From Eubacterium sp. (GTDB taxonomy: Bacteria; Bacillota; Clostridia; Lachnospirales; Lachnospiraceae): a stretch of DNA of 36,978 nucleotides. The notes beneath the pieces are model-generated. The model was not told the origin of the DNA, searched no databases, and worked only from the letters and a program-made list of their open reading frames with translations. The position numbers and the translations under genes are program-made. Shown one piece after another: positions 1 to 36,978 of this stretch; position 1 is the stretch's first letter, and every line of letters starts with the position of its first letter. The DNA lies in NCBI GenBank assembly GCA_017437905.1, contig JAFRWY010000111.1, positions 1 through 36,978 on the forward strand, read 5' to 3'.

Positions 1-1400
1 ATGGAGCAGCCCTTCTCCTTTGCCAGATCGATATAGGCAAGGATCTCTTCCGTGATCACCTCGCCGGGTGCGAGGATCGGGATTCCCGGAGGATAACACA
101 TTACCGACTCGGCACAGATCCGCCCCACGGTTTCATGCAGCGGAAGCCGCACCTTCTCCGCATAGAAGGCCTCCTGTGGTGTGGCCTTCACGATCGGCGT
201 CACATACTCCGCGGAGAAGAAATTCCCCTCCGGCTTCGCATACAGGCGGGCGATATCATCCAGGGCTCCTGCCAGACGCTCGATGTCCTGAAGACGGTCT
301 CCGATGGAAATGTACGCCAGCACGTTGGACAGGTCTCCGAATTCCATCTGGATGTCATACTCCTCACGAAGCAGGTCGTAGACCTCGATGCCGGTAAGAC
401 CGATACCTCTTGTATTGACTACCAGCTTCGTCACATCAAAATCATAGATGCTGTCGCCGTTGATCAGCTCCGCGCCGAAGGCATAGTAGCCGTCGATCTC
501 GTTGATCTCCTCCCTTGCATAATCCGCCATGCTGCGGACCTTCGCAAAGCTTTCCCTGCCGTGCAGCGCCAGATTCCTCCGGCTGATATCCAGGCTTCCC
601 AGCAGAAGGTAGGAAGCGCTTGTGGTCTGGGTAAGATTGATGATATTGCTGACATAGCCCTCGTTCACGCTTTCTCCCGTAAGCAGCAGTGAGCTCTGGG
701 TCAGGGACCCGCCGGACTTATGCATGCTGATGGCGGACATATCCGCTCCCGCCGCCATTCCGCATAGCGGAAGATCCTCTCCGAAATAAAGATGCGTTCC
801 ATGTGCCTCGTCCACCAGCGCCATCATACCGTTTTGATGTGCAAGATCCACGATGGCCTTCAGATCGGAACAGATTCCGTAGTAGGAAGGATTGTTGATC
901 AGGATCGCCTTCGCATCCGGATTCTCTTCCACGGCTTTTTTCACATCCGCCAGTTCCATTCCAAGGGGGATTCCCAGCTTGGTATCCACCTTCGGATCGA
1001 TATATACGGGAATCGCACCGCAGAGTACCAGTGCGTTGATGGCACTCTTATGCACATTTCGCGGCATGATGATCTTGTCCCCGTGCTTACACGCCGTAAG
1101 CACCATGCTCTGTACGGCGCCGGTGGTTCCGCCCACCATGAAAAATGCATGCGCCGCGCCGAAGGCCTCCGCCGCCAGTGCCTCCGCATCCCTGATCACG
1201 GAGACCGGGTGGCACAGGTTATCCAGCGGCTTCATGGAATTCACATCCACTTCCACACATTTCTGTCCGAGAAACTCCACCAACTGCGGATTTCCGCGTC
1301 CGCGCTTGTGGCCGGGGACATCAAAGGGGACGACCCTGAGTCTCCGGAAACGTTCCAGTGCATCATATAACGGTGCTTTATTCTGTCTCGACAGATCCAT
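1..1400 (-). CDS. Orn/Lys/Arg decarboxylase family protein (partial, C-terminus outside window)
   Basis: PLP-dependent fold-I basic amino acid decarboxylase. It would decarboxylate arginine, lysine or ornithine for polyamine synthesis or acid resistance. Translation from the ATG at 1400 gives MDLSRQNKAPLYDAL, then the FDVPGHKRGRG segment and the PLP-lysine segment SMHKSGGSLTQSS; the downstream part contains CYPPGIPILAPGE, which is typical of the family. About 466 codons lie in the window; the extreme C-terminus is missing. The start is supported by GGAG about 9 nt upstream. The gene has its own promoter and a long leader ending in a terminator hairpin, so attenuation is likely. The substrate cannot be decided from the sequence; clostridial proteins of this short type, lacking the N-terminal wing domain, are often annotated as arginine decarboxylase (SpeA). 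Confidence 0.9.
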   Translation of the reverse strand, partial: MDLSRQNKAPLYDALERFRRLRVVPFDVPGHKRGRGNPQLVEFLGQKCVEVDVNSMKPLDNLCHPVSVIRDAEALAAEAFGAAHAFFMVGGTTGAVQSMVLTACKHGDKIIMPRNVHKSAINALVLCGAIPVYIDPKVDTKLGIPLGMELADVKKAVEENPDAKAILINNPSYYGICSDLKAIVDLAHQNGMMALVDEAHGTHLYFGEDLPLCGMAAGADMSAISMHKSGGSLTQSSLLLTGESVNEGYVSNIINLTQTTSASYLLLGSLDISRRNLALHGRESFAKVRSMADYAREEINEIDGYYAFGAELINGDSIYDFDVTKLVVNTRGIGLTGIEVYDLLREEYDIQMEFGDLSNVLAYISIGDRLQDIERLAGALDDIARLYAKPEGNFFSAEYVTPIVKATPQEAFYAEKVRLPLHETVGRICAESVMCYPPGIPILAPGEVITEEILAYIDLAKEKGCS

Positions 1401-1443
1401 GTTAATAACTCCAATCCTGCAAATACTAACCGATACGATATAC

Positions 1444-1476
1444 AAAACGGGCAGTCCACCGTGATGAACTGCCCGT
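1444..1476 (-). terminator. Intrinsic terminator inside the decarboxylase leader (attenuator)
   Basis: A 9-bp perfect stem (ACGGGCAGT at 1447-1455 with ACTGCCCGT at 1468-1476) is followed on the minus strand by TTTTGTAT. It lies between the promoter at 1687-1714 and the decarboxylase ATG at 1400, so it would stop transcripts before the gene. No other gene needs it, because the transcript begins only about 200 nt upstream. Confidence 0.7.
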
Positions 1477-1680
1477 GTGATTCTTCCCTTATTTCGAAAT
1501 CGTCAGCGCATCAACACTGGTTGTAAGTAACCATCTTATATAATCCGGTATAAAACCTAATTGTATAATCGTGGTGCTCTACACCACATGCGGCACTGAC
1601 CTGCCCCGTCCGATGAGCATTAGATGATAGACTGATATCTATATCCGGTCATATGGGGCTTAGCTATACGCTTTCCCACA
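1477..1680 (-). ncRNA. Structured 5' leader of the decarboxylase gene, class unknown
   Basis: The segment lies between the promoter and the attenuator hairpin and codes for no convincing protein. Visible pairing on the minus strand: GCCCC/GGGGC closing 1603-1659, with an inner ATAGA/TCTAT hairpin; a GTGGTG/CACCAC hairpin at 1571-1587; and a GGTT/AACC hairpin at 1519-1532. The layout (promoter, folded leader, terminator, ATG) is that of a riboswitch or attenuator. I could not match it to the T-box, lysine, SAM, guanidine-I or c-di-GMP consensus motifs I know. A short leader peptide is an alternative. Confidence 0.45.
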
Positions 1681-1686
1681 AATCGT

Positions 1687-1714
1687 ATTATAACATTTTA
1701 AACATAAAAATCAA
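1687..1714 (-). promoter_or_regulatory. Sigma-A promoter of the decarboxylase leader
   Basis: Minus strand: TTGATT (1714-1709), a 16-nt spacer, then TATAAT (1692-1687). Predicted start is near 1680, about 280 nt before the ATG. It abuts the end of the broken sulP gene. Confidence 0.7.
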
Positions 1715-1717
1715 ATT

Positions 1718-2933
1718 TTATTTTTTCTGTCCTTCCATGGCGGAACCGGCCATTTTGTCCGCCCATTCCAGCGCATCATCAATGTGGGGACGGAAATTCT
1801 CCTTCCCGACCTTTTCGATAAATCCGCTCTTCTCCATGGTATGATACGGCTGTTCATTTACATGGGAGAACACCAGACGGATATTATGACTGCTGCACCG
1901 CTCATACAGCTGCTCCATGGCATGCATGGCAGTGGCATCCAGCGCGGGAACCCCCCGCATACGGATGATGATGACCCTGGTAAATTCTTTGAAATTAACT
2001 GCCGTGAGCCGGTCCGCATCACCAAAGAACATGGGCCCGGAAATCTCATAAACACGCACGTATTTCGGCACCTGCTTCAGTTCCGGTCCGTCCGGATCCT
2101 CATCCGGATCGTAATACTTCCAGCCGGAAACCACGGATTCGTCACTCATCCGCTTCATGAAGAGGATCACGGCGATCAGCATACCCACCTCGATGGCAAC
2201 CACCAGATCAAAGGCAACTGTCAGAACAAATGTGACCACAAGCACCAGGATGTCGCTCTTCGGTGCCGTTTTACAAAGATGGACAAAGGTTCTCCACTGA
2301 CACATATTATATGCCACAATAAACAGGATCGCAGCAATGGTGGGCATGGGGATCAGCGATGCATACGGCATAAGCAGGATCAGTACAAGCACCACGGAAT
2401 GTGTGATCCCGGCAATCGGCGTCCGCCCTCCGTTTTTGATATTGGCAGCAGTCCGGGCAATGGCTCCCGTGGCCGGAATCCCTCCAAACAGAGCGGAGCC
2501 GATATTTCCTGCTCCCTGGGCGATCAGTTCCATGTTGGAACGATGATGGGAATTGATCATTCCGTCCGCCACAACACAGGAAAGCAGGGATTCGATGGCC
2601 GCCAGGATCGCAATGGTGAATGCATCCGGCAGGATCTCCTTTATGGCTTCAAAACTGAAATCCGGCAGGGTGAGCGACGGCAGCTCGTTACTGATGGTGT
2701 AAAGGTTCCCGATGGTATTTACCTTCATATCCAGAAGCTTCACCATGGCAATACCCACGAATACCGCGATCAGGGATCCGGGGATCTTCTCGGTGATGAA
2801 AGGCCATACGATCAGAACCGCAAGACAGACAACGCCCACGAGCACCGCCTGCCACCACATCCGTCACCAGTTTCTTTCCGTTATAGGTTTTCATATTGCT
2901 GAAAAGCATAGGCTTCAGCTTATCACGATTCAT
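1718..2933 (-). pseudogene. SulP/SLC26 family anion permease with STAS domain, disrupted by an internal frame-shifting deletion
   Basis: The original start is the ATG at 2933, behind a strong GGAGGAG site. It encodes MNRDKLKPMLFSNMKTYNGK and KLVT, the usual cytosolic N-terminus of a bacterial SulP. From about 2860 the homology continues in another frame (offset 1 nt) with WWQAVLVGVVCLAVLIVWP, which normally lies well inside the protein. The rest is intact: late transmembrane helices, the GGIPATGAIARTAANI segment, and a C-terminal STAS domain (VRVYEISGPMFFGDADRL onward) to 1718. About 24 + 380 residues remain, against roughly 550 usually, so about 150 residues including the first helices are gone. 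The ATG at 2860 has no good ribosome binding site. A functional transporter is unlikely; an assembly error is the alternative. Sulfate or bicarbonate is the usual substrate class. Confidence 0.8.
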
Positions 2934-3065
2934 GGAATCTCCTCCCGGGAATGATACTCTCCTCCTCCGCGGACATATGGGCCGCAGGGCACGAACTTCG
3001 TAATAATATCACATTCAATCTCCAAAGGAAAGATGTATTTCAAAAAAACAGGTATTTCGAAACAC

Positions 3066-3108
3066 AGAAAAACAGAGTCCGTTTCGTGTACGAAGGACGG
3101 ACTCTGTT
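3066..3108 (-). terminator. gdhA terminator
   Basis: The stem AACAGAGTCCGT/ACGGACTCTGTT (12 bp, slightly offset ends) spans 3071-3108. On the minus strand it is followed by TTTTTCT, 30 nt after the gdhA stop. Confidence 0.85.
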
Positions 3109-3137
3109 ACTTTATTCATATGGATTCGATTCGCCGA

Positions 3138-4523
<1,386 letters not shown>

Positions 4524-4553
4524 TTATCGTCTTATTTCTGCAAAACTGGAAAA

Positions 4554-4582
4554 ATTATACATGATATCACCGGATCTGTAAA
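4554..4582 (-). promoter_or_regulatory. gdhA promoter
   Basis: Minus strand: TTTACA (4582-4577), a 17-nt spacer, then TATAAT (4559-4554). This gives a leader of about 63 nt before the gdhA ATG. Very close to consensus. Confidence 0.8.
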
Positions 4583-4670
4583 TAAGAAAATTAAGTTATT
4601 TCCTCTTTTTTTTATATTTTTTAGTCAGATTTTATTTTTGCTTTATTTTCAAAAGAAAATGTATGGAGTT

Positions 4671-6425
4671 TCAGGGTATCAGGTACCCTTTCCCGTCAAA
4701 GTAGTATTTTCCCCCGTCGATCACACAGGCCGTATTCTTCGCGTACCAGCCGGAAGTATCTCCGTACCACCAGCCGTCTTTGTCCTTCTTCCAGGAGGCT
4801 CTATGGGGCCAGGACCAGACGCCGCCGGCTCCCAGCCAGTATCCGTGCACGTACTCGGAAGCAGCCATGGCGCCTGATATTTTGAAATAGTACCATTTAT
4901 TCCCGATCTTCTTCCAGCCGGTCTCCAGAAGGCCTTCGGCATCATAATGATACCAGCTGCCGGATATATTCATCCATACAGCCTCCTTCTTCGGCCGCTG
5001 CAGGAGAACGATCTGGCGTTCCTTCCAGATCCGGGTGGTGTATCCGGTTTCCTTCTTCCTTGTACCGTCCGCCCGTACCGGATCCACACTCCTCCAGCAG
5101 ATCAGGTCTTCGGACACCCGGTCCGCCGCGCCGCTTAACGTGGTGTATCCGTCATTCAGAAGAAAGGTATACCATGCCCGGTCATGGGCAAACTGGGAAC
5201 CGGTAACGGTTCTTACATTTCCCTCCGGGTCCACCATCTCAGCCGTCTCATCTATCCAGGATTCCTTCACGGCCACATAGGGAGCGGAACCGTAATTTCC
5301 GAGATAGATATATGCATATCCGTCCCTCGGAGTGATCCGGAGTCCGTCAAACCTTATCACGGACGTATCCGTACCCCCGGTGGAATGCACACCGGTCTGA
5401 ACGGTTTTTCCGTCATAAAGATTGGTATAATATCCCGTTCTTACCGTGATATATGTCCAGGTGTCCGGCATACCCGACGGCGAGACACACACCCGGAAGG
5501 GAACGCCGTTCAGCATGGATCCTTCCTGCTTCTGCTGCTTTGCAACCGCCAGATAATATTCCTTTCCCTCCGGAAGCGGGACGATGTACAGCCAGGAATC
5601 ATAATCCGTGATCACCGGCGTCAGCGCCACATCACTCTCCATGCTGACACCGTTATGCATCCCCTTCCCCAGGGCATGGTACATCCGGTGCACTCCGTTC
5701 TCATCCTTCCCTGCATAGATGCCCACGTGACAGTCGGTATCATTCTTCGGCCAGAAGTATATGATATCGCCTTCCGCCAGTTTCCCGGCCTTCTCCATCC
5801 TTGTCAGCTGCGCCTGGGTTGATGCCGAGTCCGTGGTTTCCCCTGCATAGTAAAGCTTCGTCTTCGGAACGGTCGAATCTCCGGACGCCGTATGCTGAAT
5901 ACCGTTAAAGAAGTAATACCAGCCGCTGCTGTCGGTGAAGGACAGCTGACTACTATACCTTCTTCCCTGTTTTAACGGCAGATAGAGTTCCTCCATGTTG
6001 GACACCGCATCCTGCTTTGTTCCTCCGTTTGCATAATAAAGCACCGAAGCCACAAATCCGGAACAATTGTACCCATATCCTTCCAGATGATATCCGCTGT
6101 ACTGCGACTCCTTATAATTAACGGCGATCCCCGGATCCCTGCCGCATCTGGTGTAAATGGCATGGCTGTAATCAAGCCCGTCGGTCCAGTTATCCCGGAT
6201 GGTCTTCAGAACGCTCTGTCTTGTCACCCCGTTCATGCCCAGATTCTCCGTGAGATACCTGCCGTCACCGATATCCTCCCTGATCTCCTGATCCCAGGTC
6301 ACCCTGCTGATCCGGGCTTCTGTTTCCGCATTCACCCTTCCCCGTTCCGGTAGAAGGATGAGAAGGAACAGCACAGCAAAAAGGAGCCTGAGGATCCTCT
6401 GTGATTTACGTTTTACATGTTTCAT
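4671..6425 (-). CDS. Secreted NlpC/P60-like protein with C-terminal cell-wall-binding repeats
   Basis: The product has 584 residues. A basic N-terminus and hydrophobic stretch (about 11-25), with likely cleavage near VNAE-TEA, make it secreted. Residues ~85-260 resemble an NlpC/P60-type amidase/peptidase: GYNCSGFVASVLYYA puts the candidate nucleophile at Cys121, HVGIYAG puts His at 233, and MYHALGKG may supply the third polar residue. The middle part (~280-480) is beta-rich and unassigned. The tail (~490-584) carries Trp/Tyr/Gly-rich repeats such as GSWYHYDAEGLLETGWK and GNKWYYF, like choline-binding/CW_binding repeats that attach proteins to the envelope. The start follows GGAG 11 nt upstream. 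It lies 88 bp downstream of glpK with no terminator between them, so co-transcription is possible. Probable role: peptidoglycan or surface peptide cleavage; the target is unknown. Confidence 0.75.
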   Translation of the reverse strand: MKHVKRKSQRILRLLFAVLFLLILLPERGRVNAETEARISRVTWDQEIREDIGDGRYLTENLGMNGVTRQSVLKTIRDNWTDGLDYSHAIYTRCGRDPGIAVNYKESQYSGYHLEGYGYNCSGFVASVLYYANGGTKQDAVSNMEELYLPLKQGRRYSSQLSFTDSSGWYYFFNGIQHTASGDSTVPKTKLYYAGETTDSASTQAQLTRMEKAGKLAEGDIIYFWPKNDTDCHVGIYAGKDENGVHRMYHALGKGMHNGVSMESDVALTPVITDYDSWLYIVPLPEGKEYYLAVAKQQKQEGSMLNGVPFRVCVSPSGMPDTWTYITVRTGYYTNLYDGKTVQTGVHSTGGTDTSVIRFDGLRITPRDGYAYIYLGNYGSAPYVAVKESWIDETAEMVDPEGNVRTVTGSQFAHDRAWYTFLLNDGYTTLSGAADRVSEDLICWRSVDPVRADGTRKKETGYTTRIWKERQIVLLQRPKKEAVWMNISGSWYHYDAEGLLETGWKKIGNKWYYFKISGAMAASEYVHGYWLGAGGVWSWPHRASWKKDKDGWWYGDTSGWYAKNTACVIDGGKYYFDGKGYLIP

Positions 6426-6513
6426 AGGATCGTCCGCTCCTTTTCCCTGATCTGGCTATATTGTTTTTCCTATCATGGTCTGCCGTTATATTCCGTCCGG
6501 TCTTCCGCCCATA

Positions 6514-8028
<1,515 letters not shown>

Positions 8029-8080
8029 TTACTGATACAATCTCGAGCCATGTGGTCACCCCAATGAAAACCACTACTTC

Positions 8081-8086
8081 AGTATA
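8081..8086 (-). promoter_or_regulatory. Likely glpK -10 element
   Basis: TATACT on the minus strand, about 74 nt before the glpK ATG. The -35 region (around 8104-8109) is poor, so the promoter may need an activator. It is divergent from the purE promoter, whose -10 lies about 55 bp away. Confidence 0.45.
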
Positions 8087-8117
8087 CCAAAAAAACATAA
8101 GTTTCGGTAGTCTTTAC

Positions 8118-8146
8118 TTGAAAGGCAGGTTTCAAAATGGTATACT
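8118..8146 (+). promoter_or_regulatory. purE promoter
   Basis: TTGAAA (8118-8123), a 17-nt spacer, then TATACT (8141-8146). The leader to the ATG at 8216 is about 63 nt. I saw no ZTP or purine riboswitch motif in it. Confidence 0.75.
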
Positions 8147-8215
8147 CAAACTCTATCCCGGGATTGCTCCGAACCGGACATTCCCGACACATCATCTAAC
8201 ACAGGAGATAAACAA

Positions 8216-8707
8216 ATGAAAGCAAGTATCATTATGGGATCCACCAGCGATCTCGCCAAGGTCGAGCCGGCCATCGAGCTCCTGAAGAGCTTCGACGTGC
8301 AGGTATCCGTACGGTGCCTGTCCGCGCACCGGGCCGCTGCACAGTTATCCGCATATATTAAAGAGATCAACGAAGACGGAACAGAGGTTGTGATCACTGC
8401 CGCTGGTATGGCAGCTGCACTTCCGGGGGTTGTGGCATCCCAGACAGTCCTTCCCGTCATCGGTGTTCCCCTTTCCGGTTCCGTACTGGACGGACAGGAT
8501 GCGCTTTACTCCATCGTCCAGATGCCTCCGGGAATCCCGGTAGCCACCGTTGCCATCAACGGAAGCAAGAACGCGGCATGGCTTGCCCTGCAGATCATGG
8601 CAAATACCAACGCCGATCTGAAGGCAAAGCTCTGGGCCGAGCGTGACAAAATGCGCGAAGCAGCCGAGAAGGCCAACGCAGAGATCATCGCAAAGTACGA
8701 GAACTGA
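8216..8707 (+). CDS. purE: PurE: 5-(carboxyamino)imidazole ribonucleotide mutase / AIR carboxylase
   Basis: Purine biosynthesis enzyme acting at the carboxylation of aminoimidazole ribonucleotide. The 163-residue protein shows the family hallmarks: IIMGSTSDL near the N-terminus, RCLSAHRAA (active-site His), AAGMAAALPGVVA, and VIGVPLSGSVLDGQDALYS. The start has AGGAG 8 nt upstream. No purK is nearby, so I cannot say whether it uses N5-CAIR (class I) or AIR plus CO2 (class II). purC, the next enzyme of the pathway, lies 3.8 kb away on the opposite strand. Monocistronic: its own promoter and a hairpin at 8799-8834. Confidence 0.95.
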   Translation: MKASIIMGSTSDLAKVEPAIELLKSFDVQVSVRCLSAHRAAAQLSAYIKEINEDGTEVVITAAGMAAALPGVVASQTVLPVIGVPLSGSVLDGQDALYSIVQMPPGIPVATVAINGSKNAAWLALQIMANTNADLKAKLWAERDKMREAAEKANAEIIAKYEN

Positions 8708-8798
8708 TCGATGTCGGGAGTTTTCACACCCGATCAGGTCATGGTGCTTTCCCGTTGTATCGGAATCTGCCGATTGCTAAATATGTTCATGATCAGTA

Positions 8799-8836
8799 AT
8801 GGGGACGATCCGGATAATTCGGATTCGTCCCCATTT
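8799..8836. terminator. Bidirectional hairpin between purE and the GGDEF/EAL gene
   Basis: ATGGGGACGA pairs with TCGTCCCCAT, extended by TCCG/CGGA around a short AT loop. Only three T residues follow on the plus strand. It lies between two convergent genes and could serve both. Confidence 0.6.
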
Positions 8837-8859
8837 CCAAATGTTGTGATTCTCAACGA

Positions 8860-11800
8860 TCAATCCTGCACCATGTCCACGGAATAATATCCCTTCCGCA
8901 TCCGCTCTTCAAACTGCTCCACAGGCAGCGGCCGGTCAAAAAAGAAGCCCTGTGCATAGTTGCAGCGATTCTGCTGAAGGATCTCCAGCTGTTCCTTTGT
9001 CTCAACGCCCTCCACGATACACTCGATTCCCAGTTCATTCACCATGGAGATCACATTTCGGAACATGATACTGTCAATACTGTTCGGCTCATCTCCCTCT
9101 ACCGGAAGAAGACTTCTGTCAACCTTAAGCACATTCCAGGGAAGCTCACGGATCAGATTAAGAGACGAATACCCGATACCGAAATCATCTACGGAAGCAA
9201 AGATTCCCTCGCTCTGAAGACCGGTCACAACACGCTTCAGATCACTGAAGGCCACATCCGTTGTTGTCTCTGTAAGTTCAATCTCGATGCAGCTGTGAGG
9301 AATATTATGCTTATCAATGATCTTCAGCAGTTGCTCTACCAGATTCCGGTTCAGCATATGCTTCCTGGAAAGATTGACGGAGATTCGAAGACTCTTTCTT
9401 CCCTGATCCATCCATCTCCGGATATCCCGGCATACATGATCCAGCATGTAGAAATCCAGTTTACAGATATCATCGGTTTCCTCAAGTGCGGGAATAAAAT
9501 CGCCCGGACTGATCATGACTCCGTCATGGAACCACCGGCAAAGGGCCTCCGCGCCGATCATTTCTCCGGTTCCCGTGTGGACCTTCGGCTGGTAGTATAC
9601 CCGGAATTCCTCATTCTTCAAAGCCTCCGGGAACATGCGCTGAACCTTCATGGTATTCTCGCGCGCCGAGATCAGCGACTCATCAAAGAAGACGATCCTG
9701 TCCTTTCCTCCGTGCTTCGCAGCACCGTAAGCAACGATCAGGTACTCCATGATCTCGCCCGGATTCGTGACAACGATATTCTTCGGGATCCTGTAAACCC
9801 CGACGCTGGTGCTGACACTTACCGTTCTCCCGTCCTCCAGATCATAGACTACCGGTGCATCCATCAGATAACTGAAGATCGGTCCCATCCTTTCCCGTCC
9901 GAACAGCGCCACGAAATTGTCTCCGCCCAGCCGGCAGACGACTCCCTTTTCACCAACCATCTTGCGAAGACCTTCAAAATGATTCTTCATCACCAGATCG
10001 CCGGTTTTTCTTCCGAGCTCCTGATTCACCTGTGAAAAATGCAGCAGATTATACATTACTGCAACCATGCCGCCGATCCCGTTCCGGACCTTCATGATAT
10101 GGTTAAAGTAACTTCTGTGGTTCAGATACCCGGAATCATCATAATATGCCAGCTCATAGACAATATCCTTCAACCGGTTCCGACTGACGTAGCTTAAGGT
10201 GGTTCGCATCACCAGCTCAACCTTCCAGTACTCATCATCCGAAAGCGGCTCCATATCCGGTGCCATATATACCGTCATGGTCGCAATGGACATGACACTG
10301 GTTACCACGCGAAGGGAGATAACCTCCCTGCCCTCGATCCCGGTATCAAAGCAGCAAAGTGTTTCGCCACCTCCTGCCGCCTCCTCCTGCGGATTTCTGT
10401 AGAGTCTTGTAACGCCCTTGGAGAGACGATACATGGTAGAGATTTCGATGAGGAGACTTTCTATTTCGGGAACATGGGCCTGCACATTTCCGGAGACATC
10501 CGTCATTGCAGATACCAGTCGGATATACAGATTGTAAAATCTGAGTGTCTTTTCATCTGTGGAAAGCTTGACCAGCGTCTCTGTATTCCCCTGTGTCATC
10601 AGTCCCCGGAGTGAATTCTTATTCACACGCATAGCCTGCTCGGCCCGCATGAGTACATCCTGGACTCTCATATCCTTCTCAGGGTCATAATCGGCCATTC
10701 CGTAGGCAACCGTTACCTCTCCGCACTCTCTGTGGTATAACTGAATATCCATCAGCTTATTGATCAGCTGCTTTCGTTCCTCATATTCCTCGTCAAAGAG
10801 AAGGATCGCAAAGACATCCCCGCCGATCCGATAGATCTCACTTTTCTTAAAGACACCCCGAAGCATCTTTCCCGCTTCGACGATATACTGATCCCCGGCT
10901 TTACGTCCCTGTGTGGAATTCACCTCTTTAAGTCCGTTTACATCGCAGATCAGAAGTGCAAATGGAGGATTTGATCCACCGGCGATCCTGCTGTCCAGAT
11001 TCATCTCCGTCTGGACATAGAATCTTTTATTGTTCAGTCCCGTCAGCAGATCCTTGTTGAGGATATTACTTGCGCTTTCAGTGGCCTCCTCAAACTCACG
11101 CTCCTTTTTAATCGTGGAATTCAGATTCGCAACCGCTATGATGATATGATCAGAATCCTCCTTCGGACGAATCGCGAAGAGTGCATAATATCCGCTCTTT
11201 CCTTCCCTCACCAGCCTGTAACGCAGAAACAGTTTGCCGCTGTCATTCAGAGCCTTCATCAGACTCTCCTTCTGCAGAGCGACCGCCAGCATTGGGTAGT
11301 CCTCCGGATGAACATCCAGCTTCATTGTCTTCTCCGAATCAAGAAAGAAATCCGTTCCCTTTTCGCCGGAACTCAGTCGGGAATACTCTTCCTTCAGGCT
11401 GAACTCCATATAATCATTTGTATTGATATCGATCCGGTAGATCACCTCATAACGCTGGGCAAGCGCCGTTGCGATCTCACTAAAGACCAGATTCTCGGAA
11501 GTGATCTCTTCTTCACGCCTACGCATCTCATCCACATCACGGACCGCGATGACCATATGATCACTGTCATTATTTCTTTTGAAAGCGATCAGCCTTACAA
11601 ACTGTACGCTACCGTTCAGGAGCAGTCTGTAATCGATCTGATAAACTCTGTCCTCATTCAGCGTCTGGAGCAGTTTCTGCTTTTCCAACTCTCTGAGAAG
11701 CATGTCCCTGTCATCCTGATATATATATTCTGCGATATTCTCCTTTGTAGTTTGGAAGAAATCCTCTCCCTCACTGGAAATGCCGAGCTCCGAATAGCTC

Positions 11801-12318
11801 TGACTGGACGAAAATTCCGTATATCTTCCGGTTTCAATATCAACATAATAGATCACCTCAAAAAGGCTGCCCAGCGAGCTGGCGATCTCACTGAAGATGA
11901 TCTGTTCACGGTCCTCCTCCATCTCACGCCGGGTCTGTTCATCTGCATTTCTTACACCGATAACTACATCTCCGTCGTTATTCCGGATAGTTTTCAGATA
12001 ATAATACTGCGGCTTATTATCAACGATCAGACGATACCGAAGGTCAAAGCAGTTTCCGTTCTTCAGAGCCTCCTCCACCCGTTCCTTACGAAATGCCCTG
12101 AGGAAGGCTCCCTGATCCTCCGGCCACACAACTCTACGGCATTCACTGCCTACAGTCTCGTAAAAATTCGAACCGGAAGAACGAATGACCAGCTCCTTCC
12201 CCGCCCCCTCCGAGGCATACTCCACATAGCTGTCATCCTTCGAATCGATCACATATATTGTTTCATAGTCATCCGCCAGAGCCAGCGCAAGATCGGAAAA
12301 AGATGTTTTATTCACCAT
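8860..12318 (-). CDS. Triple PAS-like, double degenerate GGDEF, EAL protein; probable c-di-GMP phosphodiesterase
   Basis: A 1152-residue protein with no clear membrane segment, so cytoplasmic. It opens with three tandem ~135-residue PAS-like repeats (~6-127, ~141-262, ~277-398). The repeats share the pattern SEIA..LA..YEVIY.(I/V)D, Y.EFS, a central FF, and YRL, and end in an acidic-basic helix (RREMEEDRE, RRREEEIT). GGDEF domain 1 (~420-565) has DLLTGLNN but RIGGDVF (497-503). Residues ~590-715 may be GAF-like. GGDEF domain 2 (~720-880) has RLGGDNF (796-802). Both lack the catalytic Glu and are probably inactive cyclases. The EAL domain (~890-1145) keeps E924-A925-L926, Asn982, the ELTET motif, DDFG (Asp1044-1045), Lys1065, Glu1103 (EGVET) and Gln1123, so hydrolysis of c-di-GMP is expected. 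The start has AGAGGG 7 nt upstream. Confidence 0.9.
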   Translation of the reverse strand: MVNKTSFSDLALALADDYETIYVIDSKDDSYVEYASEGAGKELVIRSSGSNFYETVGSECRRVVWPEDQGAFLRAFRKERVEEALKNGNCFDLRYRLIVDNKPQYYYLKTIRNNDGDVVIGVRNADEQTRREMEEDREQIIFSEIASSLGSLFEVIYYVDIETGRYTEFSSSQSYSELGISSEGEDFFQTTKENIAEYIYQDDRDMLLRELEKQKLLQTLNEDRVYQIDYRLLLNGSVQFVRLIAFKRNNDSDHMVIAVRDVDEMRRREEEITSENLVFSEIATALAQRYEVIYRIDINTNDYMEFSLKEEYSRLSSGEKGTDFFLDSEKTMKLDVHPEDYPMLAVALQKESLMKALNDSGKLFLRYRLVREGKSGYYALFAIRPKEDSDHIIIAVANLNSTIKKEREFEEATESASNILNKDLLTGLNNKRFYVQTEMNLDSRIAGGSNPPFALLICDVNGLKEVNSTQGRKAGDQYIVEAGKMLRGVFKKSEIYRIGGDVFAILLFDEEYEERKQLINKLMDIQLYHRECGEVTVAYGMADYDPEKDMRVQDVLMRAEQAMRVNKNSLRGLMTQGNTETLVKLSTDEKTLRFYNLYIRLVSAMTDVSGNVQAHVPEIESLLIEISTMYRLSKGVTRLYRNPQEEAAGGGETLCCFDTGIEGREVISLRVVTSVMSIATMTVYMAPDMEPLSDDEYWKVELVMRTTLSYVSRNRLKDIVYELAYYDDSGYLNHRSYFNHIMKVRNGIGGMVAVMYNLLHFSQVNQELGRKTGDLVMKNHFEGLRKMVGEKGVVCRLGGDNFVALFGRERMGPIFSYLMDAPVVYDLEDGRTVSVSTSVGVYRIPKNIVVTNPGEIMEYLIVAYGAAKHGGKDRIVFFDESLISARENTMKVQRMFPEALKNEEFRVYYQPKVHTGTGEMIGAEALCRWFHDGVMISPGDFIPALEETDDICKLDFYMLDHVCRDIRRWMDQGRKSLRISVNLSRKHMLNRNLVEQLLKIIDKHNIPHSCIEIELTETTTDVAFSDLKRVVTGLQSEGIFASVDDFGIGYSSLNLIRELPWNVLKVDRSLLPVEGDEPNSIDSIMFRNVISMVNELGIECIVEGVETKEQLEILQQNRCNYAQGFFFDRPLPVEQFEERMRKGYYSVDMVQD

Positions 12319-12358
12319 AGCATAACCCTCTGATAAAATTATAATCTACCCCAATAAT

Positions 12359-12367
12359 ATTATACCA
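12359..12367 (-). promoter_or_regulatory. Extended -10 promoter of the PAS/GGDEF/EAL gene
   Basis: TGGTATAAT on the minus strand (TATAAT at 12364-12359 with an upstream TGn), about 40 nt before the ATG. No good -35 is visible, as expected for extended -10 promoters. The surroundings are very AT-rich. Confidence 0.55.
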
Positions 12368-12421
12368 ATTCTCAACAAAAAACTCTATATTAACATTTCG
12401 AAAATCAGTCAAATATTGAAG

Positions 12422-12459
12422 AATAAAAGATACCGCTGCATCAAAACAGCGGTATCTTT
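12422..12459 (-). terminator. purC terminator
   Basis: A 13-bp perfect stem, AAAGATACCGCTG/CAGCGGTATCTTT (12426-12459), with an 8-nt loop, ends in CTTTTATTC on the minus strand, 11 nt after the purC stop. Confidence 0.85.
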
Positions 12460-12469
12460 CATTCTTCTG

Positions 12470-13351
12470 CTATGCCAACGGCTTTCCGGTGATCATCTCG
12501 TAAGCCTGAAGATACTTCTCAATCGTCTTATCCACGATCTCCCGGGGCAGGAACCAGTTCTCCGGCTCCTCCTTATTCTCATCGGACTTCAGCCAGTCTC
12601 TTGCGAACTGCTTATCAAAGGAAGGCTGTCCGTGGCCGGGCTCGTATCCCTCTGCCGGCCAGAACCGGGAGGAATCCGGTGTCAGCATCTCATCGCCGAG
12701 AACGATCTCTCCGTTCTCATCCAGTCCGAACTCGAACTTGGTATCGGCAATGATGATCCCCCGGGTCAGCGCATAGTCGGCGCACTTCTTGTAAAGAGCG
12801 ATGGTGTAATCGCGAAGCTTTGCCGCATACTCCTCGCCCTTGCCCGGGAATTCCTTTTCAAGAACCTCAACGGAACGCTCATAGGAGATATTCTCATCAT
12901 GATCTCCGATCTCCGCCTTGGTGGAAGGTGTATAGATCGGTTCCGGCAGCTTGTCGGACTCGATCAGGCCCTCCGGCAGTGTGATGCCGCAGACGGTACC
13001 GTTCTCCTTGTAGCTTGCCCATCCGGAGCATGTGATGTAGCCGCGCACGATGCACTCGATGGGAAGCATGGTCAGTTTCTTGCACATCATGGAGTTCCCG
13101 TCGAACTCGGGCTTCTGAAAGAATTCCGGCATATCCTTAACATCGGCCGAGATCATGTGATTCGGCAGGATATCACTTGTCATATCAAACCAGAACCGGG
13201 ACATCTGTGTCAGTACGGTTCCCTTCTTAACGATCTTATTCTTCAGGATCACGTCATAGCAGCTGATACGATCGGTCGCAACCATGATCAGGCTGTCGCC
13301 GTTATCGTAGATCTCACGTACCTTTCCTTCTTTGATCGGCTTCATTTCCAT
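12470..13351 (-). CDS. purC: SAICAR synthetase (phosphoribosylaminoimidazole-succinocarboxamide synthase)
   Basis: Condenses CAIR with aspartate using ATP to form SAICAR, the step after PurE. The 293-residue product has EGKVREIYD, MVATDRISCYDV, IECIVRGYITCSGW and the ATP-site stretch IIIADTKFEFGLDENG, followed by GEMLTPDSSRFWP-like residues (here LGDEMLTPDSSRFW). The ATG at 13351 (MEMKPIKEG) is preferred: GAGGAGGAG lies 7 nt upstream, and the longer in-frame extension would translate the intergenic hairpin. It ends in a strong terminator. purC is separated from purE by the GGDEF/EAL gene and points toward it. Confidence 0.95.
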   Translation of the reverse strand: MEMKPIKEGKVREIYDNGDSLIMVATDRISCYDVILKNKIVKKGTVLTQMSRFWFDMTSDILPNHMISADVKDMPEFFQKPEFDGNSMMCKKLTMLPIECIVRGYITCSGWASYKENGTVCGITLPEGLIESDKLPEPIYTPSTKAEIGDHDENISYERSVEVLEKEFPGKGEEYAAKLRDYTIALYKKCADYALTRGIIIADTKFEFGLDENGEIVLGDEMLTPDSSRFWPAEGYEPGHGQPSFDKQFARDWLKSDENKEEPENWFLPREIVDKTIEKYLQAYEMITGKPLA

Positions 13352-13373
13352 GGATCTTCTCCTCCTCATAATA

Positions 13374-13408
13374 GGAAATATGGGTGCTCCTCTCGGAAAC
13401 ACCCATAT
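13374..13408 (-). terminator. Hairpin between the solute-binding protein gene and purC
   Basis: The 9-bp stem ATATGGGTG/CACCCATAT (13378-13408) is followed by TTTCC on the minus strand. It lies 59 nt after the upstream gene stop and just before the purC ribosome binding site. A weak terminator for the upstream operon is the simplest reading. As no separate purC promoter is obvious, an attenuator is also possible. Confidence 0.5.
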
Positions 13409-13467
13409 AGAATAAATGATTTGTTTCTGAAAATCAAGGGGCAGTTCTGAAATCCCGGAACGATTTT

Positions 13468-14766
13468 CTACTGTCCGGCGATCACCGTCTGTATATCCTC
13501 CAGGATCTTCGCCGCGGCATCCCCGGATGTCATCTTGTCATAAAGATATTCATCCGCACCTGACTTAAAGGCATCGATAATACTCTCATTCTCCATGTTC
13601 GGGATGATCAGGTGGAGTTCCTCCTGATGCTCATTCATCTCCTGTACGGCCTTGTACTCATTTGTCTCCGAAAGTCCTTCTTCCTTCAGTGCCTCCACTG
13701 CCGCATCACTGACGGGAACGCCCTTCTCCGTCTTCTGCAGCTTCGCCATATCCGGATCATTCAGAAGGAAATTAAGAAGTTTCGCCGCCTCTTCGGGATG
13801 TGCCGTATCGGCACTGATGGCCCACATGGTAGCCGGCTTGATGTACCACCCGGAAAACTCTGCATCCGGAAGCTCCGGATAACTGCCGCGAACCACCTTT
13901 GCTCCCGTCTCCGCCAGGCCGTCACAGTAGATCTTCGTATCACTGATCCAGCACATGGTTCCGACCACTTCCCCGGACATATACATGGCCCGGTCAAAGG
14001 AATCGATGGGACATACCACGTGCTCTTCAATCAGCTTCCTGTAAAACCGGAGCAGATAATCGATCCCCTCCGCATCAACGGCAAGGGTTCCGTCCTCATT
14101 GAAGAAATGCTTTCCGAAGCTCTGCTCATAATATGCGATCATCAGCAGGAACAGATGCTTCTTCGCAAGGCCGAGCAGGTATTTCCCTTCCGGCTTCAGT
14201 TTCTTCGCAACCGTAAAGAGATCATCCCAGGTCTTCGGCACTCCGTGGCCGTAGCTGTCCAGGATATCCTGATTGTAGTAAAATGTATGGGTGTTCATGG
14301 CGATGGGAAGTGCATTCAGCTTCCCGTTCTTCGTTCCGTAGGAAAGCTCCTCTTCCGTGTAATTCTCCAGATTGATATACTCCTTCAGTTCGTTCAGGTC
14401 ATAGAAGCCTTCACCGTCCCGGGAATAGACATTCAGCCATGCATAGTTGATCTGCATCACGTCCGATTCCGTGTGGGACTCCATCCATACCTTCGTCCGT
14501 TTCTCGTAACCGTTCCATACACCGTACCGGATCGCCACATCAATCTCCGGATTCTTCTCCTGGAAGAGATTGACTCCCTCCATGGTGTACTTGTGACGAC
14601 CGTCATTTCCCCACCAGGATATCTGGACATGCACCGGATCCTGTTCCTTCTCCGGGGCATCCGGGGCACGGTTCAGGATCAGGATTGTGGCCATGAAGAT
14701 AAATCCTGCTGCCATAAGCAGGATCAGGAAAAGCAGGAGTATTCTTTTGCTTCGATTCTGATTCAT
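13468..14766 (-). CDS. Family 1 extracellular solute-binding protein, membrane-anchored, orphan
   Basis: The 432-residue protein resembles sugar ABC substrate-binding proteins: after the N-terminal anchor comes VQISWWGNDGRHKYTMEGVNLFQEKNP, then ALPIAMNTHTFYYNQDIL, PKTWDDLFTVAKKL, and HPEEAAKLLNFLLNDPDMAK. The N-terminus (~8-31) is a strong hydrophobic helix flanked by Lys/Arg, but it has no lipobox Cys. It is therefore probably an uncleaved membrane anchor rather than a lipoprotein. No ABC permease or ATPase gene is nearby. It starts 11 bp after the stop of a Cache-GGDEF gene, so the two are co-transcribed. The inferred role is ligand capture for that sensor cyclase rather than uptake; transport with a distant permease is the alternative. 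Confidence 0.85.
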   Translation of the reverse strand: MNQNRSKRILLLFLILLMAAGFIFMATILILNRAPDAPEKEQDPVHVQISWWGNDGRHKYTMEGVNLFQEKNPEIDVAIRYGVWNGYEKRTKVWMESHTESDVMQINYAWLNVYSRDGEGFYDLNELKEYINLENYTEEELSYGTKNGKLNALPIAMNTHTFYYNQDILDSYGHGVPKTWDDLFTVAKKLKPEGKYLLGLAKKHLFLLMIAYYEQSFGKHFFNEDGTLAVDAEGIDYLLRFYRKLIEEHVVCPIDSFDRAMYMSGEVVGTMCWISDTKIYCDGLAETGAKVVRGSYPELPDAEFSGWYIKPATMWAISADTAHPEEAAKLLNFLLNDPDMAKLQKTEKGVPVSDAAVEALKEEGLSETNEYKAVQEMNEHQEELHLIIPNMENESIIDAFKSGADEYLYDKMTSGDAAAKILEDIQTVIAGQ

Positions 14767-14777
14767 GGATCACTCCT

Positions 14778-16256
14778 TTATTCCGCCGCGTCTTCCGTAA
14801 CCGTGTACCTGTTCTTACCTGCCTGCTTGGAGGTGTACAGAGCTGCATCGGCAGCTTCGTAGAGTGTTTTAAATGATACATCCCGGTCCGTCACATGAAC
14901 TCCCGAAGACAGGGATATTCCGCACTCCGTTCTCTCCTTCTCAAATTCAGTCCGGAATGCATCCATCACCTGATCCATCTGTTCCTTCACGGCATGGATC
15001 ACTTCCTTCCGGTCAACATCGACACATTCCGTATAAAGTGCGAATTCATCCCCGCCGAGACGGCCGATAATGGTCTCACTGTCGTACAGGCCTCTGAGCA
15101 GCTGTCCGACACGGATGATCACCTGATCTCCGTATGCATGTCCCAGCATATCATTTACACTCTTGAAATTGTCCACGTCCATCATAACGAACACATGAAC
15201 CCGGTTCGCAACCGGCTTCGTCAGGCGTTCCTCCGTCTGATCCTGGAAGGTTCCCTTGTTCATAACACCGGACAAACGATCGATCTCCGCCTTCTCCTCC
15301 AGGGAATTCACCATACCATCCATGGGCTTGGAAAGTCTCGTGATCAGGAAAAGACCGATCAGCAGGATCAGGGCTGCCAGGGCGGCACTGATGAGAAGTG
15401 TCAGGGTCCTGAGGCGGTGGTTCTCCTTCAGGATGGAATCCGTCGGGATGGAGCAGACAACGCGCCAGTCGTTGCTGCAGGTGTTTGTATTAATGATATA
15501 GTCCTTGTTCTTTCCGGATATTCCCTCGGTAATCTCATCAGGAAGCTTCGCACCGATCTCCGCATGATCCGATGAGAACAGGATCACATTCTCCTGATCG
15601 ATGAGACGGATGGTCATATTCTCCAGCTGTTCCGGATAAACGAAAACGGAAGACAACTCTCTGGTATAAATGGAGGAAATGAGGATTGCATTCGGATTCA
15701 GCCGCTTCACGTAGTAGATACGGTCGGTACATCCGCTGATACCGAAGCACCAGCCGTCCTTCTTCCTGGGATTCGTGATATAACCCGAGAAGGCCTCATA
15801 GAACCCGCCATCCGGGAAGAGATCCTCGGTTCCGTGGGAGATCCATCCCACCTTATGGTCATTGGCGAAAATGATCCCGAAGTCCGCATAGTTCTCCATG
15901 ATACCGATATCCACGATCCGGTTGGTGATGGCCTCTTCGCTCTTGATCTTGTCATAGTCCTGCAGGGACGCATCCGTGGCATCATACTGATAATAGGACT
16001 CATCGGAGAAAAGCAGGGTGGAGATGGTCTCGGTACGTTCGAGATAGGAATTGATATTCAACTGGATCTGACGGCTGTTTGCCGCGATCAGGTTCGACGC
16101 ATTTGACTGCATGGCGCGTCCGGTAAGCTCCAGGACCACGAAATCAAGGATGGCGGTCACCACCAGAATGACAACAAAAAAGACCACAAGAATTTCGATC
16201 ATGAAAGTCTTGAAGCGATCATGGGATCTCTCTTTTCCGCGTCTTTCCTTCGCCAT
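14778..16256 (-). CDS. Membrane Cache-domain diguanylate cyclase
   Basis: The 492-residue protein has a transmembrane helix at ~18-44, an extracytoplasmic sensor of dCache type at ~50-270, a second helix at ~284-306, a short linker, then a GGDEF domain (~322-490). The cyclase core is intact: DRLSGVMNKGTF, MMDVDNFKSVNDMLGHAYGD and RLGGDEFALY (GGDEF 401-405). The inhibitory RxxD site is absent (Asp and Thr occupy its first and last positions). The start at 16256 (MAKERRGK) is favoured by GAAAGGG upstream; the ATG at 16286 has no ribosome binding site. It is followed 11 bp later by the solute-binding protein gene. Expected role: make c-di-GMP in response to an external small molecule. Confidence 0.9.
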   Translation of the reverse strand: MAKERRGKERSHDRFKTFMIEILVVFFVVILVVTAILDFVVLELTGRAMQSNASNLIAANSRQIQLNINSYLERTETISTLLFSDESYYQYDATDASLQDYDKIKSEEAITNRIVDIGIMENYADFGIIFANDHKVGWISHGTEDLFPDGGFYEAFSGYITNPRKKDGWCFGISGCTDRIYYVKRLNPNAILISSIYTRELSSVFVYPEQLENMTIRLIDQENVILFSSDHAEIGAKLPDEITEGISGKNKDYIINTNTCSNDWRVVCSIPTDSILKENHRLRTLTLLISAALAALILLIGLFLITRLSKPMDGMVNSLEEKAEIDRLSGVMNKGTFQDQTEERLTKPVANRVHVFVMMDVDNFKSVNDMLGHAYGDQVIIRVGQLLRGLYDSETIIGRLGGDEFALYTECVDVDRKEVIHAVKEQMDQVMDAFRTEFEKERTECGISLSSGVHVTDRDVSFKTLYEAADAALYTSKQAGKNRYTVTEDAAE

Positions 16257-16304
16257 GGAACAGGGCCCTTTCTTTTCAGAACGCATGTTGAAAATATCGA
16301 TTAA

Positions 16305-16334
16305 ATTATACCATTAAACAGGATGCACGGTCAA
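16305..16334 (-). promoter_or_regulatory. Promoter of the Cache-GGDEF/solute-binding operon
   Basis: Minus strand: TTGACC (16334-16329), an 18-nt spacer, then TATAAT (16310-16305). The -35 directly abuts the terminator of the upstream metal-efflux operon. Confidence 0.7.
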
Positions 16335-16369
16335 CAAAAACGCCCCGATCATCAGAGGATCGGAGCGTT
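16335..16369 (-). terminator. Terminator of the metal-efflux operon
   Basis: AACGCCCCGATC pairs with GATCGGAGCGTT (one mismatch) around an 7-nt loop, followed by TTTTTG on the minus strand. It lies just after the ATPase stop at 16375. Confidence 0.85.
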
Positions 16370-16374
16370 CAATT

Positions 16375-18258
16375 TCAACGAATTTTCAAAGCACGTACCG
16401 CATTCAGCACCGCAATCACCATAACACCCACATCGGCGAAGATCGCGATCCACATATTGGCGATCCCGAAGGCTCCCAGCAGAAGACAGAGGAGCTTTAC
16501 TCCAATGGCAAATGTGATATTCTGCCGCACGATCCGCAGCGTCTTTCTTGAGATCCGGAGGGCCAGGGAAATCTTCGCCGGGTCATCATCCATCAGCACG
16601 ATGTCTGCGGCTTCGATGGCCGCATCCGACCCCATGGCACCCATGGCGATACCGATATCCGCCCGGGAAAGCACCGGTGCATCATTGATACCGTCTCCCA
16701 CAAAGGCAAGACAGCTGCCCTTTTCCTTCTCTTCCAGAAGTTTTTCCACTTCACTGACCTTATCCCCGGGAAGCAGTTCCGAACGAACCGTATGGATTCC
16801 CAGTTCCCCGGCCACCCGCTTCGCAACCTCTGTCCGGTCTCCGGTCAGCATGACTGTCCGGATCCCCTGTGCGGAAAGCGACTTCATGGCCTCACCCGAG
16901 GTCGGCCGGATCACATCCGAGATATGAATACAGCCTGCGAAGACACCATCCACGGATACATAACAAACGGTTCCCTCCGGCTGGTCACAGCTTACGGCCG
17001 CACCCTCCTTCAGCATCAGGCGCTCATTTCCCACTGCGATCCTCTTTCCCTCTATCAGTGCCGTCACTCCGTGGCCTGCAACCTCATGGATGTCCGATAC
17101 AATCTCCGGCTCCACGGTCCTTCCGGTCTCTTCAAATGCCCTCCGGATGGAAAGGCTGATGGGATGTCCGGATGCGGATTCCGCATGGGCCGCCACACTG
17201 AGAAGATGATCCCGGTTCCAGCCCTGTGCCGGATGACAACCGGTAACTACAAAGACACCCTCGGTAAGTGTTCCTGTCTTATCGAAAACAATGGTTCCGG
17301 TATCTGCCAGTGCTTCCAGATAATTGGATCCTTTTACCAGGATCCCCCGGCTGCTGGCACATCCGATCCCTCCGAAGAAGCTGAGGGGTACGGAGATCAC
17401 CACCGCACAGGGACAGCTGATCACAAGGAAGGTAAGCGCTCTTGTGATCCAGTCGATCCAGTTGGCAGGATATCCGAAAATGAGCCGTGCCACCGGCGGA
17501 AGAACCGCCAGTGCCAGTGCACTGTAGCATACAATGGGTGTATAGACACGGGCAAACTTCGAGATGAAGTTCTCCGCCTTCGCCTTCTTCATACTGGAGT
17601 TTTCCACCAGATCCAGGATTTTGGAAACCGTGGATTCTCCGAATTCCTTCGTGGTTTTAATCCGAAGCTGACCGTCCAGGGCGATGCACCCGCTGATCAC
17701 CTCTCTTCCCTCCGCCACATGCCGCGGAACGGACTCACCTGTGAGAGCAGCCGTATCCAGCAGCGACTGTCCCGAAAGGACCACTCCGTCGATGGGGATC
17801 TTCTCTCCCGGATTTACGACGATCACGGAACCGATCTCCACATCGTCCGGATCCACCTTCTCCGTGGTTCCGTCCTCTGCCAGCAGGTTTGCATAGTCGG
17901 GACGGATATCCATCAGGGCTGCGATATTCTTCCGGCTCTTCCCCACCGCGATGCTCTGGAACAGTTCTCCCACCTGATAAAACAGCATGACCGCCACGCC
18001 CTCCAGGCATTCGGAGAGGCAGAAGGCTCCGATGGTCGCCACAGCCATCAGGAAGTTTTCATCAAAGACCTGTCCTTTACAGATCCCCCGGAAGGCCTTG
18101 TACAACACGTCATGCCCTACGATCACATAAGGCACAAGGTACGCAGGTACCCGGATCCACCAGGGCACTTCCACCAGATGAAATGTGACCGTCAGTCCCG
18201 CCGTGATCACAAATGCCACGATGATCCGTATCAGAGTTTTCCTCTGCTTTGGTGTCAT
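16375..18258 (-). CDS. P1B-type heavy-metal-translocating ATPase (Zn/Cd/Pb type)
   Basis: Membrane pump that exports soft divalent cations using ATP. The 627 residues include the actuator TGES (173-176), the metal-binding transmembrane CPC motif in SCPCAVVISVP (282-284), the phosphorylation motif DKTGTLTEG (Asp326), the HP-signature stretch SASGHPISLSI, MLTGDR and GDGINDAP. A CPC followed by AVVISVP is usual for the zinc/cadmium/lead subgroup rather than copper pumps. The cytosolic metal-binding domain normally fused at the N-terminus is absent; it is encoded by the preceding gene, which overlaps this one by 4 nt (ATGA). Regulation is by the ArsR-type repressor at the head of the operon. Confidence 0.95.
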   Translation of the reverse strand: MTPKQRKTLIRIIVAFVITAGLTVTFHLVEVPWWIRVPAYLVPYVIVGHDVLYKAFRGICKGQVFDENFLMAVATIGAFCLSECLEGVAVMLFYQVGELFQSIAVGKSRKNIAALMDIRPDYANLLAEDGTTEKVDPDDVEIGSVIVVNPGEKIPIDGVVLSGQSLLDTAALTGESVPRHVAEGREVISGCIALDGQLRIKTTKEFGESTVSKILDLVENSSMKKAKAENFISKFARVYTPIVCYSALALAVLPPVARLIFGYPANWIDWITRALTFLVISCPCAVVISVPLSFFGGIGCASSRGILVKGSNYLEALADTGTIVFDKTGTLTEGVFVVTGCHPAQGWNRDHLLSVAAHAESASGHPISLSIRRAFEETGRTVEPEIVSDIHEVAGHGVTALIEGKRIAVGNERLMLKEGAAVSCDQPEGTVCYVSVDGVFAGCIHISDVIRPTSGEAMKSLSAQGIRTVMLTGDRTEVAKRVAGELGIHTVRSELLPGDKVSEVEKLLEEKEKGSCLAFVGDGINDAPVLSRADIGIAMGAMGSDAAIEAADIVLMDDDPAKISLALRISRKTLRIVRQNITFAIGVKLLCLLLGAFGIANMWIAIFADVGVMVIAVLNAVRALKIR

Positions 18259-18473
18259 AAATAGATCTCCATATCATCCTCGATCTTCTTGCAGTTCGCT
18301 CTTGCCGCCTGCATGACCGTATCGGGATCGGCTCCCTCTTCAAACTCCACTTTCACTTTCAGCGTCATAAAGCTTAAGGTTGCATCCTTCACACCTTCGG
18401 TGGCACGGATCGCATCCGCCATCTTCTCCGCACATGCAGCACAGTCCACTTCTACCTTGTAAGTCTTCTTCAT
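18255..18473 (-). CDS. Stand-alone heavy-metal-associated (HMA) domain protein
   Basis: A 72-residue ferredoxin-like metal chaperone domain. The metal loop reads VDCAACAEKM (Cys11 and Cys14), followed by the usual EGVKDATLSFMTLKVKVEF strand-helix pattern. It sits where a fused N-terminal HMA domain would be in CadA/ZntA pumps, and its stop codon overlaps the ATPase start by 4 nt, indicating translational coupling. Probable role: deliver Zn/Cd to, or regulate, the partner ATPase. The loop is CxxC, so metal identity cannot be fixed from this alone. Confidence 0.93.
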   Translation of the reverse strand: MKKTYKVEVDCAACAEKMADAIRATEGVKDATLSFMTLKVKVEFEEGADPDTVMQAARANCKKIEDDMEIYL

Positions 18474-18515
18474 TTTCAGGTCCTCCGATTTAATAAGTCT
18501 GATTCTTCCGGAACG

Positions 18516-18893
18516 TTATTCCTCAACATGGTCCATACCCAGACTGAGTATCATCCTTACATGTTCATCATCCAGTGAATAAAAGATCGTCTTCCCGTCT
18601 CTCCGGAACTTTACCAGCTTCGCGTCCTTCAGGATCCGCAGCTGGTGGCTGACCGACGACTGACTGAGATTCAGGATCGTGGCCATATCGCTGACGCAGA
18701 GCTCCGTATCAAAAAGCGAGTAAAGGATCTTGATCCGTGTGGAATCTCCGAAGATCTTAAAGAGCTCCGAGAGATCGTACAGATACTCGTCATCCGGCTG
18801 ATTTTCTTTTACTTTCCTTACAATCTCCTCGTGGGCTGCGATGTATTCCTTCGTTCCCTCAAGGATCTTCTCTTCTTTCCTCTTATCTTCCAT
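18516..18893 (-). CDS. ArsR/SmtB family metal-responsive repressor
   Basis: The 125-residue winged-helix regulator contains the ELFKIFGDSTRIKILYSL core, the recognition helix ILNLSQSSVSHQLRILKDA and the wing RRDGKTIFYSL. The alpha-3 segment ELCVSDMA carries a cysteine, and the C-terminal helix DDEHVRMILSLGMDHVEE has the Asp/His...His/Glu spacing of alpha-5 zinc sites (SmtB/CzrA type). The ATG at 18893 follows GGGGG; the upstream in-frame GTG at 18917 lies inside the operator region and is less likely. It heads the operon with the HMA protein and ATPase, and should bind the operator at 18915-18952 and release it on Zn/Cd. Confidence 0.93.
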   Translation of the reverse strand: MEDKRKEEKILEGTKEYIAAHEEIVRKVKENQPDDEYLYDLSELFKIFGDSTRIKILYSLFDTELCVSDMATILNLSQSSVSHQLRILKDAKLVKFRRDGKTIFYSLDDEHVRMILSLGMDHVEE

Positions 18894-18914
18894 AAGTACC
18901 CCCGTAATTTTGTA

Positions 18915-18967
18915 CACATGAACAATCTTTCATATGAAAGTATATTCATATGAGCAGGTTTTGTCAA
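18915..18967 (-). promoter_or_regulatory. Metal-efflux operon promoter with ArsR operator on the -10
   Basis: Minus strand: consensus TTGACA (18967-18962), a 17-nt spacer, then TATACT (18944-18939). The -10 is exactly the 6-nt centre of an inverted repeat, CATATGAA-N6-TTCATATG (18931-18952). A third arm, CACATGAA (18915-18922), forms a second N6-spaced palindrome with TTCATATG at 18929-18936. ATATGAA..TTCATAT half-sites are typical of SmtB/ArsR Zn/Cd operators. Confidence 0.85.
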
Positions 18968-19009
18968 GTATTTTTTCTGCTGTACTTGAAAATGTGGATC
19001 AACCTGCCA

Positions 19010-19064
19010 AAAGATTACAGCCCCGGACGAAAGGGCTTTTCTTAAGCTTCCGTCCGGGGCTGTA
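19010..19064 (-). terminator. Terminator of the zinc-uptake-type operon
   Basis: A 14-bp perfect stem, TACAGCCCCGGACG/CGTCCGGGGCTGTA (19016-19064), with a 21-nt loop, is followed by ATCTTTTGG on the minus strand. It lies 43 nt after the lipoprotein stop. Confidence 0.75.
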
Positions 19065-19107
19065 TCTCCTTAGTCCCTCAACGATTTATTCAGCATTATC
19101 AATACGA

Positions 19108-19839
19108 TCAGTCATATTGGAAGGATATCTCGTGCTTCTCCGGTTCGCTGATCACCGTAACGGTGGTATCCTTCAGACGGGTGTAAAGATACGGATCCCC
19201 TTCCTCCATATAGGTTTCAAAGGTTCCGACCACTTCCAGCTCCGATCCTTCCGCAGGGAAATCCTCCGCCGATGTATGATGATCCTCTCCCCACTGGAAT
19301 TCAACGCCCTGCTGACAGCAGGCCAGTGCATCCTTGATCAGCACATAGGGATAAAAGTAATTCGTCACATTGGAGGTTCCGAGGACCAGTGTTCCGGCCG
19401 CCTTGAAGGTCTTTCCCACGTAGGCATCCGGATCCGCATAGACCATCTGATATACAGTCGCATAGACCATATCGCTGTCCATGGCCGTAAGGTCGATATC
19501 CACGGACATGTCCGCATCTCCCGTATAGGACGCATGGATCTCATCCATCAGCTTCTTATCCTCCTCCGCCGACCGTTCGCTGGTCTTCTCCGTAGTGGGA
19601 GCTTCCGTGGCGGGGGTCTGGGTGGACGGAGTCTCCGTCGTTACAGCCTCGGTGGCCTGTGTAACCGTCTCTGTGGAAGCAGCCGTTTTCTGGTCTTCCG
19701 CAGCGATCTGTCCGCTGATGGCATTCTCAACGGCATTCGTGGAATTCACATTTCTTCCGCCCTCCGAACCGCAACCTGATAATAAAAGCATACCTGCAGC
19801 AAGGATGGCCGTCATTTTCGTTTTTATCTGTCTCTTCAT
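19108..19839 (-). CDS. Lipoprotein with Thr-rich linker and Cys-Cys OB-fold-like domain, zinc operon
   Basis: A 243-residue predicted lipoprotein (lipobox LLLSGCG). A low-complexity Thr/Ala/Glu/Pro linker (~45-95) joins it to a C-terminal domain (~125-235). That domain reads YVGKTFKAAGTLVLG, then a Cys-Cys pair in LIKDALACCQQGVEF, and a beta-rich end GSELEVVGTFETYME. The pattern resembles the C-terminal domain of YcgQ/DUF1980 proteins, which has a similar CC motif and is linked to zinc homeostasis; this is recognition by eye, not a search. It starts at 19839 behind GGGGAGG, 75 bp after znuB. It lies where ZnuA would be expected but has no ZnuA-like sequence. Inferred role: surface metal binding or delivery partner. 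Confidence 0.65.
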   Translation of the reverse strand: MKRQIKTKMTAILAAGMLLLSGCGSEGGRNVNSTNAVENAISGQIAAEDQKTAASTETVTQATEAVTTETPSTQTPATEAPTTEKTSERSAEEDKKLMDEIHASYTGDADMSVDIDLTAMDSDMVYATVYQMVYADPDAYVGKTFKAAGTLVLGTSNVTNYFYPYVLIKDALACCQQGVEFQWGEDHHTSAEDFPAEGSELEVVGTFETYMEEGDPYLYTRLKDTTVTVISEPEKHEISFQYD

Positions 19840-19914
19840 GAAGATACCTCCCCGGTACAGTTCAAAACCCACTCGCGGGACTTGGGTCAGCTTCCGCTGA
19901 CAGGATTCCCATGA

Positions 19915-20769
19915 TCAGCGTTTCAGGATCCAGCCCAGCAACAGGAAGATCCCGTACACAACAAGATCCACACTTACGATCGTCGCACCCACCGGTGTGG
20001 AACCGAGGATGGAGATCAGCATACCGGTCAGCGCCGCAAATACGGAGATCGCCGCCGAAAGAATAACTACTCCCCGGAAGGTGTGCATCACGCGCATCGC
20101 CGAAAGTGCGGGGAATATCACAAGGGCAGAGATCAGCAGCGAGCCCACCAGATTCATGCCCAGTACGATGATCACCGCAATGATGACAGCAATGATCAGA
20201 TTATATCTGCGGGCCGGCATGCCGGTCGCGCGTACGAAATTCTCATCAAATGTGACCGCAAACACCCTGTTATACAGATAGACATACAGAAGGATCACGA
20301 TCGCGGACAGAACCACGCTGATGGTGACTTCCGTGGTGGTCAGTGTCAGGATGGATGTGGATCCGAAGAGTGTGGTACATACATCTCCGGAAATGTTGGA
20401 CGAATTCGCCGGAAAAAGGTTCATCACCATGTATCCGATGGCCAGCGCACTGACCGAAACCATCGCGATCGCCGCGTCACCCTTCACCCGCGCCTTCTCT
20501 CCTGTCTGAAGCAGAAGGATGGCCGCCAGGATCGTGAGCGGCATCACGAGGATCATTTCATTTGTAAGCCGGAGCACTGCCGCTACCGCCATAACGCCGA
20601 AGGCCACATGGGACAGACCGTCTCCGATAAAGGAATACCGCTTCAGCACCAGTGTGACCCCGAGAAGTGAGGAGCATAATGCCACCAGACAACCGACGAT
20701 CAGCGCATAGCGGACGAACGGATATTCCAGATAATACATTAACTTGTCAAAGAGATCCATTTCTGTCAT
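19915..20769 (-). CDS. znuB: ABC-3 family metal permease, ZnuB/AdcB-like
   Basis: Integral membrane permease of a zinc/manganese ABC importer. The 284 residues form about eight hydrophobic segments. Family signature near the N-terminus: LGVTLVLKRYSFIGDGLSHVAFG; later VGSLLISALVIFPALSAM and the terminal STPVGATIVSVDLVVYGIFLLLG. It follows the ATPase gene with a 109-bp gap. Upstream AAGGG is 12 nt from the ATG at 20769, so the start is somewhat uncertain; an internal ATG three codons later is possible. Zinc is the likeliest substrate, but Mn/Fe relatives look alike. Confidence 0.88.
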   Translation of the reverse strand: MTEMDLFDKLMYYLEYPFVRYALIVGCLVALCSSLLGVTLVLKRYSFIGDGLSHVAFGVMAVAAVLRLTNEMILVMPLTILAAILLLQTGEKARVKGDAAIAMVSVSALAIGYMVMNLFPANSSNISGDVCTTLFGSTSILTLTTTEVTISVVLSAIVILLYVYLYNRVFAVTFDENFVRATGMPARRYNLIIAVIIAVIIVLGMNLVGSLLISALVIFPALSAMRVMHTFRGVVILSAAISVFAALTGMLISILGSTPVGATIVSVDLVVYGIFLLLGWILKR

Positions 20770-20878
20770 GCGACTGTTTTACCCTTCATATTAACTGCAC
20801 CCGGACCACGCGACCCGGCTGCAACATTTCATTTTTATTCTTGGGAAATGCACTGACCTATCCGAAGGACCCTCCGGA

Positions 20879-21580
20879 TCAGTCAACCGCACGCCCGAAC
20901 ATTTTCCATGCATCGGAGGACATATAAGCCGACGTGGTTCCGTAGAACATCTGCCGCTTTCCCAGATGCAGGATGTGGGATGCATACCGGGTGGCCATCT
21001 CGATGTCATGGGAGATCATGATCACCGTTACACCCTCTCCGTTCAGCTTCCGGATCAGCTCATACATTTCCGCGGTCACCTTCGGATCCAGACCGCTGAC
21101 CGGTTCATCCAGGAGAAGAAGCTTCTCCGTTGCAACCAGCGCCCGGGCCAGAAGTACCCGCTGCTGCTGCCCTCCCGAAAGATGCCGGTAACACCGGTCA
21201 CGAAGATCCGTGATCCCCATCCGTTCCATGGCCTTTAACGCCCGTTCCTTGTCCGACCTCCGATAGAACGGCCGAAAGCCCAGATTCGACAGGGCTCCGG
21301 ACAGAACGATCTCATAGACGGACGCCGGAAAATCCTGCTGCACTACGGTCTGCTGGGGAAGATAGCCCAGATCCTTCCGGGTGATCCCCTCATCATAGAT
21401 GACAGTTCCCCGCATGGGACTGTTCAGGCCGAGGATCGTCTTCATCAGTGTGGACTTACCGGCACCGTTCTCTCCGACGATGCAGAGGTAGTCCCCCGCT
21501 TCAACAGCAAAGTCGATATCCTCCGTTATGATGCGCCCGTCATAGCCGAGCGCCAGATTTTCACAGGTAATATATGCCAA
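20879..21580 (-). CDS. znuC: Metal ABC transporter ATPase, ZnuC/AdcC-like
   Basis: The 233-residue ATP-binding subunit has Walker A GENGAGKST, the Q-loop region LGYLPQQTVV, the signature LSGGQQQRVLLARAL, Walker B LLLLDEP and the switch His in MISHD. The start is a TTG at 21580: AGAGGA lies 8 nt upstream, and MAYITCENLALGYDG is the natural N-terminus. It begins 20 nt after the stop of the HD-domain gene and pairs with the ZnuB-like permease downstream. No solute-binding protein gene is present in the operon. Confidence 0.92.
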   Translation of the reverse strand: MAYITCENLALGYDGRIITEDIDFAVEAGDYLCIVGENGAGKSTLMKTILGLNSPMRGTVIYDEGITRKDLGYLPQQTVVQQDFPASVYEIVLSGALSNLGFRPFYRRSDKERALKAMERMGITDLRDRCYRHLSGGQQQRVLLARALVATEKLLLLDEPVSGLDPKVTAEMYELIRKLNGEGVTVIMISHDIEMATRYASHILHLGKRQMFYGTTSAYMSSDAWKMFGRAVD

Positions 21581-21600
21581 AACCGTATCCTCTTACTTGA

Positions 21601-22032
21601 TCAGTTCTCTGTCAGGATCTGCACGGCCTTCTGATATTTTTCATAGCGTGCCTCATCCTTCTCCGAATATTCCGGAAGCCGCGTCCTGTCCATATTATGT
21701 GCCAGATCCGCCAGCTTCACGGCACAGGCCAGGTCATTCTCCCGGATCCGGCGGACATATTCAAAGTAATCCTCTTCTTCCGTTCGTGTCAGCAGCTTCA
21801 CTGCTTCGATCTGCCGCTCCGTGAATCCCTCTTCCCGAAGATTTTCTTCGGTCATATCCGTATCCTCCAGAACGTCATGCAGCATGGCTACCACGCAGGA
21901 ATCCTCCGTGGTCATCTGTTCCGCCAGATGGATCGGGTGCAGTATATAAGGAAGTCCGGACCGGTCTTTCTGTCCTTCATGTGCCCGATACGCAAGCAGA
22001 ATCGCTTTCTTCGTAAGCTCCGAATAGATCAC
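21601..22032 (-). CDS. HD-domain hydrolase, small alarmone hydrolase-like
   Basis: The 143-residue protein resembles the hydrolase half of RelA/SpoT (SAH/MESH1 class): AYRAHEGQKDRSGLPYILHP supplies the first His, VVAMLHDVLEDTD the HD and ED residues, and VKLADLAHNMDRTRL the distal Asp/His helix. It would remove pyrophosphate from (p)ppGpp or a related nucleotide with a divalent metal. I chose the GTG at 22032 (VIYSELTKKA) because GGGAGG lies 7 nt upstream; the ATG at 22068 lacks a ribosome binding site. It is first in an operon with znuCB and the lipoprotein, an unusual partnership. The substrate is inferred. Confidence 0.8.
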   Translation of the reverse strand: MIYSELTKKAILLAYRAHEGQKDRSGLPYILHPIHLAEQMTTEDSCVVAMLHDVLEDTDMTEENLREEGFTERQIEAVKLLTRTEEEDYFEYVRRIRENDLACAVKLADLAHNMDRTRLPEYSEKDEARYEKYQKAVQILTEN

Positions 22033-22087
22033 TGCTCTTCCTCCCTCTCTTTCCCGGAAAATGTCCATCCGAACTGTTATTCAATCC

Positions 22088-22115
22088 ATTTTAGCACGTC
22101 CCCCGGAAAAATCAA
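22088..22115 (-). promoter_or_regulatory. Promoter of the HD-znuCB-lipoprotein operon
   Basis: Minus strand: TTGATT, a 16-nt spacer, then TAAAAT (22093-22088), about 50 nt before the GTG start. No recognisable Zur box overlaps it. Confidence 0.55.
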
Positions 22116-22169
22116 CCAAAAAAAATGTGTCCGCACCGATCCGGCCGCTCCCTGCAGAGGGCATAAACC

Positions 22170-22198
22170 TTGACTTTTCCCATTGAAATCATTATCAT
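22170..22198 (+). promoter_or_regulatory. trpS promoter
   Basis: TTGACT (22170-22175), a 17-nt spacer, then TATCAT (22193-22198). Predicted start is near 22205, giving a leader of about 130 nt. Confidence 0.75.
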
Positions 22199-22206
22199 GG
22201 AGAGAG

Positions 22207-23420
<1,214 letters not shown>

Positions 23421-23468
23421 ACGGTTATAAGAATTTGGGGGACAAAAACAATAAGGGGGTAGCTGACT

Positions 23469-24506
23469 ATGAAAAAACACATGCGATTTCTATCCACCGA
23501 TGGTGCCACAAAGATCCATGCGATCCTCTGGCAGCATGACACTCTGAAGCCAAAGGGAATCGTACAGCTGATCCACGGTATGGTCGAGTACATCGACCGC
23601 TACGATGATTTTGCCCGGTATCTTGCCGAACAGGGTTATGTGGTTGTCGGTCACGATCATCTGGGGCACGGTGAATCCGTGAGTGATCCGGAGAAGTTCG
23701 GCTTCTTTGCAGAGGGAGATCCCTCCCGTATCCTGTTACAGGATATCCACCGTCTCCGCATTTTCATGAAAACGCAGTATCCGAACCTGCCGTATTTCAT
23801 GCTGGGACACAGTATGGGCTCCTATCTGCTCCGCAGATACCTTTCCACACAGGGTGAGGGACTGACCGGCGTTATTCTGACCGGTACCGGCCAGGAAGCG
23901 GATGCCGCCTGCACCGCAGGTCTGGTCATGATCCGTTCCATGGCGAAGATCCACGGCTGGGATTATCGTGACGAGAAGCTGAAGAGCCTGCTTTACAACT
24001 CAAATTATAAGAAATTCGATACCACCGGAGAGGATCCGGAGAAGAGCTGGCTGACCAAGCGGACAGACATTGTGGAAGCCTACTATCAGAATCCGCTCTG
24101 CACCTTCAGTTTCACACTGAACGGCTATGAGGCTCTGCTCTCCACCGTACTCTTCTGCAACCAGAGGAGAAATATCCAGGCGATCCCGAAGGAGCTTCCG
24201 ATCCTGATCGCATCCGGCGAGGACGACCCCGTGGGTGCACTGGGCAAGTCCGTAAAGAAGGTGTATGACATGTACGTCAAGGCCGGCATCGTGGATGTGG
24301 AGTGCAAGCTCTATCCGGAAGACCGTCATGAAATCCTGAATGAGACCGATAATGCCATCGTCTATGCAGATATCGCAGACTGGATCGATAAGCATATGCC
24401 GGAGGCCGAACCCATCGACCCGACACTGGCCTATGGAGAAACCGAAGTACTGACGGCAGTTCCTTCCATAGCCTATGAAGAGACAGAGGTGCTGAAATCC
24501 GAGTAG
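23469..24506 (+). CDS. Alpha/beta hydrolase, monoacylglycerol lipase-like (Hydrolase_4)
   Basis: The 345-residue serine hydrolase carries the oxyanion segment VQLIHGMVEYIDRY, GHDHLGHGES, the nucleophile elbow LGHSMGSYL (Ser115), an acid residue in SGEDDPVG (Asp252 or 253) and the catalytic His in PEDRHEIL (His287). The family includes lysophospholipases and monoacylglycerol lipases. No signal peptide. After the fold ends near residue 310 there is an acidic tail with a repeated AYxETEVL motif (321-328 and 335-342). GGGGGT lies upstream of the start. Probable second gene of a trpS transcript. The substrate is unknown. Confidence 0.87.
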   Translation: MKKHMRFLSTDGATKIHAILWQHDTLKPKGIVQLIHGMVEYIDRYDDFARYLAEQGYVVVGHDHLGHGESVSDPEKFGFFAEGDPSRILLQDIHRLRIFMKTQYPNLPYFMLGHSMGSYLLRRYLSTQGEGLTGVILTGTGQEADAACTAGLVMIRSMAKIHGWDYRDEKLKSLLYNSNYKKFDTTGEDPEKSWLTKRTDIVEAYYQNPLCTFSFTLNGYEALLSTVLFCNQRRNIQAIPKELPILIASGEDDPVGALGKSVKKVYDMYVKAGIVDVECKLYPEDRHEILNETDNAIVYADIADWIDKHMPEAEPIDPTLAYGETEVLTAVPSIAYEETEVLKSE

Positions 24507-24587
24507 CTCCGTGCAATCATTGAGCCGGTTAACCGCGGGGCAGGTACGGGCGTACCGCCGGGACGGATACCGCCATAACCAGAAGAC

Positions 24588-24640
24588 ATAAAAATACCGG
24601 GGACAGATGTAAAAATCCACACCTGTCCCCGGTATTATTA
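24588..24640. terminator. Bidirectional terminator between the hydrolase and degV
   Basis: A 14-bp perfect stem, AATACCGGGGACAG/CTGTCCCCGGTATT (24593-24636), with a 16-nt loop. TTTTTATG follows on the minus strand (serving degV); ATTATTATC follows on the plus strand. Confidence 0.85.
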
Positions 24641-24686
24641 TCTGATATTTCCGGATCCATCCCTCATTGGAACCGTCCTTTTCGGA

Positions 24687-25574
24687 TCAGTCTTCTCTCT
24701 TCTTACCCCAGAAGAACAGCGCTATGGTTCCGGGACCGGTATGCGCACCAACGGTGGCACCGATGGGGAACAGCTGAACCTTCCCCTTCAGATTCGGGAA
24801 TGTCTCCTCCACCAGAGTCCGCATTTCCTCGCCCGCAACCGGATCATTTGAATGAGATATAAAGCAGGTATCGTTATAGTCCAGACCGTTATCGGCAAGC
24901 TCGATCATTTTCTCCAGCTGACGCTTCAGAACCTTCTTCTTCGTGCGGACCTTCTCTCTCGGGATCAGTCTTCCCTTATAATCCACATTCAGAAGCGGGC
25001 AGATGGAAAGCACCTGTCCCACAAAGCCTGCGGTCTTGGATACACGGCCGCCGCGGATATAGAAGGTAAGATCCGTGGAGAAGAACCAGTGTACCGCATT
25101 CAGCTTATGAGCTTCCGTCCACGCTGCCAGTTCTTCGACACCCATTCCGGAATCTCTCATGTCGGCGATCTTATCCATCAGAAGGCCGTAACCGGAAGAA
25201 GCCGCCAGGGAATCGATCACATAGATCTTCCTGTCCGGAAATTCATCACGCAGCTGGCTTGCCGCCAGAACTGCCGCATTGTAGGTTCCGGAGATACCGG
25301 TCGACAGGGTGCAGTGAAGAAGATCCTTTCCTTCCTTCAGATATTCCCGGAAATGATCCAGATACTCCGAAAGACCAACCTGTGAGGTCTTTGCCTCCTC
25401 ACCGGCCAGCATCCGCCGGTACAGTTCATCCGGCTCCATGGAGGCCCACAGATCATCCTTATACTCTGTTCCGTTCAGACTGAAGGTAAAACAAATATAC
25501 TTCAGATCTCTTTTCTCCATCCATTCCGGAGAAAGATCCGCTGCAGACTCGCAGCTTACGATATAATCCGCCAT
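24687..25574 (-). CDS. DegV family fatty-acid-binding protein
   Basis: The 295-residue DegV-family proteins bind a fatty acid and, in Firmicutes, the related FakB delivers it to the FakA kinase. Seen here: N-terminal YIVSCESAADLS, KTSQVGLSEYLDHF, the conserved LSTGISGTYNAA, DSLAASSGYG, FYIRGGRVSKTAGFVG, and the C-terminal PIGATVGAHTGPGTIALFF. It is cytoplasmic. AAGGAG lies 7 nt upstream of the ATG. A FakB-like role is inferred; fakA is not in the window. Confidence 0.93.
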   Translation of the reverse strand: MADYIVSCESAADLSPEWMEKRDLKYICFTFSLNGTEYKDDLWASMEPDELYRRMLAGEEAKTSQVGLSEYLDHFREYLKEGKDLLHCTLSTGISGTYNAAVLAASQLRDEFPDRKIYVIDSLAASSGYGLLMDKIADMRDSGMGVEELAAWTEAHKLNAVHWFFSTDLTFYIRGGRVSKTAGFVGQVLSICPLLNVDYKGRLIPREKVRTKKKVLKRQLEKMIELADNGLDYNDTCFISHSNDPVAGEEMRTLVEETFPNLKGKVQLFPIGATVGAHTGPGTIALFFWGKKRED

Positions 25575-25637
25575 ATCACATACTCCTTGATATAGTTCAA
25601 AAAACTACTTCATGCAGATATTTTAACCCGCCGAATC

Positions 25638-25666
25638 ATTCTATCACAGTCCCCGGAATCCCGCAA
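25638..25666 (-). promoter_or_regulatory. Possible degV promoter
   Basis: Minus strand: TTGCGG (25666-25661), a 17-nt spacer, then TAGAAT (25643-25638), about 64 nt before the degV ATG. Moderate match. Confidence 0.4.
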
Positions 25667-25738
25667 GTATTCTTTCATTCCGCTGTCCCGTCATACTCCG
25701 CCGTACAGACTGTACCTTTATTTCCTGACAAAGCCGCG

Positions 25739-26908
25739 TCATTCCGCAGCTGCGATCAGTGCATCCGCCAATGCCTCCAGCTGCGGAAGATCTGTCTCCT
25801 TCATGGAAGAACGGATCGTAACCACCGGCTCCAGGATCTCAACATTCTTCATGGGCTCCAGCAGGCCGCGCATGGTCTTTGCCGCACTGGGTGCCCAGGA
25901 GCCGTTCTCCAGCAGTCCCACCTTCCGGTTCTGGAAGCCCTTGTAGGAAAGGTGTGTCAACAGGTCATGCATCGGAAGGAATACTCCTGCGTCATAGCTG
26001 GAAGCCGCAAGTACGATCCTGTCATGCCGGAAGGCATCCTCCACGATCTCCGCCATATCCTCACGGGAGATCTCGCTGACAACCACACGCTCCTCTCCCT
26101 TCGCCAGAAGAAGCTCTTCCAGTTTCTTCGCGGCGGCAAGTGTATTTCCGTGGATCGAAGCTACGGCGATAAAGACGCCCTTGCTCTCCGCTTTATAGCT
26201 GCTCCAGGTATTGTAAAGATCGATATAGTATCCAAGTTTCCCGGTGAGGATCGGTCCGTGCAGCGGTGCGATCACGGCGATATCCAGTGCAGCCGCCTTC
26301 TTCAGCAGTGCCTGTACGGGCGCACCGTATTTGCCGACGATATTGATATAATATCTGCGTGCCTCACAGGCCCAGTCCTCATCCGTATCCAACGTCCCGA
26401 ACTTGCCAAATGCATCCGCGGCAAAGAACACCTTCTCCGTCTGCTCGTAGGTCATCATGACCTCCGGCCAGTGGATCATGGGTGCCATAAAGAACTGAAG
26501 TGTGTGACTTCCGAGAGACAGGGTATCCCCCTCCTTCACTGTCACGGTCTTCTCCGACACATCGATGGGATAGAACTGCGGAAGCATCTGGAAGGTCTTC
26601 GCATTTCCTACCAGCTGAATGTCCGGATACAGGGAGATCAGCCGCTGCAGGCTCCCGGTATGATCCGGCTCCATGTGCTGGATCACCACATAGTCCGGTG
26701 TTCTTCCGCCCAGTTCCTTCGTCAGGTTCTCCACCCATGCATCAGCTCCGCGTTCATCCACGGTATCCATGATGCAGACCTTCTCATCCAGAATGAGATA
26801 GGAATTATAAGCCATGCCGTTGGGCACTTCGTACTGGCTCTCGAAAAGATCCAGGTCCCTGTCATTGACTCCGATGTAACGGATGGTGTCGGTGATATTA
26901 TAGTCCAT
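25739..26908 (-). CDS. fprA: Flavo-diiron protein (FprA, A-type flavoprotein)
   Basis: Reduces O2 to water and/or NO to N2O, protecting anaerobes. The 389 residues comprise a metallo-beta-lactamase-like domain and a C-terminal flavodoxin. All diiron ligands are visible: HMEPDH (His78, Glu80, Asp82, His83), His146 in APMIHWPE, Asp165 in AADAFGKFG, and His217 in PLHGP. The flavodoxin (~245-389) has the FMN loop AVASIHGNTLAAAKKL and SSYDAGVFLPMHDLL. No rubredoxin or flavin reductase domain is fused, so it is class A. The start at 26908 (MDYNITDTI) follows GGGGGGA; the upstream ATG at 26923 is inferior. It lies 64 bp downstream of asnB, so it may be read from the asnB promoter. Confidence 0.95.
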   Translation of the reverse strand: MDYNITDTIRYIGVNDRDLDLFESQYEVPNGMAYNSYLILDEKVCIMDTVDERGADAWVENLTKELGGRTPDYVVIQHMEPDHTGSLQRLISLYPDIQLVGNAKTFQMLPQFYPIDVSEKTVTVKEGDTLSLGSHTLQFFMAPMIHWPEVMMTYEQTEKVFFAADAFGKFGTLDTDEDWACEARRYYINIVGKYGAPVQALLKKAAALDIAVIAPLHGPILTGKLGYYIDLYNTWSSYKAESKGVFIAVASIHGNTLAAAKKLEELLLAKGEERVVVSEISREDMAEIVEDAFRHDRIVLAASSYDAGVFLPMHDLLTHLSYKGFQNRKVGLLENGSWAPSAAKTMRGLLEPMKNVEILEPVVTIRSSMKETDLPQLEALADALIAAAE

Positions 26909-26929
26909 ATTTAGTCCCCCCATAGTGTT

Positions 26930-26956
26930 TTAGATCCTTCGCTTCGCTCAGGATAA
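26930..26956. repeat. Short palindromic intergenic repeat (ATCCTGAGCGAAGCGAAGGAT type)
   Basis: Minus strand ATCCTGAGCGAAGC, then GAAGGATCT; the ends ATCCT/AGGAT are inverted. It fills the gap between asnB and fprA. I recognise this wording as a common intergenic repeat in many bacterial genomes (memory, not a search). Confidence 0.5.
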
Positions 26957-26972
26957 CATCTTTGATTCAGTA

Positions 26973-28808
26973 TTATGCTTCGTCAACAAAATATGCTTTA
27001 TACCAGAGCAGGAATGCACAAACCGTGTAAAGCTTTCTCTGATTGTTGGCCTTCTTCTCCTGATGGTCCTTCAGCCACTGCAGCAGTATATCCGTGTGGA
27101 AAAACTCAGATGCAAAGGGCTGATTGAACATTTCACGGAACTTCGAAGCATACTTCTCTTCCCAGAGCCACTGACGGATCGGCACCGGGAAGCCCTTCTT
27201 CTTCCGCTTTACCCACTCCTCCGGCAGTACCTTGTCGGAACTCTTCCGGAAGACGGTCTTCGTCTGATGATCGTCAAGCAGCAGGTTCGAAGGAAGCGTT
27301 CTGGCATAACTCCAGACCTTCCTGTCCAGATAAGGAACACGAAGCTCCAGGGAATGTGCCATGGTCATCTTATCCGCTTTCAGCAGGATATCATTCGGAA
27401 GCCAGAGGTGCATATCCAGATACATCTTCTTATGCAACTCGTCCCGGCCCTTCACCTTCTCAAAATAGGGACGTGTCACGTCCTGATAGGTGATATCGCT
27501 GCGATAGTTCTCCTGCAGCAGTTCATTTGCCTGTTCGTTGTCCATGATGAATGCCTGGCCGATATAGGAATCCTCCAGATTCAGGGCATTCCGCTTGAAG
27601 AAATTCAGGCCGCGGTGATCCCGGTCACCGATCCACTGTCCGATCTTCTTCCGGATCTTCCGGGGCATGATCTTCTTATATACATTTCCGGACTTGCTTC
27701 CGTGATAGGTTTCATAACCGCCGAAGAACTCATCCGCCCCCTCGCCGGACAGCACGACCTTCAGATCCTGTGCAGCCATTTCGGAGAGGAAATACAGCGG
27801 TACTGCCGACAGGTTCGCATGGGGTTCATCCGACTGGTACTGTACCGCCGGAAGTGCCTCAAAGAACTCATCCGCCGTGATCTCCCGCCGTTTGTTCTTG
27901 ATCTTCAGGATATCACAGAGTGCCTTCGCGTCCATGCTCTCGTCAAATCCGTCGGTCTTAAAGCCTACGGAGTAGGTCTTGTCCGGGCGTGCCATGGTGG
28001 CGATAAAACTGGAATCCACACCGCCGGACAGGAAGGAACCGACCTCAACATCCGCGATCAGATGATACTTCACGGAATTATCCACTTCCTTGAAGATGCC
28101 CTCTGCAGCCTCTTCCTCCGTCATTTCCTTCGGGCGGAAGGATGCATTGAAATACTGCTGTGTCTTCATCCGTTCACCGTCATAGGTGAAATAATTGCCC
28201 GGCTCCAGTTTGTAGACGTTCCGGAACAGAGTCTCCTTCATGGGAGAATACTGGAACACAAGATACATCTTCAGTGCTTCCCGGTTCACTTCCTTTTTGA
28301 ACGCCGGATGCGGCAGGAAGGACTTGATCTCCGATCCGAACAGCAGTGTGTCCTTCATTTTCGCATAGTAAAAGGGCTTGATCCCGAATGCATCCCGGGC
28401 TCCGTAGATCTTATGCTCCTTCGTGTCATAGATCACAAATGCGAACATGCCGCGAAGCAGGGATGCGGTCTTCTCTCCATAGATCTGATAGGTCTGCAGG
28501 ATCGCCTCCGTATCGGAATTCGTCTGAAATGTAACGCCGTGATCCTTGGACAGCTTCCTCTGGATGTCCTTATAGTTATAGATCTCTCCGTTGAATACGA
28601 TGACGTATCTTTTGTCCGCACTGAACATGGGCTGGATCCCGTATTCCAGATCGATGATACTAAGCCGCCGGTGTCCCAGCGCCACGTGATCATCCACAAA
28701 GATACCGTCTCCGTCCGGTCCCCGGTGAGCGATCTTCTCACTCATCTTCCGGACAACCTCCTCCCGGTCATACTCTCCTGTTCCAAAGTAACCTGAAAAT
28801 CCACACAT
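26973..28808 (-). CDS. asnB: Asparagine synthase (glutamine-hydrolysing)
   Basis: Makes asparagine from aspartate, glutamine and ATP. The 611 residues have two domains. The first is an Ntn-type glutaminase with the nucleophile Cys2 (MCGFSGYFG), HRGPDGDGIF, LGHRRLSIIDL and FNGEIYNY. The second is the synthetase, with PP-loop FLSGGVDSSFIA (261-267) and later VVLSGEGADEFFGGY and LRVPYLD. AGGAG lies 11 nt upstream of the ATG at 28808. Length and motifs are normal. It is likely co-transcribed with fprA downstream. Confidence 0.97.
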   Translation of the reverse strand: MCGFSGYFGTGEYDREEVVRKMSEKIAHRGPDGDGIFVDDHVALGHRRLSIIDLEYGIQPMFSADKRYVIVFNGEIYNYKDIQRKLSKDHGVTFQTNSDTEAILQTYQIYGEKTASLLRGMFAFVIYDTKEHKIYGARDAFGIKPFYYAKMKDTLLFGSEIKSFLPHPAFKKEVNREALKMYLVFQYSPMKETLFRNVYKLEPGNYFTYDGERMKTQQYFNASFRPKEMTEEEAAEGIFKEVDNSVKYHLIADVEVGSFLSGGVDSSFIATMARPDKTYSVGFKTDGFDESMDAKALCDILKIKNKRREITADEFFEALPAVQYQSDEPHANLSAVPLYFLSEMAAQDLKVVLSGEGADEFFGGYETYHGSKSGNVYKKIMPRKIRKKIGQWIGDRDHRGLNFFKRNALNLEDSYIGQAFIMDNEQANELLQENYRSDITYQDVTRPYFEKVKGRDELHKKMYLDMHLWLPNDILLKADKMTMAHSLELRVPYLDRKVWSYARTLPSNLLLDDHQTKTVFRKSSDKVLPEEWVKRKKKGFPVPIRQWLWEEKYASKFREMFNQPFASEFFHTDILLQWLKDHQEKKANNQRKLYTVCAFLLWYKAYFVDEA

Positions 28809-28826
28809 TCTCTGTAATCTCCTGCG

Positions 28827-28842
28827 CTTAAATTATAATTAT
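28827..28842 (-). promoter_or_regulatory. Possible asnB -10 region
   Basis: TATAAT in an AT-rich stretch on the minus strand, about 25-30 nt before the asnB ATG. I see no convincing -35, so this is tentative. Confidence 0.35.
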
Positions 28843-28914
28843 CTACAGGGCCGGGGAAATGATCCGCGTATTCCTGCACGAACCACTCTTTCCGGTCCCA
28901 ATATTCATTTGAGA

Positions 28915-29012
28915 TTCTTCGCCGTTCTGCGGCTCAAAGTGACATACCGCCCGCCGTATCATAACCCGGCAGTTCGGTTTCTTTGCCGCTCCGCTGCTCA
29001 AAGCGAAGATTC
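28915..29012. repeat. Two related palindromic intergenic repeats
   Basis: Minus strand: two copies of CTTTGAGC-n-GC-n-GA-n-CGGC-n-AAGAA, at about 28917-28942 and 28979-29005, each preceded by TCRC. Each can fold (GCCG/CGGC in one). The second copy overlaps the 3' end of the 7TM-EAL gene. They share the layout of the element at 26930-26956. Confidence 0.5.
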
Positions 29013-30965
29013 CGACACTTCCCCCGGGGCTTCGCTCTTCCGGAAATATTCCGTCAGTCGTTCGATGGGGATCGGCTTGGAATACTTATAGCCCTGAAGA
29101 TACTTGGCATCCATCTTCCTGCAGCGGCTTTCGTCATCCTGGGTTTCCACGCCTTCATAGAGAACCGCATAATTCATGTCGCTGAACATCTGCGCCAGAT
29201 GGCTGACCATCATTTCCGACTTCTGATCCGCAGCCGATGCCTGCACCATGGACCGGTCAAACTTGATGATATCAAAGGGAAGCTCCATGATACGTTCGAA
29301 GTTGGAATAACCGGTCCCGAAATCATCCAGATAAAACTTGATCCCGTTCTCCTTCAGTTCATCGATCTTCGACTTCATGATCATGAAATCACTCTCACTC
29401 CGGCTCTCCGTAAGCTCGATGGCGATCTTGCCGAAGGGGATTCCGGAGTCCCGGATCACCCGTCCGATATCCTTACAGAAATTATCATCCCGAAGCTCCA
29501 ATGCGGAAATATTCACCGAGATCCGGACGATCCGGTAGCCCCCCTCCATCATTTCATGGATCCTGTTGCATGTCTTATGCAGGATCACCAGACTCAGCTG
29601 GTGGATCAGCATCTGTTCCTCCGCTATGGGTATAAATACATCCGGGAAGACCATTCCCGTATCCGGCAGATTCAGCCGCATCAGCGCCTCCGCCGTATCA
29701 TAGAACCCGGTATCGATATTCAGAACCGGCTGACAGAAGACCTCCACACGCGGGTCATCCAGATTGCCGTGCCTGCAGATATCCTGCATCTCGGAAAGAA
29801 TATATTTCCGTCTCTGATATGCCTTGATATCCTCTTCCGACAGGAATCGGACCGTATTCTCCTCCATGAGTCCTTCCACGTACCGGATCAGACTGACATA
29901 GTCCCTTTCCTCACTGACCTTGTCAATGGACTGGAAGATCAGGATCTTAAAGGGCAGCCGGTACCTGGGGAATTCCCGGTCAAACTGATTCAGCATCCGG
30001 TTCACCGTATGCTCATAATCAGCGTTCTTTGCAAGGTCCGCCACCAGCACCATGCGTCCGTTGCTTACCTGGAACAGTGTGGCTCCCCGGAGGAATTCCG
30101 CAGCGAATCTCCGGATCTGGTTCTTTACCTCCTCAGGATACTCCTTCCCCTCATCATCCAGTTCGATAAAGAAGAGACTCATGAAAAGCAGCTTCCGGTT
30201 GCGTGAATACTGATCCACCACCATTTCTTCAAATGCAGAAGCGTCGACGGCACCCATCTCCAGATTGTAGGGGTGGGAATGCATCATATAAAGCACTGCG
30301 ATCAGCGGGAAAAGGAAGGTGGCGATCGTAAAGGATGTCTGTTTGAAAATCTGCTGCAGGGCCAGGATCGTAAAAGCCATGATGGCACTTCCGAACACTC
30401 CCCGCATGACCTGCTTATACAACCGGTTCCGGTAACGGATCAGCAGATAAATGATGATCGAACAGAGCAGCGGATATCCTACATAGAAGATATTACCACC
30501 CTCCGCGATCCTGCCGTCCTCATGGATATGAAAACCGAGATGCAGCGGAATGGATATATACTCCAGAAGACACAGGACTGCCGTTATGCCTCCCGCGGGG
30601 ATCACACAATGGAGCACGGTGTCGCGCCCCAAATGCATCTGTTCCTTGATATAAACCACATACAGGAACAGATCCACATACAGAAGGCTGTGATATGTGG
30701 CATACAGCAGCATGACTGCAGTATGCGGAACCGTATCCACCTTCGAAAGAAGGACATGGAAGGATATGCTTGAGAAAGCCGCCAGCATCAGGATCGCAAG
30801 CTGTAACCGGAAGATCGTGTAGGTGCGGCTTTTGGCGATATAGGCGATGGCCATAAGGATCAGACACACCAAACAGATCGCCGTCACAAGTATGTCGCCG
30901 ACCGGTGTATAATTTCCATAATAATAGGTTTCCGTCACGCCTTTAATCGGCTCTGTCACTCCCAT
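28998..30965 (-). CDS. Membrane protein with degenerate GGDEF and intact EAL domain, probable c-di-GMP phosphodiesterase
   Basis: The 655-residue protein has about seven transmembrane segments (~24-233), a degenerate GGDEF domain (~240-375) in which the active loop reads VSNGRMV (300-306), and an EAL domain (~385-640). EAL residues are complete: E426-A427-L428, Asn485, the ELTES motif, Asp547-548 (DDFGTGYSN), Lys568 (KFDRS), Glu604 (EGVET) and Gln624. It should therefore hydrolyse c-di-GMP in response to a membrane-sensed signal. GAGGG precedes the ATG at 30965. Transcribed alone from an extended -10 promoter. Confidence 0.9.
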   Translation of the reverse strand: MGVTEPIKGVTETYYYGNYTPVGDILVTAICLVCLILMAIAYIAKSRTYTIFRLQLAILMLAAFSSISFHVLLSKVDTVPHTAVMLLYATYHSLLYVDLFLYVVYIKEQMHLGRDTVLHCVIPAGGITAVLCLLEYISIPLHLGFHIHEDGRIAEGGNIFYVGYPLLCSIIIYLLIRYRNRLYKQVMRGVFGSAIMAFTILALQQIFKQTSFTIATFLFPLIAVLYMMHSHPYNLEMGAVDASAFEEMVVDQYSRNRKLLFMSLFFIELDDEGKEYPEEVKNQIRRFAAEFLRGATLFQVSNGRMVLVADLAKNADYEHTVNRMLNQFDREFPRYRLPFKILIFQSIDKVSEERDYVSLIRYVEGLMEENTVRFLSEEDIKAYQRRKYILSEMQDICRHGNLDDPRVEVFCQPVLNIDTGFYDTAEALMRLNLPDTGMVFPDVFIPIAEEQMLIHQLSLVILHKTCNRIHEMMEGGYRIVRISVNISALELRDDNFCKDIGRVIRDSGIPFGKIAIELTESRSESDFMIMKSKIDELKENGIKFYLDDFGTGYSNFERIMELPFDIIKFDRSMVQASAADQKSEMMVSHLAQMFSDMNYAVLYEGVETQDDESRCRKMDAKYLQGYKYSKPIPIERLTEYFRKSEAPGEVSESSL

Positions 30966-31030
30966 AAATGCCCTCTGGTGCGGGTACTCGGACAGTTTCT
31001 CCGGATCACCGGACAGACTATCACGTATGT

Positions 31031-31039
31031 ATTATACCA
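31031..31039 (-). promoter_or_regulatory. Extended -10 promoter of the 7TM-EAL gene
   Basis: TGGTATAAT on the minus strand (TATAAT at 31036-31031), about 66 nt before the ATG. The -35 is poor, compensated by the TGn. Confidence 0.6.
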
Positions 31040-31081
31040 TAAAACCCGGTATATACCTACTATCATTTTGTGTTTTATCTC

Positions 31082-31142
31082 AGGGGGAGACCCCCCACCT
31101 CTCAGGTGGCGGGTAAAATCCTGCCGGAAGGCGATCTCCCGG
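31082..31142. repeat. GC-rich hairpin cluster between HU and the 7TM-EAL gene
   Basis: On the minus strand, CCACCT/AGGTGG with a 3-nt loop is nested inside GGGAGA..TCTCCC arms. A stable multi-arm fold with no coding sense. It resembles subterminal hairpins of IS200/IS605-type elements, but no transposase is present. A mobile-element scar or a regulatory RNA are both possible. Confidence 0.4.
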
Positions 31143-31162
31143 TCCGGATGGAACAATAACAA

Positions 31163-31193
31163 GAAGAACCCCGGCCGATAAACGACCGGGGTT
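31163..31193. terminator. HU gene terminator
   Basis: AACCCCGG/CCGGGGTT stem (31167-31193), extended inward by CCG/CG(A). Minus-strand tail TTCTTCTTG is T-rich but interrupted; the plus-strand tail is TTTTG. It follows the HU stop. Confidence 0.65.
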
Positions 31194-31206
31194 TTGTCGC
31201 AAATGC

Positions 31207-31509
31207 TTATTTCTTCTTAGCCTTCTTTGCCGGCTTGCTGTTTACCTTCTCCTTCAGAGCTGCGCCAGCCTTGAACTTCGGCTGCTTAGCTGCCTTGATC
31301 TTGATGGACTCACCGGTCTGCGGATTGCGGCCTGTACGAGCTGCTCTCTTGCCTACCTCAAAGGTACCAAAGCCGATCAGCTGAACCTTACCGTCCTTCT
31401 GAAGCTCGTCAGATACAACTTCTACAAAAGCTTTTACTGCAGCTTCTGCATCCTTCTTGGAGATCTGAGCCTCTTCAGCAATTGCTGCTACAAGTTCTGT
31501 TTTGTTCAT
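31207..31509 (-). CDS. hup: HU family DNA-binding protein
   Basis: Nucleoid protein of 100 residues that bends and compacts DNA as a dimer. Signature: [23 protein letters not shown], with the beta-arm Arg/Pro tip. The start at 31509 ([15 protein letters not shown]) has AGGAAGCAGGG upstream; the longer in-frame ORF to 31554 would run through the leader palindrome. The C-terminus carries a short Lys/Ala tail (KPAKKAKKK), longer than in B. subtilis HBsu. Strong promoter with a 16-bp palindrome at the start site. Confidence 0.97.
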
Positions 31510-31538
31510 AGTTCCCTGCTTCCTTTCATAAATAGGAT

Positions 31539-31554
31539 TTGTATTTAAATACAA
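31539..31554. promoter_or_regulatory. Perfect 16-bp palindrome at the hup transcription start
   Basis: TTGTATTTAAATACAA, fully self-complementary, begins about at the predicted +1. Position and symmetry suit an operator for a dimeric repressor; a leader hairpin is less likely because no loop is possible without opening pairs. Confidence 0.55.
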
Positions 31555-31559
31555 GCGCT

Positions 31560-31588
31560 ATTATACAACCCTTTTCTCTATATTTCAA
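31560..31588 (-). promoter_or_regulatory. hup promoter
   Basis: Minus strand: TTGAAA (31588-31583), a 17-nt spacer, then TATAAT (31565-31560). Predicted start is near 31553, giving a leader of about 45 nt. Confidence 0.8.
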
Positions 31589-31749
31589 TACTTTTCCACA
31601 AGATATTGTAGATTTTTGTGAAAAAAAGCGCAAAATTTAGCCGGTTTCACGCGGTTTTTCCCGTTTAGGTTACATAAAACTCCCGTCTTTTGGGCATTTT
31701 GCCGTATCATCCGTCCGAAAACTCCCATTTTACAACGGTTCCCGAGGTG

Positions 31750-32661
31750 TCAGATACTTCGTCTTTCCATGATCCTCTCATAGAAATCCAGCGCGCGCCG
31801 GTTCTTTTTCACATCATGCACCCGGACAAAATCATATCCGGCCTCTGCAGCCAGGATCGAAGTAACGATGGTTCCCTCCTCCCGCTCTTCCGGCGGAAGC
31901 TGCAGGGTGTCTCCGATCACCGATTTTCTGGACGCTCCGAGCAGCATGCCGCAGCCAGGTTCCCGGATACAGGAAAGCCCGGCCAGAACCCTCTGGTTCT
32001 CCTCCATCGTCTTTGCAAATCCCACTCCGGGATCCAGAAGGATATTTTCCTTTTTTATTCCGGCAGACGCCGCAATCTCAAGCGAACGATGGAGTCCGTC
32101 ACGTACACGGATCAGGACGTCACTCCTTCCCTGTTCCGAAACGCCGGAGCGCTGCCACTGCTCCTCTCTCCGAAGATCCGCCTTTCGTTCCAGAAGATCA
32201 TTATGCATCAGTACCACCGGTTTCCCGTGCTTTGCAACCACTTCGGCCATGGAAAGGGGAAAGTCCGGATCCACGGCTTCCGGATGCAGTTCCTCATACC
32301 GGAAGCCCCAGATATCATTTCCGATATCCGCCCCTTCCGAAAATGCCGCATCCATGACACGCGCCTTGTAGGTATCCACGGACACCGGAATGTCAAACCG
32401 CTTCCTGATCCCCCGGAGCACCGAAACCAGACGCTCCGTTTCTTCCTTTGCAGATACGGGAATATACCCCGGCCGTGTACTCTCCGCCCCCAGATCGATC
32501 ACCTCCGCGCCCTCCCGGATCATCTCCTCCGTATGAAACAGAGCTTTGTCCATTTCCATGTAATTTCCGCCGTCCGAGAATGAATCCGGTGTCAGGTTCA
32601 GGATCCCCATGATATGCACATGTCCCTCCGCATCCGGGATGAATTTACCGCCGATCAGCAT
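31750..32661 (-). CDS. folP: Dihydropteroate synthase
   Basis: Joins p-aminobenzoate to hydroxymethyl-dihydropterin pyrophosphate in folate synthesis; the target of sulfonamides. The 303-residue protein has the two family signatures IMGILNLTPDSFSDGG and GAESTRPG, then SVDTYK, LDPGVGFAKT and the terminal LLGASRKS. It is a little longer than usual because of a charged segment after the Asn-Asp of VLMHND (about 25 residues: ERKADLRREEQW and following). I chose the ATG at 32661 because AAGGAGG lies 9 nt upstream; the longer reading frame extends into the promoter. No other folate genes are nearby. Confidence 0.94.
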   Translation of the reverse strand: MLIGGKFIPDAEGHVHIMGILNLTPDSFSDGGNYMEMDKALFHTEEMIREGAEVIDLGAESTRPGYIPVSAKEETERLVSVLRGIRKRFDIPVSVDTYKARVMDAAFSEGADIGNDIWGFRYEELHPEAVDPDFPLSMAEVVAKHGKPVVLMHNDLLERKADLRREEQWQRSGVSEQGRSDVLIRVRDGLHRSLEIAASAGIKKENILLDPGVGFAKTMEENQRVLAGLSCIREPGCGMLLGASRKSVIGDTLQLPPEEREEGTIVTSILAAEAGYDFVRVHDVKKNRRALDFYERIMERRSI

Positions 32662-32693
32662 ATCCTGCCGCCTCCTTGTCATTTTTCCTAAAT

Positions 32694-32722
32694 ATGATAA
32701 TCGGATTTGTACTTTTTTACAA
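32694..32722 (-). promoter_or_regulatory. folP promoter
   Basis: Minus strand: TTGTAA (32722-32717), a 17-nt spacer, then TATCAT (32699-32694). Leader of about 26 nt. Confidence 0.6.
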
Positions 32723-32741
32723 TCCTGAAATGAAAAAGGAA

Positions 32742-32770
32742 TTGAATACATATCATTTTTTTGGTAAAAT
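32742..32770 (+). promoter_or_regulatory. Promoter of the two-gene GGDEF operon
   Basis: TTGAAT (32742-32747), a 17-nt spacer, then TAAAAT (32765-32770). Divergent from folP. Leader of about 43 nt to the ATG at 32820. Confidence 0.75.
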
Positions 32771-32819
32771 GGACTATGGGGGAAGTAGCACTAAATGTAG
32801 TCTGAAGGGGGAGACTGAT

Positions 32820-34481
32820 ATGAAGCGTTTCTACTTTATCTGCCTCCTTTGCTTTGGCATCTTACTGCTGGCATCGCTGGTAGCGGCATGTATCACCGAA
32901 TACACTTCAGGAAGCCCGACCGTAACTTCTACAGAGGCGGTTTCCGGGTGGAAGTACGAGGACGGTTCCGCTGCCAAGCTTGACGACCTCACTCTGAACG
33001 GGGATGCTTTCGAAGTCACCCGCCGGCTCCCGGAATCCATGGATCCCGGAACCGAGCTTTGTCTGATCAGTACAAATGTTGATTTCGAAGTCTTCCTGGA
33101 TGACCGGCAGATCTATTCCTACACCCCCGTAATACGAACTTTATATGGAAAAACTTATGGCAATGATCTTCATGCCATTGAACTCTCCGGAGCGGAGCCG
33201 GATTCCGTACTCAGGATCCGGGGAAAAGGACTTGACACCTCGATGTTCGTCGGATTCCGGGAAGCCAGTCTCGATTCCGGAGATGCCTTCTACCGTAAGA
33301 CGATCCGGAGGGAACTGCCGAAATTCCTGATCTCCTTCCTGATCTTTGCACTGGGAATCCTGATCACATTGCTGGGAATCTTCTTCAGCAAGGATCATGA
33401 GTTGCAGCTGGAGACCATTGCACTTGGCCTCCTGGCCATAACCTTAAGTCTCTGGACAGCGACCGGAACCTACGTCATCCAGATCATCACCGGCAATCCG
33501 GGTATGGTCCGTCTGGTGAATTACCTTTCACTGATGGTTCTGCCCGCCAGTGGTATAACGCTTGTGGCCTGCCTCACCGGCAGACCGAAGAGCCGGCTGG
33601 TACTACCGATCCATCTTATCGTGATCATGAATCTGATCATGTATATGATCGGCATCTTCATTTTGAAGAAAGACTTCCACGCCTTCCTCTTCATAACGCA
33701 TTTCTCCCTGATCCTGGCTGTAGTCTTTGCGATCCAGATGCTGATCGGGAGCCTGCGCAGGAAACCGGAGCAGGGGGAGTCCCGGGATTATACCACTTTG
33801 ATCGCATTCGGCATTCTGGTACTCACGGGCCTTGTGGATCTGGTGCTTTACTATTTTTCCGACAGCGCTGACATGGCCCGCTTCTCCCGTGTCGGTCTGC
33901 TGATCTTCGTAACGATCCTTGCAGGCCACGAGTTGAACCGGTTCATCGAAATCTCCGAGAAAAGCCACGAGGCCGATGTCATGGAGCGTCTGGCGCATGT
34001 GGACGGGCTTACCGGACTGAAGAACCGTACCAGTCTGAACGAACATGAATTTGCATTAAAACACGAATCCGAAGGCGTAGCGGTTCTTACGGTCTTTGAT
34101 ATCAACTACCTGAAGAAGGTAAATGATACCTACGGACACAAGGCCGGCGATGATTTCATCCGCCACGGCGCCTCCATTATAGACAAAAGCTTCGGAGAAA
34201 CGGACTGGATCTTCCGGACCGGCGGAGATGAATTCTTCGCAATCCTTTTCTCTCCGGACCCGAAACGGGAATCAGAACTGCTCCTTGCCTTTGAAAAGGG
34301 CGAGAAGCTGATGAAGGAACAGATACAGAAACACAATGACAGCAATCTATCCCCTGTCCCTCTGCAGATTGCCTACGGCATGTCGGTCTACCACTGTCGT
34401 GACAAGAATCTTGAGGAACAGGAGCAATTGGCTGACAGCCGCATGTATGAGCATAAGAAACAACTAAAGCAAGGCTGCTGA
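32820..34481 (+). CDS. 7TM-type membrane diguanylate cyclase with extracytoplasmic sensor domain
   Basis: The 553-residue protein begins with a hydrophobic export signal ending in LVAAC, which matches a lipobox (Cys24). An extracytoplasmic beta-rich domain (~28-160) follows, then about seven transmembrane helices (~168-370), a short coiled linker, and a GGDEF domain (~385-550). The layout is that of 7TMR-DISM sensors. The cyclase core is intact: HVDGLTGLKNRTSL, FDINYLKKVNDTYGHKAGD and RTGGDEFFAIL (GGDEF 468-472). The inhibitory RxxD site is missing (GETD in its place). GGGGGAGA lies upstream of the ATG. It is first in an operon with a second GGDEF gene 47 nt downstream. Confidence 0.9.
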   Translation: MKRFYFICLLCFGILLLASLVAACITEYTSGSPTVTSTEAVSGWKYEDGSAAKLDDLTLNGDAFEVTRRLPESMDPGTELCLISTNVDFEVFLDDRQIYSYTPVIRTLYGKTYGNDLHAIELSGAEPDSVLRIRGKGLDTSMFVGFREASLDSGDAFYRKTIRRELPKFLISFLIFALGILITLLGIFFSKDHELQLETIALGLLAITLSLWTATGTYVIQIITGNPGMVRLVNYLSLMVLPASGITLVACLTGRPKSRLVLPIHLIVIMNLIMYMIGIFILKKDFHAFLFITHFSLILAVVFAIQMLIGSLRRKPEQGESRDYTTLIAFGILVLTGLVDLVLYYFSDSADMARFSRVGLLIFVTILAGHELNRFIEISEKSHEADVMERLAHVDGLTGLKNRTSLNEHEFALKHESEGVAVLTVFDINYLKKVNDTYGHKAGDDFIRHGASIIDKSFGETDWIFRTGGDEFFAILFSPDPKRESELLLAFEKGEKLMKEQIQKHNDSNLSPVPLQIAYGMSVYHCRDKNLEEQEQLADSRMYEHKKQLKQGC

Positions 34482-34528
34482 AGCACGGAGCGTATCCTCC
34501 GATGCACCGGCACCGGATAGGAGAAGTT

Positions 34529-36232
34529 ATGCTGACTATCTTGAAAAACACGTATCTTGAATCCTCCAGGAAGTTCCACAGGGTCATCCTGTTTTTCCTG
34601 GCCGCATCCACTGTGATCGCATATTTCATCGATGACGGCACCACCATAGCAACGATGATCTTCTATCTCGTTCTATGTGTTGCCTGCTTCGTCTTCGATC
34701 TCTTCTATCAGCGATACAGCCAGCGGAAGGAATACTACTCCGGGATCTACGTCTACAAGGTATTTGTTTACCTGGGCGGACTGATCGGCGGTGCTTTCAT
34801 CGGATCCATTCCGATCCCTCTCCTGGGGTCGTTCCTGGTCTACGGTATCCTGATGATCTGCGAGAGCGTACTGCTGAATGATGTCTACGACATCATGATC
34901 ACCTATCGTGATTATTTCTTCTTTACGACGATGCTGATGCTGGCCATGGTGCTGCCGTTCCGTGCTTTGTTCGACAAAGCTATCGCGATCCTGATCCTGA
35001 TCGCCGGCGCCGCACTCTTCCCGCTGGTTCATCTGCTCCGTCAGATCACGATCCAGAGTATGATCTACATGGACAAGCAGTACACGCATATCTTCTTCCG
35101 TAACCTGGATGTGGAGGAAGAGAACTCCGGACTGGTTGAGATGCAGCAGCGTCTGGAGGAAGTAAACGAAACCATCAATTATCAGCGTGTACAGTTAAAC
35201 GATGCGCTGTCCGATCTGAAGAAGCGCAGCGAAGAAACCCACGCACTGATCGAGATCACATCCCATTTCACTTCTACCTTTGATCTGTCCGACAGTTTAC
35301 AGTTCATGGTTCAGAAGCTGGTTGAGTTAAAGAATGCAAACATCTGCTGCTTCCTGATCGAAAAGGATGTCTGCCTGAACGAGGATATCATCTTTGAGGC
35401 TTATACCGATAAGAACTATGGGCGGGAACGCCTGAAGAAGGAAACCTATCAGATCTTCGAAGAGTTCAAGCGGAGCGGATCCCGCGATCCTCTTGTGATC
35501 TGTGATAATTACGATCAGTTCCTCCCCTACTTCGAGCGCAGAGGATGCTGTATCTCCGCAATCCCCGCGTACGAGCAGGATCAGTTGTACGGCGTTATGG
35601 TGATCGCCGGTGAGAAATACGACTTCTTCTACGGCGGCTATGACTTCTACAAGACCACCATCGGTGATCTGACAACCGCCATGATCAAGGACCGGCTGTA
35701 TCTTACAACCGAGGATATGGCGAAGAAGGATGGTCTTACCAAGATCTACAACCGTATCTACTTCAATCAGGTTTATCCGGATATGCTGAATTCTGCAAAG
35801 CAAAATGGCGGTACGATCTCCGTCCTTATGCTGGATATCGACCACTTCAAGAATGTAAATGATACCTACGGCCATCTGGCCGGTGATGAGGCGATCCGTT
35901 CGGTAGCCCGTTCCGACTGGGAAGTGGCAAAGAAATACGGTGGTATGGCAGTCCGCTTCGGCGGCGAGGAATTCCTCCTCATCCTTCAGGATACACCTCT
36001 GGAGAAGGCTAAAGAGATCGCAGCCGAGTTGCATGAAAAGATCCGTACCACAACGATCCATTTTGAAGATTACGAGATCAACATCAACACCAGCCTCGGT
36101 GTGGCAAACTACCCCACCACCGTACAGGATACCAACCTTACGCTGGATCGTTCCGATAAGGCTATGTACTACGGCAAGACCCACGGCCGCGGCCGCATCA
36201 TCGTAGACGGCGTCGACAACGTTGATCCGTGA
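34529..36232 (+). CDS. Membrane GAF-GGDEF diguanylate cyclase
   Basis: The 567-residue protein has an N-terminal membrane region of about six helices (~19-172), a coiled coil (~195-240), a GAF-like domain (~240-390) with a Cys pair in NANICCFLI, then a GGDEF domain (~395-560). Core motifs: KKDGLTKIYNRIYF, MLDIDHFKNVNDTYGHLAGD and RFGGEEFLLIL (GGEEF 478-482), so cyclase activity is expected; no RxxD inhibitory site is present. The start at 34529 (MLTILKNTY) follows AGGAG; the longer frame from 34502 is not supported. It is the second gene of the operon and ends at a strong terminator. Confidence 0.9.
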   Translation: MLTILKNTYLESSRKFHRVILFFLAASTVIAYFIDDGTTIATMIFYLVLCVACFVFDLFYQRYSQRKEYYSGIYVYKVFVYLGGLIGGAFIGSIPIPLLGSFLVYGILMICESVLLNDVYDIMITYRDYFFFTTMLMLAMVLPFRALFDKAIAILILIAGAALFPLVHLLRQITIQSMIYMDKQYTHIFFRNLDVEEENSGLVEMQQRLEEVNETINYQRVQLNDALSDLKKRSEETHALIEITSHFTSTFDLSDSLQFMVQKLVELKNANICCFLIEKDVCLNEDIIFEAYTDKNYGRERLKKETYQIFEEFKRSGSRDPLVICDNYDQFLPYFERRGCCISAIPAYEQDQLYGVMVIAGEKYDFFYGGYDFYKTTIGDLTTAMIKDRLYLTTEDMAKKDGLTKIYNRIYFNQVYPDMLNSAKQNGGTISVLMLDIDHFKNVNDTYGHLAGDEAIRSVARSDWEVAKKYGGMAVRFGGEEFLLILQDTPLEKAKEIAAELHEKIRTTTIHFEDYEININTSLGVANYPTTVQDTNLTLDRSDKAMYYGKTHGRGRIIVDGVDNVDP

Positions 36233-36261
36233 TAATCTTCGTCAAAACCCACAAGAACCAA

Positions 36262-36294
36262 CGAACCCCCACGGTTCCTGTCCGTGGGGGTTTT
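36262..36294 (+). terminator. Terminator of the GGDEF operon
   Basis: An 11-bp perfect stem, AACCCCCACGG/CCGTGGGGGTT (36264-36292), with a 7-nt loop, is followed by TTTTC. Confidence 0.9.
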
Positions 36295-36320
36295 CATATG
36301 TTCCGGAGACTATTGCACCG

Positions 36321-36374
36321 ATAAACATAGGGACATGGAGCACCGTCATAAACATAGGGACATGGAGCACCGTC
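36321..36374. repeat. 27-bp perfect tandem repeat, two copies
   Basis: Units 36321-36347 and 36348-36374 are identical; each begins ATAAACATAGGGACATGG and ends AGCACCGTC. A diverged partial third unit (AAACAAAGGGACC) starts at 36375. It directly abuts a long hairpin. Confidence 0.9.
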
Positions 36375-36440
36375 AAACAAAGGGACCGGATAGTACGCCA
36401 TGGGAAATGTCGTACTATCCGGTCCCTCTGTTCTCGGTGC
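36367..36440. repeat. Long hairpin, REP-like
   Basis: A 17-bp perfect stem (36381-36397 with 36411-36427; AGGGACCGGATAGTACG and its complement) with a 13-nt loop, flanked by outer arms GCACCG/CGGTGC (36367-36372 and 36435-36440). No T-run follows, so it is not a terminator. The wording resembles GGGAC-type REP sequences mobilised by Y1/RAYT transposases (memory, not a search). No transposase is present. Confidence 0.6.
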
Positions 36441-36546
36441 ATGTAACTAATCTCTAATTCATGTTCATTATGTATGTTTCTTTGGGTTGTCTCCTTGATT
36501 TCCGATATTGTTGTGCCACACAGCAGGCAGATGAATCAGAACCGCA

Positions 36547-36735
36547 GGACGGTTTCTAAGCGCGACCATTGAGCGACGTCGGCACTGGACATCGTTCGAG
36601 CAAAGCGAGATACGATGTCCTAGTGTGCCGGATTATGAGTAAGAAGCATCCGGAGGAGCTGATTACGCATAATCCGGCATGAAACCGCTACGTCGTGAAA
36701 TGGAGTGCGAACGGTGTCGCGCGTGAAACCTGTCC
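36547..36735. repeat. 189-bp nested fold-back element (MITE or structured RNA)
   Basis: Complementary blocks occur in nested order. GGAC 36547-36550 with GTCC 36732-36735; GGTTTC 36551-36556 with GAAACC 36725-36730; GCGCGAC 36560-36566 with GTCGCGC 36716-36722; CATT 36567-36570 with AATG 36699-36702; CGACGT 36574-36579 with ACGTCG 36690-36695. Inside are two hairpins: CGGCACTGGACATCGT with ACGATGTCC..GTGCCG (36580-36630), and GCCGGATTATG/CATAATCCGGC (36627-36678, 11 bp perfect), sharing 4 nt. No ORF of note. It sits between convergent transcripts, as inserted elements often do. Confidence 0.6.
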
Positions 36736-36778
36736 GTTAGGTTCTCATCTGCCTGCGTCTCTTTGGCTGACTCTCAAA

Positions 36779-36809
36779 CAAAAAATCCCCCTGTGGAATT
36801 CCACAGGGA
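36779..36809 (-). terminator. tuf terminator
   Basis: A perfect 20-bp palindrome, CCCTGTGGAATTCCACAGGG (36789-36808), is followed on the minus strand by GGATTTTTTG, 22 nt after the tuf stop. Confidence 0.9.
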
Positions 36810-36830
36810 GATGGATATTAACGTTGTTGA

Positions 36831-36978
36831 TTACTCAACGATGGTTACAACGGATCCGGAACCTACGGTTCTACCACCCTCACGGATAGCGAAACGAAGA
36901 CCAGACTCCATAGCTACCGGATGGATCAGCTCGATGCTCATCTCAACGTTATCACCAGGCATGCACATCTCTGTACCA
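36831..36978 (-). CDS. tuf: Elongation factor Tu (partial, C-terminal 49 codons)
   Basis: The last 49 residues of EF-Tu, domain 3: [17 protein letters not shown], then [17 protein letters not shown], then [13 protein letters not shown] and a TAA stop at 36831. EF-Tu delivers aminoacyl-tRNA to the ribosome. The rest lies beyond the window edge, probably after fusA in a str-type operon (expected, not seen). Terminated by the palindromic hairpin at 36779-36809. Confidence 0.97.

Follow-up and report, generated by a model that had tools for sequence, protein, structure and literature searches.

A palindromic element between convergent genes

The window, that is the whole 36,978-nucleotide stretch analysed here, is a contig of a Eubacterium sp. 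of the family Lachnospiraceae. Near its right end, a palindromic element lies between two convergent genes, as the initial annotation had noted. On the + strand a GGDEF gene ends at 36232; the - strand carries the last part of an EF-Tu gene, identified by Pfam GTP_EFTU_D3, with its stop codon at 36831-36833. By sequence reading, the element lies just past a terminator-like hairpin of the EF-Tu gene. The same-strand neighbour genes at 32676-34481 and 34502-36232 each encode a C-terminal GGDEF domain. A second palindromic repeat (36316-36442, GCACCGATAAACATAGGGACATGGAGCACCGTC ... GGTCCCTCTGTTCTCGGTGC) lies a short way to the left of the element, and relatives of this repeat were found within two copies of the element family described below (L017 and L011).

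A 189-bp fold-back (36547-36735) with five nested paired blocks and two GC-rich hairpins had been described at this site, and all of these parts are present. Its + strand folds at -95 kcal/mol (z -8.49) and its - strand at -84.5 kcal/mol (z -8.29), values equalled by 0 of 200 shuffles in each case. The element is larger than this, at about 253 bp (36515-36767, with + taken as the folding strand). Outside the range first described, GCAGGCAGATGA (36523-36534) complements TCATCTGCCTGC (36745-36756), GAACC (36539-36543) pairs with GGTTC (36740-36744), and GCCA (36515-36518) forms the outermost pairing with TGGC (36764-36767). The extent is drawn from this outer pairing and from relatives, whose arms are self-paired and copy-specific.

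All parts are given on the + strand. The 5' arm (36523-36556) comprises GCAGGCAGATGA, GAACC, GGAC and GGTTTC, and the 3' arm (36725-36756) comprises GAAACC, GTCC, GGTTC and TCATCTGCCTGC; both were assigned by pairing and duplex scores. Inside them, helix P1 joins GCGCGAC (36560-36566) to GTCGCGC (36716-36722), as found in the fold and in alignment A2 (10 rows), where the inner GCGAC:GTCGC is kept in 10/10 rows. Helix P3 is a covarying stem in alignments A2 and A4 (16 rows), with a 5' strand of CATT, a loop, CGACGT and CGG (36567-36582) and a 3' strand of CCG, a CT bulge (36688-36689), ACGTCG and AATG (36685-36702). Between its strands lie hairpin B (CACTGGACATCG...CGATGTCCTAGTG, 36583-36625; fold, and helices 5 and 6 of A2) and hairpin A (GCCGGATTATG...CATAATCCGGC, 36627-36678; helix 4 of A2). 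Hairpin A is present in the long forms of genomes G000, G035 and G036 and absent from short forms. The small hairpin P2 (GT-GCGA-AC, 36705-36712), with its GNRA loop, is missing from the single-sequence best fold, and its support comes from the comparison of loops across copies.

The two GC-rich hairpins had been proposed to overlap by 4 nt and so to switch. Their core forms are separate, and the best fold contains both; overlap with hairpin A would require an extended GGCAC:GTGCC pairing. The switch is unsupported, since CGG has CCG of P3 as its partner in 10/10 rows of A2 and 16/16 rows of A4. The same pairing led to the rejection of an early idea in which the P2 region formed a pseudoknot with CGG.

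Copies and host range

The genome of origin holds two full copies and part of another. The second full copy (contig C16) is 87% identical and lies downstream of a tmRNA gene, and the partial copy is on contig C70. At loci L002 (1312-1475) and L015, from two genomes, the 3' tail of the tmRNA gene is present a second time downstream, after a hairpin-rich stretch.

BLAST returned matches in 3 of 60 related genomes besides the genome of origin. For the long form, covariance model R1 (10 sequences: nine long ones, including two spliced, plus the short L008) matched 12 of 61 genomes of the genus, many of the matches being divergent short forms of ~120-130 nt. A short-form model (R2; 16 sequences in the window's + orientation) was run with stricter filters, and its counts are lower bounds: at least 47 of the 61 genus genomes matched at E 0.01, the genome of origin included. 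With the best 8 candidates per genome scored, R2 matched at least 56 of 392 genomes of the order at E 0.001 (own included), all of them in the window's family and belonging to at least 29 of 174 genera. At phylum level, scored in the same way, at least 6 of 398 genomes matched, namely the genome of origin, three others of the family, G808 from another family (5 matches) and G732, with an E-value of 0.00099.

An 8-kb stretch with two copies, used as a BLAST query, gave 49 and 53 matches in two related genomes, G844 and G845 (~90% alike). By hand count, with the best 40 candidates scored and parts included, each has about 40 separate element places. An exact-pattern scan of named genomes found at least 120 stretches, and the 80 titles listed were Lachnospiraceae, Clostridiales and Clostridia MAGs (mostly the first two), together with Butyrivibrio, Roseburia, Acetatifactor, Dorea, Eubacterium and a few others. 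The exact pattern was absent from viral contigs. Copies are dispersed widely, and near-identical ones occur with different flanks in single genomes. The search of the genome and its relatives proposed in the initial annotation returned a multicopy, interspersed family; of the outcomes that it had named as refuting, a lack of homologues and a loss of pairing, neither was found. The element is a real, abundant, structured palindromic repeat.

A conserved three-way junction with covarying helices

On the + strand, the core of the element is a three-way junction of P1 (consensus GGGAC:GUCCC), a long P3 and the short hairpin P2. P3 has a conserved two-base CU bulge (CGUCGG...CCG-CU-ACG) and a variable tip. 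Changes on both sides of a pair occur in 20/63 pairs of A2 (48 cells) and 17/31 pairs of A4 (71 cells). The covariation scores are 0.200 in A2 (0.088 shuffled) and 0.366 in A4 (0.130 shuffled), each equalled by 0/500 shuffles, in a control that ignores relatedness and with structures partly derived from the same sequences. Further pair types were at least as numerous in 53/500 shuffles for A2 and in 28/500 for A4. In A4, 89.3% of cells are paired, compared with at most 39.4% when partners are slid. Wobble pairs are rare, at 5 of ~443 paired cells in A4 and 10 of ~557 in A2. Compensatory change beyond the shuffle control, which had been suggested as the mark of a structured RNA, is thus present in both alignments; in the arms, template switching can mimic such changes.

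The P2 loop is of the GNRA type on the + strand in 82 of 103 hairpins when an unrestricted longest-stem rule is applied to 104 unique full-length rows. The remaining 21 include two AAGA loops and consist mostly of hairpins in another register (GCG-AAAG-CGC, for example). For further counts, a set of 102 unique cores was hand-picked as full-length rows from 122 matches, leaving out same-site repeats, reverse-strand and partial matches, and the weak full-length L028 and L071 at 1331. A [GA]N[AG]A pattern gave 98 GNRA, 2 AAGA and 2 without a loop among these 102 cores, a count that leans towards such loops because the pattern is restricted to them. The loose first count found 100 hairpins in the 102 cores, 88 with GNRA and 12 with GNYA loops; the latter are taken as wrong hairpins, since the loose search was unanchored.

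Several variants of the core were observed. In a subfamily (L037, L029, L105, L121-L124), CTAG replaces the CTAC bulge context (GGGUCUCGG ... CCGCUAGGGG) and the flanking pair is swapped at both sides. Arrays of small hairpins that look like nested inserts occur in or near P2, at varied core positions, in L012, L016, L003 and L142-L144, and several of the inserted hairpins have GCGAAGC-type loops. Tandem repeats of the 3' part run past the end of the element in L120 (beyond 415), L338 and L340.

The strand that folds was examined in the 102 unique cores with 35-nt flanks, disallowing G-U pairs so that both strands were treated equally. The + orientation folds better in 85/102 cores. Single mismatches in this orientation comprise 63 GU against 27 AC, 87 UU against 19 AA, 25 GG against 4 CC and 36 GA against 28 CU; the counts are dependent and their numbers inflated because copies share ancestry, and GA against CU is not significant when taken alone. 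This spectrum of mismatches favours the window's + strand as the one that folds, and the bias in the core fits a folded single strand of either RNA or DNA. The outer arms alone have no strand bias (tight stems read on the opposite strand contain 15 GT and 19 AC).

Arms that differ between copies and match within each copy

Arm pairing was scored in 27 of 29 copies from several genomes, two insert-bearing copies being left out. The score of a copy's arms with each other averages 49.6 (lowest 33), compared with 13.7 (highest 37) for 200 random cross pairs. A second set comprised 60 copies from G844 and G845, 30 per genome out of ~40 places each. It contains 46 distinct 20-nt 5' arms, and 1182 of 1200 arm positions are Watson-Crick pairs (the rest being 9 GT, 4 AC and 5 other). 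Arms are perfect in 46/60 copies, while random cross pairs match at a mean of 14.9/20 positions, 24/2000 being perfect.

Orthologous copies illustrate how arms change. L339 and L362 are one compensated pair apart, L319 and L350 differ at one position that gives a T:G wobble in L319, and the second copy of L258 differs from its G844 counterpart by two adjacent compensated pairs. In L317 and L351, matched by one flank, 7/21 arm positions differ and the partner arms follow. Two of the four pairs matched by both flanks are oppositely oriented. One of them, L322/L343, has orthologous flanks and shares an identical 21-nt arm that is absent from the other copies of the 60-copy set; from sequence comparison, it is best read as an inversion in place, although two insertions could in principle give the same arrangement. 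In the other, L311/L361, the arms are alike at 10/21 positions, and this pair is therefore read as two independent insertions into a single gap between genes.

Published work ascribes two effects to polymerase template switching at inverted repeats: the arms become homogenised and the spacer is inverted (PMC8604942, PMC8794818). Such switching is probably the main process that keeps the arms of this family paired. The idea that the element inserts into pre-existing palindromes or terminators was rejected, the arms looking like diverged parts of the element; it was dropped because many copies in G006 share an ACGAAT-type end together with a consensus.

Insertion sites and gene context

In G355, five copies with identical cores have different flanks and end in TACTTTATTG...CAATAAAGTA. 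TA stands at both sides of these ends in 3/5 copies. In G002, six copies have common flanks on both sides. The four that were read completely follow an ISLre2 transposase, in the interval from its stop codon to the right-hand end of a 1766-bp unit, whose 9-bp duplications are those of the insertion sequence itself.

Among the presence differences examined between G844 and G845, none gave a clean empty site from which a target duplication could be read. Of four aligned indel sites, one is missing a longer segment that includes the element, one has a remnant, and two are unreadable. Two further sites have remnants in one genome. At the tuf locus, where 6 of 30 loci matched, no empty site was readable.

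Gene context was assigned from mechanically called frames for 81 of the 102 cores, 21 being in loci too short. Among the 69 cores with a frame on both sides, 26 and 23 lie in the two orientations between co-directional genes, 15 in convergent and 5 in divergent gaps; 7 other cores overlap a frame and 5 lie at an edge. The co-directional orientation is even, so nothing ties the element to gene expression. In L317, a 311-aa open frame (62-997) passes through the element, and its residues 8-146, ahead of the insert, match a DNA-alkylation-repair domain. The counterpart in a related genome (L351, 21-764) is cut by the contig end.

Relation to known repeats

Rfam 15 gave no gathering-level match in the window or in 17 family loci; at loose E-values, matches were found only below gathering scores. 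This was one of the checks suggested in the initial annotation. A literature search by title and start of abstract, with supplements outside its scope, found no description of the family. A study of human microbiomes lists 250 palindromic candidates among 3161 in the text available (PMC8040213), and the Lachnospiraceae repeat family may be among them.

MITEs of the IS630/Tc1 type have inverted-repeat ends next to TA. The ends of the G355 copies resemble these, and like MITEs in general the element is short, multicopy and without an internal transposase gene. It differs in that the outer repeats are not common to the lineages read, only the inner core being common; terminal inverted repeats common to copies were not found among the 27 copies from several genomes, while the outermost ends are partly common to copies inside one genome. 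The proposal that the element is either a MITE or a structured RNA thus holds partly on both counts: the element occurs in many scattered copies, and compensatory change preserves its pairing. The TA that flanks three of the five G355 copies is at most a candidate target duplication.

REPs are 20-40 bp long with GTAG or CGTC tags, GTAG defining one super-family, in the portion of PMC3733652 that treats them. As with tagged REPs, the Lachnospiraceae element is palindromic, has many copies that are mostly intergenic with some in genes, and has a candidate short tag at its foot. GTAG precedes the palindrome in 42/60 copies of G844 and G845 and another NNAG in 18, at an offset chosen to favour GTAG; the window element has ACAG at this place. 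Whereas REPs are of 20-40 bp, this element is about 250 bp long, its three-way junction is conserved and its arms are specific to each copy; neither a 20-40-bp palindrome nor, in co-occurrence counts, a RAYT/Y1 association was found. The REP survey PMC12306157, as far as its text was available, contains nothing of such size or group.

The hosts of the Rickettsia palindromic elements (RPEs) belong to another phylum. RPEs are described, in the available part of PMC10969869, as ~150-bp palindromes that enter genes in frame. By description, the family resembles them in having an in-gene palindrome, as L317 appears to show; it differs in that most placed Lachnospiraceae copies are intergenic. The Bacillus cereus repeats bcr1-bcr18 (100-400 bp, with a mean of 39 bcr1 copies per strain in the passages of PMC6542083 used here) are likened to it, also by description, as interspersed elements belonging to one bacterial group. 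The bcr repeats have a TTTAT motif. The earlier statement that the element is unlike any known feature is thus too strong, since it works like REP, RPE and bcr palindromic repeats. Its multibranch core, its copy-specific self-complementary arms and its lack of an Rfam match are unusual features, and it is read as a palindromic interspersed element of the REP/RPE/bcr kind with an unusually elaborate core.

A probable selfish element and its alternatives

The window element is probably a copy of a Lachnospiraceae-wide interspersed palindromic family that is non-autonomous and likely selfish. Its + strand, either RNA or DNA that is single-stranded at the fork, would form a rod that carries the three-way junction close to its tip. 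A trans-acting enzyme would recognise the core and copy or insert the element. After insertion, template switching over the hairpin would keep copying one arm onto the other, so that arms would drift quickly yet stay paired and the element would sometimes flip. Any transcript bearing the element would contain a large fold, which could alter mRNA decay or read-through as a by-product.

Movement as a REP-type element, by a RAYT or other Y1 transposase cutting a single-stranded hairpin beside the GTAG tag, appears unlikely. The GTAG before most G844/G845 copies, a tag that defines one REP super-family, would suit this mechanism, as would the strand bias, expected of a hairpin single-stranded on one strand. 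However, Y1_Tnp, the one enzyme family examined, has no association with the element in co-occurrence counts, being matched in 17/31 element-bearing genomes and in 16/25 genomes without a hit in limited searches. Y1_Tnp is unmatched in fourteen element-bearing genomes, among them the genome of origin, though some of the fourteen are incomplete, and the unit size and the ACAG of the window copy also differ from REPs. A functional non-coding RNA family, acting as a decay or termination element or in trans and copied many times, is equally improbable. Compensatory changes, GNRA loops and the strand bias argue for it, as does the excess of convergent over divergent gaps among placed copies, in raw counts of gap type. 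Against it stand the even orientation relative to co-directional neighbours, the open frame through one copy, the one apparent in-place inversion, and a copy number that varies among relatives from no hit, in limited searches, to ~40 places.

The G002 copies raise a further explanation, in which the element belongs to the structure of an ISLre2-family insertion sequence and the small copies are deletion derivatives. Their shared flanks and their place after the transposase favour it, but the recent G355 copies end differently, beside TA. The arms within the insertion sequence form a complete element, and hitch-hiking is therefore the simpler account; an ISLre2 origin is very unlikely. A more speculative form of the selfish reading, to which we give little credence, is a bacterial SINE-like retroelement. 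Its folded RNA single strand would be replicated or recognised, new copies would gain their second arm by copying the first, and each insertion would build and later maintain its own private palindrome.

A repeat present at tens of sites in the genomes of some rumen and gut Lachnospiraceae is thus without an Rfam match. In its arms, template switching seems to have left a natural record, with dozens of hairpins per genome in near-perfect Watson-Crick pairing and little wobble. This record bears on the use of compensatory change in hairpins as proof of selection on RNA. Unlike the arms, the core has strand-specific signs of a folded single strand, and one element may therefore allow both effects to be separated.
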